From Corynebacterium sp. (lineage in GTDB: Bacteria; Actinomycetota; Actinomycetes; Mycobacteriales; Mycobacteriaceae), in contig NZ_JAUNLS010000001.1 of the NCBI RefSeq assembly GCF_030532325.1, positions 1 to 64,000 on the forward strand: a DNA stretch of 64,000 bases, written 5' to 3'. Of the stretch, positions 1-64,000 are shown piece by piece. Each line of letters opens with the position of its first letter. Within the stretch, counting starts at the first letter, position 1. The notes beneath the pieces are model-generated. The model worked only from the letters and a program-made list of their open reading frames with translations, had not been told where the DNA came from and did not search any database. The position numbers and the translations under genes are program-made.

Positions 1-644
1 CACAACTAATCACCAAGATTCGAAACCAGATACACCACTACCCAGGACTTGACCACCGCCCAGCGTTGTCGAGTCAGCAGCCTGTCTGATAGAACGGCGC
101 CCCAAGAATGCCAGTAGACGTCACAATGATGACACAGGGCACATCATCACCAATGAGCGATCAATTTTGAAGGCCCAAGGCCGTGCAGAAAACAGTCCCA
201 TTACGAGGGATTACTGCCCCCCTTGACGTGCTGTACGACACGAGCCGCCGAGCTTTCGCGCAATCTACCCCCTCCTCGCTTCCTCATCAGCATTTTCGTC
301 ATGCCCCGTCTTCCCTTTCTACGAAGGAAAGCCGAACCTGCGGCAGTTCACTTTTCACTTTGCAGGCGAAGATTCGAGCCGCACCAGCTCGAGCAAAGCT
401 AGATAAGCCCCCCCCAGTCACACGATGAGTGTCAGCACAGCCAAGCTGGACCTCAGGTAGTAACAGCCGAGTTCAAGGAATTAGACACAAAGCACAGCCT
501 TAAGATTCTTCCTTAACCGCAACCCGGGATAGAGATATACGAGTAGAGAGCCCCTAAGGCATTCTGCTCTATTCCGAAACCAGCTCAACTGCAGAACCCG
601 CAGAGCACCTAGGGCTACAACTCATCGGCTTCTGTACTTCACCA
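1..644. other. No supported gene; AT-richer DNA left of the polysaccharide cluster
   Basis: I see no convincing gene here. The only sizeable open frame (183-428, plus) has no recognisable similarity, no ribosome binding site and a composition unlike its neighbours. Base composition resembles the AT-richer cluster to the right. The region lies beyond the last gene of the leftward polysaccharide group and may hold its transcription end, but I found no clear hairpin plus T-tract. Confidence 0.4.
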
Positions 645-1889
645 CTACCGCCAGATTCCTTTTGTATCGATCACCGTCTTCCCTGAAAGCATCTCTCGAG
701 GAATATAGCGGAATTCATCGTGATCCACCAACAACACGCATACCTTACAAGCCGAAACGGCATCATCAATGGAGCTCAGGGTGACATTTGGAAAGCCAGC
801 CAATCTGGCCGGTAAGTGATGTATATTTGGCTCCACCACATGGTGGCGGACATCGGGAAGTTCATTTGCCAGAGACTCTGCGATGGCCAATGACGGAGAC
901 TCACGAAGATCGTCAATATTCGCTTTGAAAGACAGCCCTAAAATCGCAAGCTCGGTCGCTCCAGTTGCAGCTATAGCTTCCTTCACCCTCTCAATCACCC
1001 AGAGAGGTTTACTGTCATTCACTTCTCTTGCAGTCCGAATCAGCTTGGAGTTTTCGCGATCAGCTGCGACGATAAACCAGGGATAGACTGCAATGCAGTG
1101 GCCGCCGACGCCGGGACCCGGCTGCAGAATGTTTACGCGTGGATGATGGTTCGCGAGGGAAATCAACTCCCAAACATCGACGCCTAGGTCATGAGCAATC
1201 ACTGACAACTCATTAGCAAAAGCAATGTTAACGTCGCGGAACGAGTTCTCAGTCAGTTTGGCCATTTCGGCGGTAATAGCATTGCTCTCTAGCAGTTCGC
1301 CTTCACAAAATGACCCGTAAACTTCTCGCGCTGCCGCCGTAGCCCTCGGTGTCATGCCACCGATAATCCTGTCGTTACTGCGAAGCTCTTCCAGAGCGCG
1401 GCCAGGAAGAATACGTTCCGGGCAATGGGCAAACAAAAGCGCATCATTCGCTGCTTCAGCGTCAACAACATCAGCACGGAGATCCGGCCTCAGGTCTAAG
1501 ATCCGCCTTGCCATCTTTTCTGTCGTACGCGGCGGAGAGGTCGATTCCAATACAATGAGCTCGCCCCCTTCTAAATGCGGCGCGATCCCCTCGGCTGCTG
1601 CATAAATATAGGTCATGTCCACGGAGTGATCGGACTGGAACGGAGTTGGAACGGCAACGACGTATGCATCGGCGTGCACTTGCTCCGTTGTGGCACGAAA
1701 ACGACCGCTCTCTAATGCCTCATTAAGCGCGCCCTCGAGTCCAGGCTCGACAATTGTAACCTCGCCCTTGTTGATCTTCTCTACATTGGATTCATTGATA
1801 TCAACTCCTGTGACGTCATGACCCGCGTTCGCAAGAACGACAGCTGTAGGCAACCCAATATAGCCTAACCCTACAAATGAAATGTGCAT
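645..1889 (-). CDS. wecC: UDP-N-acetyl-D-mannosamine / UDP-glucose family dehydrogenase
   Basis: Predicted cytosolic enzyme oxidising UDP-ManNAc to UDP-ManNAcA in two NAD-dependent steps to supply a uronic-acid sugar for a surface polysaccharide. The 414 residues begin with a Rossmann motif GLGYIG (7-12). K211 and N215 lie in the middle domain, and the catalytic cysteine is C265 in GGHC. Length is typical of WecC. The ATG at 1889 follows a near-perfect AAGGAGG. It is the last gene of a leftward group after the pyruvyl transferase. The epimerase WecB, which would make its substrate, is encoded at 12785-13987. The family also contains UDP-glucose dehydrogenases, so the substrate is inferred from similarity and from the presence of wecB. 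Confidence 0.88.
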   Translation of the reverse strand: MHISFVGLGYIGLPTAVVLANAGHDVTGVDINESNVEKINKGEVTIVEPGLEGALNEALESGRFRATTEQVHADAYVVAVPTPFQSDHSVDMTYIYAAAEGIAPHLEGGELIVLESTSPPRTTEKMARRILDLRPDLRADVVDAEAANDALLFAHCPERILPGRALEELRSNDRIIGGMTPRATAAAREVYGSFCEGELLESNAITAEMAKLTENSFRDVNIAFANELSVIAHDLGVDVWELISLANHHPRVNILQPGPGVGGHCIAVYPWFIVAADRENSKLIRTAREVNDSKPLWVIERVKEAIAATGATELAILGLSFKANIDDLRESPSLAIAESLANELPDVRHHVVEPNIHHLPARLAGFPNVTLSSIDDAVSACKVCVLLVDHDEFRYIPREMLSGKTVIDTKGIWR

Positions 1890-1931
1890 GTTAAATCCTC
1901 CTTAGAAATGCCGACGACCGATTAATCGAAC

Positions 1932-2927
1932 CTACGCGATCGCCTTTGCGATCTCGTTCTTTAGCAATTCGTACCCTGCACGTGATCCCCTCAACAACCA
2001 GTAGCGTGTTTGCGGTGAAATTCTCGCCGGGTACCACGACAGCCGTTTGTAAAGCTCTGGATGCGTATAGCTTTGCAGCATTTCAGAGCGGTCAATCATC
2101 TTTAGAAAGTTTCGGTTTTTCGGTGTCACAGACATCGCGATGGTAGGTACACCGTACATTGCTGCGACAATCATTCCATGGAACTTGATTGAGGCCAGAG
2201 CCGAAAGGGAAGAGATCTCAGCGCACATCTCGTTAAGATCTTCCGTATAGACAATCTCATCTCCCTCAGATGCAATTATTTTCGCACGCTCATAGTCCGC
2301 CCTGCCTAGCTCCTGATTTGCCAGGACAATATGCTTTACCTTGTAGTCCATCCGTCGGGCCTCTTCAATGAGCCTTTGAACAGGGGACATGTCCTGACTA
2401 AGAGAACGGTGTTCACGCATCACAACACCCAAAGTCTTTTCATGCGACTTTCGCTTTGCTGGTCGCTTGTAGGAACAGACCGGGTCTGGATGCCAAGTCA
2501 ATTTGTCGCCCAGCCCCAAGTTGGATTCCAACCAGTTGTAGCTTTCTACGTCACGGGCAACGACCAGTTTGCAGTTTTCATGTTGCATAAAACTCCGATA
2601 GTACGCAATGGTGGAATCTTTTTGACGTCGCGTATTTGGCACTCCAATGCCAAATACAAACACTGGTTTCTCCAAAAACTCTTCACACCAGTAGAGTCCA
2701 GATACATTCACTGGATTGATTAAGTCGCCACCGCCGATAAGGACTGCATCCACTTCGGATACGATCTCCGCAACCGGACGACTAAAGTACGGAGCTTTGG
2801 TCAGGTCATTCGCCACGATAAGCTCGTAGTCTTCACCCAACTGCTGGCGGTGAGTCTCAAGGAACAGCTCATCTCCAAAATTCCCCCACCCGAAAAAACC
2901 CACCAACAGGATCTTCTTCCTCGTCAT
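1932..2927 (-). CDS. Polysaccharide pyruvyl transferase family protein
   Basis: Likely transfers pyruvate from phosphoenolpyruvate to a sugar of the exported polysaccharide (CsaB/WcaK-like family), giving a ketal-linked acidic group. Its 331 residues show the N-terminal GN-x-GDE motif (15-20), the GGGD loop (65-68), and near residue 250 the family motif KFHG followed by GVPTIAM. No signal peptide or membrane segment is visible, so it is cytosolic. It sits between the split glycosyltransferase and wecC on the same strand, with a purine-rich AAGGTAAGG before its ATG. The acceptor sugar cannot be read from the sequence. Confidence 0.82.
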   Translation of the reverse strand: MTRKKILLVGFFGWGNFGDELFLETHRQQLGEDYELIVANDLTKAPYFSRPVAEIVSEVDAVLIGGGDLINPVNVSGLYWCEEFLEKPVFVFGIGVPNTRRQKDSTIAYYRSFMQHENCKLVVARDVESYNWLESNLGLGDKLTWHPDPVCSYKRPAKRKSHEKTLGVVMREHRSLSQDMSPVQRLIEEARRMDYKVKHIVLANQELGRADYERAKIIASEGDEIVYTEDLNEMCAEISSLSALASIKFHGMIVAAMYGVPTIAMSVTPKNRNFLKMIDRSEMLQSYTHPELYKRLSWYPARISPQTRYWLLRGSRAGYELLKNEIAKAIA

Positions 2928-2949
2928 TTTTCCTTACCTTCCGATGTAG

Positions 2950-4794
2950 TTATTTCAGTCCATAATCTGCAGGCTCTTTACCATACAACAGAGAGATCTC
3001 CGCGAGAATCTGTATTGCACTCGCCAGTCCATCGGAGTCGACGTTTTCGAGCTTCTTCATGTACCAATTGCGCATGAAGGAATCAAATTGATTTGTAACG
3101 TACGCGTCGTAAACTCCCATCTCCTTCAGAGCCGCTACCTGGCGTTTCTCCAACGTCAAACAACGCTTGAAGTAGTCCTCCGTTACGCGGTTTGTCACAG
3201 AGCCGTCACGTTCCGCGTAATAAATAATGTATGCATCACTCACAAAAAGCGGATTAACAGCATAGAAAAGGATTTCCCACCCAAAAAGTGTGTCCTGTCC
3301 CGCGGCACCCTCCACAAACTTTACGCCGTTTTTCTCCAGCAAATCTTTTCTCATCACAGATGCCTGCGAAGAAACAACGGGGAACTTCCCCCGATCAAAA
3401 AAGGACTCCTTTGCGTCTGCAACGAGTGTCGGCTCCTTTTCAGTATGCCGACCGGTCCACTTCACTTCACGGCCAACCTTCACCTGGAAGCCTGAGACGA
3501 GGTCACACAAGTTCCCATTGCTTCGAACAGAATGGTAGTGGTCAAGAAGTTTGCTGTATCCCGCTTCCGAAATCTCGTTATCCGGATCCAAGAAAGTTAC
3601 AAGCTCGGTTTTTGCCAACTCCAAGCCCCGATTTCGAGCACGCGATGCAGTTCCGCTTCCTCCATCGAAAAACCCATGAAATTCTACATTTTCATAATGG
3701 GCAGCAATCTCGCGACAAATATCTATGGTTTCATTGTCGGTTGATCCATCATCAATCAGCAAGATTTTAAAGCTCCGCCAGTTCGGGTCTCGTTTAATAC
3801 TTGCCATGCATTTCGCTTTTAAGAATCGTCCATTGTTGAAGACAGGAACAATGATAGTCAGCGCTTTCTCTTCAACCTTTTTGGCTTCACTCACAGCAGC
3901 GACATAGTTTGAATAGCCAACACCGAATGGATCAGCGAAATACCCCTGACCATGAAATTCCGACAGCTCGCCGAGAACGAACTCTTCAGCACCTTCACTT
4001 GAAGCGTCGAGGATTGTCAAGCAGCGATCCGTCGCACGACTCTCATATTCATGTACCCGGCCGCGACGGTACTCGCCATCTGAGAAGCAAACATCTTGGC
4101 TGATGAAATCGGAATCGGTGTACACGAACCCCGCCAGCTTACTGGCTACATAGTATTTGTCATATGCATATTGCTGCGAAATCGCCCCAACATATCCGTA
4201 GTTACCATCTGCAACGAGACGCAAGAACTCGGCTTCGCTCTTTGCGACTTCGATTTCTGCGAATTCTTGCCTTGCTTTAAAGCCCTCAACATCGATGCCG
4301 TCAACGGCATATAACAGCACTTTCGAAGAGCGCTCGTCGGCTTCCGGCAAACCAACAGCACGGCACATGGAACTAACCACCGCAAAGCTATTCAACCGCA
4401 ACTGCGAGTCAACGAGAAGCTCGTTGGCAACTTGCAATTCCTCCAAGAAGTTCGCTTCCCCGTCAAACGCCCGCAGTTTGGTAACTTCCGGAACTATTCG
4501 CATCTCAGGGAACTTGTTAAAAACTGAGCGAGCATAGTTCGAAATTACCGGTTTTCCCTGTGCTTGTAGCTCGTAAACTCTCATCGCGCACATGGTTGGG
4601 CTAGTTTTAATCGAATTGAAATTCAAGCTGTACTTAAAAAGCTTATGCATGTTTTGTAACAATGCATGAGGCACAGGTCCCACGATGCTCTCTTGGAAAG
4701 CTTGAGGAAATTCAAGTTGGCCAGACTTAAAGTTCCTGTCCAAGATAAGTAGGTGCCTGGCTCGGTTCGGGATTGACTCGAAAATCGTATTCAT
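2950..4794 (-). CDS. Glycosyltransferase, C-terminal part (GT1-like end plus GT2 domain), frame-shifted from the upstream half
   Basis: Open frame of 614 residues. The first ~150 residues look like the C-terminal half of a CgeB-type (GT1-like) glycosyltransferase. A GT-A family 2 domain starts near residue 320 (TIIVPVFNN, then LLIDDGSTD and FLDPDNE). The apparent ATG at 4794 lies inside what should be a continuous conserved stretch. One base-shift upstream the frame reads FFAGSYPERYAERTRDM, joining smoothly to this ORF. The ATGA overlap with the upstream stop is therefore probably not a genuine start. Read as one, the two ORFs give a protein of about 1,060 residues with two catalytic modules. 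It may be expressed by frameshifting, as a separate protein by coupling, or not at all. Confidence 0.72.
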   Translation of the reverse strand: MNTIFESIPNRARHLLILDRNFKSGQLEFPQAFQESIVGPVPHALLQNMHKLFKYSLNFNSIKTSPTMCAMRVYELQAQGKPVISNYARSVFNKFPEMRIVPEVTKLRAFDGEANFLEELQVANELLVDSQLRLNSFAVVSSMCRAVGLPEADERSSKVLLYAVDGIDVEGFKARQEFAEIEVAKSEAEFLRLVADGNYGYVGAISQQYAYDKYYVASKLAGFVYTDSDFISQDVCFSDGEYRRGRVHEYESRATDRCLTILDASSEGAEEFVLGELSEFHGQGYFADPFGVGYSNYVAAVSEAKKVEEKALTIIVPVFNNGRFLKAKCMASIKRDPNWRSFKILLIDDGSTDNETIDICREIAAHYENVEFHGFFDGGSGTASRARNRGLELAKTELVTFLDPDNEISEAGYSKLLDHYHSVRSNGNLCDLVSGFQVKVGREVKWTGRHTEKEPTLVADAKESFFDRGKFPVVSSQASVMRKDLLEKNGVKFVEGAAGQDTLFGWEILFYAVNPLFVSDAYIIYYAERDGSVTNRVTEDYFKRCLTLEKRQVAALKEMGVYDAYVTNQFDSFMRNWYMKKLENVDSDGLASAIQILAEISLLYGKEPADYGLK

Positions 4795-6131
4795 ATCCCG
4801 GGTGCGCTCTGCATAACGCTCGGGGTACGAACCGGCAAAAAAGCACGATTAAAGTTGTGCCGCCAAGTTCCAATCGGATTGTTTACCTTTGGATTAGCCC
4901 CGTATTCACCGTAATAAACGTTTTCATTGCCGAGCTCGTGTTTGTACTTCGCGATCATATTCGCGTCGGAGGTAAACACATGATCAAACTTCTCTGCGAT
5001 GGGCAGAAAGTAGTCAGAATTCGATGGATCCTCGATCGATTGAAAAATTGTAGGAACATCGTGCCTCTTAGCCCAATGTAAGATACCGTCTAGTGCAGTA
5101 GCAGGCTTTTCCCTGAACTTAACACCCTTCCACTCCTCGTCAGATAGTCCTTTCCAGCACGTCACGTAAAGGATGGCGTCGACCGGGGTATCCTCCAGCT
5201 GCCGTGAGTAATTTTCCGGGGTAAGATAGATGACTTCTTCAAAAGCATCTTTATAAAAATTGTACATGTACTCGTCAGTTATGATACCCAAACGAGCGGA
5301 AATCTTATGATAGTGCCGAGAGCCGTTAGAGGTCGGCAACGACGCCGCCATCTCGCTGAGCACCTCGCGCACCATCACTTCGCGTGCGGCCGAAATAGGC
5401 CCATCCGAACGAGCTGAAACCACCGTCGAACGGGGCTCTGCCGCACCTGAAATATCTCCTCCCTGCAACTCTAAAGCAAGTAGCTCATCTCTAACGATGT
5501 TGAGGTTTGCTTCGGTGCTATCGAGACGCTCAAAAAGCTCCCTAAGCTTAGGAGATCCCGCGCGTTTCAAGTCGTGAATTTGAGTGACCTTACCCTCACC
5601 GAGTTCACCTTGCACTCGGGAGTAGTCCATCGAGATCCAGTTGACTGAGATCTCCCCTCGGCCAACCAACCTAAGACACGGCAGAATGTACTTTGTGTTT
5701 GGGTTGAGCCGCACAAGTGCACCGCGACTCGGAGCTAGCGTAGCTTCACCGATACGCTTCCGCGTAGCATCAAATTCCAAAATAACGACAGTGCAGCGGA
5801 CATTTGTTGTCGTTGAGACCGAAACCTGCACGCCAATACGTTCTGCGCCCTGGGTTTCGAAACCAGAACTTCTGCCCAACTTCTTAAAATCACGGTCGGT
5901 GCCGTTGTTCACCAAGTAAACCGGCCCGTCATCGGAAAGGGTTACCTCGGTTCGCCCCAGTGTATCCACAGAAACTCTTGGAGGGTTCAAGAGCCTCGAG
6001 CTCCATCCTCGCGATGATACAAAACTGCCCGAGGTGTTTGCGATGTCAAAGAAGCGGTAAGCTGGCGAAACAACCTTGCCCGCAGCTTCCGAATTGCGTA
6101 TCCTACCCCAAATCTTTTTCCCGTATTTCAT
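4791..6131 (-). CDS. Glycosyltransferase, N-terminal part (CgeB-like), frame-shifted
   Basis: Open frame whose C-terminal half resembles the N-terminal Rossmann lobe of CgeB-like glycosyltransferases (RLGIITDEYM, then TIFQSIEDPSNSDYF and FDHVFTSD). The first ~200 residues look like a beta-rich accessory region with short acidic stretches. The last ~15 residues after NRAF diverge because the frame has slipped. ATG 6131 is preferred because GGAAAGCCGAGGAG lies just upstream, though the AGGAG spacing is short; a GTG at 6149 is the alternative. It leads the leftward group containing the pyruvyl transferase and wecC, divergent from the ABC exporter. Confidence 0.68.
   Translation of the reverse strand: MKYGKKIWGRIRNSEAAGKVVSPAYRFFDIANTSGSFVSSRGWSSRLLNPPRVSVDTLGRTEVTLSDDGPVYLVNNGTDRDFKKLGRSSGFETQGAERIGVQVSVSTTTNVRCTVVILEFDATRKRIGEATLAPSRGALVRLNPNTKYILPCLRLVGRGEISVNWISMDYSRVQGELGEGKVTQIHDLKRAGSPKLRELFERLDSTEANLNIVRDELLALELQGGDISGAAEPRSTVVSARSDGPISAAREVMVREVLSEMAASLPTSNGSRHYHKISARLGIITDEYMYNFYKDAFEEVIYLTPENYSRQLEDTPVDAILYVTCWKGLSDEEWKGVKFREKPATALDGILHWAKRHDVPTIFQSIEDPSNSDYFLPIAEKFDHVFTSDANMIAKYKHELGNENVYYGEYGANPKVNNPIGTWRHNFNRAFLPVRTPSVMQSAPGI
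4837..4842 (-). other. Homopolymer frameshift site in the large glycosyltransferase
   Basis: The coding strand carries six T residues in the context GCT TTT TTG. In the upstream frame this reads A-F-L-P and soon stops. A -1 shift gives A-F-F-A-G-S-Y-P-E-R, which continues into the downstream ORF. The heptamer T TTT TTG fits the X XXY YYZ rule for -1 slippage. Loss of one T from an ancestral run of seven is the simpler explanation. Either way the two ORFs belong to one ancestral gene. Confidence 0.75.
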
Positions 6132-6160
6132 CGCTCCTCGGCTTTCCACATCCCGGTTAA

Positions 6161-6188
6161 TTGATCCATAACTTCAGGGAAGTATAGT
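6161..6188 (+). promoter_or_regulatory. Sigma-A-type promoter for the polysaccharide ABC exporter
   Basis: TTGATC at 6161-6166 and TATAGT at 6183-6188 are separated by 16 bases and face the exporter genes. The implied leader to ATG 6362 is about 165 bases. Prediction is by consensus only. Confidence 0.5.
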
Positions 6189-6361
6189 CGATCAATGGAG
6201 TCGAGTCTTGCCCGAAGACAGAAATTCCTTGTCGCACCTTTTGCCATACAAGAACACACACGGCGTTCCAAGACGGCTTTTACTTTTAGCGGAAACAGCC
6301 AAATGATGCAGTGCACGTTATGTGCAGCTTACATAGACATTTACGAAAAAGAAGCGAATCA

Positions 6362-7225
6362 ATGAATAGTAAGACTGAAGAAACACTACTCGTCGACAGC
6401 AGCCATCTTCATCCAGTTTTCACTCGGCCAGGTTTTATTTCATATATCGGCTTAATTTGGTCCCGTCGCCACTTTATCTTGCTTGACGCAAAAAGTCGCG
6501 CTTTCAATACGGGAAATGGAACATTTCTTGGGAAATTCTGGATACTACTAAATCCTGCATTCCAGGTCGCGGTGTACGCTTTGGTTTTTGGAGTGATTCT
6601 CAAGACCACCCGAGGTATCGACAATTTCGTAGGGTTTCTAACGATCGGCGTTATCTACTTCGGATTCTTTAGCAAAGGCTTAAACGGCGGCGTAAACCTA
6701 ATTCAGAAATCCAGAAGCTTTCTTTCCACTTTCAGCTTTCCTGCTGCTTCTTTAGTTTTTTCCCTCAATCTTCGACAGTTTATCGACAACTTAGCCCCAG
6801 CAACGGTCGCAGTCATCTTCGCCCTGCTACTACAACCTAAAGATCCTCCAAACTTCTCCATATTTGGCTTGATACCTTTATATATACTGATCTCAGTATT
6901 CAATATTGGGCTAACATTCATAGTTGCGAGAGCGACTGCTTTCATCCCCGATCTGAAGTCCATCTTAAATGTGTTCACCCGAGGATTGTTTTTTATCTCC
7001 GGTGTCTTCTACTCTGTCGAAAGGTTCAGCTCTAACACGCAGGTAGAGAAGATCGTCGAGTACAATCCGATTTATACTTTTTTACAATGCGTGCGCCAGA
7101 TTGTCCTAGACGGCCAGTTGCCTTCTTTGGCTACTTGGACTTACTTGTCCGTCTGGACTATCGGCCTTTCTACTATCGGTATATTGTATTTTTGGCAAGC
7201 GGAGAATAGGTATGTTGCCAGTTGA
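6362..7225 (+). CDS. Polysaccharide ABC-2 type exporter, permease subunit (Wzm/TagG-like)
   Basis: Inner-membrane permease of a two-component exporter that moves a lipid-linked polysaccharide across the membrane with the ATPase encoded next. About 287 residues with a soluble amphipathic N-terminus and roughly six hydrophobic segments, the layout of the ABC-2 (TagG/Wzm) family. ATG 6362 is chosen because it places the conserved N-terminal helix correctly; an in-frame ATG at 6311 would add 17 residues without precedent. The ribosome binding site is weak (AAGAAGCG). Its last 14 bases overlap the ATPase gene, implying translational coupling. The exported polymer is inferred from the surrounding transferases. 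Confidence 0.85.
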   Translation: MNSKTEETLLVDSSHLHPVFTRPGFISYIGLIWSRRHFILLDAKSRAFNTGNGTFLGKFWILLNPAFQVAVYALVFGVILKTTRGIDNFVGFLTIGVIYFGFFSKGLNGGVNLIQKSRSFLSTFSFPAASLVFSLNLRQFIDNLAPATVAVIFALLLQPKDPPNFSIFGLIPLYILISVFNIGLTFIVARATAFIPDLKSILNVFTRGLFFISGVFYSVERFSSNTQVEKIVEYNPIYTFLQCVRQIVLDGQLPSLATWTYLSVWTIGLSTIGILYFWQAENRYVAS

Positions 7226-8066
7226 GAACGCTACTGTAGTAGCTCGAGACGTCTCAAAGACTTTCATGGTTGGGAAGGGCGGAAGGAAGGCGCTTCCGTG
7301 GCAAAAAGGAAATATTTCGGTACCAGCTCTTCGCGATATAAACTTGGTGGCGCGAAGAGGCCAGTGCATCGGCGTCATCGGCAAGAACGGCTCAGGCAAG
7401 AGCACCTTGATGCGTCTGCTTTCGGGCGCCGAAGCACCAACAACAGGCGATGTCTTAGTATCAGGCAAACCGACGCTCCTTAGCGTAAATGCTGCGCTTC
7501 AAAATCAATTGGATGCAGAGACAAATATCCGTCTTGGTTTGATGGCAATGGGTCTTTCAAATGAGAAGGCGGCGGGACTGATTCCAGACATTCTAGAATG
7601 GACTGAGTTGCAGGAAGCAATCGGCCGCCCGATTGCGACTTTTTCATCTGGCATGCGAGCTCGCTTGAAGTTTGGTATCGCTACGGCAGTCAGGCGCGAA
7701 ATTCTTTTGGTAGACGAGGCCCTATCGACTGGTGATAGTAGTTTCACTGAAAAGGCTGAGGAGCGCATGCGTGGTTTTCTTGAGGCGGCTGGAACGGTAT
7801 TTATTGTGTCACACAGTTCATCAACTATTCGGAAGTTCTGCAATCGGGCAATTTGGCTGCATGAAGGCGAAATGATCGCAGATGGAGATACGGAATTTAT
7901 TACGAAGACATATTTATCCTGGTCACGAAATGTCGCCGACGGTATGCAGGAGAGGGCAAATGAACTAATTCAGAATCGAAAAGATGACATAACCAAAGCC
8001 ACTATTCTCTTCGACAGGGAAGTAGCAAAGTACTTAGAGAAGCCATCTCAGATTATGCTTTCATAA
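7212..8066 (+). CDS. Polysaccharide ABC exporter, ATP-binding subunit (Wzt/TagH-like)
   Basis: Cytosolic ATPase of the exporter. Walker A is GKNGSGKST (57-65), the signature is the degenerate FSSGM (144-148) usual for this subfamily, and Walker B is ILLVDE (164-169). At 284 residues it lacks the long C-terminal carbohydrate-binding domain of Wzt proteins, so recognition of a capped chain end is unlikely. It is coupled to the permease gene by a 14-base overlap. Its 3' end overlaps the convergent glycosyltransferase gene by 19 bases. Confidence 0.88.
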   Translation: MLPVENATVVARDVSKTFMVGKGGRKALPWQKGNISVPALRDINLVARRGQCIGVIGKNGSGKSTLMRLLSGAEAPTTGDVLVSGKPTLLSVNAALQNQLDAETNIRLGLMAMGLSNEKAAGLIPDILEWTELQEAIGRPIATFSSGMRARLKFGIATAVRREILLVDEALSTGDSSFTEKAEERMRGFLEAAGTVFIVSHSSSTIRKFCNRAIWLHEGEMIADGDTEFITKTYLSWSRNVADGMQERANELIQNRKDDITKATILFDREVAKYLEKPSQIMLS

Positions 8067-9616
8067 ATGACTCTCGTTTTTCTTGCGGCTTTCTGCCATG
8101 TTTTAGTTTTCACGGCTTCTCTTCGATTGTTTCGCTCATCGGGATTTTCGCTAAGCGCCGCGGCCACACAGTCAGCAAAGCTGTCGATACTTCCCGGTTC
8201 AAAGTAGTATTCTCGCTCCTGCGTCACTTCGCGCAAAGCTGGAAGATCCGAAGCTACCACTGGGACCCCTAGGGCCATCGCCTGCATGGGCTTTAGGGGG
8301 GTCACATTTCTCGTTACCCAAGAATCAATCCTTGGGATGCAAAATACGTCGATCGCTCCGTACCATTTCCATACTTGGTCGTTTGCGATCTCGCCGGGGA
8401 AAAAGACACGATCCGCAATTCCTAACTCTTGTGCGATCTCTTTTAGTCTAGGCAGATCCTCACCTTTTCCTACAATTACACCAACGAGCTTCGAATTTCG
8501 CGCTATCAATTCGAGAAGCAGATCTAAGCCCTCATAACTCACAAGTGAAGTAACCGTACCTATCAGCTTTGACTCTTCTGGAAGGCCAAGTTCAAGCCGC
8601 AGGTTACTTTGACTGAATGTACGCTCTGTTTCGCCCCCGTCAATTGCGTTCGGGATGACAGTTATCTTGTTTTTGGCAATTCCTCGCTGAACGAGGGTAT
8701 TTCGTTGCGTTTCACTTAATGAAATAACGGCATCGGCAGCCCGCATACATGCAATTTCAGCTTCACGAGCCTTCAGAAAGTACTCTGATTTCTCCGCGTA
8801 TTTATAAAGGCTGGGTTCGAACTTGGAGAGCCATGTCGCCTCGGGTTCGCCTCGAACTTCGTAGACCCAGGGTATATTCAGCCTGCGCGCAGCTTCCCCC
8901 GCAATTAGTCCGTTTGAGAAGGGAGTCGTGGTGTGGATGACGTTAGGCCGAACAATTCTCGCAATTTGTTTGATAGCCCTGACCATGGCTTCCTGACGAC
9001 CGAACGGAGCTTCTTCGAAAAGCCAAGGTGTCAGATGAAAGTAAGTTACCCCTTCTACCGTTGTCTTAGGTTTTCGCGTAAATTTTCCTATTGAAAAGGG
9101 GTAGCCGTATCTTGTCAGTGCGCACGGCTCCATTCCGCTTGCCGCTTGAGCTTCAAATAGTTTTGATGAGCGGAAAGTGTAGCCAGAAGTCGTGAAGGGT
9201 CGACAGTTGTTCACGAGGTGAAGAACCTTAATACCGCCACGAGCGGTCTTGTCAGGCCCTGGAGAGCCTTGGGCCTTCTCCAACTCAATACGTCGAAACA
9301 AATCTACTGCGTGGTCGAGATGTTCCGCACGAAAATGCAAAGATCGACGCCTAGGTTTGAGGACAATAGAGTTCTTCACTGCCTCAGCCGCCTGCGAAAA
9401 TTCTCCGACTTTCTCTAGATTCCGAGAACGCTCTAGCCCTGCGGGTTGGCATTGAGCGAGCAAGGACGACTTTGCCGGAGCTGTTAGAACGTCGAGTGGC
9501 ACATCAAATCGACGCGCCACTAGGTTTACAAATCGGTGAGAATCCCTACTAATGTAGTTCAGTGAAAACGTGGCAGTAAAAGTCACGAATTTTAAAAGAT
9601 TACGCATCAGACTCAT
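8048..9616 (-). CDS. Glycosyltransferase family 4 protein
   Basis: 522 residues. An unusual ~120-residue N-terminal region without recognisable domain precedes a GT-B fold starting at VLHLVNN. The C-terminal lobe shows VIPNAID, VGKGED and the end motif in which PLKPMQAMALGVPVV supplies the nucleotide-sugar-binding glutamate-region equivalent. Probably adds one sugar to the lipid-linked repeat at the cytosolic membrane face. The start ATG 9616 overlaps the end of the upstream transferase by 17 bases, so the two are likely co-translated. Donor and acceptor are unknown. Confidence 0.8.
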   Translation of the reverse strand: MSLMRNLLKFVTFTATFSLNYISRDSHRFVNLVARRFDVPLDVLTAPAKSSLLAQCQPAGLERSRNLEKVGEFSQAAEAVKNSIVLKPRRRSLHFRAEHLDHAVDLFRRIELEKAQGSPGPDKTARGGIKVLHLVNNCRPFTTSGYTFRSSKLFEAQAASGMEPCALTRYGYPFSIGKFTRKPKTTVEGVTYFHLTPWLFEEAPFGRQEAMVRAIKQIARIVRPNVIHTTTPFSNGLIAGEAARRLNIPWVYEVRGEPEATWLSKFEPSLYKYAEKSEYFLKAREAEIACMRAADAVISLSETQRNTLVQRGIAKNKITVIPNAIDGGETERTFSQSNLRLELGLPEESKLIGTVTSLVSYEGLDLLLELIARNSKLVGVIVGKGEDLPRLKEIAQELGIADRVFFPGEIANDQVWKWYGAIDVFCIPRIDSWVTRNVTPLKPMQAMALGVPVVASDLPALREVTQEREYYFEPGSIDSFADCVAAALSENPDERNNRREAVKTKTWQKAARKTRVIYESII

Positions 9617-10943
9617 TTCGTGTGAGACTCAGGGCTGTTTGAACGAAGGTCGCAATAGTCTGCTCCTCGGCCTTTTGACGTTCCTCCTCCACCCAGTTCT
9701 TTCCCGAGGAGCCGACAGTTGGTATCGTCGTACCTACCGCCAATTCTTCCCACAAATCCGCCAACTCTTCCGGATCTCGCGGCGGCACAACGGAGCCAGC
9801 TTGTGTCTTACGGATAAGCTCCGCGGTCTCCCCAGCAGCTACCGCAGTAATGTGCACACTATTCCTCATTAATTCATAAGTCTTCGAAGGGACCGTTCGC
9901 TGGAGCGCAGGCCAATCGTCCAAGTGTACTAAAGCTGTATCAGCCCATTCGTATTCCTTATAAAGCTGCTCGGGCGGAATCGCTCCGCTGAATTCAACTT
10001 TCAATTCTTCCTTCTGGGCAAGCCTAATCAGCTCCTGCTTTCCCACTCCAGCACCTATGAATTTAAAACAAATATCTATTCCTCTATCCCGCAGAATTCG
10101 CGCTGCATCTAGGACATTCGGCAGCCCTTGCGCCCTCCCCATTGTTCCTGCGTACAAAACCTTTAAGCTATTAGGAGACTTAACTTGTTTGATGGCGCGG
10201 GCCCGTACTGGTGTGGGGAAGACGTTTCGCAACACTGAAATTTTTTCAGCGGAGATTCCCATATTTTGCGCTAGGTCTTCTGCTAAATAAGAGGATGTTA
10301 CCAATACACCTGCGGAGTGTTGCAATACCGACGTGAGCATCCGCTCCGTGCCCTTTTCTATAAACGGGAAAACGAGCTTGCCTAATATAACAGTCTTCAA
10401 AGACTGTTTCCCCAAAGAACGATTCCATCGGTCGCTGTATTTCAGCAGTTCAGGCCATGCATCTCTCAAATCAATAATGTACGGTTTATTTACCAGTTTG
10501 GCTACCACAAATGTTGACAGCGCGGTCGGCAGCGTCGGCACTGTACCAATCACTATGTCAATTTTCCGATCGCGAAGCCACTTGTTTCTCCGTAATACAA
10601 CACCGATCGATGATAGTGAAATATAGGCCTGCCCCGCAGCACGCAGAACCAACGACGATGCAGAGGGGAGAAACCCACAACGAAGTATTTGCTCGCCTAA
10701 CTCACCGAACTCCACACTTTTTGCCACTCGCCAACCTTTACGAGAAGCCCACTCGGCGAACGAAATTTTTCGCTCTCCAGCAATAGGCGGCGTGATGACT
10801 AGAAAGTCATTCCCACGCCTCGAAAGCACTTCAGCCACCCATCGCCAACGACGCTGCGGCACCCCTCTTTCGGGATACCAGTACTGTGAGACAAGAAGAA
10901 TTCTCACTTTAGCCCCAGCTCTCATTCGACGATGTTCCAGCAT
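9600..10943 (-). CDS. Glycosyltransferase family 4 protein (WbuB-like)
   Basis: 447 residues with a GT-B layout. The N-terminal lobe starts with ILLVSQYWYPERG, the pattern of WbuB/Cap-type transferases. The C-terminal lobe has VLYAGTMGRAQGL, FIGAG and a KTYELM-like motif. Translation may begin at ATG 10943 or at the internal ATG at 10925 (MRAGAKVRILL). It is the first gene of the leftward pair with the 522-residue transferase and the last protein gene before tRNA-Asn. It probably acts on an undecaprenyl-linked intermediate; the sugar specificity is not readable. Confidence 0.8.
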   Translation of the reverse strand: MLEHRRMRAGAKVRILLVSQYWYPERGVPQRRWRWVAEVLSRRGNDFLVITPPIAGERKISFAEWASRKGWRVAKSVEFGELGEQILRCGFLPSASSLVLRAAGQAYISLSSIGVVLRRNKWLRDRKIDIVIGTVPTLPTALSTFVVAKLVNKPYIIDLRDAWPELLKYSDRWNRSLGKQSLKTVILGKLVFPFIEKGTERMLTSVLQHSAGVLVTSSYLAEDLAQNMGISAEKISVLRNVFPTPVRARAIKQVKSPNSLKVLYAGTMGRAQGLPNVLDAARILRDRGIDICFKFIGAGVGKQELIRLAQKEELKVEFSGAIPPEQLYKEYEWADTALVHLDDWPALQRTVPSKTYELMRNSVHITAVAAGETAELIRKTQAGSVVPPRDPEELADLWEELAVGTTIPTVGSSGKNWVEEERQKAEEQTIATFVQTALSLTRNESDA

Positions 10944-11063
10944 AAAAATCCTACATTACCCACATCAACGTGACGACGAAGAGCATCGAACCCGTCAAAC
11001 AAGAAAGCTTCCAATTTTCGCACCCACTGAATTTCAGCTCGATTATGGCTTTGACTAGGTGAT

Positions 11064-11092
11064 TTGCTCTGAAACAAGCCGGTCTATATAGT
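11064..11092 (+). promoter_or_regulatory. Promoter for tRNA-Asn
   Basis: TTGCTC (11064-11069) and TATAGT (11087-11092) with a 17-base spacer lie about 45 bases before the tRNA. Consensus match only. Confidence 0.5.
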
Positions 11093-11137
11093 TAACTGTC
11101 GTTGCAGGGAGCAATAGCCGTCACCTTGCACAACCAT

Positions 11138-11210
11138 TCCTCCATAGCTCAGTTGGCAGAGCATTCGACTGTTAATCGAAGGGTCACTGGTTCGAGCCCA
11201 GTTGGAGGAG
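11138..11210 (+). tRNA. tRNA-Asn (anticodon GTT)
   Basis: A full cloverleaf can be drawn. The acceptor stem TCCTCCA pairs with TGGAGGA, the D arm is GCTC...GAGC, the anticodon stem TCGACT-GTT-AATCGA carries GTT, and the T arm contains GGTTCGAGCC. The discriminator is G and the complete CCA is not encoded (CA follows). It separates the AT-rich polysaccharide cluster from the integrase and the core genome. Confidence 0.95.
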
Positions 11211-11216
11211 CAAGTT

Positions 11217-11241
11217 AAAGCCGCCTTTTCGGGCGGCTTTT
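11217..11241 (+). terminator. Intrinsic terminator after tRNA-Asn
   Basis: The stem AAAGCCGCC / GGCGGCTTT (11217-11225 and 11232-11240) has a six-base loop and ends in a short T run. Confidence 0.8.
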
Positions 11242-11419
11242 CTGCGTTTGCGGGTCACGACGCAAAATTTTTTAAGGTGCTTCGCCGCTGCCCCTAATCG
11301 GGGCAGGATGGGCCTCGTGAAGGCTCGGTCTGGGGGTACATGAGGCTAGCAAGGTTGTCGCTTTCTCGTTTGCTGCGCCGCGTTTGAACACCGGGCGTGG
11401 GTGACTACGTGTGTGCCCC

Positions 11420-12643
11420 TTAAAGCTCCGGGCGGAACGCCTCAAGGATGTCGTTATGGTCACCGGTGCGCCGTGCGCGCTTGATGTAGTGCCGGCCAGT
11501 AATGGCGGGACTGGTGTGACCGAGGTGCCTTGCGGCCTCCTCAGCGCCTTTCTCACGGGCAATCACAGTGGCCACCGTAGCCCGGAAGGACTTGAGCTTG
11601 ACGTGCTTGAATTCCTCGCCACGAGCCTGGCGGAAGCGATTGCCAATGTTGCTCATGCTGAGCATGGTCCCGGTTTTGCTGGGAAAGACATACGGGCAAG
11701 CCGGGTCGCGCTTGTCGTAGCGCTCACGCAACATCGCCGCGAACCACTCCGGGAGGACTATCTCCCGAAACCCTGCAGCCGTCTTCGGCTCATTCTGGCG
11801 CACCAAGCGGCCGTCTTGGAGCACCGCGCATCCGCTGACCAACATCGTCGCCGGGGTGCTCGCCAAATTCACTTCCTCCCACAGCAAGGCAGGCAACTCC
11901 CCTGGCCGGATTCCTGTGGCCATCAAGCAACACACGATTCCAGTCAGATCAGTTCTCTTTCCGCTAGCCTCCCACTCGCGGATGCGTGCGAGCAAGGCAC
12001 TAAACTCAGCGCGCGAAATCTCCACGGGTTGTGAAGGCGGTAATTCGGGCAGCTGTGCGCTTCTCGCGGGGTTCTGCGGCCACAGTGACAGCCCTTGGCG
12101 CTCAGCTAAAGAGAAAGCATGAAGGAGCAGGATTCGCAGGTGGCGCGCCGAAGCAAGGCTCTCCTGCGCCACGTGCGAGAGCCAGGCGTGCACCACGTGA
12201 GTTTCGCAGTCCGCCAAATGCAGGTTTCCGATACCGGGGATGCCCTTGGCACCCACGATGAAGCGGCGTGCCCGCTGGTACATGTTGACCGTCTGAATGC
12301 GGTTACGGCGGCCCAACTCACCTGTGCGCAACGCAGCCAAAGCAATGTCGACAAGCTCAAGCACCGTCATGTTTTTATGGATGGCGTAGCGGTGCTCTTG
12401 GAAGACGAGTGTCCATGCACGCTCCTCGAGTAGCGACAAGGCCTCGTCCTGAGTGCCTGCACGTTCTGCCAGGGTTATGAGGGCACCGTCGAATCCTTTC
12501 GTTCGCCCTTGAGCTATCCACGCCTTGCCGTCCCAAGTACAGGAATCGACAACGATGGCACCGACTTTCGGTTCTTCAGCGCACGGCGTTGTAGAGGGCT
12601 TAGTTGTAGAGGACTTAAAAGCCGCAATATTCCCAGAATCCAT
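11420..12643 (-). CDS. Tyrosine-type site-specific integrase (phage/ICE type)
   Basis: 407 residues. A core-binding region (about 90-200) precedes a catalytic domain with R246 (ATGIRPGEL), R354, H376 (LGH) and the nucleophile Y386 (RHYI). At the position of the usual first histidine of the H-x-x-R box the residue is K351 (KSFR), as read by eye. It points towards the 3' end of tRNA-Asn, the classical arrangement of an integrase beside its attachment site. No other mobile-element genes follow and core genes resume at wecB, so it looks like a remnant of a lost element. I did not find a second copy of the tRNA 3' end. Confidence 0.85.
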   Translation of the reverse strand: MDSGNIAAFKSSTTKPSTTPCAEEPKVGAIVVDSCTWDGKAWIAQGRTKGFDGALITLAERAGTQDEALSLLEERAWTLVFQEHRYAIHKNMTVLELVDIALAALRTGELGRRNRIQTVNMYQRARRFIVGAKGIPGIGNLHLADCETHVVHAWLSHVAQESLASARHLRILLLHAFSLAERQGLSLWPQNPARSAQLPELPPSQPVEISRAEFSALLARIREWEASGKRTDLTGIVCCLMATGIRPGELPALLWEEVNLASTPATMLVSGCAVLQDGRLVRQNEPKTAAGFREIVLPEWFAAMLRERYDKRDPACPYVFPSKTGTMLSMSNIGNRFRQARGEEFKHVKLKSFRATVATVIAREKGAEEAARHLGHTSPAITGRHYIKRARRTGDHNDILEAFRPEL

Positions 12644-12706
12644 ACGTTATTGGACTGAGCATTCTGCCCTTTGGTTCCGTGGTTGTTCTCTTTGCGGTTG
12701 TGCACG

Positions 12707-12749
12707 CAAAAGCCGCCATGAGGCTCGCTGGGGAGCCCCGTGGCGGCTT
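12707..12749 (-). terminator. Rho-independent terminator downstream of wecB
   Basis: On the minus strand a long hairpin closes with AAGCCGCCA / TGGCGGCTT, has an inner GC-rich stem, and is followed by TTTTGCG. It lies about 36 bases past the wecB stop and before the integrase gene, so it separates the two transcripts. Confidence 0.7.
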
Positions 12750-12784
12750 GTGGGCGGCTTGAGGTAGCTAGTGGTCTTCGCCCG

Positions 12785-13987
12785 CTACTGCTTTTCTTCC
12801 TCCACTACTTCCTCAAAGGAGGGAACCCGGTCAGGCTCAACTTCGACGGTGAAATCGGGCAGACGCTCGCCTACCCCGAGCAGCTCGGCAATGGCAGCCA
12901 CGGAGCGCTCAGCGCCCTTGCCGTCACCGTAAGGGTTCACGGCGTTGGCCATGGCGGCGTACGCGGCGTCGTCGTCAAGCAGCAGCTTGGCCTCAGCCAC
13001 GATGAGGTTGCGGTCGGTGCCCACCAGCTTCACGGTGCCGGCCACCACGGCCTCAGGGCGCTCAGTGTTGTGGCGCATGACCAGCACCGGCTTGCCCAGC
13101 GAGGGCGCTTCCTCCTGCACTCCGCCGGAATCGGTGAGGATAATGGTGGCTCGATCCTGCAGCTTGGTGAACTGGTCATACGGAAGCGGGTTGGTGATGA
13201 TGACGTTGGGAAGATCCTCGACCTCCGGAAGCACGGCCTCACGGACCTTCGGGTTCAGGTGCAGCGGCAGGGCAAAGATGATGTCCGGGTAGGCCTTTGC
13301 CAGGTCCTGAACGGCGCCACCAATCTCCTTCATCGCGTCGATGTTCTCACGGCGGTGGGTGGTAACCACCACGAAGCGCTTGTCGGAGGCAGCGGCCTCA
13401 GCCAGCTTCTCATCTTCAAACTCCACGTCCCAGGTGGCGGCCTCCAGCAGCGCGTCGATGACGGTGTTACCGGTGACCACGATGTCCTTGGAACGGAAGT
13501 TCTCGCGGCGCAGGTTCTCCATGGCACCCTCGGTGGGTGCCAGGTGGAGCTCGGCTACCTGGCCGATGATCTTGCGGTTGGCTTCCTCCGGGAACGGCGA
13601 GTAGATATTTCCGGTGCGCAGGCCAGCCTCCAGGTGGACGACCTGCACGCCGCGGTGGAAACCGGCCAGCGCAGCGGCCATTGCGGTGGAGGTATCGCCC
13701 TGGGAGACGATGATGTCCGGCTGCTCTTCCTCAATAATCTCGTCAAGGCCCGCAATGGCTCGGGAGACAATCTCATTGAGGGACTGTCCCGGCTTCATCA
13801 AACCAAGATCATGCTTCGGCTTAATGCCGAACATGGAGTTGACCTGTTCCAGCATCTCCTTGTGCTGGCCCGTAGACACGGCTACGGACTCGAAACGCTC
13901 ATCGGACTCCAGTGCCTTGATGAGCGGGGCAACCTTGATGGCCTCCGGTCGCGTGCCGTACACAGTCATGATCTTTGGCTTTGCCAT
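12785..13987 (-). CDS. wecB: UDP-N-acetylglucosamine 2-epimerase (non-hydrolysing)
   Basis: Interconverts UDP-GlcNAc and UDP-ManNAc in the cytosol, feeding ManNAc-containing surface polymers. About 400 residues with the family motifs GTRPE (11-15), TGQH, GDTST, HLEAGLR and TDSGGVQEE. ATG 13987 is chosen over the upstream ATG 14032 because AAGGAG precedes it at good spacing and the protein then begins at the conserved MAKPKIMTVYGTRPE. Composition is that of the core genome, unlike the wecC cluster. Together with WecC (645-1889) it would give UDP-ManNAcA. Confidence 0.95.
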   Translation of the reverse strand: MAKPKIMTVYGTRPEAIKVAPLIKALESDERFESVAVSTGQHKEMLEQVNSMFGIKPKHDLGLMKPGQSLNEIVSRAIAGLDEIIEEEQPDIIVSQGDTSTAMAAALAGFHRGVQVVHLEAGLRTGNIYSPFPEEANRKIIGQVAELHLAPTEGAMENLRRENFRSKDIVVTGNTVIDALLEAATWDVEFEDEKLAEAAASDKRFVVVTTHRRENIDAMKEIGGAVQDLAKAYPDIIFALPLHLNPKVREAVLPEVEDLPNVIITNPLPYDQFTKLQDRATIILTDSGGVQEEAPSLGKPVLVMRHNTERPEAVVAGTVKLVGTDRNLIVAEAKLLLDDDAAYAAMANAVNPYGDGKGAERSVAAIAELLGVGERLPDFTVEVEPDRVPSFEEVVEEEKQ

Positions 13988-14226
13988 GGTTCTCCTTGGA
14001 AAGAGGCGTATTCGACAAACCAATAATGGCATTTATGCGAAATATTTTTGGGAAACCGCCCCTTTGTGGGTGGAGACTGGGCAGAATACCTGCCATTCCC
14101 TGCCGCAGAGCAGCACGGTAGGCTAGGAGTAGTTCAGCTCTGGTCCCGCGAGGAAATCAGAGCTCAGCCCAGTCCAAAACTCAAGGCTCGGCATCCGGCC
14201 GGGCCGTGGAAGGATGTCTTTTTCAC

Positions 14227-14496
14227 ATGATCCAATTCGTTGTCGGCGCTGCCGCTGGATACGTCTTCGGCACCAAGGCTGGCCGCAAGCGATACCACCA
14301 GATCAAGGACGCGTACGAAAAGGCCATCAACTCCCCCGTCACCAAGTCCGTGGTGCGCAACACCCGCAAGGCCATCGCTGACCGCCTGGATCCGGAGCCG
14401 CGCATGCGTGAGGTCAAGGACCTGCGCCGCGGGCGTAAGGACAGCGCGGACTCCATTGAGAGTAAGGACCAGATCTTCGAACCGGATGAGGACTAA
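14227..14496 (+). CDS. Small YtxH-like membrane protein
   Basis: 89 residues. It starts with a hydrophobic Gly/Ala-rich segment (MIQFVVGAAAGYVFG) followed by the basic TKAGRKRY, as in YtxH-domain proteins, then a charged helical tail ending in acidic residues. GGAAGG lies before ATG 14227. An in-frame ATG at 14206 would place charged residues before the membrane segment and is less likely. Convergent with dnaG. Function is not known; YtxH proteins are often stress-associated. Confidence 0.7.
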   Translation: MIQFVVGAAAGYVFGTKAGRKRYHQIKDAYEKAINSPVTKSVVRNTRKAIADRLDPEPRMREVKDLRRGRKDSADSIESKDQIFEPDED

Positions 14497-14514
14497 GAAA
14501 TAGCCCCGCGCCCC

Positions 14515-16449
14515 TTACTCCCCCGGCACCCCGCGAAACGCCCGGTCGTTGAGCTCCCGGCGGGCTTGCTCGAGGGCGACGAGGTCGGCGAACAGCGAGT
14601 TGAAGGCGGCTTCGTCGTCGGCGGGGCGCATGCGGCCTAGTTGGGCCTTGATCTGGGCAATCTGGTTGCCCACGCGGGCTTCCTGCAGGCGGGAGAGCAC
14701 GGAGTCGGCGTAGGCCTCCAGCGTGGTGCCGGGGCTGCCGGTCTCTCCCAGCTTGATGGGCTCCACGGCCAGCTCGCTGACAAAGTTGCGGGCGGTGAAA
14801 TCGAGCATCTCCCCCGCCACGCTGGCAATCCACTCCACGCTGGGCAGCGTCGCGCCGGCCTCCACGCCGCCGACGGTGGCGATGGCCTGGCGGACGGTGC
14901 GGTAGGCGTCGTTAGTGTAGGCGTCCTCCGCAATGCCATCGAAGTAGGAGCCGGCCACCGCCGGGTACTGCAGGGCCAGCTTGAGGGCCTCACGCTGCGG
15001 CCACAGGTGCAGCTCCCGGGGGCTGGGCACGTGGAAGACGGGGATGTCCTGCTGCGCCTTGACGGCGGTGGTTTCCGCCAGGGAGGCAAAGCGCGGCTTG
15101 TCCTGCTTCTTGGGCTTGCGGGCCTCGGCCTGGACCTGGCGCAGGACTTCCTCAGGATCAGGCCAGCCCACCCAGCCGGCCAGGCGGCGGGCGTACTCGC
15201 GCTGCAGGGGGGCGTCGCGAATCTGCGCCACCACCGGCACCGCGCGGCGCAGCGCCTGCAAGCGGCCCTCGGCGGTGTCGATGCGGAACTTATCGATGAC
15301 CGCGCGGATGACAAACTCAAACATCGGGATGCGGTCAGCCACGAGGTCGCGCACGGCGGCGTCGCCGCGCTCCAAGCGCAGATCGCAGGGGTCCATGCCA
15401 TCAGGAGCCACGGAGACAAAGGACTGCCCGGTAAAGGACTGCTCGCCCTGGAAGGCGCGCATGGCGGCCTTCTGGCCGGCCTCGTCGCCGTCGAAGGTGT
15501 AGATGAGCTCGCCGTGGAAGTAGGAATCATCGAGCATGAGCCGGCGCAGCACCTGCAGGTGCTCGCCACCAAAGGCCGTGCCGCAGGAGGCCACGGCGGT
15601 GGTCACCCCGGCGGCGTACATGGCCATGACGTCCGTGTAGCCCTCCACGATCACCGCCTGGTGCTGCTCGGCGATGTTGCGCTTGGCCAGGTCCAGTCCA
15701 AAGAGCACCTTGGACTTGTGGTAAAGCATGGTATCCGGCGTGTTCATATACTTGCCCAGCTTGTCATCCTCGAAGAGCTTGCGCGCGCCGAAGCCAATGA
15801 CGTTGCCGGAGAGATCCTTGATGGGCCACAGCAGGCGGCGGTGGAAGCGGTCAATGGGCCCGCGCTTGCCCATCTTGGACAGGCCGGCGGCCTCCAGCTC
15901 CTCAAAGGAAAAGCCCATGCGCAGCAGGTGCTTGGTCAGCGTGTCCCAGCCCTCCGGGGCGTAGCCGCACTCGAAGGTGTAGATGATCTCCTTGGAAAAG
16001 CCGCGGTCCAGCAGGAACTCGCGGCCGGCGGCGGCCTGCGGGGTCTCCAACTGCTGGCGGTAGAACTCGTGGGCGGCCTTGTTCGCGGCAATGAGCCGCT
16101 GACGGGTGCCGGGTTTTTCATCGCGCGCACCGGTGCTGCCGCCCTGGTAGTTGATGTGGTAGCCAATCTTCTGGGCCACCGCCTCGACGGCCTCGGGGAA
16201 GGAGACCTGCTCCATCTCCATGAGGAAGCTGAACACGTCGCCTCCCTTGCCGGTGGAAAAGCAGTGGTAGTAGCCACGCTGGGGGCGCACGTGGAAGGAC
16301 GGGGTCTTTTCATCCTTGAAGGGGCTGAGTCCCTTGAGGGAGTCGTATCCGGCGGGCTTGAGCTGGACGTACTCGCCCACGATCTCTTCGATGGGCGCGC
16401 GCTCGCGGATCGCTTGGATATCACTCTCCGGAATTCTGCCTCGTGCCAT
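14515..16449 (-). CDS. dnaG: DNA primase
   Basis: Makes RNA primers at the replication fork with DnaB helicase. About 644 residues: N-terminal CHC2-type region (about 35-75), TOPRIM catalytic domain (VIVEGYTDVMAMY, then TFDGDEAGQKA) and a C-terminal helicase-binding domain. MARGRIPESD at 16449 is the expected N-terminus; MYSM at 16458 is an alternative. In the zinc region the canonical C-P-F-H is S-P-F-K (42-45) and C-F-G-C is C-F-S-T (63-66), so three of four ligands are replaced. The gene is divergent from the next one and downstream of dgt in the same orientation. Confidence 0.96.
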   Translation of the reverse strand: MARGRIPESDIQAIRERAPIEEIVGEYVQLKPAGYDSLKGLSPFKDEKTPSFHVRPQRGYYHCFSTGKGGDVFSFLMEMEQVSFPEAVEAVAQKIGYHINYQGGSTGARDEKPGTRQRLIAANKAAHEFYRQQLETPQAAAGREFLLDRGFSKEIIYTFECGYAPEGWDTLTKHLLRMGFSFEELEAAGLSKMGKRGPIDRFHRRLLWPIKDLSGNVIGFGARKLFEDDKLGKYMNTPDTMLYHKSKVLFGLDLAKRNIAEQHQAVIVEGYTDVMAMYAAGVTTAVASCGTAFGGEHLQVLRRLMLDDSYFHGELIYTFDGDEAGQKAAMRAFQGEQSFTGQSFVSVAPDGMDPCDLRLERGDAAVRDLVADRIPMFEFVIRAVIDKFRIDTAEGRLQALRRAVPVVAQIRDAPLQREYARRLAGWVGWPDPEEVLRQVQAEARKPKKQDKPRFASLAETTAVKAQQDIPVFHVPSPRELHLWPQREALKLALQYPAVAGSYFDGIAEDAYTNDAYRTVRQAIATVGGVEAGATLPSVEWIASVAGEMLDFTARNFVSELAVEPIKLGETGSPGTTLEAYADSVLSRLQEARVGNQIAQIKAQLGRMRPADDEAAFNSLFADLVALEQARRELNDRAFRGVPGE

Positions 16450-16521
16450 GGAGTACATAGTAGCCGCGGCACGGATGGGGGCAGCGTTGGTGGTGACGCG
16501 GCTTCTGCCACAATGGAGCGC

Positions 16522-17166
16522 ATGACTGAGATTTCCAAGGCTATTTCCGCCGTATCCCCCACCCCAAAGAAGGTCATGAATGATTCTGCTACCTTCTCCC
16601 CTCGCCGCTGGAAGACGGGCTGGCCCCACCACCTGCGCCGTGTGCCGCCCTTCCGCGATGACGTCACCGCCAAGCTCACCCGCGCGGAGGTCTTCCTCTT
16701 TGCCCAAGACGTCGTGGAGTCAGAGTACAACCGGGACCAGATCATCGACTTCCTCGGCGCGGTGCTTGCCTACGGCGCCGGGCAGTCCAAGGCTGTGCTG
16801 CCGCTGCAGCAGTTCCTACGCAACAAGGGCAAAGCCCACGGGCTCATCCAGGCCATCCGCCAGCTGCCGGGCAAGTCTCCGGCCGAGCAGTACGCCGCGC
16901 TCACCGCCACGGGCCTGCCGGCCAAGTTCGCCTCCCAGATTGCCTACTTCCTCGCCGGCCCGCAGGAGCCGGGGGATGACAAGCCGCTGATCATCTGCTC
17001 CAACCGCGCGCGGGTCGCCGGCCTGGATTCGGAGACGGACTGGTCCGCGGAGGAGTACGCCGAGTACCTCGCGCGGGTGCGTGAGGCTCGCGATGCCGCC
17101 GATGAGCAGCTGCCTCTCGACGCCGTCGAGTGGGCCATGCGCGAGTACGTGAAGCAGCAGGGCTAG
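16522..17166 (+). CDS. Possible OGG-fold / helix-hairpin-helix DNA glycosylase-like protein
   Basis: About 214 residues, not firmly recognised. The stretch FLGAVLAYGAG, the helical middle and LPAKFASQIAYFLAGP followed by LIICSNRARVAGL resemble actinobacterial proteins annotated as 8-oxoguanine glycosylase OGG-fold. In those the motif is FxTKxLYF then LILDxRV. The usual catalytic lysine position is uncertain here. The gene is divergent from dnaG with about 70 bases between starts. ATG 16522 is chosen; ATG 16513 (MER) is possible. Family assignment is tentative and rests on pattern memory. Confidence 0.5.
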   Translation: MTEISKAISAVSPTPKKVMNDSATFSPRRWKTGWPHHLRRVPPFRDDVTAKLTRAEVFLFAQDVVESEYNRDQIIDFLGAVLAYGAGQSKAVLPLQQFLRNKGKAHGLIQAIRQLPGKSPAEQYAALTATGLPAKFASQIAYFLAGPQEPGDDKPLIICSNRARVAGLDSETDWSAEEYAEYLARVREARDAADEQLPLDAVEWAMREYVKQQG

Positions 17167-17284
17167 TACTTCTCCCCCACTTCAGGGGTGGTGGCGCGGG
17201 CAACCGGGCGCGGGAATTCTCCCCGCTTTCTGAGTTGCGGACGCGTCACCAGATTTTTTGGGATTAGGCCCTATAGCTGCCAAA

Positions 17285-17773
17285 ATGAAGGGTATGGCCC
17301 CATCTGCAGCGTCGAAAAAGTCGTGGCCCGCCCTTCTCGGCGGCCTGATTCTAGTCGTGGCCGGAGGCTACTTTGGCTTTGGCCACGACGGCCAGGGCCA
17401 GGACGGCCAGGACGCTGCCACGAGAAACGGCGCCGCTGGCTCCGCCGAGACCAGCGTGGCTGCCGTCTCCGGGTTGGAGAGCTGCCCGCTGGGAACGCTG
17501 CCACCGGAGGCGGAGGAGACCGCCGAGGACATTCTTGCCGGCGGGCCCTACGATTACCCGGACAATGACAATCAGCGCTTTGGCAACTACGAGGGCGTGC
17601 TGCCCCGTGAGGCGAAGGACTTCTACCGCGAGTACACCGTGGAGACTCCGGGCTCGCAGCATCGCGGGGCGCGGCGCATTGTCACCGGCGGCGGCACAGA
17701 GACTGATCCCGATGTCTGGTATTACACCGATGACCACTACGACTCCTTCTGCGAGATCCCCGATGCTGAATAA
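17285..17773 (+). CDS. Membrane-anchored guanyl-specific ribonuclease, RNase Sa family
   Basis: 162 residues: an N-terminal hydrophobic anchor (about 14-32), a low-complexity linker to residue ~63, then a microbial RNase domain. Against RNase Sa the catalytic residues are all present: E116 (REYT), R127 and R131 (HRGARR) and H151 (DDHY). C67 and C156 match the single disulfide. It should cleave RNA after G outside the membrane. ATG 17285 is preferred because TATAGC lies seven bases before it, a leaderless arrangement. The 3' end overlaps the barstar-like gene by 11 bases, fitting a toxin/enzyme with its cytosolic protector. Confidence 0.88.
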   Translation: MKGMAPSAASKKSWPALLGGLILVVAGGYFGFGHDGQGQDGQDAATRNGAAGSAETSVAAVSGLESCPLGTLPPEAEETAEDILAGGPYDYPDNDNQRFGNYEGVLPREAKDFYREYTVETPGSQHRGARRIVTGGGTETDPDVWYYTDDHYDSFCEIPDAE

Positions 17774-18011
17774 TCACTCCAAGGTCCTCATCACCCAGCC
17801 GCTGCACACCCGCGTGGATTTCTACGCCGCCCTGGGCGCGCTGCGCGGCTGCGCGGCCTGTGACGCCCCGCGCAACCTCGACGCCCTGGCGGACTACCTG
17901 CGCGAGCACCGGGTGCGCACCATCGTGGCCTCGCAATGGCTGCTTGACGACGCCGACTCCTCCGCCATCCTCGAAGTCCTCCACGATAACAACGTCCGCC
18001 TCCTGCGCTAG
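17763..18011 (+). CDS. Barstar-family ribonuclease inhibitor
   Basis: 82 residues, the size of barstar. The inhibitory helix RNLDALADYL (37-46) aligns with barstar's ENLDALWDCL, so D40 and D44 correspond to barstar D35 and D39, which plug the nuclease active site. The ATG lies 11 bases inside the end of the RNase gene, so the inhibitor is probably translated by coupling. It should sit in the cytosol and neutralise unexported RNase. Confidence 0.85.
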   Translation: MLNNHSKVLITQPLHTRVDFYAALGALRGCAACDAPRNLDALADYLREHRVRTIVASQWLLDDADSSAILEVLHDNNVRLLR

Positions 18012-18201
18012 CCCAAAGTCACCTCCTGCGCTGAGCCGGAAAGAACACACAGCGCAACCCGCGGGGAGAAACCGGAGAGTAATACACCCTTCGGGCCTAA
18101 ATCGAACCTCCCCGTTTTCAGAGCGTTGCCATTAAGGTCTCATACGCGAGGCCGGCGCCTTCCCTCGCGCGCATGTCCGGTGGGCGCACTAGATTGGCCC
18201 T

Positions 18202-18543
18202 ATGAGCATCGCCGACTCTGTCCTTGACGAAGATAACGCCCAGCACCTCGCCCACACCTTCCGCGCCCTAGCCAACCCCATCCGCCTGCACATCCTCTCC
18301 GTCCTCGCCGCCAAGCACGATCACAGCTGGACCAGCGAAAGGATGCAGCAGGGCTTCGGCTTAAGCCAATCCACCGTGCATTACCACCTCGCCGCACTGC
18401 AGAAGGGCGGGTTGGTCGTCGCCGAGCGCTCCCGCCCCAGCTCACTGACCACCTACACGCTCAACGACGCCACCTTCCGTCAACTGCGCGAGCTCTTCCA
18501 TCTCGCCCGCCGCTACCACCGCAGTTTCTGGGAAACCTTGTAG
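18202..18543 (+). CDS. ArsR-type winged-helix transcriptional regulator
   Basis: 113 residues with the HTH pattern TFRALANPIRLHILSVL, then SQSTVHYHLAALQKGGLVVAE and a wing. No cysteine pair for metal sensing is visible, so the inducer is unknown. TAGATT lies six bases before the ATG, so the mRNA is probably leaderless. It stands alone between the barstar gene and the convergent dgt. Confidence 0.8.
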   Translation: MSIADSVLDEDNAQHLAHTFRALANPIRLHILSVLAAKHDHSWTSERMQQGFGLSQSTVHYHLAALQKGGLVVAERSRPSSLTTYTLNDATFRQLRELFHLARRYHRSFWETL

Positions 18544-18711
18544 CCCTTCCGCATAGAGACACGCCCCGCTTTAATGAAACCGTAGGCCCCTTATTGAAAA
18601 CGGAAAAGTTCGATTTAGCGCGTGAAGGCATCCCACCGCTCGCGCGGTACCACTGTGGTTGGTGTGACTGCGCGCACAAGCACACCGCATCAGCGCCCCG
18701 AAAAAGGACAC

Positions 18712-20031
18712 TCAGCCCAGAAAGCCGGAGTACTCCGCAGTGCGACGGGCCAGGCGCTCCAGGCGGGACTCCGTCATGGAGGCGATCTGATCCACGATGA
18801 CGCGCTGGCGCTCGGCGTCGCTCTCCGCGCGGTGCCACCACAGGCGGAACATCGGGTCCAGCGCTCCCGGCGCGCCGGCGGAGAGATAATCAAAGACCCG
18901 GTAGATGCGCTCGCGCTGGCGGTCCTGGCGGGCCAGGTGCACCGGCTCATCCATGACGTAGAGCACCGCGATGGTCTTGAGCAGTGTGACCTCAGACTGC
19001 AGGAGCTTGGGCACCACCAGTCGGCCGTGCTGCCGGCCAAGCTGCGCGTTGGCCTCCGTGGTGGCGGCAATGGTCGCGCCCACGTAGCGTCCCACGAGCT
19101 CAGAGGTCATCGCTTTGAGCTGAGTGTAGGAGCGCAGGGAGAAGTCGAAGTCCCCCACCGCGTTGATGATGGGAAGCTCGCGGAGGGAGGCGGCGGCGTC
19201 GAGAAGCTCGGCGGCCGTACCGCCAAAGGCCTTCGCGCCCTTCTCCGCCAGGGCGGCCAGCTCCACCAGGTCCCAGAGCACGGTCAGCGAAATGCGCCCG
19301 GAGACGATACCATCCTCGACGTCGTGGACGGAGTAGGCGATGTCATCGGACCAGTCCATCGTCTGCGCCTCCATGGAGGGGCGCTGATCCTCGTGGCCCT
19401 CGCGCAGCCAGGCCAGAAGCTCGGCGTCCTCGTCGTAGCAGCCGTACTTGCGGTTGACGCTGCCGTCGGGATTGGTCTTGGTGCGCGGGTACTTGCAGGC
19501 CGCATCGAGCGAGGCGCGGGTGAGGTTAAGGCCAAAGGAATTATCTTGCTCGTCCACCACCTTTGGCTCCAGCCTGGCCAGGATGCGCAGCGTCTGCGCG
19601 TTACCCTCGAAGCCGCCGCAGTCCTGGGCCACCTCGTTGAGCGCGTTTTCGCCGTTGTGGCCGTAGGGCGGGTGCCCGATGTCATGGGTCAGCCCCGCCA
19701 TATCGCAGAGGTCTGGGTCCAGGCCCAGGCCCGAGCCGATGCCACGGGCGATCTGGCCCACCTCCAGGGAGTGGGTCAGGCGCGTGCGCGGGGTGTCGCC
19801 GTCGCGCGGGCCCACCACCTGGGTCTTATCCGCCAGCCGGCGCAGCGCCGCCGAGTGCAGCACGCGCGCGCGATCCCTGGCAAAGACCCCGCGGTGGTCG
19901 GGGGCCGTATCCGCGCCGTGCCCCTGGTTGTTCCCGTGAGATCCCCTGTGGTATTCGGAGCCCTTGGGGCCCTCGTGGAAACGGCGGGCGGCATCGCTGG
20001 CGGTGTACTCATAGCCGGTGTTGAAGCTCAC
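18712..20031 (-). CDS. dgt: Deoxyguanosinetriphosphate triphosphohydrolase-like protein (HD domain)
   Basis: Hydrolyses dNTPs to deoxynucleosides and triphosphate, helping control the dNTP pool; cytosolic. 439 residues with RTRLTHSLEVGQIARGIG and the HD pair in GLTHDIGHPPYGHNGE, the metal site of the HD superfamily. GTG at 20031 is the likely start (MSFNTGYEY). It lies in the same orientation as dnaG, a neighbourhood usual in corynebacteria. Confidence 0.92.
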   Translation of the reverse strand: MSFNTGYEYTASDAARRFHEGPKGSEYHRGSHGNNQGHGADTAPDHRGVFARDRARVLHSAALRRLADKTQVVGPRDGDTPRTRLTHSLEVGQIARGIGSGLGLDPDLCDMAGLTHDIGHPPYGHNGENALNEVAQDCGGFEGNAQTLRILARLEPKVVDEQDNSFGLNLTRASLDAACKYPRTKTNPDGSVNRKYGCYDEDAELLAWLREGHEDQRPSMEAQTMDWSDDIAYSVHDVEDGIVSGRISLTVLWDLVELAALAEKGAKAFGGTAAELLDAAASLRELPIINAVGDFDFSLRSYTQLKAMTSELVGRYVGATIAATTEANAQLGRQHGRLVVPKLLQSEVTLLKTIAVLYVMDEPVHLARQDRQRERIYRVFDYLSAGAPGALDPMFRLWWHRAESDAERQRVIVDQIASMTESRLERLARRTAEYSGFLG

Positions 20032-20068
20032 GGGGCTTAAGTCTATGCGCCGGACCGCGCGTGCGGGC

Positions 20069-20737
20069 CTAGTCAGCGGGCGTTTCTTCCTGGCCTGCTA
20101 CCTCGTGGCCCAGTCCCCCGTGGCGCAGCACCTCGTGGCGCAACCGCCTGCTGGGCCGGATGAGTGCTTCGACCCGGTGCAGCGCGCTACGCACCGCCGC
20201 GGCCACGCGCTGCCCGGCCAGCTTCTCTATGCCAAAGACCACCAGCCCACCGGCCTCGTGGGCGAGGTAGCGCCACCAGGCCGGCGCCCCGGTGGGCGTG
20301 GGATAGCCGCGCGCCCCCACCACCGTGGCGCCAAACCCTTGCTCGCGGGCCAGCAGCCAGGCGCGCAGCCGGTGCAGCGGATCGGTCACGATGAGCACCT
20401 CGCGGTAGGGCAGCTGCTCGTAGACTGCGCGCAGCGAGGCCACCGTGTCGTTGCCTTGCGCCACCGCAATAACTGTGCCGCTGGAGTCTGGCTGGTTGTG
20501 TTGATAGCGCTGGTCGAGGTAGCGCTTGCCGGTGCCGGCCTCGGTGAAGCGGTCCCCCGGCAGCTTGCCGCCCACGGTGACGATGGGTGGGGGCGCGGGA
20601 AAGCTCTGTGCTTGTTCGAAGGCCTCGTCGAGGCGGGCGCGCAGGATGCGGGAGGGGCGGCCGTCGTATTGCGCAGCGCCGAGCACGATGATCGCCTGCG
20701 GGCGGGGTGTGCGGCGGCGCGAACTCTGAAGACTCAT
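20069..20737 (-). CDS. YdcF/SanA-family (DUF218) protein
   Basis: 222 residues with the DUF218 core: AIIVLGAAQYDGRPS near the start, VTVGGK, then NDTVASLRAV and VLIVTDPLHRLRA. The family binds nucleotide-like or S-adenosyl ligands and is often linked to envelope function, but no reaction is established. The C-terminal 50 residues are basic and low in conserved motifs. It precedes dgt on the same strand and is divergent from the TPM-domain gene. Confidence 0.8.
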   Translation of the reverse strand: MSLQSSRRRTPRPQAIIVLGAAQYDGRPSRILRARLDEAFEQAQSFPAPPPIVTVGGKLPGDRFTEAGTGKRYLDQRYQHNQPDSSGTVIAVAQGNDTVASLRAVYEQLPYREVLIVTDPLHRLRAWLLAREQGFGATVVGARGYPTPTGAPAWWRYLAHEAGGLVVFGIEKLAGQRVAAAVRSALHRVEALIRPSRRLRHEVLRHGGLGHEVAGQEETPAD

Positions 20738-20764
20738 GTGGGGCTGATGGGTATCCTTGTTGGC

Positions 20765-22771
20765 ATGACTTTTTCTGCCAGCTCCTGTGCACGCTTGGGA
20801 CGCGGCGCCATCGCGGCGCTCATCATCGGCCTCGGGTCCACTGCCCCGCAGGCCTGGGCCAGCGAGACGATTCTAGCCGCTGATGCCTCCACCATCACCG
20901 CCAAGGTGACCGACGAGGCCGGAGTTCTCTCCTCCGCGGACGTCTCCTCCCTGGAGGAGCAGCTCAAGGACCTGCAGAAGAACCAGGGCCGCATCCTCTA
21001 CATTGTCTTTGCCGATACCCTGCCGGGCAGCGCGGAGGACTTCGCCCGCCAGGTGGTGGAGGACAAGGGCCCCAACTCCGCGGTCTACGTGGTGGGTGTC
21101 AGCGACCGCAAGGTGGGCGTGCAAACCGGCAGCGAGTGGCCCCAGGGCAGGCTCGATTCCATGTACGAGGCCGCGCAGTCCAAGCTGGCCGAGGATGACT
21201 TTGCTGGCTCCGCCACGGCCCTCGTGGATGCGGCTGCCGGCGGTTCTGGCTCCGGCTCAGGCGGGGGCTCTGGAGCGGGCTGGCTGGCCGGCGGCGTGGG
21301 CGCCCTGGCGCTGGCCGGCGGTGGTATTGCCGTGGCCTCGCGCCGCAAGACCAAGAAGGACTCCGCCGCCACCCTGGAATCCGCCCGCGCCATCGAGCCG
21401 GGTAATACCTCGCGCCTGGAGCGCCTGGACCTGCCCACCCTGGAGAAGCTGGCCCAGGAGGAGCTGGTCTCTACCGATGAGTCCATCCGCCGCGGCAAGG
21501 AGGAGCTGGACATCGCCATGGCGGAGTTTGGCCCGGAGCGCACTCGCGCGTTTACCCGCGCCATGAACCACTCCACCACCACCCTGCGCCGCGCCTTCGA
21601 GTTGCAGCAGCGCCTGGATGATGCCATCCCGGAGACCGAGGAGGAGCGCCGCCGCATGCTGGTGGAGATCGTCTCCTCCTGTGGGCTGGCGGATAAAGCG
21701 CTCGATGAGCAGGCGGCGGATTTTGCGCAGATGCGCAACCTGCTCATTAACTCCTCCTCCAAGCTGGATGAGCTCACCCAGCGCAGCGTGGACATCCGCA
21801 CCCGCCTACCCCAGGCCCAGGACAAGCTCGCTGCGCTGCAGGCCTCCTATGAGGCCACGATGCTCGAGGCCATCGCGGAGAACCCGCAGATGGCCCAGGT
21901 CTCCCTCGACGAGGCCGAAAAACTGCTCAGCCAGGGCCGCGAGATCGCCGCCCAGCCCGCCGGCCAACAGGGCGGCCTGGTGGCCGCCATCCGGGATTCA
22001 GAGCACGCCCTCGAGGTGGCGGACCGCCTGCTGGCCGGCGTGGAGAACGCAGAGAGCTCCATCGCCACCGCCAAGGCCGGCCTGCAGGATCTCATTGCTG
22101 AAGTGGAATCCGAGGTGGCCGAGGCCCAGCAGCTAGAAAGCCAGGGCAAGCGCCAGGGCACCGAGGCTGACTGGGAGGCGCTGGACGCCGTGGTGGCGCG
22201 CGCCAGCCGCACCGCCGAGCGCGCCCGCCAGCACGGCAGCGCCGATCCCCTCTCCTGCTACACGGAGCTGACCTCCATCGACTCGGAGCTCGACGAGCTT
22301 CTCGACGCCGTCCGCGAGGCCACCTCCACCCACTCCCGCCAGCTGCAGATGCTCGAGCAGCAGCTCGCGGTGGCGCAGTCCACCATCCAGGCCGCGGAGG
22401 ATCTCATCTCCACCCGCGGGCGTGTGGTGGGCGCGCCCGCCCGCACTGCGCTGGCCGACGCCAAACGGCTCCACGCCCAGGCCTTGCAGGCCCGCGGCAC
22501 GGATACCCGCCTGGCCTTGGACACCGCCCGCCAGGCCGTTGCCGCCGCCCAGGCTGCGGCCAACCGCGCCCAGCAGGACGTGGATTCCTACCGCCGCCAG
22601 CAGCAGCGCCGGCAAGCCAGCTCCACCGCGGGCGACATCCTCACCGGCATGGTCATTGGCCAGATGCTGGGCGGGGGTCATCACCACGGTGGCGGCTTCG
22701 GTGGTGGCTTTGGGGGCGGCAGCTTCGGCGGGGGCGGCGGAGGCGGCGGCTTCCGCGGCGGCTCCTTCTAG
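20765..22771 (+). CDS. Secreted/membrane TPM-domain protein with coiled coil and Gly-rich tail
   Basis: 668 residues. A signal peptide (about 1-32) is followed by a TPM domain (about 48-165, with LYIVFADTLPG), a Gly/Ser linker and one membrane helix (about 182-200). A ~400-residue Ala/Glu/Gln-rich, coiled-coil-like cytosolic region follows. The end is Gly-rich with a GGGHHHGGGFGGGF-type repeat. ATG 20765 is chosen because TATCCT lies seven bases upstream. Related actinobacterial proteins are annotated as TPM-domain proteins of unknown envelope function. Confidence 0.8.
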   Translation: MTFSASSCARLGRGAIAALIIGLGSTAPQAWASETILAADASTITAKVTDEAGVLSSADVSSLEEQLKDLQKNQGRILYIVFADTLPGSAEDFARQVVEDKGPNSAVYVVGVSDRKVGVQTGSEWPQGRLDSMYEAAQSKLAEDDFAGSATALVDAAAGGSGSGSGGGSGAGWLAGGVGALALAGGGIAVASRRKTKKDSAATLESARAIEPGNTSRLERLDLPTLEKLAQEELVSTDESIRRGKEELDIAMAEFGPERTRAFTRAMNHSTTTLRRAFELQQRLDDAIPETEEERRRMLVEIVSSCGLADKALDEQAADFAQMRNLLINSSSKLDELTQRSVDIRTRLPQAQDKLAALQASYEATMLEAIAENPQMAQVSLDEAEKLLSQGREIAAQPAGQQGGLVAAIRDSEHALEVADRLLAGVENAESSIATAKAGLQDLIAEVESEVAEAQQLESQGKRQGTEADWEALDAVVARASRTAERARQHGSADPLSCYTELTSIDSELDELLDAVREATSTHSRQLQMLEQQLAVAQSTIQAAEDLISTRGRVVGAPARTALADAKRLHAQALQARGTDTRLALDTARQAVAAAQAAANRAQQDVDSYRRQQQRRQASSTAGDILTGMVIGQMLGGGHHHGGGFGGGFGGGSFGGGGGGGGFRGGSF

Positions 22772-22792
22772 AGCTGGTTAAAGGGCTCGCCC

Positions 22793-23269
22793 TTAGGTGC
22801 GGATGGCGCGGTGGGGGCCGTCGACAAGCAGGCAGCAGTAGCTGATGAACACCGCATCCCGCGGCAGGAGCTCGGCGTCCTCGGCGGTGGCGGTCATCAT
22901 GATGCCCTCGCGGGTGTGCCGGGTGCGTGCCACCTCCACCCCGCGCGGGTTGAGGATGCGCCGCTCGCGGCGGAAGGGGTTGATGCGCTTGAGCGTGTAG
23001 ACCCGCCCGCGGCAATCGGCCACCAGGGTGCCCACGGTGAGGTACTTCTGCTCCGCGGTAAACAGCTGCCCGGTGCCGGACATGGCCTGCACGCTAAAGG
23101 TCACCGAGCCCTGCTCCAGGGAGGTCTTCTCCACCAGGAAGCGCTCGTGGGCCGCAGAGGGCAGGGCGTCCGTCATGGAGATGACCCCGCCGAGCTCGCT
23201 GGCGATGAGCACCCCGTTGGCGTCGACAAGCTCGTTGCCGCGCCACTGCCACTGCTGCGCCTCGGCCAT
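22793..23269 (-). CDS. Conserved-looking protein of unknown function
   Basis: 158 residues without a motif I recognise. It is beta-rich, with basic RRERRILNPRGVEVAR in the middle and no signal peptide. It follows the next gene upstream by only four bases, which in turn overlaps glyS, so all three are probably one transcript. The plan (a series of short strands about a 'variable-G-x-V' pattern) is shared with the adjacent protein, suggesting both could be tubby/LURP-like beta-barrel folds, but this is a guess. Confidence 0.6.
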   Translation of the reverse strand: MAEAQQWQWRGNELVDANGVLIASELGGVISMTDALPSAAHERFLVEKTSLEQGSVTFSVQAMSGTGQLFTAEQKYLTVGTLVADCRGRVYTLKRINPFRRERRILNPRGVEVARTRHTREGIMMTATAEDAELLPRDAVFISYCCLLVDGPHRAIRT

Positions 23270-23273
23270 GACG

Positions 23274-23792
23274 CTAGATAAGCACCGCGATAACGGCCAC
23301 GATGGAGCACAGCACCAGGGTGGCGATGATGGGCAGGGCCTTGGACTGGGTGCGTGCCTCCAGGATGGCGCGAGTGAACCAGCTTAAGCCGGCCACCTCG
23401 GCGTGGGTGAGGTCGCCCTCGTCGCTGCGCTCCTCGCCCTCGAACTCCAGGACGGCCCTGCGCACCCCGGAGTTCTTGGAGCTGAACTGGGCAATCTTGG
23501 TGCCGTTGACGTCTTCGACGATCCACTCGCCGCCGGCCTCGTTGATGAAGGAGAAGGTTCGCCCGTCCAGGGAGGCCTCCAGGCGGGAATCCCGGGCGAG
23601 CTTGCCGGAGAGCCAAAACACGCGGCCATCACCCAGCGTGGCAGAGGCCCCCAGATCATTGATGTCCAGGCGCCAGAAGTCACCCTCGACCTCGGCCGAG
23701 CGCGGCTGGAAGTTGCCCAGGGTCTCCGGCCCCTCCTCCACGAGGAGGACCGGGTTCTCCTTATCGCTGCGGTCCCAGCTGGTGTAATGCAT
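23274..23792 (-). CDS. Protein of unknown function with C-terminal membrane anchor
   Basis: 172 residues: a beta-rich soluble part with paired Gly/Asp turns (DGRVFWLSGKL, DGRTFSFINEAGG) and a single hydrophobic helix at the very end (about 153-172), so it may be tail-anchored with its bulk in the cytosol. Its start overlaps the glyS stop (TAATG), showing co-translation with glycyl-tRNA synthetase. No family recognised. Confidence 0.6.
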   Translation of the reverse strand: MHYTSWDRSDKENPVLLVEEGPETLGNFQPRSAEVEGDFWRLDINDLGASATLGDGRVFWLSGKLARDSRLEASLDGRTFSFINEAGGEWIVEDVNGTKIAQFSSKNSGVRRAVLEFEGEERSDEGDLTHAEVAGLSWFTRAILEARTQSKALPIIATLVLCSIVAVIAVLI

Positions 23793-25171
23793 TAGCAGCC
23801 GACCAAACGCGCAGCCAGGTAAGCCTCGAGCTCGTCAATCTTGACGCGCTCCTGCTCCATGGTGTCGCGCTCGCGCACGGTCACGGCGCCGTCCTCGAGG
23901 GAGTCGAAGTCGTAGGTCACGCAGAAGGGGGTGCCAATCTCATCCTGGCGGCGGTAGCGGCGGCCGATGGCACCGGAGGTATCGAACTCCACGTTCCAGT
24001 TGGCGCGCAGCTTCGAGGCCAGCTCGCGGGCCGGGGTAGACAGCTCCTCCTTCTTCGACAGCGGCAGCACGGCCACCTTGACCGGGGCCAGGCGGCGGTC
24101 CAGGCGCAGCACCACGCGCTTGTCGGTGCCGCCCTTGGCGTTGGGAACCTCTTCCTCGTCGTAGGCGTCCACCAGGAAGGCCATCATGGAGCGGCCCAGG
24201 CCGGCGGCCGGCTCGATGACGTAGGGGATCCAGCGCTCGCCGGTCTCCTGGTCAAAGTAGGACAGGTCCTCGCCCGAGCCCTTGGAGTGCACGGAGAGGT
24301 CGTAGTCGGTACGGTTGGCCACGCCCTCCAGCTCGCCCCACTTAGAGCCCTTGAAGCCGAAGGCGTACTCAACGTCCACGGTGCGCTTGGAGTAGTGGGA
24401 GAGCTTCTCCTTGGGGTGCTCGTAGAGGCGCAGGTTCTCCTCCTTGATGCCCAGATCGATGTACCACTGGAAGCGGTCATCGATCCAGTACTGGTGCCAC
24501 TGCTCGTCCTCGCCCGGCTTGACAAAGAACTCCATCTCCATCTGCTCAAACTCGCGGGTACGGAAGATGAAGTTGCCCGGGGTGATCTCGTTGCGGAAGG
24601 ACTTGCCGATGTTGGCAATGCCAAACGGCGGCTTCAGACGCGCCGAGGTCATGACGTTCTTGAAGTTAACAAAGATGCCCTGGGCGGTCTCCGGGCGCAG
24701 GTAGTGCAGGCCCTGTTCATCGTCGACGGGGCCCAGGAAGGTCTTGAGCAGGCCGGAGAAGGCCTTGGGCTCAGTCCAATCACCGGGCTGGCCGGTCTCC
24801 GGATCGTTGATGTCTGCCAGGCCGTTGGCCGGCTCGTGGCCGTGCTTTTCCTCGTAGGCCTCGATGAGGTGATCGGCGCGGTAGCGCTTACCGGTGTGGC
24901 GGGATTCCACCAGCGGGTCGGTGAAGACCTCAACGTGGCCGGAGGAGACCCACACCTGGCGCGGCTGGATCACGGAGGTGTCCACGCCCACGACGTCCTC
25001 GCGGGACTGGACCATGTGGCGCCACCACTGGCGCTTGATGTTTTCCTTCAGCTCCACGCCGAGCGGGCCGTAGTCCCACGCAGAGCGGGAACCGCCATAG
25101 ATTTCACCTGCCTGATAAACCAATCCACGGCGCTTGCACAGGCTGACAACGGTATCAATGACGGATGCCAT
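23792..25171 (-). CDS. glyS: Glycyl-tRNA synthetase (class II, homodimeric type)
   Basis: Charges tRNA-Gly. 459 residues, the usual size of the alpha2-type enzyme. Motif 1 region [20 protein letters not shown], motif 2 [25 protein letters not shown] (given by its ends FRNE and EFF) and motif 3 [10 protein letters not shown] are visible, followed by an anticodon-binding domain (KVAVLPL). ATG 25171 has AGAGGAG upstream. Divergent from the ArsR/zur pair and overlapping the next gene by one base. Confidence 0.96.
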
Positions 25172-25354
25172 AATTTTTTAGACTCCTCTGGAGGGGGACA
25201 GTCGCGGACAATGCGAACTAGTCTAGCGTGCCGCGAATCCGCGCGCGCCGAGACCCCACAAAATTGTATTGTATTTTATACACATTTTTGCATTCTTCGG
25301 GTACAGTATGTGCATATCTCTCAATCAACAGGTTCAAGTTGGAAGGTGTTTCCT

Positions 25355-25657
25355 GTGGTGAATGCCCAAGTCCTAGCGCCGGATTTTGATCTCCCCGCGG
25401 CCGCAACCGTCATCAGTGCGCTCGACTCCCCGCTGCGCATTGCCATCATCCAGCTGCTGGCCCAGCGCGATCACTTTGTCCACGAGCTCGTCACGGCAAC
25501 CAACAAGTCCCAGCCGCTCATCAGCCAGCACCTGCGCGTGCTCAAGCAGGCCGGCCTGGTCTCCTCCACCCGCTCGGGGCGCGAGGTCCTCTACTCCCTG
25601 GCCGCGCCGAAGGTCTTGGCCTTGCTTGCCGACGCCTCCCGCGTCACCCAGCCCTAA
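25355..25657 (+). CDS. ArsR/SmtB-family regulator, probable zinc-responsive repressor paired with Zur
   Basis: About 100 residues with ISALDSPLRIAIIQLLAQRDHFVHELV, the recognition helix QPLISQHLRVLKQAGLV and a basic wing. Histidines near the first helices could be metal ligands. No ATG is suitable; GTG 25355 (or 25358) follows GGAAGG. It lies immediately upstream of zur, the arrangement known in Corynebacterium glutamicum for the znr-zur pair, so a zinc role is inferred from context. An AT-rich stretch with the short inverted repeat TGTAT...ATACA lies at about 25265-25283. Confidence 0.75.
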   Translation: MVNAQVLAPDFDLPAAATVISALDSPLRIAIIQLLAQRDHFVHELVTATNKSQPLISQHLRVLKQAGLVSSTRSGREVLYSLAAPKVLALLADASRVTQP

Positions 25658-25706
25658 ACCCACCCTATCGGGGCCTTATTGGAAATGATTTGGTAAATTA
25701 GTTGTC

Positions 25707-26129
25707 ATGTCCATTCACGACAGCATCCCTAAACTCGGCGTCCGCAACACCAAGCAACGCACCGCCGTCGTGGAGGTCCTGCGCGAACTCGACAAGTTCT
25801 CCTCCGCCAAGGACATCCACAAAGCCCTGCAAGACCGCGAGCTCAAGGTGGGCCTGACCACCGTGTATCGCACCCTCCAATCCCTCTCTGAGATCGACGC
25901 CGTCGACGCCCTCCACATGCCCTCCGGGGAGACGCTCTACCGCCACTGCGAATCAGAGCACCATCACCACCACCTGGTGTGCACCAAGTGCGGGCGCACC
26001 GAGGAAATCGACGGCGGCGCCGTGGAGAAATGGGCCACCCAGGTGGCCACGGACTTCGACTTTGAGATCACCGGCCACGACGCCGAGATCTTCGGCATCT
26101 GCGCCGAGTGTCGCTCCGCTCAAGGGTGA
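25707..26129 (+). CDS. zur: Zinc uptake regulator, Fur family
   Basis: 140 residues: winged-helix N-terminus (TKQRTAVVEVL, TTVYRTLQSL) and a C-terminal metal domain with the His-rich HHHHH segment, CTKC and CAEC for the structural zinc. It represses zinc-import genes when zinc is bound. TAAATT lies seven bases before the ATG, suggesting a leaderless mRNA. The stop codon sits inside a 20-bp perfect palindrome shared with the end of uppS. The start is 49 bases past the ArsR gene. Confidence 0.9.
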   Translation: MSIHDSIPKLGVRNTKQRTAVVEVLRELDKFSSAKDIHKALQDRELKVGLTTVYRTLQSLSEIDAVDALHMPSGETLYRHCESEHHHHHLVCTKCGRTEEIDGGAVEKWATQVATDFDFEITGHDAEIFGICAECRSAQG

Positions 26130-26144
26130 AGTAGCTACTTCACC
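26125..26144. terminator. 20-bp perfect palindrome between convergent zur and uppS
   Basis: GGTGAAGTAGCTACTTCACC spans the zur stop codon. Its right half (AGCTACTTCACC) is repeated directly to form the last codons of uppS on the other strand. It could be a bidirectional terminator without a long T tract, or an operator. Confidence 0.45.
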
Positions 26145-26146
26145 AG

Positions 26147-26899
26147 CTACTTCACCCCGCCGAAGCGCCTATCGCGGCGCGCATACTCCTCGACCGCCGC
26201 AAAGAGATCCTGAGGGGTGAAATCCGGGAAGAGCTTGTCCTGGTAGATCATCTCTGCGTAGGCCGACTGCCACAGCAGGAAGTTCGAGGTCCTCTTCTCC
26301 CCCGAGGGGCGCAGGAAAAGATCCACATCCGGCATGCCCGGGTCATACATCACCGAGCTCACCGTGGACTCCGTAATCGCCGAGGGGGAAATCTCCCCGC
26401 GGGCGGCGCGCTCGGCGAGGACCCGGATGGCGTCGACAAGCTCCGCCCTACCGCCGTAATTGACGCACATCGCCAGCGTCATCCGCGTATTGCCCTTGGT
26501 CAGCTCCTCGGCGGCCTCCAGCTCCTTAATCACCGAGCGCCACAGGCGCGGGCGGCGGCCCGCCCACACCACGCGCACGCCGCGCTCGTTGAGCCACTCG
26601 CGCTGGCGGCGCAGCACGTCGCGGTTGAAGCCCATGAGGAAGCGCACCTCCTCCGGGCTGCGGCGCCAGTTCTCCGTGGAGAAGGCGTAAGCCGACAGGT
26701 ACGGGATGCCCATGGACAGGCAGGCATCGACGACGTCGAGAAGCACAGCCTCCCCACGCCGGTGGCCCTCGGTGCGCTTCATGCCGCGCTCCTCGGCCCA
26801 GCGGCCGTTGCCGTCCATGACCAGCGCGATGTGGCGGGGAAGAAACTCCTCCGGAATAGCCGGGGGATGCAGAACTCGGTTCGGGTCAGGCGTAATCAC
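26147..26899 (-). CDS. uppS: Cis-prenyl diphosphate synthase (decaprenyl/undecaprenyl diphosphate synthase)
   Basis: Elongates a short allylic diphosphate with isopentenyl diphosphate to make the lipid carrier for cell-wall glycans. 250 residues with [13 protein letters not shown] (catalytic Asp), GHRRG, the [10 protein letters not shown] region and the C-terminal [18 protein letters not shown]. In mycobacteria the recO-linked homologue is the decaprenyl enzyme, which suggests the same here. It is the last gene of the era-recO-uppS group. Confidence 0.93.
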
Positions 26900-26924
26900 G
26901 GATTACATCCTACTGGGCGCCACC

Positions 26925-27647
26925 CTACTGCTCCATCACGCCCAAGGAAGAAAGCCGGCGCTCCAGGTGCCACTGCAGGTGCGCGCGGATGAGTTGATGC
27001 GCCTCCTGCGCCTGGGCGTGGGTGGGCGAGCTGGCGTGACCGTGGGCCAGCAGCCACATGTGGTGCAAGCTTTCCGGGTCCACCTCCGCGGCCCCCGGCG
27101 GGCGGCACTCGTGGCAGCAGGCCCCGCCGACGGCCGGGTGGAAGGCGTGGTGCGGGCCCGGGCGTTGGCACTGGGCGCAGTCGAAGAGGCTGGGCGCCCA
27201 GCCAGCGTGCGCCATGGCCTGCAGCAGAAAGACGTCGAGGGTCTGCGTGGGCGGCTCGGCCTGCAGCCGGTGCAGCGTGGCGACGGTGAGATCGTAGAGG
27301 AAGGGGTCCCCGGCGGCGTCGGCAAAAGCCAGGCGCTCGGCCGTCTCCAGTGCGGCGCAGGCGCAGGTGTAGCGCTCGTAATCATCGATGATCTGCGCGC
27401 CGAAGTAATCCACGGTGTCCGCCTGCGAGATGGTGTGCAGGTTGCGGCCCGGGTAGAGCTGAACGTCGAGGTTGACAAAGAGCTGCAGGCGGGAGCCGAA
27501 GCGGGACTTCGCGCGGCGCACGCCCTTGGCCACCGCGCGCACCACACCATGGTGGCGGGTGAGCAGGACGATGACGCGATCCGCCTCCCCGAAGTCATAG
27601 GAGCGGATGACCAGCGCGCGGTCCCGGAAAGACTGCCTAGAAGCCAA
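26925..27647 (-). CDS. recO: DNA repair protein RecO
   Basis: Recombination mediator that loads RecA with RecR. About 240 residues: OB-fold N-terminus (SFRDRALVIRSYDFGEADRV) and a C-terminal zinc-type cluster (CAQC and CCHEC). No ATG gives a sensible N-terminus. TTG 27647 (read MASRQSFRDRA) places the conserved region correctly and overlaps the era stop by 11 bases. It lies between era and uppS on the same strand. Confidence 0.9.
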   Translation of the reverse strand: MASRQSFRDRALVIRSYDFGEADRVIVLLTRHHGVVRAVAKGVRRAKSRFGSRLQLFVNLDVQLYPGRNLHTISQADTVDYFGAQIIDDYERYTCACAALETAERLAFADAAGDPFLYDLTVATLHRLQAEPPTQTLDVFLLQAMAHAGWAPSLFDCAQCQRPGPHHAFHPAVGGACCHECRPPGAAEVDPESLHHMWLLAHGHASSPTHAQAQEAHQLIRAHLQWHLERRLSSLGVMEQ

Positions 27648-28578
27648 GGCGCCCCAGGTGCTTCGGGTCCTGCTGCCAGTTCTTGAGCACCTTGATGCGC
27701 AGGTCAAGGTAGACGTTTTGCCCCAGCAGCTGGATAATTTCCTTACGGGCCGTGCCGATGATGCGGTTGAAGCGGCGCCCGTCCTTGCCCTCGATGATGC
27801 GGCGCTGGCCGGGGCGCTCCAGGTACATCACGGCGTGCACGTTGAGCACGCCCGGGCGATCATGATCGGGCAGAATCTCATCGACCTCGACCGCCACCGA
27901 GTGCGGCAGCTCCGCGCGCAGGCCGGACAGCGCGGCCTCGCGGATGAGCTCGGCGATGCGCTCCTCCTGGTCCTCGTCCGTGATGTGATCATCCGGGTAG
28001 AACTTGGGCCCCTCGGGCAGGTGATCCACGATGACCTGGACTAGCTCATCGAGCTGCACGCGCTGCGTGGCGGAGACCGGGATGACCACGGCCTCGGGGT
28101 TGTCCTGGCTGAGCAGCTCGTGCAGGGCCAGCAGCTGGGCGCCGACCTGATCCTTGCTGGCCTTATCCAGCTTGGTGACGATGCCAATGATCGGCGTCTT
28201 CGGCGCCACCTTGCGCACGTTTTCGAGGATCCAGCGGTCGCCAGGGCCGATCTTCTCATCGGCGGGGATGGTCAGGCCGATGACGTCGACATCAGCGTAG
28301 GTGTCCTTGACCACCTCGTTGAGGCGCTCGCCCAGCAGCGTGCGCGGGCGGTGCAGGCCGGGGGTGTCGACGACGACCACCTGCGCGTCCTCGCGATGCA
28401 CCAAGCCGCGGATGGGGTGGCGGGTGGTTTCGGGCTGGTCGGCGGTGATGGCAATCTTCTCGCCCACGAGGGCGTTGGTCAGCGTGGACTTGCCGGTGTT
28501 GGGACGGCCCACGAAGGACACGAATCCGGAGCGGAAGCCCTCGGGCGTGTCGGTGAACTGTGTGTAGTCATTACTCAT
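27637..28578 (-). CDS. era: GTPase Era
   Basis: Essential GTPase that binds the 3' end of 16S rRNA during 30S assembly. About 313 residues: G1 GRPNTGKST, G3 DTPG, G4 TKLD, and a C-terminal KH domain including the basic helix ending in FNRIIGTARKE. ATG 28578 (MSNDYTQ) is preferred over GTG 28584; TAAGAT at 28592-28587 lies eight bases before it, implying its own leaderless promoter. That promoter sits just inside the edge of the repeat-flanked insertion upstream. Confidence 0.94.
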   Translation of the reverse strand: MSNDYTQFTDTPEGFRSGFVSFVGRPNTGKSTLTNALVGEKIAITADQPETTRHPIRGLVHREDAQVVVVDTPGLHRPRTLLGERLNEVVKDTYADVDVIGLTIPADEKIGPGDRWILENVRKVAPKTPIIGIVTKLDKASKDQVGAQLLALHELLSQDNPEAVVIPVSATQRVQLDELVQVIVDHLPEGPKFYPDDHITDEDQEERIAELIREAALSGLRAELPHSVAVEVDEILPDHDRPGVLNVHAVMYLERPGQRRIIEGKDGRRFNRIIGTARKEIIQLLGQNVYLDLRIKVLKNWQQDPKHLGRLGF

Positions 28579-28658
28579 TTGCACTCATCTTAGCCCACTG
28601 CGTTGCAAGCCTTGGAGCCCTGACATACGCCGCGGTTGCACTCCCCTGCCGCAGATGG

Positions 28659-28750
28659 CTGAACCTGGACGGCTGAACCTCCAGGTGGGATGTGGGGGCG
28701 TCGGCAAGCGCGGCGTCGTGCGACCAGGAGGTTCAGCTATCCAGGTTCAG
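28659..28750. repeat. Inverted hairpin repeat, copy A, left end of the DUF559 unit
   Basis: 92 bp with two arms, each holding two octamers CTGAACCT at 14-base spacing (28659, 28673) or their complements (28729, 28743), around a 48-base loop. The loop matches the reverse complement of the loop in copy B. The stop codon of the enclosed gene lies in the innermost octamer. Confidence 0.85.
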
Positions 28751-29688
28751 ACTTCCTTGGATCCCCCGCCCCGCTGCAACGGGCGCGGCCCTGCCTGCAC
28801 CTGCCTGCGCACCGCCTCGACGAAGCCCTGCGGGTCCCGGCGCAGCTCCTCCGGGCTGTAGCGCATGACCACGTAGCCCTTGTTGAGCAGTGCTTTTTGC
28901 CGGCGGTGTTCCTCGCTGATGACCTCCTCGGGCTCGTAGCGGTACTTGACGTTGCCGTCGATTTCGATGAGCAACCACCCGTTCACCGCTAGGTCGGCGC
29001 GGTAGCGCTCCACCTCAAACTGCGTGCTGATGCGCTTGACTCCCGGGATGTTGGCCTCGATGAGCAGCCCGCGCGCGTAGGACTCCCACGGCGATTCGGA
29101 GTTGCTCACGCTTTCCTTCACCGCACGGCGCGCCTGCGCGATCCCTTTCACCCGCCCCATCGCGCCGAGCATGGAATCCAGGCGCTCGCGCCCGACCCGC
29201 TGTGAGCGCACATAATCCATCGCCACCAGGCCCTCTGCAAAGCCGTACCGCCTGGCAATATCGATCGCCGTACGCCCCAGCGAGCTGACGCGTACGCCTT
29301 CGACCTCGAGAATCTCCCGATTGAGCTTGGTGCGTACGTAGGCAAAGAAATGCCCGCGACCTTTGCTCCCCACCGCGTTAGATTCGAGGGTGACGGAATA
29401 CTTCTCTGTCTCAAAGAGCACGGGAATTCCCAAAATCATGGCCGCGGCTTTGTCCAGCAGGATGGCCTTCGGCGCTGTGAGCGCGTGCACATAAAGCCTG
29501 GCGATGTCCCTCTCCCACCGCGCCAAGCCGTACCACACCTGGCCCGGCATGGCGTAGCACCAGGCCAGCGTGGGCATTTTACCGTTGTGGATCTTTTGCC
29601 AGCGGGCATCGCTGTTGGGCAGGCGGCGGAGGTCGATGAGTTCGGCTTTGATTCGGCGCAGGAGGGCAGAACGGGCGCTTTGTGACAT
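28747..29688 (-). CDS. DUF559 / Vsr-like PD-(D/E)XK endonuclease-fold protein with AbiEi-like N-terminus
   Basis: 313 residues. The N-terminal two thirds resemble AbiEi-type proteins often fused to this domain. The C-terminal ~100 residues look like DUF559: SPWES (E), YRADLAV (D) and LIEIDG (E-x-D) form a PD-(D/E)XK-like acidic set, followed by KGYVVMRYSPEEL. Such domains are related to very-short-patch repair endonucleases. The reading frame ends inside repeat copy A. TAAAAG lies six bases before ATG 29688. Standalone genes of this type are common in actinobacteria and their role is not established. The flanking inverted repeats are the unusual part. Confidence 0.78.
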   Translation of the reverse strand: MSQSARSALLRRIKAELIDLRRLPNSDARWQKIHNGKMPTLAWCYAMPGQVWYGLARWERDIARLYVHALTAPKAILLDKAAAMILGIPVLFETEKYSVTLESNAVGSKGRGHFFAYVRTKLNREILEVEGVRVSSLGRTAIDIARRYGFAEGLVAMDYVRSQRVGRERLDSMLGAMGRVKGIAQARRAVKESVSNSESPWESYARGLLIEANIPGVKRISTQFEVERYRADLAVNGWLLIEIDGNVKYRYEPEEVISEEHRRQKALLNKGYVVMRYSPEELRRDPQGFVEAVRRQVQAGPRPLQRGGGSKEV

Positions 29689-29766
29689 GCCTTACTTTTA
29701 GCGCACCGGGCCGCACTTCGCTGACTAACAGATAGGCTCAGCAGATCAGCTCTGTCGGCCAAAGAG

Positions 29767-29857
29767 CTGAACCTGGATGGCTGAACCTCATGGTCGTGCT
29801 TCGCCACGCTTGTCGACGCCGCTATCACCACCTGCAGGTTCAGCCATCCAGGTTCAG
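29767..29857. repeat. Inverted hairpin repeat, copy B, right end of the DUF559 unit
   Basis: 91 bp with octamers CTGAACCT at 29767 and 29781 and AGGTTCAG at 29836 and 29850, around a 47-base loop. Aligned as the reverse complement of copy A it agrees at roughly four bases in five, including the loop, so the two copies are inverted with respect to each other. Confidence 0.85.
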
Positions 29858-29917
29858 ACTTTTGCACAATGGAGGGGTGCGGAATGGGGACGGCAGGCTG
29901 GAGGGACGGGCTGCGGC

Positions 29918-30766
29918 CTAGAGCTCCTCCACGTGGAACTGCAGGCGCGGGTGCGCAAAGTATTCCTGGGACTCCACCAGCTGCAGCTCCTCGCTTTCGG
30001 CCTCAAAGGTGACATTCAGCAGGTCAAAGACCGAGGAGGCCGTGCGCTTGAGCGCCAGCTTCGCGTCGTGGGTCTCCACGTAGTGGCCGGTAAACAGCGC
30101 GGCGGTGACGTCGCCGGAGCCGTTGCGCTTGAAGGGCAGGAAGGGGGTGGCCACGATGTAGGCGCGCTCGCCGTCGACAGCCAGCATCTCCACGGTGTCC
30201 TCCGGGGTCTCCGGGCGCTTAACCGAGGTCACCAGCACCGTCTTCGGGCCAATCTCCTGCGCCACCTTGACCGCGGCCAGGGTCTGCTCCAGGGTGCCGA
30301 CCTCATGATCGGTGAGGTAGCCTAGCTCGAACTGGTTCGGGGTGATGATGTCGGCCACGGGGACCACCTTGTCGCGCAGCAGCGGCGGGATCTCATCGGA
30401 AACGAAGCAACCGGACTTGGCGTTGCCCATCACCGGGTCGCAGGCGTAGAGGGCGGAGGGGTTGACGGCCTTGATGCGGCGGACGGCGTCGATAATGGCG
30501 CCGGCGATATCGGAACCACCCTGGTAGCCGGAGAGGATCGCATCGATGCGGGGGAAGGCGCCGCGCTTTTCGATGCCGTCCACAATCGAGGTCACATCCG
30601 TCGCCGGAATCATCGGCCCGCCCCAATCGCCGTATCCGGTGTGGTTGGAGAAGTTCACGGTGTGGATGGGCCACACCTCATGGCCGCAGCGCTGCAGCGG
30701 GAAGACGGCGGCGGAGTTGCCAACGTGGCCGAAGGTGACGTGGGACTGGATGGAAAGAATGTTCAT
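29918..30766 (-). CDS. pdxY: Pyridoxal kinase PdxY
   Basis: Phosphorylates pyridoxal to pyridoxal 5'-phosphate in vitamin B6 salvage. 282 residues of the ribokinase-like fold: ILSIQSHVTFGHVGNSAA at the start, DPVMGNAKSG, and the anion-hole/catalytic NGSGDVTAALF near residue 210. Length is typical of PdxY. It is separated from ybeY by 84 bases and from the DUF559 unit by about 60 bases, in the same orientation. Confidence 0.92.
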   Translation of the reverse strand: MNILSIQSHVTFGHVGNSAAVFPLQRCGHEVWPIHTVNFSNHTGYGDWGGPMIPATDVTSIVDGIEKRGAFPRIDAILSGYQGGSDIAGAIIDAVRRIKAVNPSALYACDPVMGNAKSGCFVSDEIPPLLRDKVVPVADIITPNQFELGYLTDHEVGTLEQTLAAVKVAQEIGPKTVLVTSVKRPETPEDTVEMLAVDGERAYIVATPFLPFKRNGSGDVTAALFTGHYVETHDAKLALKRTASSVFDLLNVTFEAESEELQLVESQEYFAHPRLQFHVEEL

Positions 30767-30850
30767 GGGAATTCATTGTGCCTTGTTAGCCCCGGGGGCG
30801 CGGAAGAACCACGCCGCGCGTCCCCGAAAGCGGTGGGACTCGTTGCAGCC

Positions 30851-31435
30851 CTAGTTGCTGGGCGTGCCGCCGCCGGGGACCTCCTTATCCAGCGCCGCGC
30901 GCTCGGCGGCGTCCGGGAAGGCCTTGGGGCCGGAGGGCTTGGGCTGGTAGCTCACCCCGCGCTCGGCGAGGTCGTCGTACCAATCCGCCAGAAGCTCGTT
31001 CTGCAGGCCGAACATCTCCTTTTCCTCGGCGGCGGTGGTGTGATCGTAGCCCAAGAGGTGCAGGCAGCCGTGCACGGTAAGAAGAGCCAGCTCGTGGCCC
31101 AGGGAATGGCCGGCGGCCTCTGCCTGGCGCTGCGCGAACTCGGGGCAGAGCACGATATCGCCGAGCATCGCCGGGCCGGCCTGCGGGGAGTCCGGGCGCC
31201 CGCCGGTCACGCCGGGGGTGAGCTCGTCCATGGGAAAGCTCATGACGTCGGTGGGCCCGTCCAGATCCATCCAGCGCACGTGGAGATCGGCGATGGTCTT
31301 GAGGTCCACGGCGGTGATGGTGCACTCGGCGTCGGGGTTGATGTCCATGCGGCCGAAGGCGTAGGAGGCGACGTCAATGAGCATTTCCTCGTTGACGCCG
31401 TCGAAGCCGGACTCGTTGATGAATTCGATGCTCAT
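30851..31435 (-). CDS. ybeY: Endoribonuclease YbeY / rRNA maturation factor
   Basis: Zinc-dependent RNase for 16S rRNA 3' end processing and 70S quality control. About 194 residues with the zinc motif [14 protein letters not shown] 31435 gives [10 protein letters not shown] and lies four bases past the phoH stop, so it is coupled to phoH. The C-terminal extension after the motif (about 50 residues) is longer than in E. coli YbeY but usual in actinobacteria. Confidence 0.93.
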
Positions 31436-31439
31436 GGGG

Positions 31440-32435
31440 CTAGTCCTCTCGTTGCTCGGAGTGTTCCCGCTGGCGGGCCTGCTGGCGCTCGTCGTAGCTA
31501 TCGTAGGCCTCCACGATGCGCCCGACCAGCTGGTGGCGCACCACGTCGGCGGCGCTGAGATCCGCAAAGTGGATGTCCGGTACGCCGTCGAGAATGCGGC
31601 GCACCAGGCGCAGGCCGGAGACCTGCCCGCGGGGAAGATCCACCTGGGAGATGTCACCGGTGACCACGATCTTGGAGCCGAAGCCCAAACGGGTCAAGAA
31701 CATCTTCATCTGCGCCGGGGTGGTGTTTTGGGCCTCGTCGAGGATGACGAAGGCATCGTTGAGCGTGCGCCCGCGCATGTAGGCCAAGGGGGCCACCTCG
31801 ATGATGCCGGCCTCCATGAGCTTAGGAATCATCTCGGGATCGAGCATGTCACGGAGGGCGTCGTAAAGCGGGCGCAGGTAGGGGTCGATCTTGTCATTGA
31901 GGGTGCCCGGCAGGAAGCCGAGCTTCTCCCCCGCCTCCACGGCCGGGCGGGTGAGGATGATGCGCGAGACCTGCTTGGACTGCAGGGCCTGCACGGCCTT
32001 GGCCACCGCCAGATAGGTCTTGCCGGAGCCGGCCGGGCCGATGCCAAAGACCACGGTGTTGTCATCGATGGCCTGCACGTAGGCGGACTGACCCACCGTC
32101 TTGGGGCGAATGCTCTTGCCGCGGCGCGAGATGATGTCCGCGGCCAGGGCGGCTGAGACCGACTGCGGGGCCTCGATGGCCACCATGTCGATCGTGTGCT
32201 TGACGGTGTCAGTGCTCACCGCGTGGCCGCGGCGGGCAATCGCCTCGAGCTCGTCGAGCACCTTGGCGGCGCGGGCCACCTCGTAGTCCGGGCCGGTGAC
32301 GGTCACCGTGGTGCCGCGGGCGAAGAGATCGGCATCAAGCAGGTTGTTGAGCACGCGGAGGTTGTCGTCGGCGTTGCCCAGCACGGTGGCCACGTACTGG
32401 GAGTCGAGAGCAATCTTCTGGGTGATAATAGGCAC
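31440..32435 (-). CDS. phoH: PhoH-family ATPase
   Basis: About 331 residues: N-terminal KH-like region ([12 protein letters not shown]), Walker A GPAGSGKT, Walker B region VILDEAQNT and [12 protein letters not shown]-loop ATPase linked to RNA metabolism and usually adjacent to ybeY. No ATG fits; GTG 32435 ([12 protein letters not shown]) lies 11 bases past the rsmE stop. Cytosolic. Confidence 0.92.
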
Positions 32436-32446
32436 GGTATGCAAGG

Positions 32447-33181
32447 CTACCAGCGCTGCGTGCGCACGCCGAGGGCGGCCAGCGCCACCATCGCGGCGGT
32501 GGCGGTGCGCAGAACCTCGGCGCCCAGCTTGACGGGGGTGGCGCCGGCCTCGGTCAGCCGCGCCAGCTCCTCCGGCCCGATGCCCCCTTCGGGGCCTACC
32601 AGCAGGTAGATCACCTCGGCGCCGAGCTCCACGTTCTTGATGGACTCGGTGGCCTCCTCGTGCAGCACCAGGGCGCGAGCGCTCTGGATCTCTTGGGCCA
32701 GCTGCGGGGTGCTCAGCGGCCCGCGCACCGCCGGGATGCGGCTGCGCCGGGACTGCTTGGCCGCCGCGGTGGCGGCCGCCTCCCACTTGGCCAGGGCCTT
32801 CGGCGCCTTCTTGGCATCCCAGCGGGCCACGCAGCGATCCGCCTGCCACACCACGATCTCGTCCGCCCCGGCCTGGGTGGCCAGATCGACGGCAAGCTCG
32901 GCGCGCTCGGACTTGGGGATGGCCTGGACCACCACCACGCGCGGGGTAGGCGCGGGATCGAGTACCACGGCATCCACCGTGGCCGTCAGCTGGTCCTTGC
33001 CGCTGACCTCGGTGATGGTGGCGTCGACGCGGAGCCCGGAGCCATCGACAAGCTGCAGGCGCTCGCCCGCCCCCATGCGCTTGACCGTCACCGCGTGGCG
33101 AGCCTCCGGGCCCTCCAGCGCCACGGGGTGGGCGGGCTCGGCAGCGCTGAGATCGGGGTGGATGAAGACCGGCAAAGACAT
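32447..33181 (-). CDS. rsmE: 16S rRNA (uracil-1498-N3)-methyltransferase RsmE
   Basis: Methylates U1498 of 16S rRNA with S-adenosylmethionine. 244 residues: PUA-like N-terminus (HAVTVKRMGAGERLQLVDG) and a SPOUT knot ending with LVGPEGGIGPEEL and LGAEVLRTATAAM. The ATG overlaps the dnaJ stop by one base (TAATG), so the gene is coupled to dnaJ. Confidence 0.93.
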   Translation of the reverse strand: MSLPVFIHPDLSAAEPAHPVALEGPEARHAVTVKRMGAGERLQLVDGSGLRVDATITEVSGKDQLTATVDAVVLDPAPTPRVVVVQAIPKSERAELAVDLATQAGADEIVVWQADRCVARWDAKKAPKALAKWEAAATAAAKQSRRSRIPAVRGPLSTPQLAQEIQSARALVLHEEATESIKNVELGAEVIYLLVGPEGGIGPEELARLTEAGATPVKLGAEVLRTATAAMVALAALGVRTQRW

Positions 33182-34323
33182 TATCGGCGGAACCTATCGC
33201 GGATGCGGGAGAAGAGAGACTCGCCGTGGCCATCACCGGACTGGCGGATTTCGGCGCCCTCGTTGCGGGAGGTGCGGATCTTCTCCAGGGACTCGCGGGT
33301 CTTGCGGTCCAGGTCCGTGGGCACCACCACGTCCACGTGGGCGTGCAGGTTGCCAAAACCATCCGTGCGCAGGCGCGGCATGCCCTTGCCCTCAACGGTG
33401 ATGGACTCACCCGGCTGGGTGCCCGGCTCGACGTCGATGGTCAGCTCGGTGCCGTCGAGCTGCTCGATGGTGAAGTTGGTGCCGAGGGCGGCGTCGATCA
33501 TCGGCACGCGCACGGTGAGGTGGAGATCGTCGGCATTGCGCTCGAAGACGGGGTGCGGCTGGGTGGTGACCTCGACGTAGAGATCACCGGCCGGGCCGCC
33601 ACCGTGGCCCACCTCGCCCTGGGAGGCCATGCGGATGCGCATGCCGTCGCCGATGCCAGCGGGGATGTTGACGGTGAGATCGCGGCGCTTCTTCACGCGG
33701 CCGTCGCCGCCGCAGTGACCACAGGGATCGGTGATGACCTCGCCGTAGCCCTGACACTGTGGGCAGGGGCGGGTGGTCATGACGTTGCCCAGGAAGCTGC
33801 GCTGCATCTCCTGGACCTCGCCCATGCCGCCGCATCCCTGGCAGGTCACCGGCTTGGACTTGGAGGCAGAGCCGGTGCCCTCGCAGCGGTCACAGAGCAC
33901 CGCGGTGTCCACGGTGACCTCCTTGCGCAGGCCCGAGTAGGCCTCCGCCAGAGTGATGGTGGTGCGCAGTAGGGCGTCGTTGCCGGGCTGCACGCGCGAG
34001 CGCGGGCCGCGGGAGCCGCCGGCGCCGCCGAAGAACTCGGCAAAGATATCGCCCAGGCCGCCGCCCCCGAAGCCACCAAAGCCGCCGGCGCCGCCGCCGC
34101 GCTCCTCCAGGGGGTCGCCGCCCATGTCCACGATCTGGCGCTTCTGGGGATCGAGCAGAACCTCCTGGGCCACGGAAGCCTCGCGGAACTTCTCGGCTGC
34201 TTCGTCGTCACCCGGGTTGACGTCGGGGTGGTACTTGCGGGCGAGCTTGCGGTACGCCTTCTTAATTTCGGCGTCGGTTGCGGATTTATCTACACCAAGA
34301 ATGCCGTAGTAATCACGAGCCAC
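33181..34323 (-). CDS. dnaJ: Chaperone protein DnaJ
   Basis: Co-chaperone that stimulates DnaK. 380 residues: J domain with HPD at 32-34, G/F-rich linker, four CxxCxGxG-type zinc repeats ([32 protein letters not shown]) and a C-terminal substrate-binding region. Located after hrcA, the position of the second corynebacterial DnaJ, away from the dnaK operon. I found no CIRCE operator upstream. Confidence 0.95.
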
Positions 34324-34377
34324 TTACTGTCGTCCTTACTAATTCAGGTTGAGTCACGGGTTATCAAGAAAGCCAGC

Positions 34378-35424
34378 TTACTCGCCGGCCAAAATCTCAC
34401 TGACATAGCGTGCAACAGCGGAGACTTTAGAAATTGTTCCCGAGTAGTCCATGTACGTCGGCCCCACCACGCCGAGCCCGCCCAGGGTGGCGTCGTCCGA
34501 GCCGTAGCCGGCGGCCACCACGGAGGTCTGGCGCAGCTGATCGGACTCGTTTTCCTCGCCGATCACCACGGAGACATTGCCCAAATCCGGCACGCTGGCC
34601 AGCAGCTTAAGCACCACCACCTGCTCCTCCAGGGCCTCGATGATGGAGGCCAGGCCCTCCGGGAAATCACGGGCCACGCGGGTCAGGTTGGAGGTGCCGG
34701 CCATGATGAGGCGGTCGGAGGGCTGCTCCACCAGGGTCTCGATGAGGGTCGTGGCGGCCTTGAGTAGGTGGTGGCGAATGTCCAGGGGCGCGGAGGCAAC
34801 CAGCTCGGCCAGCTCCACGGAGGCCTCGCTGAGCGTCTTGCCGGCCAGCGCGGAGTTGAGAATATCGCGCAGGCGGTGGGTTTGCTCGGGGTCGATAAGC
34901 TCGTCGAGCTCCACGTTGCGCTGCTCCACGCGCCCGGTGTCCGTGATGAGCACCAGCAGCAGGCGCACCGGGGAGAGCGCCACAACCTCCAGGTGCTTGA
35001 CGCGGGAGACCTTGAGGGTGGGCAGGGCCACCACGGCGGCCTGTTTGGTCAGCTGCGCCAGCAGCTGCACGGAGCGGCGCAGCACGTCCTCCATGTCCAC
35101 GCCGTTTTCCAGGAAGCTGAGCATGGCGCGGCGTTCCGGGGCGGACAGCGGCTTGACGTGGTGCAGGGAGTCAACAAAGTGCCGGTAGCCCTTCTGGGTG
35201 GGCACGCGCCCGGAGCTGGCGTGGGTTTGGGCGATGAGCCCCTCGGATTCCAGCACCGCCATGTCGTTGCGGATGGTCGCCGAGGACACCCCGAGCTGGT
35301 AGCGGTCCAGCAGGGCCTTGGAGCCCACCGGCTCCTGGGAGGCGATGTAGTCCGCCACGATAGCGCGCAGCACCTCTTGGCGGCGTGCGTGGGTGGTCGA
35401 GGACACAGAGGCAGACGCAGACAT
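34378..35424 (-). CDS. hrcA: Heat-inducible transcription repressor HrcA
   Basis: Represses chaperonin genes through CIRCE operators. About 348 residues: winged-helix N-terminus ([25 protein letters not shown] is the first conserved block, cited by its ends) with [13 protein letters not shown], then GAF-like and dimerisation regions. ATG 35424 (MSASASVSS) lies five bases past the hemW stop. No CIRCE palindrome is visible in front of it, so its targets lie outside the window. Confidence 0.92.
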
Positions 35425-35429
35425 GGGCC

Positions 35430-36566
35430 CTACTCTACTTCCTCCGCCAGCAGCAGATCGGTGATGATGCCGTCGGCCAGCAGGCGCCCGGGCTTGGTCA
35501 GGCGCAGGCGGGGTCCTGCGTGCTCGAGCAGGCCGCGCCCCACGAAGCCTTCCACCGCGCCGGCCGCCGCCGGGTCCAGCCACTCGGCGGGAATACCCTC
35601 GCGCAGGCGCAGGCCCAGCATGATCTTCTCGGTGTGGCGCTCGGCGGGGCTTAAGGCTTCCGAGTCCTTGATGGGCAGGGTGCCCTCGCCCAGCGTGGCG
35701 ATGTAGGTGCGCGGGTTCTTCACGTTGAAAAAGCGGGTCTCATCCAGGTGGGAGTGCGCGCCCGGGCCCGCGCCCCACCAGTTGCCGTCCACCCAGTAGA
35801 TGCGGTTGTGCTGGCACTCGCCGCCGGGCTTGGCCCAGTTGGAGACCTCGTACCACTCAAAGCCGGCCTCCTCCAGCGCGGAGGAGATCAGCTCGTAGCG
35901 CCGGGCCAGGACGTCCTCGTCCGGAGCGGGCAGCTCTCCCTTCTTCACCTTGCGGGCCATGCGGGTGCCGTCCTCCACGATGAGCGAGTAGGCGCTGACG
36001 TGGTCCACGCCGGTGTCCAGCACCCGCTCGAGGGTGGCGCGCACGTCCTCGTCGCGCTCGGTGGGGGTGCCGTAGATCATGTCGAGGTTGACGTGCTCGA
36101 AGCCGGCGTCGAGGGCCTCGCGCGCGGCGTCGAAGGCCCGCCCCGGGGTGTGCGCACGCTCGAGGACCTGGAGCACGCTGGAGGACGCCGACTGCATGCC
36201 CAAGGAGACGCGGTTAAAGCCGGCGTCGAGAAGCCCGGCAAAGTACGCCGGGGAGGTGGACTCCGGGTTGGACTCCGTGGTGACCTCCGCGCCCGGGGCC
36301 AGGCCAAAGGTCTTCTGCACCGTGGACAGGATGCGGCCCAGCCCCTCCGCGCCAAGCAGGCTCGGGGTGCCGCCGCCGATGAAGACGGTCTGCGCCGGCC
36401 TGCCCACGCGATCGGCGGCCATCTCCAGCTCGCGGTCGAGCGCGTCGAGGTAGCCGGCGGTGAGATCGCCTCCCAGCTCGCCCGGGGTATAGGTGTTGAA
36501 ATCGCAGTAGCCGCAGCGCGAGGCGCAGAAGGGCACGTGGATGTACACGCCAAAGGGTTCGCTCAT
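35430..36566 (-). CDS. hemW: Radical SAM protein HemW (coproporphyrinogen III oxidase-like haem chaperone)
   Basis: About 378 residues with the radical-SAM cluster motif [13 protein letters not shown] and the HemN-type C-terminal domain. HemW carries CDF where oxygen-independent oxidase HemN has an extra cysteine, so a haem-chaperone role is more likely than decarboxylation. ATG 36566 is preferred over GTG 36572; TAGGGT lies eight bases upstream, a leaderless pattern. First gene of the hemW-hrcA-dnaJ-rsmE-phoH-ybeY strand. Confidence 0.92.
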
Positions 36567-36623
36567 GCCCACCTACCCTAGCGAGGCGCACCGAGGATGT
36601 AGCCCTGTGCCCTGGAAAAGATG

Positions 36624-36734
36624 TATTCTATTGCGCAGTTCCCCCCCAATTTGTACACCTCAGTCAGAAAGGCACCCTGAGTGGAACCTCCGAGTCGATG
36701 TCCCCGCCGCCGCGTAAAGGCGGTGGGGTAAGCC
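36624..36734 (+). promoter_or_regulatory. Promoter and structured 5' leader of the CNNM gene, hairpin covering the ribosome binding site
   Basis: TATTCT at 36624-36629 could be the -10 box, giving a leader of ~100 bases. Within it, CTCAG (36659) can pair with CTGAG (36677). CCCCGCCGCC (36702-36711) pairs with GGCGGTGGGG (36719-36728), whose 3' half is the only plausible ribosome binding site before GTG 36735. I could not match it to the Mg (M-box) or Mn (yybP-ykoY) riboswitch consensus. Confidence 0.4.
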
Positions 36735-38150
36735 GTGTTATCCGCAATCCTGATGATCCTGGCGGGCTTTGCCGTCATCGGTCTGATTATCGTGGCAAAC
36801 GGTTATTTTGTGGCGCAGGAATTTTCCTTCATGTCCGTGGACCGCGCCCAATTGCGTCTGCGCGCCGCCGAAGGCGATAAACAAGCGCAGACCGCGTTGA
36901 AAATTACGCAGAAAACCTCTCTCATGCTCTCCGGCGCACAGCTGGGCATTACTATTACCGGCCTGCTCATCGGCTACGTGGCCGAACCGCTGGTGGGCCA
37001 GGGCATTGGCGCCCTGCTGGGCGGGGTGGGCGTGCCCACGAGTGTGTCGGTGACGGTGGGCACCATCCTGGCGCTGGCCATCTCCACCATCGCGACGATG
37101 CTCTTTGCCGAGCTCTTTCCCAAGAACTTCACCATCGCCGCGCCGATGAAGACCGCGCTGTGGCTGTCTGCCTCGACGCTGTGGTATCTCAAGGTCTTTG
37201 GTTGGCTCATCCACTTCTTCGAGTACTCCTCCAACGCACTGCTCAAGCTGTGCGGCATCGAGCCGGTGGCGGATATCGATTCCTCCGCCACCACCGATGA
37301 TCTGGAGTCCATCGTGGACGCCTCGCACGAGACCGGCGACCTGGATGAGAACACCTACCTGGCGCTTGACCGCCTGCTCGATTTCCCCGAGCACGACGTC
37401 GAGCACGCCATGGTGCCGCGCTCGCGCGTGGACGTCATCGATCCGGAGACCACCATCGGTGAGGTCCGCGCGATGATGGCGGAGAACCACACCCGCTACC
37501 CCATCATCGACGATGAGCACAATCCCATCGGTGTGGTGCACCTCTACGACGTCCTGGGCACCGAGCTTCCCGACGCCACCCTCGCCACCGAGATCATGCA
37601 CGAGCCGGTGGTGGTTCCGGAGCTCATGCCGCTTCCCGACGTCGTCACGGAGCTGCGCGACGCCGAACAGAAGATGGCCTGCGTCATCGACGAGTACGGC
37701 GGTTTCGTGGGCATTGTGACCATGGAGGACCTGGCCGAGGAGATCCTCGGCGACGTCACCGACGAGCACGACCTCGAAGAGACCGAGGAGATCACCGAGC
37801 AGGACGAGAGCCACTGGTTGGTGGACGGCGATACGCCCATCGACGAGGTGGAGCGCGCCATCGGCCACGACCTGCCCGAGGGCGACTTCGAGACCGTGGC
37901 CGGCCTGCTCATCGCCCACTCCGGCGCGCTGCCCGAGGAGGGCGAGGTGCACACCATCGAGCTCGAAGCCGAGCCCGAGGACTGGGTCGACGGCGACGAG
38001 GCCCCAGTGCGCAAGCTGCGCATGCGGGTCGAGGAGATTGACCGCCACGTGCCCTCCACCCTGGCCCTGGAGCTCATCGAGGAGTTCGAGGACGACGAGG
38101 ACGAGCAGCACCACGGGCACAGCAACGAGAAAGAGGAGGCCAGCCGATGA
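36735..38150 (+). CDS. CNNM/CorC (HlyC) family transporter with CBS domains
   Basis: 471 residues: four hydrophobic segments forming a DUF21/CNNM membrane domain (about 1-180), a CBS pair (about 215-345, with RYPIIDDEHNPIGVV and EYGGFVGIVTMEDLAEEILG) and a CorC C-terminal domain ending in an acidic and His-rich tail. The family is linked to Mg2+ or other divalent cation efflux. The start is GTG 36735. It overlaps the second CNNM gene by four bases (ATGA), so they are co-translated and may form a heteromer. Confidence 0.88.
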   Translation: MLSAILMILAGFAVIGLIIVANGYFVAQEFSFMSVDRAQLRLRAAEGDKQAQTALKITQKTSLMLSGAQLGITITGLLIGYVAEPLVGQGIGALLGGVGVPTSVSVTVGTILALAISTIATMLFAELFPKNFTIAAPMKTALWLSASTLWYLKVFGWLIHFFEYSSNALLKLCGIEPVADIDSSATTDDLESIVDASHETGDLDENTYLALDRLLDFPEHDVEHAMVPRSRVDVIDPETTIGEVRAMMAENHTRYPIIDDEHNPIGVVHLYDVLGTELPDATLATEIMHEPVVVPELMPLPDVVTELRDAEQKMACVIDEYGGFVGIVTMEDLAEEILGDVTDEHDLEETEEITEQDESHWLVDGDTPIDEVERAIGHDLPEGDFETVAGLLIAHSGALPEEGEVHTIELEAEPEDWVDGDEAPVRKLRMRVEEIDRHVPSTLALELIEEFEDDEDEQHHGHSNEKEEASR

Positions 38151-39211
38151 CCGATACCTGGTGGTTTAACCTGCTGGTAACCATTCTGATCATTGTTGCC
38201 TCCGCATTCTTTGTGGTCATCGAGTTCTCGCTGATGGGCGCGCGCCGCAACCGCCTGGAGGAGACCGCGGAAACCTCGCGTGCCTCGCGCGCTGGGCTGC
38301 GCTCCCTCAACGAGCTGACCATCATGCTGGCCGGCGCCCAGCTGGGCATTACGGCGGCGACCTTCGTGCTCGGTGCCGTGACCAAGCCCTGGGTGCACCA
38401 CCTGCTCATGGGCCCGCTGGAAGCGCTCGGTCTGCCGCTGGGTGTGGCTGACGTTGTCTCCTTCATCTTGGCGCTGTTTGTGGTGACCTTCCTCCACCTC
38501 GTCATCGGCGAGATGGCCCCGAAGTCCTGGGCTATCACCCACCCGGAGACCGCCCTGCAGCTCATCGCGGTGCCGGCCCGCGGCTTCATCTGGCTCTTCC
38601 GCCCCTTGCTCAAGTGGATCAATAATATGGCCAACAAGCTGGTCATCGCCGCGGGCGAGGAGCCCGTGGACCGCGCGGGCGCCGCCGGCTACGACGCCGC
38701 CACCCTGCGCCACCTGGTGGAGCACTCCCGCGCCACCGGCACGCTGGATGACGACTCCGCGAACCAAATCAGCGGCGTCATCGAGCTGGAGGCTTCCACC
38801 GCCGGCGCGCTGGCCCGCGAGCACGGCTCGGAGGTTATGCCCCTGTCCTCCGACGCCACCGTGGCGGAGCTGCAGGATCTCGTGGTGCGCAAGTCCGTCA
38901 TGCGCGTGCTGGTCTACGGCAAGGACTCCCGCTTCCCGCGTGTGGTGCACGTGCGCGATACCCTCCTGGCAGATCCGGACACCCCGGTGCTGGAGTTCTC
39001 CCGCCCGGCGGTGAACGTGGCCTCCTCGACCACCGTGGCCAAGACCCTGGACCACATGCGTGCCCGCAACGAGCAGATCGTGGTGGTGGGCAAGCCCGGT
39101 AAAGACAAGACGGTGTGGATCCTCACCTGGAACGACATCATGGGCCAGCTCTGGCCGCAGATTACCGAGCAGCTGGATCAGGCCGCTCCCGCCAAGAACA
39201 CTGGCATCTAG
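38147..39211 (+). CDS. CNNM/CorC family transporter, shorter partner
   Basis: 354 residues: DUF21 membrane domain (about 1-190, SLMGARRNRLEE after the first helix) and a CBS pair (about 215-345), but no CorC C-terminal domain. Such short-plus-long CNNM pairs are common in actinobacteria. Overlap of four bases with the first gene and a strong terminator at 39227-39261 define a two-gene operon. Ion specificity is inferred from the family. Confidence 0.87.
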   Translation: MTDTWWFNLLVTILIIVASAFFVVIEFSLMGARRNRLEETAETSRASRAGLRSLNELTIMLAGAQLGITAATFVLGAVTKPWVHHLLMGPLEALGLPLGVADVVSFILALFVVTFLHLVIGEMAPKSWAITHPETALQLIAVPARGFIWLFRPLLKWINNMANKLVIAAGEEPVDRAGAAGYDAATLRHLVEHSRATGTLDDDSANQISGVIELEASTAGALAREHGSEVMPLSSDATVAELQDLVVRKSVMRVLVYGKDSRFPRVVHVRDTLLADPDTPVLEFSRPAVNVASSTTVAKTLDHMRARNEQIVVVGKPGKDKTVWILTWNDIMGQLWPQITEQLDQAAPAKNTGI

Positions 39212-39226
39212 ACAAACAGAAAAGAC

Positions 39227-39261
39227 AAACGCCGCCGAGAGAGGGAATCTCGGCGGCGTTT
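39227..39261 (+). terminator. Strong hairpin terminator after the CNNM operon
   Basis: A perfect 14-bp stem (AAACGCCGCCGAGA with TCTCGGCGGCGTTT) with a seven-base loop ends in TTT. Symmetric A/T flanks would let it also end the convergent gene at 39308. Confidence 0.85.
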
Positions 39262-39307
39262 CAGGTCTCCTTGTGTGTTGGTAACAAGGAAGCTTGTTGT
39301 TGCGGGC

Positions 39308-39994
39308 CTATGCCGTGGTGGCTGCCTTGCGGGCGGCCTCGCGCTTGGCGCGGACTCGGGCCACGATGGCGTTAACACGTGCACGCTCCTCCAGGAAGGG
39401 CGGCGGATTGTGCCCGCGCATCGTGCGCACATAGGCCGGGTGCGCATCGACCACGGTGTGGTGCCACGCCTGCACCGCGATGAGCGTGGACTGGCCAGCG
39501 CGCTTGTACAGGTGTGGCAGCGAGACCATGTCCAGGTTGCGGGCCACGGCGTCAGTTTGCCCCAGCACATACTCCACTAACTCGCGCAGGTAGGCCGTCA
39601 CGGCCTCGGTCCTAGCGCAGAGTGTCGCGGCAAGCTCCGAGACCACGATGGTCGGCCCGCTCATCGGCAGGGCTTCATCCAACGAGCGGGCAGTAAGCTG
39701 CACCGGCTCTTCGATATCGAAATCGCCGGAGGAGGCGGCGGAAATGGTGCCGGACTTCAGACCGGAGACCAGCGCGTGGCGCAGCCCGATGAGCTCGCCC
39801 ACACAGCGGCCGGAGTCAACGCGGGCATCCTCAACGATGTCCCCCAGTTCGGCCAAGCAATCCATGGCCAGTTCGTCATCCCAATCCTCAATCGCTTCAA
39901 TGAGGTGCTCGATGTATTCCACGACTTCGTCGCCGATGTTGTAGATCTCCTGCGTGAGCTCGCGGTGGCGCAGCTCGGCGGCGATTTTGTGCAT
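39308..39994 (-). CDS. Helical protein of unknown function
   Basis: About 228 residues, mostly alpha-helical, without signal peptide or membrane segment. An acidic N-terminal helix bundle (YIEHLIEAIEDWDDELAMDC) precedes a middle GPTIVVSELAATL segment and a basic C-terminal tail (RVRAKREAARKAA). I do not recognise the family. ATG 39994 (MHKIAAEL) is chosen with GGAAAG upstream; an ATG at 40021 is possible. Alone between convergent CNNM genes and fadD. Confidence 0.6.
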   Translation of the reverse strand: MHKIAAELRHRELTQEIYNIGDEVVEYIEHLIEAIEDWDDELAMDCLAELGDIVEDARVDSGRCVGELIGLRHALVSGLKSGTISAASSGDFDIEEPVQLTARSLDEALPMSGPTIVVSELAATLCARTEAVTAYLRELVEYVLGQTDAVARNLDMVSLPHLYKRAGQSTLIAVQAWHHTVVDAHPAYVRTMRGHNPPPFLEERARVNAIVARVRAKREAARKAATTA

Positions 39995-40060
39995 GTGCTT
40001 TCCAGCCGCTCCTTTCCGCAATGCCCGGAACCTCTAGTAAAGGTTGAGAGTTTGTTTGAC

Positions 40061-40093
40061 CCCGCTGACTTTATTCCAATTCCTGTCAGCGGG
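40061..40093. terminator. Hairpin between fadD and the upstream leftward gene
   Basis: CCCGCTGAC (40061-40069) pairs with GTCAGCGGG (40085-40093) over a 15-base loop. It lies 54 bases past the fadD stop. No T tract is adjacent, so terminator function is uncertain. Confidence 0.4.
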
Positions 40094-40146
40094 CTGCGCG
40101 ACACTCCGAGCGGATTCACAGACTCCGCAAAGCGCGGGGTTCGCGC

Positions 40147-41988
40147 CTACTTCTTGCCCGAGTAAATCTGATCAATCGCACTGGCATAGCGCTTCGCCAC
40201 AACGTAGCGCTTGACCTTCATCGTGGGGGTCAACTCGTTGCTCTCCTCGGTGAGGTCCTGCTCCAGGATGTAGAACTTCTTGATGCCCTCGGCGTGCGAG
40301 ACAGTCGCGTTGACCTGGTTGATGGCGTCCTGGATCTCGGCGCGCAACGTCGGATCCGTGGCCACCTCCTTCATCGGGCGGGAGGCCGGGATGTTGTGCT
40401 CGGCCTTCCAGCGGCCCAAGGCGTCGTCGTCAAGCGTGAGCAGCAAGCCCACGAAGGGCTTGCCGTCACCAACCACCATCGCCTGGGAAATGAGCGGGTG
40501 GGAGCGCAGGAGATCCTCCATCGGGCCGGGCGAGACGTTCTTGCCGCCGGCGGTGACAATGAGGTCCTTCTTGCGCCCGGTGATGATGAGCTTGCCCTCG
40601 TCGTTGATCTCACCCAAGTCGCCGGTGTTATACCAGCCATCCTGCAGGGACTCCGCGGTGGCCTCCGGATTGTTCCAGTAGCCCTTGAACACGATGTCGC
40701 CCTTGATGAGGATCTCACCCTCCTCATTGATGCGGTAGGTGGTGCCGCCCAGGGGCGGGCCCACGGTGCCGATGGTCTGATCCACAAAGTCCACCCCGGC
40801 GGCGGCGGCGACCTCCGTGAGGCCATAGCCCTCATAGATGGTCACGCCGATGCCGCGGAACCAGTGCAGCAGATCCGCGGAGATGGCCGAGCCGCCAGAG
40901 ATGCAGTAGCGCACCTCCCCACCCATGGCCTGGCGCACGGTGGAGTACACCAGCTTGTCAAAGAGCTTGTGGCGGGCCTTGAGGAAGCGATCAGGGCCCT
41001 CCGGGGTATCGAGCGCCTTGGAGTACTCGATAGCCACCTTCTCCGACTGATCAAAGATGGCGCCCTTGATGGCGGAGGAGGAATGCGCCTTGGCGGAGGC
41101 GGCGTTGCGCACCTTCTCAAACACGCGCGGCACGCCCAGGATGAGGTTGGGGCGCGAGCGGGCGAACTCGATGGAGATGGTGCTGAAATCGGACCAGTGG
41201 TTCTGGGAAGCGCCGCTGATGGCCACCGCCAGGGAGACCGCACGGGCCAGGACGTGCGCCAGGGGTAGGAAGGTGAGCACGTGCGAGCCGGGCACCGCAA
41301 TGGCGCCGATGGGGTTGGTGAGCAGGCCGCGCACCTCCGCCAGCCAGTTGCGGTGGGTGATCATGCAGCCCTTGGGGCGCCCGGTGGTGCCGGAAGTGTA
41401 GACCAGCGAGGCGATGTCATCGGTCTTGGTGTCTTTGATGCGCTGGCGGATGACATCGTCAGAGATCTCGCGACCCTCGAACTTCAGGGTGTCGATGGCC
41501 GAGGAGTTAATCTCCAGGATGCGGCGCAGCTGGGAGGGGGAATCCTTCAGCTGCGGGGTGCCGTCCTCGTGCAGCTTGAGGTGCTGCACCAGCTCGGAGT
41601 GCTCGCGGGTTTCCGTGATGGCCAGAACGGAACCGGAATCCTCGATGATCCACTGCACCTGGGAGAGGGAGGAAGACGGGTAGATCGGCACGCTGATGGC
41701 ACCGGCCGCCCAGATGGCGAAGTCCAGCAGCGACCACTCGTAGCGGGTGGCAGACAGCAGTGCGATGCGGTCCCCCTGCTCGATGCCGGAAGCCACGAGG
41801 CCCTTGGCCACGGCGAAGACTTCTTCCGCGAACTCCTTGGCGGTGACGTTGATCCACTCGTAGTTGGCCGGGCGGGTAAACATCACGCCGTGCGGCCGGG
41901 CGCGGGCCGTCGCCAGCATGGCGGTCAGGCAGGTCTCGCCTTCTTCGATTTCATACTCAGCAGGAGTATGTACTTCTGGTAAAGTCAC
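40147..41988 (-). CDS. fadD15: Long-chain acyl-CoA synthetase (AMP-forming)
   Basis: Activates fatty acids to acyl-CoA through an acyl-adenylate. About 613 residues: P-loop VYTSGTTGRPKG, GYGLTE, YNTGDLGEI and a C-terminal hinge with GRKKDLIVTAGGKN. This matches the FadD15 group of ~600-residue enzymes. No ATG is suitable; GTG 41988 follows AAAGGAAG and a TATATA box, giving MTLPEVHTPAEYE. Divergent from malQ with 73 bases between starts. In corynebacteria such enzymes recycle fatty acids, since beta-oxidation is often absent; that is background and not seen here. Confidence 0.88.
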   Translation of the reverse strand: MTLPEVHTPAEYEIEEGETCLTAMLATARARPHGVMFTRPANYEWINVTAKEFAEEVFAVAKGLVASGIEQGDRIALLSATRYEWSLLDFAIWAAGAISVPIYPSSSLSQVQWIIEDSGSVLAITETREHSELVQHLKLHEDGTPQLKDSPSQLRRILEINSSAIDTLKFEGREISDDVIRQRIKDTKTDDIASLVYTSGTTGRPKGCMITHRNWLAEVRGLLTNPIGAIAVPGSHVLTFLPLAHVLARAVSLAVAISGASQNHWSDFSTISIEFARSRPNLILGVPRVFEKVRNAASAKAHSSSAIKGAIFDQSEKVAIEYSKALDTPEGPDRFLKARHKLFDKLVYSTVRQAMGGEVRYCISGGSAISADLLHWFRGIGVTIYEGYGLTEVAAAAGVDFVDQTIGTVGPPLGGTTYRINEEGEILIKGDIVFKGYWNNPEATAESLQDGWYNTGDLGEINDEGKLIITGRKKDLIVTAGGKNVSPGPMEDLLRSHPLISQAMVVGDGKPFVGLLLTLDDDALGRWKAEHNIPASRPMKEVATDPTLRAEIQDAINQVNATVSHAEGIKKFYILEQDLTEESNELTPTMKVKRYVVAKRYASAIDQIYSGKK

Positions 41989-42061
41989 GGTACTTCCTTT
42001 CCTATATAAAGCAATTCCAGCCCACTCTACCAACCACTCCCCCGGCGCGCGCTTCATTGAC

Positions 42062-44161
42062 ATGGCAGAATGTGGCGATGTGACTACCCGCAAACTGCTT
42101 GAAGAGCTCGCGGCCCGCCACTCGGTGGCCAGCGAGTACACCTCCCAGTCTGGCCACCCCGTCTTTGTCAGCGATGACACCCTGACGTACACGCTGCGCG
42201 CGCTGGGCGTAAATATTTCCGAGCGCCCCGACGCCGACGAGCTCACCCACGCGCTTTACGAGGACTACCTGGAGCGCTCCTCCCGCCCGCTGCCGCCTGC
42301 GGTGGTGGCCCCGCAGGGCGTGGAGAAGCAGTTTGCCGTCCACGTCCACGACGGCGATCCCGCCGAGGTCTCCATCGAGTTGGAGGATGGCTCCACCCGC
42401 CCGGCCTACCAGGACCCCAACGACGCCCCGCCTGCCGACGTCTCCGGGACCACCTGGGGCGAGGCCTCCTTCCACATCCCGGGGGATCTGCCGCTGGGCT
42501 TCCACACCCTGCACCTGGATTCGCCGGGCATCGGCCACCACGAGTGCCCACTGATCATCACCCCGGCGCGGATTACCACCGCCGACGATTACCTGGAGCG
42601 CCCCGCCGCCGGCGTCATGGCGCAGCTGTACTCGGTGCGCTCGCGCGGCTCCTGGGGCATCGGCGACTTCGAGGATCTGGCGCTGTTGGCAGAAAAGCTC
42701 GCCCCGGAGGCAGACTTTCTGCTCATCAACCCGCTGCACGCCGCCGAGCCGCTGCCGCCGGTGGAGGATTCCCCCTACCTGCCCACCACCCGTCGCTTTA
42801 TCAACCCGCTCTACCTGCACATCGAGTCCATCCCGGAGCTTGAGCTCTTGGCCCCGGAGCTGCAGGAGGACGTGGAGGAACTGGCCCAAGAGTTCCGCGA
42901 GCGCAACCACAGCGCCGAGCAGATTGACCGCGACACCATCTTCGAGGCCAAGCTGCAGGTGCTGCGCGAGCTCTTTGCGCAGGACTCCCCCGTGGAGCGC
43001 CAGGAGGCTTTTGCCGCCTTCCAGCGCCGCGAGGGCATGGGCCTGCACCAGTTCGCCCTGTGGTGCGCGCAGCAGGAGCTGGCGCGCTTAAGTGGCCAGC
43101 GCCACGCCGAGGATATCGACTTAGGCGAGCTGACCCGCTTTTATGCCTGGCTGCAGTTCCTCTGCGACGAGCAACTGGCCACCGCCCAGCGCCGCGCGCT
43201 GGCCGCCGGCATGCGCATCGGCCTCATCACGGATCTCGCGGTGGGCGTGCACCCGGGCGGGGCGGACGCGGTCAACCTGGCCGAGTACCTGGCCCCGCAG
43301 TGCTCGGTGGGCGCGCCGCCGGATGATTACAACCAGCAGGGCCAGGACTGGTCCCAACCTCCGTGGCACCCTGTGCGCCTGGCGGAGGCTGGCTACCAGC
43401 CCTGGCGGGAGATGGTGGCCACCGTGCTGCGCAACGCTGGCGGGGTGCGCGTGGATCACATCCTGGGGCTCTTCCGTCTCTATTGGATCCCGCGCATGGC
43501 CTCGCCGCTGACCGGCACCTACGTCTACTACGACCACGAGGCCCTGCTGGGCATCCTGGCGCTGGAGGCCCAGCGCGCCGGCGCGGTGCTCATCGGCGAG
43601 GATCTGGGCACCCTCGAGCCCTGGGTGCAGCACACGCTGCGGGATAAGGGAGTGCTGGGAACCTCCATCGTGTGGTTTGAGCGCGACGAGGACAACCGCT
43701 CGCCGCTGCCGCAGGAGAAGTACCGCCGGCTGGCTTTGGCCTCGGTGAACACCCACGATCTCCCGCCCACGCTGGCCTACCTGCGCGGCGAGCACATCGC
43801 GCTGCGCGCCCGCCTGGGGTTGCTCACCCGCCCGGTGGCGGAAGAGGAGGCGGAGGACCGCGAGTGGCAGCAGGCGGTGCTGGCCGCGGCGGGCAGCTCT
43901 GTGCAGGCCAGTGACGAGGACAAGCTCATCGCGCTGCACCGCTTCATCGCGGGAACCCCCTCGGCGCTGAGCTGCACCAGCCTGGTGGACATGGTGGGAG
44001 ACCTGCGTGCCCAGAACCAGCCGGGTACCACCCACGAGCTCTACCCCAACTGGTGCCTGCCGCTGTGCGATAGCGAGGGCCACCCCGTCCTGCTGGAGGA
44101 CCTGGATTCTCTGGAGCTCTACGGCCAGGTAGCCGCGGCTGCTAGAAGAGCGCGCCGATAA
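42062..44161 (+). CDS. malQ: 4-alpha-glucanotransferase (amylomaltase)
   Basis: Transfers alpha-1,4-glucan segments between maltodextrins (GH77). About 699 residues, the long corynebacterial form with a ~170-residue N-terminal beta domain before GSWGIGDFEDL. Active-site blocks RVDHILGLFRLYW (nucleophile Asp), LIGEDLGTLEP (acid/base Glu) and NTHDLPP are present. ATG 42062 is chosen; GTG 42080 is an alternative and neither has a strong ribosome binding site. Its end overlaps a small convergent gene by 20 bases. Confidence 0.92.
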   Translation: MAECGDVTTRKLLEELAARHSVASEYTSQSGHPVFVSDDTLTYTLRALGVNISERPDADELTHALYEDYLERSSRPLPPAVVAPQGVEKQFAVHVHDGDPAEVSIELEDGSTRPAYQDPNDAPPADVSGTTWGEASFHIPGDLPLGFHTLHLDSPGIGHHECPLIITPARITTADDYLERPAAGVMAQLYSVRSRGSWGIGDFEDLALLAEKLAPEADFLLINPLHAAEPLPPVEDSPYLPTTRRFINPLYLHIESIPELELLAPELQEDVEELAQEFRERNHSAEQIDRDTIFEAKLQVLRELFAQDSPVERQEAFAAFQRREGMGLHQFALWCAQQELARLSGQRHAEDIDLGELTRFYAWLQFLCDEQLATAQRRALAAGMRIGLITDLAVGVHPGGADAVNLAEYLAPQCSVGAPPDDYNQQGQDWSQPPWHPVRLAEAGYQPWREMVATVLRNAGGVRVDHILGLFRLYWIPRMASPLTGTYVYYDHEALLGILALEAQRAGAVLIGEDLGTLEPWVQHTLRDKGVLGTSIVWFERDEDNRSPLPQEKYRRLALASVNTHDLPPTLAYLRGEHIALRARLGLLTRPVAEEEAEDREWQQAVLAAAGSSVQASDEDKLIALHRFIAGTPSALSCTSLVDMVGDLRAQNQPGTTHELYPNWCLPLCDSEGHPVLLEDLDSLELYGQVAAAARRARR

Positions 44162-44303
44162 GGGCGACGATCACCACGAGCGCGATCATGGCCCACAGGG
44201 TCACGCCCACCCGGGACTTGGGCAGGGCGCGCTTACGGCGCTGCTGCGGGGCGCGCTCGGGGTCCCAGAGGCCCTCGCGCGGATCTTGGGGTGCTGATGA
44301 CAT
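44142..44303 (-). CDS. Small single-pass membrane protein, 53 residues
   Basis: ATG 44303 to TAG 44142 encodes 53 residues. A Pro/Arg-rich cytosolic half (REGLWDPERAPQQRRKRALP) is followed by one hydrophobic C-terminal helix (WAMIALVVIVALIGALF). AAGGTAG lies nine bases before this ATG. It follows another tiny membrane-protein gene by ~11 bases and overlaps the 3' end of malQ. Function unknown. Confidence 0.6.
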   Translation of the reverse strand: MSSAPQDPREGLWDPERAPQQRRKRALPKSRVGVTLWAMIALVVIVALIGALF

Positions 44304-44314
44304 GGTCATCTACC

Positions 44315-44455
44315 TTAGTCCGCGGGGCGCAGGCGGCGCCAAGTGGCGTCGATAAGCCACATCAGCCCCCACGCCAGGACCACCGCGGCAGGCACGGCGA
44401 CGAGCACGAGCACCGTCATCTGCGCCCAGACGGGAGATTGCACAATCCATTCCAT
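44315..44455 (-). CDS. Small membrane protein, 46 residues
   Basis: ATG 44455 to the stop at 44315 encodes 46 residues beginning MEWIVQSPVWAQM. One long hydrophobic segment (about 14-37) is followed by a basic end WRRLRP. It forms a mini-operon with the 53-residue gene and is divergent from the carboxylesterase with 37 bases between starts. Function unknown. Confidence 0.55.
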   Translation of the reverse strand: MEWIVQSPVWAQMTVLVLVAVPAAVVLAWGLMWLIDATWRRLRPAD

Positions 44456-44492
44456 GTGCGTCAAGTTTACCCACCCCGGTACAGTCTCCCCC

Positions 44493-45770
44493 ATGAGCAA
44501 CGTTGAGATCGCCTGCCCGGCTGGCACAATCACCGGCTACCAGCGCGGCGAGGTGAACTACTTTCACTCCATCGATTACTCCCTCATCCCGGGGGACTTC
44601 GAGGACCCGCAACCCGCTCCTCCCCGAGACCAGGACGCGCGCACGCCGCGCCCGGAGGCCATCGCGCTGAGCATCACCGCCCCCGCCGAGGCCCACGACG
44701 CCCCCGTTGTGGTCTACATCCACGGCGGACGCTACGAGCACGGCACCCACGAGGATGCCCGCGCCGAGGGCACCACCAACGCCGAGGCGGGAATTGTGCA
44801 GGTGCAGCTGGGCTACCGAGTGGGGCTGGCCGGGCTTGCGCGCTTTGCCGACGACGAAGCGGATCACTACCGCGCCATCGAGGACCTGCAGCTGGGCCTG
44901 GAGTGGGTGCAGTCCAACATCGAGGCCTTCGGAGGCGATCCCACCAACGTCACCGTGCTGGGCCAATCCGCCGGGGCCAACGCGGCGCTCTGGCTGGCCC
45001 GCCGCGACCACTACCGCGGCGCCTTCCGGCGCCTCATCGCCCTCTCCCCCGGCTTTCCTCGCGAGCGCTTCGAGGTGCGCGAGCCCGCCCTGCGCGAGGC
45101 ACTGGGTGTACCCGTGACCCGCGAGTCCCTCGCCGCGATGGATTCGGAGAAGCTCGCCGCGGGCTACCGGGCCTTCCGCAAGAAGTACACCCTGGACATG
45201 GCGCTGGGCCCAGCCCCGCTGGACTGCTCGCAGCTGGCGGAGATCCCCATCGTGCTGGGCACCACCCGCGACGAGTTCTACGCCATCCCCGCCACCCAGA
45301 AGGTGGATAAGTCCTTCCTGCGCAAGCTCATCGTGCGCCACTACGCCCCGCGCTTTGGGCTCAGCCACAACGCCTTCGAGTCCTGGTACCAGATTGCCCG
45401 CTACCTGGATAAGGAGCGCCCCATGGGCCGGCTGGTGGGAGATTCCATCCTGCGACGCTGGGCCGTGCAGGTGGCCGAGGAAGCCCCGGGCCCCACGTGG
45501 ATGATCGAGTTCGTGGGCGAGCACTCCCCGGCGCTGCACTGCGCGGAGCTGCCGCTGCTCTTCGGGGTGGATACTGGCGAGCCCGCCCGGGTGCTCAATG
45601 GCTGGCTGCAGGACTTCCTGCGCCACGGCGAGCCCGGCTTCGAGCAGTACCGCCCCGATCACGCGCTGTGGGAGTTCGCGCTGGATACCGGCGCGCAGCG
45701 CATGGCGCACGGCAGCCTGGACTACATCTCGGCGGCCTTCGGCCAGGGCTCCGCGCCCGGCCTACTGTAG
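44493..45770 (+). CDS. Type B carboxylesterase / alpha-beta hydrolase
   Basis: 425 residues: oxyanion loop VVVYIHGGRYEHG, nucleophile elbow GQSAG near residue 158, and a late His/Asp region. Carboxylesterases of this type hydrolyse ester bonds of small substrates; the natural one is unknown. No signal peptide. TACAGT lies seven bases before ATG 44493, suggesting a leaderless mRNA. Its 3' end overlaps idi by nine bases. Confidence 0.82.
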   Translation: MSNVEIACPAGTITGYQRGEVNYFHSIDYSLIPGDFEDPQPAPPRDQDARTPRPEAIALSITAPAEAHDAPVVVYIHGGRYEHGTHEDARAEGTTNAEAGIVQVQLGYRVGLAGLARFADDEADHYRAIEDLQLGLEWVQSNIEAFGGDPTNVTVLGQSAGANAALWLARRDHYRGAFRRLIALSPGFPRERFEVREPALREALGVPVTRESLAAMDSEKLAAGYRAFRKKYTLDMALGPAPLDCSQLAEIPIVLGTTRDEFYAIPATQKVDKSFLRKLIVRHYAPRFGLSHNAFESWYQIARYLDKERPMGRLVGDSILRRWAVQVAEEAPGPTWMIEFVGEHSPALHCAELPLLFGVDTGEPARVLNGWLQDFLRHGEPGFEQYRPDHALWEFALDTGAQRMAHGSLDYISAAFGQGSAPGLL

Positions 45771-46316
45771 GGCGGCGCGCAGCTTTTCGTGCGCCAGCTC
45801 CTCTACCATCCAGGGGCTAAAGGCAAAGGGGGTGGCCTCCGCCGCGGCGATGAGATCGCTCACGCGTGCCCAGGCCAAGGAATCCACCTCATCCGGGTTG
45901 GGGGCAAGGGTGGCATCCTCGGCCAAATGCGCGATGAAGACCGGGCAGATTTCATGTTCCACAATGCCGGAGGAATCCACCGCGCGGTAAGCAAAGTCCG
46001 GCAGGACCTCGCGCAGCTCCAGCAGCGCTGAGCTCTCCAGGCCCAGCTCCAGCTGCGCGCGGCGCATAACCGCCGCCGCGTTCTCCTCGCCCGGGCCGGG
46101 GTGGCCGCAGAAGGCGTTGGTCCACACGCCCGGCCAGGTCTGCTTGCTCAGCGCGCGGCGGGTGAGCAGCACCTCTCCCCCGCGCACCAGCCAGGTGGAG
46201 AAGGCAAAGTGCAGCGGGGTATCGGTGGTGTGCACCTGGGACTTCTCCGCGGTGCCGATGGCCTCTCCTGCCGGCGAGGCTAGGACGACGAGCTCCTTGA
46301 CAGAATCGGTACTCAC
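45762..46316 (-). CDS. idi: Isopentenyl-diphosphate delta-isomerase, type I (Nudix)
   Basis: Interconverts IPP and DMAPP for isoprenoid synthesis. About 184 residues: catalytic Cys in NAFCGHPGPGE, Nudix-like AAAVMRRAQLELG and the Glu in GIVEHEICPVF. No ATG fits; GTG 46316 overlaps the upstream stop by four bases (GTGA), so it is coupled to the lipoprotein gene. It supplies precursors for UppS elsewhere in the window. Confidence 0.92.
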   Translation of the reverse strand: MSTDSVKELVVLASPAGEAIGTAEKSQVHTTDTPLHFAFSTWLVRGGEVLLTRRALSKQTWPGVWTNAFCGHPGPGEENAAAVMRRAQLELGLESSALLELREVLPDFAYRAVDSSGIVEHEICPVFIAHLAEDATLAPNPDEVDSLAWARVSDLIAAAEATPFAFSPWMVEELAHEKLRAALQ

Positions 46317-46870
46317 AGGTTGAGTGCTCCCACGTAGACTATGTTCCCGATGTGCAAGCGCGCATTCCACAGGTTGCCCGGCGCGGTGTCGAAGCGGTAC
46401 TGCAGGTTAGTCGAGGCCCCCGCGCCCAGCGGGTAGTCCAACCCGGGGGCTGCCACGTTGGTGTTGACCTCCGGGTCATAGGGCAGCATGTCTACCTTGG
46501 CCCAGCCGCCGTTGCCGTCGGCGCGCTCCAGGACGGGATCCTCGATGGCGTCGACAGGCAGGGGCACCTCGTTGAGATTGTGCACCTTAATGGTCACCAC
46601 GGTGCCGGCCACGCTATCGGAGTAGAGGCTCTGCAGCTCGAACTCCACATTGAGGCCGGGGTCCTTGACCGGGGCGGAGAGATCGGTGCTGACCTCCTTC
46701 TCCTTTACCTTCTGTGGCTCGAAGCTGGGCACCTCGGAGCTGGAGACCACGATGTTGTTGTTCAGCCCGGTGTCCTGGGGCTGGAGGATGCTGCAGCCTG
46801 ACACCGCGAAGGCGCAGAGCAGGAGGGCTGGAAAGGTCTTGTTCACCGCAGAAGAATCCTTGTGCATCAC
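46313..46870 (-). CDS. Secreted lipoprotein of unknown function
   Basis: 185 residues. A type II signal peptide ends at the lipobox VSGC (cysteine about residue 26), so the mature protein is attached to the membrane outside the cell. The mature part has an Ig-like beta pattern (VAGTVVTIKVHNLNEVPLPVD) as in DUF4352-like domains. Start ATG 46870 or 46867. Coupled to idi by a GTGA overlap and divergent from an ABC exporter. Confidence 0.75.
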   Translation of the reverse strand: MMHKDSSAVNKTFPALLLCAFAVSGCSILQPQDTGLNNNIVVSSSEVPSFEPQKVKEKEVSTDLSAPVKDPGLNVEFELQSLYSDSVAGTVVTIKVHNLNEVPLPVDAIEDPVLERADGNGGWAKVDMLPYDPEVNTNVAAPGLDYPLGAGASTNLQYRFDTAPGNLWNARLHIGNIVYVGALNL

Positions 46871-46967
46871 GACGACAAATAAAAGCTGCCCACTACCTTA
46901 ATGCACAGCGGCCCCAGCCTTCGAAGCGGTGTGCATGTCAACAACCCGGCTGGCATACTGTTGCCCC

Positions 46968-48806
46968 GTGAACTCTGTCCTCCGCATCGCCCGCAGCGCT
47001 TCTGCCCTGTGGCCTTTCTATCTTGGTGTCCTTATCACGGCGTCGATCACCGCGGCGCTCTCCCTGCTCAGCCCGTTTATCCTGCGCGAAGCCACCGACG
47101 CCATCGTGGCCGGTGATTCCTTAAGCATCGTGGTGTGGATGGTGCTTGCACTCTTTGCCGCCGACGCCGTGGGTTCCCTGGTCAAAAACATCGGCGGCTA
47201 CCTGGGTGACGTCATGGTCGCGCGCCTACGCCAGATCCTGTCCACCCGCTACTTTGCCAAGCTGCTCGCGGTGCCCCAGAGCTACTTTGATAACCAGGTC
47301 ACCGGCACCATCATCGCGCGTCTGGACCGCTCGATCTCCAACGTCACGCAGTTCATCCAGTCCTTCTCCAACAACTTCTTTGTCATGCTCATCCAGGCGG
47401 TGGCGGTGCTTGCCATTACCACCTGGTACTACTGGCCGCTGGCCCTGCTGCTGGCCGCGCTCTTTCCCATCTACATGTGGCTGACCGCGCTGACCTCCAC
47501 GCGCTGGCAGAAGTTCGAGGCCATCAAGAATGAGAACATTGACATCGCCAACGGGCGCTTCGCGGAGGTGGTGGGCCAGGTCAAGGTGACCAAGTCCTTC
47601 GTGGCGGAGGTCCGCGAGCTTGACGCCTTTGGCCGCCGCTACCGCACGGTGGTGGACACCACCCGCCCGCAGTCGCGCTGGTGGCACTCCATGGATACCG
47701 CCCGCGGCGTGGCCATGGCCGCCATCTTCATGGGCATCTATGGGCTCATCTTCTGGCGCACGCTGGAGGGCCACTTCTCCCTGGGCGATATGGTCATGCT
47801 GCTCCAGCTGGTCAACCTGGCCAAGCAGCCGGTGTTCATGATGAGCTTCATCGTCGATCTGGCGCAGCGCGCCGTGGCCGGCTCCAAGGACTACTTCAAG
47901 GTCATGGAAGAGGCCGTCGAGCCCACCGCCAACCGCAGCCTGCTGGCTGCCACCGAGGCCTCCGACGTTCCGCGGCTGGACCTGCGCCCGGCCCAGCCGC
48001 TGCAGCCCACCGGGGACTCCGCGGTCTTTTCCTTCCAGGACGTCTCCTTTGCCTACGAGGAGGACAAGCCGGTGGTGGAGGAGATCACCTTCTCCGTGCC
48101 CCGCGGGCACAAGATTGCCCTGGTGGGCGAGTCCGGCGGCGGCAAGTCCACGCTGGTCAACCTGCTGCTGGGGCTCTACCAGCCCAGCAGCGGCCACCTG
48201 CGCGTGCTCGGTCACGACGTCGGCGAGCTCAGCGCGGAGCGCCTGCGCGCCTCGGTGGGCGTGGTCTTCCAGGAGTCCTACCTGTTTTCCGGCACCATCC
48301 GGGAAAACATCGCCTACGGCAAGCCGGGGGCCAGCCAGGAAGAAATTGAGAGTGTGGCCAAGCGAGCCAACGCCCACGACTTCATTAAGGCCTTCCCGGA
48401 GGGCTATGACACGGTCATCGGCGAGCGCGGCCTCAAGCTCTCCGGCGGGCAGAAGCAGCGCGTGGCGGTGGCGCGCGCCATGCTCAAGGACGCCCCCATT
48501 TTGGTGCTCGATGAGGCCACCTCCGCCCTAGACACCAAGGCTGAGCGCGCCGTGCAGGCGGGCCTGGATGAGCTCATGCGGGATCGCACCACGCTGATTA
48601 TCGCCCACCGCCTGTCCACGATTGCCCACGTCGATACCATCATCACACTGGACCGCGGCCGCATCGATGAGATGGGCAGTCCGGCCGAGCTCGCCCGCAG
48701 CGGCGGCATCTACGCCCAGCTTTTGCAACTCACCCAGTCCTCCTCGGTGGCGGACCGCCAGCGCCTCAAGCGCTACGGCTTCGTCGGCGAGATACCAAAT
48801 GACTAG
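46968..48806 (+). CDS. ABC exporter with fused membrane and ATPase domains
   Basis: 612 residues: six-helix exporter membrane domain (about 1-310) followed by an ATPase domain with Walker A GESGGGKST, signature LSGGQKQR and Walker B ILVLDEATSALD. Functions as a homo- or heterodimeric lipid/drug exporter; no partner gene is adjacent, so a homodimer is likely. GTG 46968 is preferred: CATACT lies eight bases before it, so the mRNA is probably leaderless. The substrate is unknown. Confidence 0.85.
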   Translation: MNSVLRIARSASALWPFYLGVLITASITAALSLLSPFILREATDAIVAGDSLSIVVWMVLALFAADAVGSLVKNIGGYLGDVMVARLRQILSTRYFAKLLAVPQSYFDNQVTGTIIARLDRSISNVTQFIQSFSNNFFVMLIQAVAVLAITTWYYWPLALLLAALFPIYMWLTALTSTRWQKFEAIKNENIDIANGRFAEVVGQVKVTKSFVAEVRELDAFGRRYRTVVDTTRPQSRWWHSMDTARGVAMAAIFMGIYGLIFWRTLEGHFSLGDMVMLLQLVNLAKQPVFMMSFIVDLAQRAVAGSKDYFKVMEEAVEPTANRSLLAATEASDVPRLDLRPAQPLQPTGDSAVFSFQDVSFAYEEDKPVVEEITFSVPRGHKIALVGESGGGKSTLVNLLLGLYQPSSGHLRVLGHDVGELSAERLRASVGVVFQESYLFSGTIRENIAYGKPGASQEEIESVAKRANAHDFIKAFPEGYDTVIGERGLKLSGGQKQRVAVARAMLKDAPILVLDEATSALDTKAERAVQAGLDELMRDRTTLIIAHRLSTIAHVDTIITLDRGRIDEMGSPAELARSGGIYAQLLQLTQSSSVADRQRLKRYGFVGEIPND

Positions 48807-48850
48807 TAGGAATTTTTGAATCTCACCCCGTGGGCATTATCGTCTAAGAA

Positions 48851-50182
48851 ATGTCCACTAATGCCTCTGCCTCGCCGAACACCGGCACCACGACGTCCTC
48901 CCCCGCGGCCACCATCGTGGTGGCCGCCCTCATGCTGTTTTCCATGTTCTTCGGCGCGGGTAACCTCATCTTCCCGCCCATGGTGGGTGTCAATTCCGGC
49001 ACCAACTTCTGGCCGGCCACCCTGGGATTCCTCGCCGCGGGCGTGCTGCTGCCCGTCTTCGCCGTCTTCGCGGTGGCGATCTCCGGACAGTCCGTGCGTG
49101 ACATCGGCAACCACGGCGGCAAGTTCTTTGGCGTGGTCTTCTCCGTCATGGCCTACCTGGCCATCGGCGCCTTCTACGCCCTGCCCCGCACCGGCGCGGT
49201 CTCCATGGAAACCGCCATCACCCCACTCTTCGGCTGGGAGGGCACCCTGGCCAACGGCGCGTTCAACACCGTCTTCTTCCTCATCGCCCTCGCGCTGGCC
49301 TGGCGCCCCAACAGCATCATCGACACCCTGGGCAAGTTCCTCACCCCGGCGCTGGTCATCCTGCTGGCCCTGGTTATCACCCTGGCCGCGGTAGCCAACC
49401 CCCGCACCCCTGGCACGCCGACCGAGTCCTACGCCTCCGCCGCTTTTGCCACCGGCCTCTTCGAGGGCTACAACACCATGGACGCCATCGCTGGCCTGGC
49501 CTTCTCCATCGTCATCGTCTCCTCCCTGCAGTCCAAGGGTTTCCGCAAGGGCGGTGAGGTGCTGCGCGGCACCATCGCCGCGGCCACCGTCGCCGGCGTC
49601 ATCCTGGGCGCCATCTACCTGGGCCTGGCGTGGATCGGCCAAACCATGCCCAACGGCTCCTCCTATGACTCCGGTGCGCAGCTGCTTGCCGACGCCTCCA
49701 ACCTCACCCTCGGCTCCGCCGGCCAGGCCGCCTTCTCCGCCATCGTGCTGCTGGCCTGCATGACCACCGCCGTGGGACTCATCAGCGCCACCTCCGAGTT
49801 CTTCGCCATGCTGGTGCCCAAGACCACCTACCACCTATGGGCCTGCATTTTCACCGCGATGTCCATCCTCTTTGCCTTCCAGGGCCTGGACACCGTGCTC
49901 TCCGTGGCCGTTCCCTTCATCACTTTCCTCTACCCGCCGGCCATCACCCTGATCCTCCTCACCCTGCTGCAACCGCTGCTGGGTAAGTGGATCACCTTCA
50001 CCTGGGGCTTCCGCCTGGCGCTGTGGGTCTCCGTGCTGTGGTCCGCCGCCACCTCCCTGGGCGCACCCCTGGACTTTGCCCCCGGCCAGTCCCTGGGCCT
50101 GGGCTGGATTGTGCCCACGGTCATCGCCTTCGTCCTCGGCGCGGCCTACAGCACCGTGACCTCACCGAAAAGGCCTGCGTAA
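48851..50182 (+). CDS. brnQ: Branched-chain amino acid transport protein (LIVCS family)
   Basis: Na+-coupled uptake of Leu/Ile/Val. 443 residues, about 12 hydrophobic segments, starting with LFSMFFGAGNLIFPPMVG, the diagnostic LIVCS motif. TTGAAT (48816) and TATCGT (48838) form a possible promoter with the ATG seven bases after the -10 box. Confidence 0.9.
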   Translation: MSTNASASPNTGTTTSSPAATIVVAALMLFSMFFGAGNLIFPPMVGVNSGTNFWPATLGFLAAGVLLPVFAVFAVAISGQSVRDIGNHGGKFFGVVFSVMAYLAIGAFYALPRTGAVSMETAITPLFGWEGTLANGAFNTVFFLIALALAWRPNSIIDTLGKFLTPALVILLALVITLAAVANPRTPGTPTESYASAAFATGLFEGYNTMDAIAGLAFSIVIVSSLQSKGFRKGGEVLRGTIAAATVAGVILGAIYLGLAWIGQTMPNGSSYDSGAQLLADASNLTLGSAGQAAFSAIVLLACMTTAVGLISATSEFFAMLVPKTTYHLWACIFTAMSILFAFQGLDTVLSVAVPFITFLYPPAITLILLTLLQPLLGKWITFTWGFRLALWVSVLWSAATSLGAPLDFAPGQSLGLGWIVPTVIAFVLGAAYSTVTSPKRPA

Positions 50183-50255
50183 AAAGTCTGCACAAGAGCG
50201 CGTACAGTGAGGGGGAACCTGTGCTTTCCCTCTCGATGCAAAGGAGACTCTTGCT

Positions 50256-51266
50256 GTGACGCTTGCTGTGACGCACCGCGCTCGCCTGTCCGTCCTCGAC
50301 TTCTGCACCATCTACCCCGGCGAGAACGCCGCGCAGTCGATGGAGCGCTCAGTGGAGCTGGCCCGCACCGCCGAGAAGCTGGGATACACGCGCATGTGGT
50401 ACACCGAGCACCACAACATGTCCACCATCAGCTCCTCGGCGCCGGCCGTGCTCATCGCCCACATCGGAGCCAAGACCGAGCGCATCCGCTTGGGCTCCGG
50501 CGGCGTCATGCTGCCCAACCACGCGCCCTACGTAGTGGCCGAGCAGTTCGGCACCCTGGCTGAGCTCTACCCCGACCGCATCGATCTGGGTCTGGGCCGC
50601 GCCCCTGGCACCGATCAGAACACCCTGGGCCGCGCGCTGCGCCGCGACGCCCACGCCGCCGAGCGCTTCCCCGAGGACATCCGCGAGCTGCAGGGCTACC
50701 TCTCCGGCAAGTCCCTCATCCCGGGCGTGCAGGCGGTGCCGGGCGCCAACACCAACGTGCCCATCTACGTCCTGGGCTCCTCCATGTACGGCGCCTCCCT
50801 GGCCGCCAAGTTCGGCCTGCCCTACGCCTTTGCCTCCCACTTCGCCCCCACGCACCTGGAGGCCGCCACCTCCTACTACCGCGAGAACTCCCAGCCCTCC
50901 GAGCACTGCGAGAAGCCCTACGTCATTGCCGGCGTCAACGTCACCGCCGCAGAGAGCCAGGAGAAGGCCGCCGCCGAGTTCGACCGCGTGTGCCACAACC
51001 GCGTCAAGGCCTTCGCCGGCCGCGGCAAGTTCCTCACTGACTAGCAAGTCGAGCAGATCCGCGCCTCCTTCCAGGGCCAGCAGATCCTGGCCATGCTGCA
51101 GTACTCCGCCGTGGGCACCGGTGAGGAGGTCAGCTCCTACCTCGAGCAGTTCCAGCAGCTGGCCGGCGCCGACGAGCTCATGGTCTCCCTGCAGTCCTCC
51201 TCCCACGACGAAGTCCTGCGCAACATGGAGATCCTGGCCGGGTCCTGGTTCCCGAAGGCACAGTAA
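50256..51266 (+). pseudogene. Luciferase-like monooxygenase (LLM) family oxidoreductase, interrupted by an in-frame TAG
   Basis: Flavin-dependent oxidoreductase of the bacterial luciferase-like family: LDFCTIYPGE at the start, YTEHHNMSTISSSAPAVLIA, LGLGRAPGTD. The frame from GTG 50256 (AAAGGAG upstream) stops at TAG 51042-51044 after FLTD. It then continues in the same frame for 73 more family-like codons (QVEQIRASFQGQQILAMLQY) to TAA 51264, which overlaps the next ATG. The expected codon is GAG or CAG, so a single base change explains it. If real, the 262-residue product lacks the C-terminal helices. The overlap with the regulator gene shows the ancestral end. Confidence 0.8.
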
Positions 51267-52030
51267 TGGCGCCCCGCGACACCCAGCGCCACGTCAAGAT
51301 CGCGGAGTACCTGCGCGGCTTGATCAGCAGCGGCGAGCTCAACCAGGGTGACGTCATCCCCAGCGAGGCCGAGCTCTGCGAGCAGTTCTCCGCCTCCCGC
51401 GGGCCCGTGCGCCAGGCCATCGCCACTCTGCGCTCCGAGGGGCTCGTCTCCTCCGGGCGCGGCCGCCGCTCCATCGTGCTGGGCCGCTTCGTGGCCGAGA
51501 CCTTCGAGCACATCATCTCCAACACCCACTGGCTTAGAGACCGCGGCTATGAGGCCGAGCAGAAGACGCTGTGGATGGCCCGCCGCCCCGCCCCGAAGGG
51601 CGTGGCCGAGTTCCTACAGCTCGAGGAGGACTCCCCCGTCATCTTCCTGCACCGCGTGCGCAGCGCCAACGGCGAGCCGGTGATCGTGGAACGCCTCTAC
51701 TTCCCGCTGGAGATAGGCCGGCCGCTGCTGGAGCTCGACTCCAGCTCCGGCTCCGACTCAGTCCATGACTTCCTGGACGCCCGGGGAGTCAACTTCGACA
51801 GCGCCCACCGCCAGCTCTCCTTCGTCCTGGCCAGCGAGGAGGATGCCCGATCACTGGGGGTAAGTGAGGGCACCCCGCTGTGGCGGGTACGCATGGAGAT
51901 CTCCGATCCCTCCGGCCGCCCCATCGAGCTGGCCGATAATCTTTACCGCGCCGATAACCTCGTGCTGGGCATGACCACCGTGCGCGGCTCCACCTCCCCG
52001 CTGGAAATCATGTTTGCTAAGCCTGAGTAG
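51266..52030 (+). CDS. GntR-family regulator with UTRA ligand domain (HutC type)
   Basis: 254 residues: winged helix (IAEYLRGLISSGELNQGDVIPSE region and SRGPVRQAIATLRSEGLV) and a C-terminal UTRA domain (VIFLHRVRSANGEPVIVERLYFP region). The start ATG overlaps the TAA of the LLM gene (TAATG). It probably controls the LLM gene and the ABC importer downstream; the effector is unknown. The promoter of the binding-protein gene lies within its 3' end. Confidence 0.85.
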   Translation: MAPRDTQRHVKIAEYLRGLISSGELNQGDVIPSEAELCEQFSASRGPVRQAIATLRSEGLVSSGRGRRSIVLGRFVAETFEHIISNTHWLRDRGYEAEQKTLWMARRPAPKGVAEFLQLEEDSPVIFLHRVRSANGEPVIVERLYFPLEIGRPLLELDSSSGSDSVHDFLDARGVNFDSAHRQLSFVLASEEDARSLGVSEGTPLWRVRMEISDPSGRPIELADNLYRADNLVLGMTTVRGSTSPLEIMFAKPE

Positions 52031-52041
52031 GGCCGTATACT
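52014..52041 (+). promoter_or_regulatory. Promoter for the ABC importer genes
   Basis: TTGCTA (52014-52019) and TATACT (52036-52041) with a 16-base spacer lie at the end of the GntR gene. The -10 box is eight bases before ATG 52050, so the transcript should be leaderless. Confidence 0.6.
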
Positions 52042-52049
52042 CTGCTTGC

Positions 52050-53546
52050 ATGAAGAAACTTGGCTTGGCCGCCTCGGCCATGTCCCTGGCCATGACGCTG
52101 GGCTTAAGCGGGTGCTCGGCCGGGCACACCGCCGTCACCGCCACCGAGGGCGACACCCAGGCGGTCACGCTGGCCACCACCGCGGCCGCTACCTCTCTCG
52201 ACTTCACCACCGTCGGCGGAGCCGCCATCCCCGCTGCGCTCATGAGCAACGTCTACGAGACCCTCGTGCGCATCGACGAGAACGGCGAGATCGTCCCCGC
52301 CCTCGCCGAGAGCTGGGAGGCCACGCCCACCCGCTACACCTTCCACCTGCGCCGCGGGGTCACCTTCTCCAACGGCGAGGAATTCACGGCGCAAACCGCG
52401 GCCTTTTCCATCCTCAACACCCGGGATAACTGGAGCAACGGCATCTCCTCCCAGATGGAGGTGGTCGCCGACGCCCGCGCGCTGGACTCCCACACCCTCG
52501 AGGTCACGCTGGCGCATCCCTCCAACCGCTGGCTGTGGTCCATGGGCACCGCCATTGGGGCGATGATGACCCCGAGTGGCGTCGACAAGCTAGCCACCGA
52601 GCCCGTGGGCACCGGCCCGTTTACCGTGGATAGGTTCTCCCCCGGCGAGTTCATCGCCCTGCGCACCCGCGCGGACTACTGGGGTACCCCCGCCGCCGAG
52701 GACGTGACCATCCGCTACTTTCCCGACACCATCTCCGCCGTCAACGCCCTGCGCTCTGGCGGCATCGACGCGGTGTGGGCGGTGCAGAACCCGGAGCTGC
52801 TCGATACCCTCGAGGATTCCATCCACACCGCGGTGGGCACCACCAACGGCGAGGTTCTGCTCTCCATGAACAACAACGCCGAGCCTTTCGATGACCCCCG
52901 CGTGCGCCGCGCCGTGGCCTACGGGGTGGACCGCGAGGCCGCCAACCGGGTGCTGTGGTCCGGCATGGCCGCCGACACCGGCGGCGCGCCCGTCCCGCCC
53001 ACCGATCCCTGGTTCAGCCAGCACGATTACTATCCCTTCGATCCGCTGCGCGCCCGGCAGCTCATGGAGGAGGCTGGCGCGGTGGGCACCCCGCTGACCA
53101 TCACCACGCCGACCCTGCCCTACGCCCAGACCGTCTCCGAGCTGCTCTACTCGCAGCTCAGCGAGATTGGCTTCGACGTCACCCTGGAATCCGCCGAGTT
53201 CCCCGCGGTGTGGCTGGGCCAGGTCATGGGCACCAAGGACTACCAGATGTCGCTGGTGGCGCACGTCGAACCGCGCGATATCCCCACCCTCTTTGGCAAC
53301 CCCGATTACTACCTGGGCTACGATTCTGCCCGGACCCGCGAGCTCCTCGCCCAGGCCGACGAATCCCCGGCCGGCCGCTACCCGCAGCTCATGCGCGAGG
53401 CCGTGGATGAAATCATGAACGACGCCGCAGCACTGACCCTGATGAACATGCCCAACATCGTGCTCTACCGCGATGGCCTCGACGGCCTGCGCCCCAACCA
53501 GGTCACCGACGCCCTCGAGCTGCGCTACGTCAAGGAGCGCGCATGA
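52050..53546 (+). CDS. ABC importer substrate-binding lipoprotein (peptide/nickel family 5)
   Basis: 498 residues. Type II signal peptide with lipobox LSGC; mature protein of the SBP_bac_5 family (YETLVRIDENGEIVPALAESW, then ARAVAYGVDRE-like RRAVAYGVDRE and late DAAALTLMN). Extracellular, captures a peptide, metal-chelate or similar ligand; which one cannot be read. Start of a tightly packed operon: it overlaps the permease gene by four bases. Confidence 0.87.
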   Translation: MKKLGLAASAMSLAMTLGLSGCSAGHTAVTATEGDTQAVTLATTAAATSLDFTTVGGAAIPAALMSNVYETLVRIDENGEIVPALAESWEATPTRYTFHLRRGVTFSNGEEFTAQTAAFSILNTRDNWSNGISSQMEVVADARALDSHTLEVTLAHPSNRWLWSMGTAIGAMMTPSGVDKLATEPVGTGPFTVDRFSPGEFIALRTRADYWGTPAAEDVTIRYFPDTISAVNALRSGGIDAVWAVQNPELLDTLEDSIHTAVGTTNGEVLLSMNNNAEPFDDPRVRRAVAYGVDREAANRVLWSGMAADTGGAPVPPTDPWFSQHDYYPFDPLRARQLMEEAGAVGTPLTITTPTLPYAQTVSELLYSQLSEIGFDVTLESAEFPAVWLGQVMGTKDYQMSLVAHVEPRDIPTLFGNPDYYLGYDSARTRELLAQADESPAGRYPQLMREAVDEIMNDAAALTLMNMPNIVLYRDGLDGLRPNQVTDALELRYVKERA

Positions 53547-54472
53547 CAGCCCTGCGCGTCATCGGACGCTTCCTGCTCACCCTTTTCGCGGCCTCCGTCA
53601 TCATCTTCCTGCTCATGCGCGCGGTTCCCGGCAACCCGGCGCGCGTAGCACTGGGTGTCAACGCCACCGAGGAGGCCGTCGCCGAGCTGAGCACCGCCTT
53701 AGGCCTCGATCGCCCGCTGATGGCCCAGTACGCTGAGTGGATGGGCGGGCTGCTGCGCGGGGATTTCGGCGTGTCGCTGTCCTCTCAGCAGGACATCACC
53801 CCGCTGGTGCTCGACCGCGCCCAGGTCTCCCTCATCATCGTGGGCCTGGCCATGCTCCTCGCGCTTGGTGCGGCTATCCCGGCCGGCATGTGGCTGGCGC
53901 AGCGCACCGCCCCGCTGGCCTCGGCAGCCACCCAGGTGGGCATCGCCATGCCCAGCTTCCTCGTGGGTATCGTGCTCGTGGCCATCTTCGCGGTGCGCCT
54001 GGGCTGGCTGCCCGCCAACGGCTGGACCCCGCCCAACCAGGGCTTCGGCTCCTTCCTGGCGCACCTGGTGCTGCCGGTGATTTCGCTGGCCCTGGTGCAG
54101 GGCGCGATGCTCACCCGCTACGTGCGCTCGGCCATCCTCGACGTCATGGATCGTGACTACATCCGCACAGCCCGCTCCCTGGGGCTCACGCCTGCCCAAG
54201 CGCTGCGCCGCCACGGCCTGCGCAACGCCGCACTGCCGGTGCTCACGGTCACCGGCGTGCAGTTGACCACCCTGGTGGTGGGCGCGGTGGTTATCGAGTC
54301 GGTTTTTGTCATCCCCGGCCTGGGCAGCATGCTTCTCGACGCCGTCTCCACCCGCGATCTCACCACCGTCCAGACCCTGGTCATGCTGCTCGTGGCCTTT
54401 ACGCTGACCATCAACGCGCTGACCGATCTCTCCTACCGGCTGGTCGATCCGCGCCTCAAGGAGGCCCGATGA
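53543..54472 (+). CDS. ABC importer permease, DppB/NikB type
   Basis: 309 residues, about six membrane helices, starting with the DppB pattern ALRVIGRFLLTLFAA and MRAVPGNPA. The EAA loop for the ATPase is RTARSLGLTPAQALRRHGLRNA-like (near residue 210). Overlaps both neighbours by four bases (ATGA). Confidence 0.88.
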   Translation: MTALRVIGRFLLTLFAASVIIFLLMRAVPGNPARVALGVNATEEAVAELSTALGLDRPLMAQYAEWMGGLLRGDFGVSLSSQQDITPLVLDRAQVSLIIVGLAMLLALGAAIPAGMWLAQRTAPLASAATQVGIAMPSFLVGIVLVAIFAVRLGWLPANGWTPPNQGFGSFLAHLVLPVISLALVQGAMLTRYVRSAILDVMDRDYIRTARSLGLTPAQALRRHGLRNAALPVLTVTGVQLTTLVVGAVVIESVFVIPGLGSMLLDAVSTRDLTTVQTLVMLLVAFTLTINALTDLSYRLVDPRLKEAR

Positions 54473-55272
54473 GAACCGGATCCGTCCTCGTTGGTATCAC
54501 CGCGCTGCTCGCCGTGGTCTCGCTGTTCTGGACGCCCTTCGACCCCAACCAGGCCTCCGCGGACTACCTCCTTGGACCGTCGGCCGAGCACCTCCTGGGC
54601 ACCGATCGCTTCGGCCGCGACACCCTCTCGCGCATCATGGCCGGCGCCCAGGTCACGCTCGTGGTGGGGGTCATCGCCGTGGGTATCGCCGCCGGCCTCG
54701 GGGTTCCCCTGGGCATCCTGGCCGGCATGAAGCGCAAGCCGGGCACCGTCATCATGGCCGGCGCCGATCTGCTGCTGGCCTTCCCCGCCCTGCTACTGGC
54801 GATTATCGCCGGCGCGGTCTGGGGCCCCTCGACCCTCACCGCGATGGTGGCCATCGGTATCGCCGGCGTTCCCTCCTTCGCCCGCGTCACCCGCTCGGGC
54901 ACCCTGCAGATCATGACGCAGGACTACATCGCCGCCGCGCGGGTGTCCAAGGTGCCCTCCGCAGTCATCGCCGTGCGCCACGTGCTGCCCAACCTCACCG
55001 GCATCATCATCGTCCAGGCCTCCGTGTACTTCGCGCTGGCTATCCTGGCCGAGGCCGGCCTGTCCTACCTGGGCCTGGGCACCGCGCCGCCGACCGCCTC
55101 CTGGGGCCGGATGCTGCAGGACGCCCAGTCCCTGCTGGGCACCAACCCGCTACAGGCGCTGTGGCCGGGTCTGGCCATCGCCTCCACGGTGCTGGGCTTC
55201 AACCTGCTTGGCGACGCCCTCCGTGACCGCCTCGATCCCCGCCTCAAGAAGGGAGCACGCCGCCGTGCTTAG
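54469..55272 (+). CDS. ABC importer permease, DppC/NikC type
   Basis: 267 residues, about five or six membrane helices. HLLGTDRFGRDTLSRIMAG near the start is the DppC signature, and AARVSKVPSAVIAVRHVLPN is the coupling loop. Short N-terminus compared with E. coli DppC. Overlaps the upstream permease by four bases and the ATPase gene by eight. Confidence 0.88.
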   Translation: MRTGSVLVGITALLAVVSLFWTPFDPNQASADYLLGPSAEHLLGTDRFGRDTLSRIMAGAQVTLVVGVIAVGIAAGLGVPLGILAGMKRKPGTVIMAGADLLLAFPALLLAIIAGAVWGPSTLTAMVAIGIAGVPSFARVTRSGTLQIMTQDYIAAARVSKVPSAVIAVRHVLPNLTGIIIVQASVYFALAILAEAGLSYLGLGTAPPTASWGRMLQDAQSLLGTNPLQALWPGLAIASTVLGFNLLGDALRDRLDPRLKKGARRRA

Positions 55273-56602
55273 TGTCAGCAACTGGTGCGTGGGAGATCTG
55301 CTCGGCCCCGTCAGCTTCGAGGTCGCCCCCGGCCAGCGCCTGGGCATCATCGGCGAGTCCGGCTCCGGCAAGTCCCTCACTGCCCTGTCCATCATGCAGC
55401 TTTTGCCTGAGGATCTGCCCACCCGCGGCAGCATCACGCGCGGCGACGCAAAAATCGCCATGGTCTTCCAGGAGCCGATGAGCGCGCTGGATCCGCTCAT
55501 GCGCATCCGTAAGCAGCTGCGCTACGCCGGGGCCGACCCGGCAGAGGCGCTGGCCAGCGTTGACCTGGACCCCGCCCTGGCCGCGCGCTACCCCCACGAG
55601 CTCTCCGGCGGGCAGCGCCAGCGCGTGCTCATCGCCATGGCCATGGCCCAGCAGCCGGATCTGCTCATCTGCGACGAGCCCACCACCGCCCTCGACGCCA
55701 GCACCCAGGACGGCATCCTGGATCTCCTCGAGGAGCTCGTCACCGCCCGCGGCACCGCGCTGCTGTTTATCACCCACGACCTGCGCGTGCTGCGCCGCAT
55801 GTGCCCTGAGGCCATCGTCATGCGCGACGGGCAGATCGTGGAATCCGGCGACGTACTCACCCACCCCACCCAGGACTACACCAAGCAGCTCATCGCCGCC
55901 TCCGAGCCCAAGCCGCCCGGGCCCGCGCCGCAGCTGGGTGAGCCCATCATTACTTTGGAGCACGTGAGCAAGCACTACGGCAAGGCCATCGCCCTCAATG
56001 ACGTCACGCTCAGTGTGCGCCAAGGCGAGCGCCTGGGCGTGGTCGGCGGCTCCGGCTCCGGCAAAACCACGCTGCTCAAGCTCATCTCAGGGCTGAGCCA
56101 GCCCAGCTCGGGAAGGGTGGACGTCGCCAAGCGAGTGCAAATGGTCTTCCAGGACCCGCAGGGCTCCCTCAACCCGCGCCTGCCCATCTGGCGCTCGGTG
56201 GCCGAGGGCAAGAAGGGGGCCAGCCGCGCGGAGGTGGCCGCCATCCTGGAGGAGGTCGGAATCAGCGGCAGCCTTGAGCGCTACCCGCACGAGTTCTCCG
56301 GCGGCCAGCGCCAGCGCATCTCCATTGCCCGCGCGCTCATCGGCAAGCCGGATATTCTGCTGGCAGACGAGGCCGTCTCCGCCCTCGACGTCTCCGTGCG
56401 CGCGCAGATCCTCGACCTGCTGGAAAGGCTCGTTAACGCCCACGGGCTGACCCTGGTGTTCATCTCCCACGATCTGCGCGTGGTGCGCCAGATTTGTTCC
56501 TCGGTGGCGGTGATCTACCGCGGCAGCATCGTCGAGTCCGGCGACATCTGGGAGAACCCGCAGCACGAGTACACGAAGAAGCTGATTGCCGCGGCGCGCT
56601 AG
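55265..56602 (+). CDS. ABC importer ATPase, two nucleotide-binding domains fused (DppD-DppF type)
   Basis: 445 residues holding two ATPase modules. The first has Walker A GESGSGKS, signature LSGGQRQRV and Walker B LLICDEP. The second has GGSGSGKTT, FSGGQRQRI and ILLADEAVSALD. Each module is shorter than usual and lacks the C-terminal oligopeptide extension after the first domain. No ATG fits; GTG 55265 (MLSVSNWCVG) overlaps the permease gene by eight bases. Confidence 0.88.
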   Translation: MLSVSNWCVGDLLGPVSFEVAPGQRLGIIGESGSGKSLTALSIMQLLPEDLPTRGSITRGDAKIAMVFQEPMSALDPLMRIRKQLRYAGADPAEALASVDLDPALAARYPHELSGGQRQRVLIAMAMAQQPDLLICDEPTTALDASTQDGILDLLEELVTARGTALLFITHDLRVLRRMCPEAIVMRDGQIVESGDVLTHPTQDYTKQLIAASEPKPPGPAPQLGEPIITLEHVSKHYGKAIALNDVTLSVRQGERLGVVGGSGSGKTTLLKLISGLSQPSSGRVDVAKRVQMVFQDPQGSLNPRLPIWRSVAEGKKGASRAEVAAILEEVGISGSLERYPHEFSGGQRQRISIARALIGKPDILLADEAVSALDVSVRAQILDLLERLVNAHGLTLVFISHDLRVVRQICSSVAVIYRGSIVESGDIWENPQHEYTKKLIAAAR

Positions 56603-56614
56603 AGTAGTCACGTC

Positions 56615-58300
56615 ATGACTGCTGCCTCTTCTCACCCGCTGCCCTCTCGCCCCAGTGCCCTCCAGCTCTTTCGCGCCTTCGACACCTCAGCGCGCCGCTG
56701 GCCCGGGGCGCTGCGGGCAGCACTGGCGATTCTCATTCCCGGCGCCATTGCCAACCTCACCGGCCACTCCTACGCCGTGCTGCTCGTCGCCGCGGGCGCC
56801 TTCGCGGTGATCTACGGCGAGGGATACCCCTACCGCACCCGCCGCCGCGTCATCCTCACCGCCGGCGCGCTCATCGTGGTCGCCGCCACCGTGGGCGCTT
56901 TCGTGGGCGAGCTGGTCTTCGCCCCGGGCCACGGGCGCTGGTGGCTGCTGGTCTCCGCGGCATTTAGCATCACCCTGGCCGCCACCGGCTCCTTCGTACA
57001 AAACGCGCTGCGTCTGCCGCCGCCGGGCTCCTTCATGATCGTCATGGTGGCCGGCGGCTCCACCATGCTCGCCCGCACCGACATCATGCCCTGGCAGGCC
57101 GGCGTGTGGAGCCTGGCCGGAGTGGCCACCGCCTACCTGCTGGGCATGGCCCCGCGCCTGCGCGATCCGCACGGCCCCGAGACCCGCTCCGTCCTCGCAG
57201 TGGAGAAGGCCGCCCGCGCCTTCGAGAACGCCAGCACCGACGTGCTCGCCCGCCACCACCAGGCGCAGACCGCGCTCTACAACGCCTGGCAGGCGCTTGC
57301 CGACGCCGGCATCATCCGCGGCGGCCGCATCCTCCAGCCGGAGCAGGCGGGACTGGCCGAGCGCGTCCTCGAGGCCCAGGCGCGCATCGTGGCCCACAAC
57401 CAGGCCCTCGACCTGCCCACCAACTCTGACGAACTCTCCGATACCCCCACGTACGTCGACCCCGCCCGCACCGCCATCCCGCACACCAAGCCGACGATGC
57501 GCTACCGCTTCTACCGCGCCGCCGTGGGCAACTCTCATGCCACCATCACCGCGGAGAAGATCATCATCGCCGCCACCCTCACGGCTGTCCTCGGCGTGGC
57601 CCTGGGACTGGACCGCCCGGACTGGGGTGCCGTCTCCGTGCTGCTGGTGCTGCAGTGGGGCCCCGACCGCATCCCCGGCACCATCCGCGGCGTCCACCGC
57701 ATGCTCGGCTCGGCGCTGGGCGTGGGTCTGTTCAGCCTCATCGCTGCCTTCGGCCTGCAGGAGTGGACGCTGCTCATCGCCTTGGCCGCCTGCCAGTACT
57801 GTGCCGAGATCTTCGTGGTGAAGAACTACGCCCTGTGCGTCATCTTCTCCACCCCGCTAGCCCTGCTCATGGGCAACTCCTCACAGGACCTGGGGCACAC
57901 GGTGACCATGCGCATCTGCGAGATCGCGCTCTCGGTGCTCTTTGCCCTCGCGGTGCTGTGGCTGTGGAAGCCCGGCGCGCAGGTGACCAACCACTACCGC
58001 CTCCAGGCGCGCTGCGAGGAGGCCATGCAGGCACTCCTGGGCGCGCTGCTGCTCAAGACCCCCGATGAGTCCCTCGCCCTGCGCCGTGACCTGCAGTACG
58101 AGCTGCTCTCCGAGCGCCGCAGCGTGCAGTCCATCGCGGTGAACAAGCCCGACGCCATCAAACGTTTTTGGCCACGCCACGTGGCCCTGCAACACGCCGG
58201 CTACTTTCTGCTGGACTTTTGCTCCGTGGGCCCGGACGCCCGACCCACCCGCGAGGAACTCGACGCGCTCATCCGCGAGGTGCGAGCCGCGCAGGCCTAG
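56615..58300 (+). CDS. FUSC-family membrane protein
   Basis: 561 residues. Two sets of short membrane helices (about 25-165 and 305-445) around soluble segments, the layout of FUSC/aromatic-acid-exporter-like proteins. The second set carries LGLDRPDWGAVSVLLVLQWGPDR followed by GTIRGVHRMLGSALGV. TAGAGT overlapping the previous stop may be the -10 box. Function unknown; the family includes putative efflux proteins. Ends four bases into a small convergent ORF. Confidence 0.8.
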   Translation: MTAASSHPLPSRPSALQLFRAFDTSARRWPGALRAALAILIPGAIANLTGHSYAVLLVAAGAFAVIYGEGYPYRTRRRVILTAGALIVVAATVGAFVGELVFAPGHGRWWLLVSAAFSITLAATGSFVQNALRLPPPGSFMIVMVAGGSTMLARTDIMPWQAGVWSLAGVATAYLLGMAPRLRDPHGPETRSVLAVEKAARAFENASTDVLARHHQAQTALYNAWQALADAGIIRGGRILQPEQAGLAERVLEAQARIVAHNQALDLPTNSDELSDTPTYVDPARTAIPHTKPTMRYRFYRAAVGNSHATITAEKIIIAATLTAVLGVALGLDRPDWGAVSVLLVLQWGPDRIPGTIRGVHRMLGSALGVGLFSLIAAFGLQEWTLLIALAACQYCAEIFVVKNYALCVIFSTPLALLMGNSSQDLGHTVTMRICEIALSVLFALAVLWLWKPGAQVTNHYRLQARCEEAMQALLGALLLKTPDESLALRRDLQYELLSERRSVQSIAVNKPDAIKRFWPRHVALQHAGYFLLDFCSVGPDARPTREELDALIREVRAAQA

Positions 58301-58413
58301 TGCGCGAACGCGGAAAGCAGCAGGGCGTCATCGAGCACGTGTTCTTCCACCCGATCGAAGATGGCGAAAGCCTGCTCCAACTCTTCAAAATCTGGCAGCT
58401 GCATGGCCCACAT
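58297..58413 (-). CDS. Possible small protein, 38 residues
   Basis: ATG 58413 to TAG 58297 reads MWAMQLPDFEELEQAFAIFD and ends LLLSAFAH. It is acidic and helical, lies 21 bases past the amidohydrolase stop on the same strand, and ends exactly at the convergent FUSC stop (CTAG). The ribosome binding site is weak (GGGCTAGG). Confidence 0.35.
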   Translation of the reverse strand: MWAMQLPDFEELEQAFAIFDRVEEHVLDDALLLSAFAH

Positions 58414-58434
58414 CCTAGCCCATTCGCGCCTGCG

Positions 58435-59775
58435 TCAGGACACCGGAGCGCGCATGGCCTTGGTAGCGGAGGAAGGGTGCACCTCCTCTGCGGCGAGTCG
58501 CTCGAATGCCACCGCGGCCAGCGCTGCGGCTTGGTCCCCCAAGACAGAGTCATCGAAGCGCACCAGCGGCGAGTGATTCCATTCGCGCACGTGCTCCGGG
58601 GTGTTCGGGTTCGCCGTGCCGAACCACATGAAGGTGCCCGGCACCTGGGAGAGCACGGCGCCGAAGTCCTCCGAGGCCATCATCGGATAGTCCATGCGCA
58701 CGATGTTCTCCGCGCCAAACATCCCACCCCACAGGGAGGCGGCGAACTGGTCCTCGCGTGGGTCCGTCTTCGTGGCGGTGTAGAGCACCTCGAAGTCCAC
58801 CTTGGCCGTGCACCGGTGCGAGGATGCCACTGAACCGGCCACCTCGATCACCATCTGGCGCACGGCCTCGATGTTCTCATCCCGCAGGATGCGCACCGTG
58901 GCCCCGAGCTTGGCGTGATCCGGGATGACGTTGATGGCGCCGTCCCCCGCCCGCAGGTTGGTCACCGTGATGACGATGGGATCATTAGCATCGAAGCGCC
59001 TGGTGAGCGCCACCTGGATGGCCATCTGAATCTCCGCCAGCGCCGCCACAGGATCCACGGCATCGTGCGGCCGAGAACCGTGGCCGCCTTTTCCAAAGAC
59101 CGTGATCTCCAAGTTGGAGGACGAGGCCATCATCGGCCCCGGCACATGGTGGAACGTCCCGCGATCCTGCGGCCCGACGTGCAGGCCGTAGGCGGCAATG
59201 GGACGTCGCCCAGCGGCGTCGAGCACACCCTCCTCAATCATCGGTTGAGCGCCGCCGGGGCCTTCCTCCCCCGGTTGGAACATGAAGATGACGTCGCCGT
59301 AGAGCTCCTCGCGGTGATCGCAGAGCATGGTGACCGCGCCGATGAGGCCTGCGGTGTGCATGTCATGGCCGCAGGCGTGCATGTTGCCGTTGGTGGAGGC
59401 GAAGGTATCCCCCGTCTGCTCGCGAATGGGAAGCGCATCCATGTCCGCGCGCAGCAGCACCGAGACCGGGCGCTCGCCGCGCTTTCCGCCGCGCAGCACC
59501 GCCACGACGGAACTCAAATCGTGGCCCAGCTGAATCTCCAAAGGCAGCCCGTCGAGCGCCTCGAGGACCTTCTTCTGGGTGCGCGGCATATCCAGCCCGA
59601 TCTCCGGGTTCTGGTGCAGGTCGCGGCGGAAGTCCTGCAGGCGCGGCAACAGTGCAGCACCCTCCTCCTTGAAGACTTCGCAGGCGGGGCGATCCCCAAT
59701 CTTGGCAGCCGTCACGGGCAAGGGCGGGAGCTGCTGCCCTTGGCGACGCCGCTTCTTCGGGATGGGTTCCATCAT
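58435..59775 (-). CDS. M20 family amidohydrolase (hippurate/aminoacylase type)
   Basis: Zn-dependent hydrolase of N-acyl amino acids or related amides. 446 residues: LLRADMDALPI, HACGHDMHTAGLIGA, GEEGPGGA and late DYPMMASEDFGAV metal motifs, plus a dimerisation domain (GHGSRPHDAVDPVAA). ATG 59775 is chosen, with GGAAGGAG upstream; the next codon is also ATG. Basic N-terminal PKKRRRQGQQ is unusual. Substrate not readable. Confidence 0.88.
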   Translation of the reverse strand: MMEPIPKKRRRQGQQLPPLPVTAAKIGDRPACEVFKEEGAALLPRLQDFRRDLHQNPEIGLDMPRTQKKVLEALDGLPLEIQLGHDLSSVVAVLRGGKRGERPVSVLLRADMDALPIREQTGDTFASTNGNMHACGHDMHTAGLIGAVTMLCDHREELYGDVIFMFQPGEEGPGGAQPMIEEGVLDAAGRRPIAAYGLHVGPQDRGTFHHVPGPMMASSSNLEITVFGKGGHGSRPHDAVDPVAALAEIQMAIQVALTRRFDANDPIVITVTNLRAGDGAINVIPDHAKLGATVRILRDENIEAVRQMVIEVAGSVASSHRCTAKVDFEVLYTATKTDPREDQFAASLWGGMFGAENIVRMDYPMMASEDFGAVLSQVPGTFMWFGTANPNTPEHVREWNHSPLVRFDDSVLGDQAAALAAVAFERLAAEEVHPSSATKAMRAPVS

Positions 59776-59791
59776 CACTCCTTCCGGTTTG

Positions 59792-60928
59792 TCACGAGGG
59801 TACCTGCACATCGTCGAAGGACACCACGTTTCCGCGCGCTTCCCACGCTGCCATGCGCTGGGCGACGGTCTGCCGCCAATTCGCCACGTCCGGTACCACG
59901 ACACCCTTGGCCTGGTTGGCCTCCCAGGTTCCGTCCTCAAAGAGCCAGTAGATATCCCCGGTTATCGGGTCCATGATGTAGAAGGCTCGGCGGTCTGTCT
60001 TGATGTTGTGGCAGTGCTGGCACAGGCAGACCAGGTTATCGGTGGAGGTGGGCCCGCCGGAGCCGTACTCCACGCGATGGTCGAGCTGGCAGCGGTTCGC
60101 GGGCGTGCTGCAATTGCCGGGGCCGCGGCAGGTGCCGTCACGCCCCTCCACGAAGGAACGCACCCTCGCGCTGGGCCGGTAGCCCTCGTTGGCGCCGGGC
60201 GCGATGTGGCGCACGGTAGCGTCCACCGGCGGCTCGATATACCCGTAGCCGGGCAGGAAGGCCAGGGAGTTGCCGAGCTCCTGGTAGGTGTTGATCACCA
60301 CCTTCTTCTCCACGGGCTCGAGGATGCAGGCGGCTAGAGCCTTGGCAAAGGAGATGTTTTCTTCCTCGGCGCGCTTGCGCACGAGGCGGTCGATGCTCTC
60401 GGCGGTGATGGGATCGAAGGTGGCGCTGAGCTCGCCGCGGCCGTTCTTGCGCTGCATCTGGTAGCGGTCACGCTCTTCCTCGTCCTCGCCCTGCAGGATG
60501 TTGTGCAGGGCGAGCACCTCGGAGATGACGTTGCGGATGCGGGCGGCATCGGGCAGGCGCTGGTTGCGCCGGCTGGGTGTGAACACCTCCACGAGTGCGT
60601 CATCGACGTGCGGGAAGACGCTCGGGTCTACGCCTTGCAGGGCCTTGCCCACGGCGAGGATGCGATCAAAATCCAGGAACCATTGCTGCTGGTTGAGGCG
60701 TGAGATCTTGGGAAGATGGGAGAGCTTTTCGAATCCATAGAACAGATGCTCGGCCCGGTAGGGGCTCATGCCGAAGTCGCGGCTCACGCTGGTGAAGGCG
60801 ATATCGGCGTCATCCCCGGGGCCGGGGATGACGGATTCGAAGGCCAGCCAATTGAGGCGGTTACAGTCCATGAAAGCCCTGGCTGATTGGGATTCTGGAT
60901 TGAGAGGGGCAAAGTAGGGTCCGTCCAT
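59792..60928 (-). CDS. HNH endonuclease-domain protein
   Basis: 378 residues: helical N-terminal part of the kind seen in DUF222-like/HNH proteins of actinobacteria, then a C-terminal HNH module (residues ~275-330: CSTPANRCQLDHRVEYGSGG, with LVCLCQHCHNIKT). Cysteines around the module would hold a structural zinc. These genes occur in many copies in corynebacterial genomes and their biological role is unclear. Same strand as the amidohydrolase, 16 bases before it. Confidence 0.82.
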   Translation of the reverse strand: MDGPYFAPLNPESQSARAFMDCNRLNWLAFESVIPGPGDDADIAFTSVSRDFGMSPYRAEHLFYGFEKLSHLPKISRLNQQQWFLDFDRILAVGKALQGVDPSVFPHVDDALVEVFTPSRRNQRLPDAARIRNVISEVLALHNILQGEDEEERDRYQMQRKNGRGELSATFDPITAESIDRLVRKRAEEENISFAKALAACILEPVEKKVVINTYQELGNSLAFLPGYGYIEPPVDATVRHIAPGANEGYRPSARVRSFVEGRDGTCRGPGNCSTPANRCQLDHRVEYGSGGPTSTDNLVCLCQHCHNIKTDRRAFYIMDPITGDIYWLFEDGTWEANQAKGVVVPDVANWRQTVAQRMAAWEARGNVVSFDDVQVPS

Positions 60929-61094
60929 TGCGATGTCCTTACCGGATAGGGAAAGTAGGGCGGCGCAGCGTCCTTATCAGCTGCTGGCCACCACGCTACA
61001 ACCCACCCCGGACATTCGCAATAGCTTTCGAACGAGCGCCGCATTAGCCCTGTTCGCCAGAGTATTTACCCCCGACTACCCCCGAAAGGCGAGG

Positions 61095-62945
61095 CTAGCC
61101 CTCGCCATCCGTCGAGAGCGCAGCCACGAAGGCCTCCTGCGGCACGGATACCGAGCCGATGGACTTCATGCGCTTCTTACCGGCCTTCTGCTTCTCCAGC
61201 AGCTTGCGCTTACGGGAGATATCGCCGCCGTAGCACTTGGCCAGCACGTCCTTACGCATCGCGCGGATGTTCTCACGGGCGATGATCTTGGAGCCGATGG
61301 CCGCCTGCACAGGCACCTCGAACTGCTGGCGAGGGATAAGCTCCTTGAGCTTCTTGGTCATCTTGTTGCCGTACCACTGCGCGGAATCGCGGTGGACGAT
61401 GGCAGAGAAGGCATCCACGGGGTCGCCGTTGAGCAGGATGTCCACCTTGACCAGATCCGCCAGCTGCTCGCCGGCCTCCTCGTAGTTGAGGGAGGCGTAG
61501 CCCTTGGTACGAGACTTGAGCATGTCAAAGAAATCGAAGATGATTTCACCGAGGGGCATCGTATAGCGCAGCTCCACGCGGTCCTCAGAGAGGTAGTCCA
61601 TGCCGCCCATCTGGCCGCGCTTGGACTGGCACAGCTCCATCGTCGGGCCCACGAACTGCTCGGGAACGATGATGGTCATCTTCACAATCGGCTCGTAGAC
61701 CTCGCGCAGCTTGCCGCCGGGCCAGTCCGAGGGGTTGTGCACCAGGGACTCGGTGCCGTCCTCCGCCACCACGCGGTAGGTCACCGAGGGCGCGGTGGAA
61801 ATGAGATCCAGGCCGAACTCGCGCTCCAGGCGGTCGCGGGTGATCTCCATGTGCAACAGGCCCAGGAATCCGCAGCGGAAGCCAAAGCCCAGGGCGACGG
61901 AGGTTTCGGGCTCGTAGGTGAGGGAGGCGTCGTTAAGCTGCAGCTTCTCCAGGGCGTCGCGCAGGTCCGGGAAGTCCGCCTGGGAGATGGGAAACAGGCC
62001 GGAGTACACCATCGGGTTGGGGTCCGCGTAGCCCTTGAGCGGCTCCTCGGCGCCATTCGACGCCCAGGTAATGGTGTCACCCACCTTGGTCTCGCGCACG
62101 TTCTTCACGCCGGTGATGAGGTAACCCACCTCGCCTGGGCCCAGGCCCTCGCACTTGTTCATGGTGGGGCTGACGATGCCCACCTCCAGCAGCTCGTGGT
62201 TCGCGCCGGTGGACATCATGGTGACCTTCTGACGCGGCTTGAGGGTGCCGTCCATCATGCGGATATAGGTCACCACACCGCGGTAGGTGTCATACACGGA
62301 GTCAAAGATGAGCGCGCGAGCCGGCGCATCCGGGCCCAGCTCAGAGGTCGGCGCCGGGATGAGCTCAACCACCTTGTCCAGCAACTCGGCCACTCCCTCG
62401 CCCGTCTTGCCGGACACGCGCAGGACGTCCTCCGGCTCGCAGCCAATAATGTTGGCGATCTCCAGGGCGTACTTCTCCGGATCCGCGGCCGGCAGATCGA
62501 TCTTGTTGAGGACCGGGATGATCTCCAGGTCATTCTCCATGGCCAGGTAGAGGTTGGCCAGGGTTTGGGCTTCGATGCCTTGGGCGGCGTCGACAAGCAG
62601 GATGGCTCCCTCACAGGCCTCCAGGGCGCGGGAGACCTCGTAGGTAAAGTCCACGTGACCAGGGGTGTCAATCATCTGCATGACAATCTCTTGGCCCGCG
62701 AACTCGCCGCTGCGCGGAATCCAGGGCAGGCGCACGTTCTGCGCCTTAATGGTGATGCCGCGCTCGCGCTCGATATCCATGTTGTCGAGGTATTGATCGC
62801 GCATGTCGCGGGCTTCAACTACCTGCGACAACTGCAGGATGCGGTCAGCCAGCGTCGACTTGCCGTGGTCGATGTGGGCAATGATGCAGAAGTTTCGAAT
62901 CCGCGAAGGATCCGTAAACGTAGTGGCCGCAAAGTTTTTAGACAT
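61095..62945 (-). CDS. lepA: Elongation factor 4 (LepA)
   Basis: Ribosome-associated GTPase that back-translocates or helps initiation. 616 residues: G1 [10 protein letters not shown]3 DTPGHVDF, G4 NKIDLP, then domains up to the LepA-specific C-terminus ending [16 protein letters not shown] 62945 ([10 protein letters not shown]) is the clear N-terminus. TATTCT lies seven bases before it, giving a leaderless mRNA. Divergent from the PemK-like gene with only 18 bases between start codons. Confidence 0.96.
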
Positions 62946-62963
62946 GCGTTTAGAATAGTCCAC
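62946..62963. promoter_or_regulatory. Shared divergent promoter core for lepA and the PemK-like gene
   Basis: The 18 bases hold TAGAATA (62950-62956) on the plus strand, whose complement TATTCTA serves as the -10 box for lepA. Both boxes lie seven or eight bases before their ATGs. Polymerases could bind in either direction, not both at once. Confidence 0.6.
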
Positions 62964-63503
62964 ATGACTAGCGGAAACCCATTGGCCCGGATCCGCGAGG
63001 CACTGGGCATCGGAGAACGCGAGCCTGTCGACGCCGGCCTCGCCCGCATCAACGAGCGCCTCGGGCTGAATCAAAGCACCTCGTTTAAGGAGCCACGCAA
63101 GCCCGCGTCCATCCGCGTGGAGCCTACCGACGCCCACCCGCGCAGCGTCTTCTTCACCCCAGAGATGGATGGCCAGGCGGACTCAGGCGAGGTGGTCTGG
63201 GTCTGGGCGCCCTCCGACGGCAAACAGTCTCCCCCGCGCGAGCGCGCCGTACTCATCGTCTCGCGCACCCGCACCACCGTGCTGGGCCTGCTCATCTCCC
63301 CCAATCCCGCCCACGCGGATGATGAGGAGTGGCTGGACATCGGCACCGGCGAGTGGGACGAATCGGGCCGCCAGTGCTGGGTGCGCATGGACCGCCTGCT
63401 GGAGATCTCCGAGGAGGAATGCCGCCGGCAGGGCACCCTCTTTCCCGAGCGGCGCTTCGAGCGCGTGGCCAACCGGCTGCGCTCCATGTACCACTGGGCC
63501 TAG
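62964..63503 (+). CDS. PemK/MazF-like protein
   Basis: 179 residues. The C-terminal ~120 residues fit a MazF/PemK-like fold ([46 protein letters not shown]). The first ~60 residues are an extra helical region. No antitoxin gene is adjacent, so toxin activity is doubtful. TAGAAT eight bases upstream makes it leaderless. The last codons (YHWA) are duplicated downstream in frame. Confidence 0.75.
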
Positions 63504-63533
63504 TATCACTGGGCCTAATATCACCGGGCCTGA
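63489..63533 (+). repeat. Three tandem 15-bp repeats, each ending in a different stop codon
   Basis: The end of the PemK-like gene reads YHWA-TAG, then YHWA-TAA, then YHRA-TGA, all in frame. Units run 63489-63503, 63504-63518 and 63519-63533 and differ by a few bases. Confidence 0.9.
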
Positions 63534-63576
63534 TTTGGGTTTTCAGCAGCGCACTTGCTAACTTTTTCTAGATACT

Positions 63577-63713
63577 TACTTTCCGGGCGCGTTGGTCGGG
63601 GCGGTCAGGACCTTGGGTCCGCTCATCGAACACCAACGCCGAGCGCACGCGGGACATGTCCGGCGGGTTAGTTTCCCAACCGTAATCATCACGATTTCCA
63701 AGAGGTAATAATC
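63577..63713 (+). promoter_or_regulatory. Structured 5' leader of rpsT with possible promoter
   Basis: A candidate promoter is TTGCTA (63555) and TACTTT (63577). In the leader, GCGTTGGT (63589-63596) pairs with ACCAACGC (63632-63639), enclosing the hairpin GGACC-TTG-GGTCC (63608-63620). GGACATGTCC (63652-63661) can fold on itself. AGAGG lies before the ATG. It could be a binding site for autoregulation by S20; I know no named family that it matches. Confidence 0.4.
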
Positions 63714-63977
63714 ATGGCAAACATTAAGTCCAAGCAGAAGCGCATCATCACCAACGAGAAGGCTCGCCAGCGCAACAAGGCTGTGCGCTCCGCCGTCCGT
63801 ACCGAGATCCGCAAGTTCCGCGAGGCCGTTGCTGCTGGCGACAAGGCTGCAGCCGAGAAGCAGCTGCGCGTTGCGTCCCGCGCTCTGGACAAGTCCGTGT
63901 CCAAGGGTGTCTTCCACCGCAACAACGCCGCCAACAAGAAGTCCGGTATGGCTAACGCCTTCAACAAGATGGCCTAA
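63714..63977 (+). CDS. rpsT: 30S ribosomal protein S20
   Basis: 87 residues, basic and helical: [31 protein letters not shown] and the [13 protein letters not shown] end typical of bS20. It binds 16S rRNA in the 30S body. AAGAGGTAA precedes the ATG. Base use is strongly biased as in highly expressed genes. Located near lepA. Confidence 0.97.
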
Positions 63978-64000
63978 GTTCTAGCCCATCAACGGATGCA

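Follow-up and report, generated by a model that had tools for sequence, protein, structure and literature searches.

Nuclease genes of the DUF559/MTES_1575 type in Corynebacterium are tightly associated with palindromes of one common design and of gene-specific sequence, which diverge at fixed loci, as the nucleases do, and can also be found as dispersed copies; solo sites, harboring a palindrome and no gene, and empty sites exist as well. It can be hypothesized, with a probability of about 0.5, that such a pair is an independently evolved analogue of the RAYT/REPIN systems, with a restriction-like nuclease maintaining a palindrome family of its own, the binding, cutting and copying of these palindromes being what we infer from the sequences. 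The pair from which the analysis started is located in the window, i.e., a stretch of 64,000 nucleotides from a Corynebacterium sp. genome (G000; 2.49 Mb, 33 contigs).

The Nuclease and Its Flanking Palindromes Between era and pdxY

The nuclease gene (28747-29688, minus strand, 313 amino acids, recognized as an ORF and by Pfam) lies between palindrome copies A (28659-28750, 92 bp) and B (29767-29857, 91 bp), to which no strand is assigned, and its TGA stop codon (28747-28749) falls in the last octamer of A. The coordinates agree with the original prediction of a 313-codon gene ending within copy A, and NCBIfam models confirm both conserved neighbours that it had named, era (27637-28584, minus strand, NF000908) and pdxY (29918-30766, minus strand, NF004398). 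Both copies have the layout CTGAACCT-N6-CTGAACCT, about 47 bp of inner sequence and AGGTTCAG-N6-AGGTTCAG; each thus harbors four octamers, two per arm and 14 bp apart start to start, beginning at 28659, 28673, 28729, and 28743 in A and at 29767, 29781, 29836, and 29850 in B. The inner part of B is inverted relative to that of A (alignment score 22 inverted vs. 7 direct), which bears out the claim that the loops match only upon inversion, and a 54-nt arm pair between A and B is 85% complementary. As single-stranded DNA, both copies, being inverted repeat doublets, can form a hairpin, with z scores against shuffles of -6.1 and -5.1 for A and of -9.0 and -9.7 for B. Possible decayed outer 14-bp units, likewise unstranded, adjoin A on the left (28651-28658, arm pairing reaching 28651 or 28654) and B on the right (ACTTTTGC, 29858-29865); such outer units are clearer in other copies of the family. 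A consensus scan of positions 28500-30000 found neither a promoter-like nor a terminator-like site, and a plain terminator was rejected on that ground.

Regarding the protein, the C-terminal PD-(D/E)XK nuclease domain covers approximately residues 199-297 (28798-29094, minus strand), as supported by the Pfam stretch 219-297 and by invariant residues. DUF559 is matched above its cut-off (E 3e-6, 27.5 bits, cut-off 20.6) and MTES_1575 under its cut-off (E 1.5e-7, 31.8 bits, cut-off 38.2), no NCBIfam model matches at E 0.001, and an alignment profile retrieves the "Endonuclease-Like Protein" PDB 3hrl at E 1.1e-6. E202, D232, E242, D244, and K248, which we take to be the active-site (catalytic) residues of the PD-(D/E)XK fold, are invariant in 30 of 30 aligned proteins, and the nuclease domain predicted earlier is upheld by these putative catalytic positions together with the DUF559 match. 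The N-terminal part, approximately residues 50-190 (29119-29541, minus strand), corresponds to a region that is AbiEi-like, and presumably DNA-binding, in some homologues: PADLOC gave AbiEi matches with E up to 0.01 in 7 of the 10 proteins scanned (best 5.2e-11) and none for the window's own protein. A defence system was rejected, AbiEi matches being all that PADLOC returned. Vsr-like/DUF559 endonucleases such as VsrA of Caulobacter belong to the same nuclease domain family; VsrA has been connected with cytosine methylation and mismatch repair, and palindromes go unmentioned in the available part of that source (PMC12907096).

Homologues of the nuclease can be found in 169 of 242 genus genomes, the own one included, and relatives with 50-58% identity in nine genomes. 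In the 60 regions analyzed below, 57 of the matched nuclease frames are free of stops. A search of 50,697 phage records gave no nuclease match, and one of 72,556 plasmid records gave two, both below 33% identity.

The Palindrome Family in the Own Genome

Two octamers 14 bp apart, searched as a pattern with at most two mismatches, have 39 matches in the own genome and none for the reversed control, confirming the paired-octamer copies that had been described around an inner part. Most of these matches assemble into complete elements, 14 in number, of which 13 measure 91 bp and one 92 bp; 12 of them come in addition to A and B and had been overlooked by the original prediction. It had also overlooked further decayed 14-bp units in the element flanks, and each arm is therefore a short array of 14-bp units, best kept near the centre. 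According to a crude ORF model, all but one of the 12 solo copies are located in intergenic gaps, the remaining one falling within the 5'-terminal part of a predicted ORF. With at most one mismatch, the CTGAACCT pattern has matches in 9 of 201 genus genomes, 31 in the own genome and one in each of eight others, and its reversed control has a match in 4 of the 200 other genus genomes; the pattern is at chance level in these 200 genomes and species-specific in the sample. A further contig scan for the own stem elsewhere, in a collection that may exclude the own genome, gave no match. Gene-free palindromes do occur elsewhere.

A second family (stem GTCTAGCCCTGGAAGTACAGACCT), akin to the CTGAACCT family in its inner part, is found at seven places in the genome, at four of them near a CTGAACCT element (L066:2251-2343, L067:1848-1942, L070:1844-1938, and L072:1802-1894).

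Within the own-genome elements, arms match their own partner no better than those of other elements (20.2 vs. 19.9 of 22; 1442 of 10000 permutations as good), and hairpin covariation is thus unsupported in this genome by the arm-matching permutation test. At gathering score, Rfam gave only four tRNA matches over the 14 element-bearing loci. An RNA element was rejected, with neither an Rfam family nor arm covariation in the own genome to sustain it, and because of the missing covariation the elements fit duplex DNA sites better than conserved RNA.

Palindromes Beside Homologous Nuclease Genes

From about 150 listed places in the genus, 60 were taken down the ranking, some near-duplicates and contig ends being left out, each as the gene with 6 kb on either side. 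A strict finder (24-nt arms with at least 19 matches, length 74-126 bp) called 69 palindromes in these 770,712 bp, of which 42 lie within 250 bp of a nuclease gene and none inside it. Strong palindromes were found within 250 bp of 36 of the 60 genes, which are mutually non-independent and come in many cases from draft genomes, as compared with a mean of 0.74 and a maximum of 6 of 60 in 1000 trials with displaced pseudo-genes in the same regions. The remaining 24 genes have no palindrome at the strict threshold, which is arbitrary and misses weaker cases, e.g., the copy beside the gene of G142, seen by eye only. Other DUF559-type genes thus do have flanks similar to those in the window, which was one of the checks proposed beforehand. 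Palindromes are located on the 3' side of 26 genes, on the 5' side of 15 and on both sides of five.

These positions bear on the main rival explanation, a control site, in which the AbiEi-like part would bind the adjacent palindrome to set the expression of a harmful nuclease, the dispersed copies being secondary targets or decoys. AbiEi antitoxins of type IV toxin-antitoxin systems bind inverted repeats in their own promoter and autoregulate (PMC7319586). The N-terminal similarity seen in 7 of 10 proteins, the 18 palindromes ending 32-203 bp upstream of the longest-ORF start, and one family (GGTAACC) with single-copy, gene-adjacent palindromes are consistent with such a role. Here, however, the AbiEi-like part is fused to a nuclease, palindromes are more often 3' than 5' of the gene, and in 8 of 28 cases the start of the palindrome falls between -5 and +6 bp from the stop codon. 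In addition, the window gene has era and pdxY as neighbours and no toxin partner, an AbiEii nucleotidyltransferase toxin being absent beside it, and 12 solo copies exist in the own genome. A control site is therefore regarded as rather unlikely, and the preferred reading remains a nuclease with a private palindrome family.

The original prediction had described an insertion sequence-sized unit framed by inverted repeats. Orientation of palindrome pairs was scored as direct vs. inverted and called where the scores differ by at least 20, other pairs being ambiguous. Four pairs are inverted (those of the window, G035, G050, and G167) and seven direct (those of two genes of G100, of G185, G011, and G056, and of L253 and L263 outside the genus). 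A predominance of direct pairs in relatives was rejected, as scoring gives a mixed orientation; the two members of a pair are thus not fixed in their relative orientation. Hence the inverted ends of the predicted insertion sequence hold for the window pair, and the generalization fails, since orientation varies between relatives and no target duplication was seen. As for an insertion sequence-like unit defined by terminal inverted repeats, the claim is not sustained, given the mixed orientation and the 46 of 60 regions at common loci. No target-site duplication was seen by eye, in a setting where insertion boundaries are indistinct because close relatives are lacking, and the gene between the copies encodes a DUF559-type nuclease where a transposase would be expected. 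Bacterial MITEs and insertion sequences resemble the present case in their short dispersed palindromes and in a gene unit of about 1.2 kb; the differences are that the unit has no transposase and no visible target duplication, that pair orientation varies and that many of the genes are at common loci.

Shared Design and Pairing of Enzymes with Stems

Stems are unrelated between most genes. For the 46 palindromes located no more than 300 bp from a gene (40 genes), arm autocorrelation at 14 bp is 0.417 as compared with 0.256 after shuffling (z = 19), and 14 bp is the sole positive peak between 5 and 24 bp. The differing stems share one design, namely two half-sites 14 bp apart per arm. For the 18 palindromes far from a gene, some of which belong to the same families, the period is weak (z 3.2). 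The proposal that the repeats are only terminators fits poorly with gene-specific stems and a strict 14-bp period.

Among the 41 genes with palindromes, all eight nuclease pairs with at least 80% identity share stems (arm scores 21-32), and pairs below 60% identity have stem scores averaging 6-7, which equals background. Overall, nuclease and stem similarity are weakly correlated (Spearman 0.09, reached by 64 of 2000 permutations), and the pairing claim is therefore limited to close nuclease pairs, in which the signal lies and where common descent also predicts part of it.

Outside the genus, a homologue was found in 73 of the 198 genomes of a phylum sample, the own one included. A strict palindrome is located within 450 bp of the gene at 11 of 29 other loci (17 palindromes near, 2 farther off), and six of the 11 have palindromes with similar stems on both sides. 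Such palindromes are concentrated in the best-ranked loci (9 of 11 vs. 2 of the 18 lower-ranked), so the trait belongs mainly to one part of the nuclease family. At a relaxed threshold, the lower-ranked L263 also has a palindrome pair. Four of the loci come from the family to which the window's genome belongs; a strict palindrome is located at one of them, and a pair at the relaxed threshold at another. In this sample outside the genus, the 14-bp period does not reach significance (z 1.9).

Occupied, Solo and Empty Loci

When sorted by flank DNA, 46 of the 60 regions fall, together with the window, into seven shared loci and one pair. The largest, icd-metY (named from one member), comprises 16 regions, and its palindromes differ between many of its species. 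At era-pdxY, two genomes of the C. striatum group hold the gene at the same place as the window, with 56-57% nuclease identity as compared with 91% for Era and 90% for PdxY, and both of their flanking palindromes have another stem than the window's. At shared loci, nuclease and palindrome thus diverge while the neighbours align.

The proposed comparison of occupied and empty era-pdxY sites was fruitful: occupied, solo-palindrome and empty states can all be found. A relaxed finder was applied to 17 other genomes. In nine of them, the gap measures 302-825 bp, which could not accommodate the gene, and harbors between one and three palindromes from other families. Four genomes with gaps of 35-163 bp lack a palindrome, no palindrome was called in the 390-bp gap of another, and the last three contain a different insert, with no palindrome called in its first 1500 bases, the part that was read. 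The gap seems to be a palindrome hotspot, gathering palindromes of several families in G056, G100, G011, G084, G130, G167, G064, G190, and G225; the arms of some of these palindromes, judged by eye, consist of three to four tandem 14-bp units. In G084 (L200, intergenic 170-230), a palindrome measures 61 bp and is thus shorter than in G130, apparently through a deletion between two AAGGGACCA repeats.

At recG-rsmD, a gap of about 450 bp in the own genome accommodates two palindromes. Of 16 relatives searched, 15 were read; none of these has a palindrome there according to the strict finder, and in ten the gap measures 33-63 bp. A small ORF, biotinyl-lipoyl-like by eye, is located there in G035, G050, G208, and G072 (L236, L237, L246, and L247), of which seemingly just a remnant exists in the window's genome.

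At hutH-hutU, G011 has a directly oriented palindrome-gene-palindrome unit, and G185 and G167 have one palindrome between the same flanks; gene-bearing and solo versions therefore alternate at one site, as expected from recombination between copies or from gene gain at a palindrome. In G185, the solo palindrome that stands in place of the G011 unit is at L305:2010-2154. The own nuclease clade can be found at four or more loci, namely era-pdxY, beside a DASS transporter, hutH-hutU and beside a sucrose PTS gene.

A homing-type selfish gene could also be envisaged, which would cut cassette-free alleles so that repair copies gene and palindromes in, solo palindromes being recombination scars of gene loss. 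The states found at hutH-hutU and era-pdxY and the spread of the own clade over several loci point in this direction. Nevertheless, 46 of 60 regions are at a locus common with another species, 16 of them at icd-metY, whole palindromes and not two target halves flank the gene, and solo sites outnumber gene-bearing ones 12 to 1 in the own genome, and homing is regarded as improbable.

Copy Number and Dispersal of Palindrome Families

The window's CTGAACCT family has 14 copies. The TGCAGACCT family has matches in 10 of 20 genomes, at a handful of places each and some of them partial; in four of the ten (G056, G064, G190, and G225), the homologue search showed no nuclease of the 50-58% clade. Four TGCAGACCT sites, either solo or with a gene, are each occupied in at least three species, and movement is therefore rare in this family. 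In the AAACCCCGAC family, three places were found in G066 and two in G203 (12 genomes searched), and the GGTAACC family, searched in 18 genomes, has one place, beside the gene, in four of them and is partially matched in one more. Dispersal is therefore not general: the constant unit is the gene with an adjacent palindrome, and wide dispersal is found in some lineages only. The earlier suggestion of a non-transposase nuclease with REP-like cognate palindromes accords with the 36 of 60 flanked genes and with the existence of gene-free palindromes and of sites without either.

In G084, an insertion sequence with HTH_38 and rve domains, presumably IS30-like, is located inside four TGCAGACCT palindromes, including both flanks of the nuclease gene (L315:2169-3887 and 4975-6695; L311:2130-3868; L309:2147-5188). 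Apparent remnants of its end are located within palindromes of G185 and G130, and this element seems to target TGCAGACCT palindromes.

Passive hairpins, i.e., terminator- or MITE-like repeats moved by an unrelated transposase and accidentally located beside a nuclease gene, would agree with the T-rich stretch, such as ACTTTT, that follows several copies and with the insertions of the presumably IS30-like element in G084, and are already disfavoured as very improbable by the 36 of 60 genes with palindromes where 0.74 were expected, by gene-specific stems with a strict 14-bp period, by the missing terminator-like site in 28500-30000 and by the lack, in 20 genomes, of a Y1 transposase, the type covered by the search.

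Comparison with RAYT/REPIN Systems and Proposed Mechanism

In RAYT/REPIN systems, single-copy, vertically inherited enzyme genes are tied to their own inverted-repeat hairpins (PMC8049555; PMC3116915), the former source giving 69-235 REPINs per Escherichia coli genome. The nuclease-palindrome pairs share with them a chromosomal enzyme gene, apparently mostly at conserved loci, slow spread, rarity on plasmids and phages, and intergenic inverted repeat doublets able to form hairpins, with the enzyme tied to its own repeat group. The enzyme gene stands beside its own repeat family in 36 of 60 cases at the strict threshold; 46 of 60 regions are at a common locus, yet the own clade occupies at least four loci, and vertical inheritance at conserved loci may or may not apply to the nuclease. 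In contrast to RAYT/REPIN systems, the enzyme is a PD-(D/E)XK nuclease instead of a Y1 tyrosine transposase, half-sites recur every 14 bp within each arm, and there are about 1-14 places per family and genome (five families) as compared with 69-235 REPINs. A Y1 (HUH) transposase (Pfam PF01797) was found in none of 20 genomes, the own one included, with control search matches in 5 of 14, and a RAYT was rejected as the mover, being absent from the 20 genomes searched. No description of this nuclease-palindrome pairing was found in a literature search whose coverage stops short of subscription journals and preprints; of 14 papers naming DUF559, none deals with palindromes as judged from its title or the opening of its abstract.

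The analogue proposed here would be a two-part system, consisting of a chromosomal nuclease (an AbiEi-like N-terminal part and a PD-(D/E)XK domain) and a private palindrome with four presumed recognition half-sites, two per arm and 14 bp apart, the arms being mirrored around an inner hairpin. The nuclease would recognize its own palindrome, either as duplex or as extruded hairpin, and would cut or nick at it. Repair of the cuts may keep the copies alike, may occasionally copy the palindrome to a new intergenic site, and may add or remove 14-bp units. More tentatively, and with less confidence than in the analogy itself, such pairs could form a separate class of domesticated selfish DNA across actinobacteria, in which a fast-diversifying nuclease is combined with a mirrored half-site array and a shift of specificity rewrites the palindromes genome-wide with no transposase.

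If the analogy is true, the RAYT/REPIN way of life arose at least twice with unrelated enzymes, and would therefore be a general solution and not the oddity of one transposase. Likewise, the nuclease-palindrome pairs would amount to a natural collection of proteins and their matching DNA sites, so that recognition specificity could be studied from sequence. For a large family that is now named by a domain number only, it would then be possible to propose a function. With enzyme and site changing at one chromosomal position, the change of specificity between a selfish repeat and its enzyme would become directly testable.
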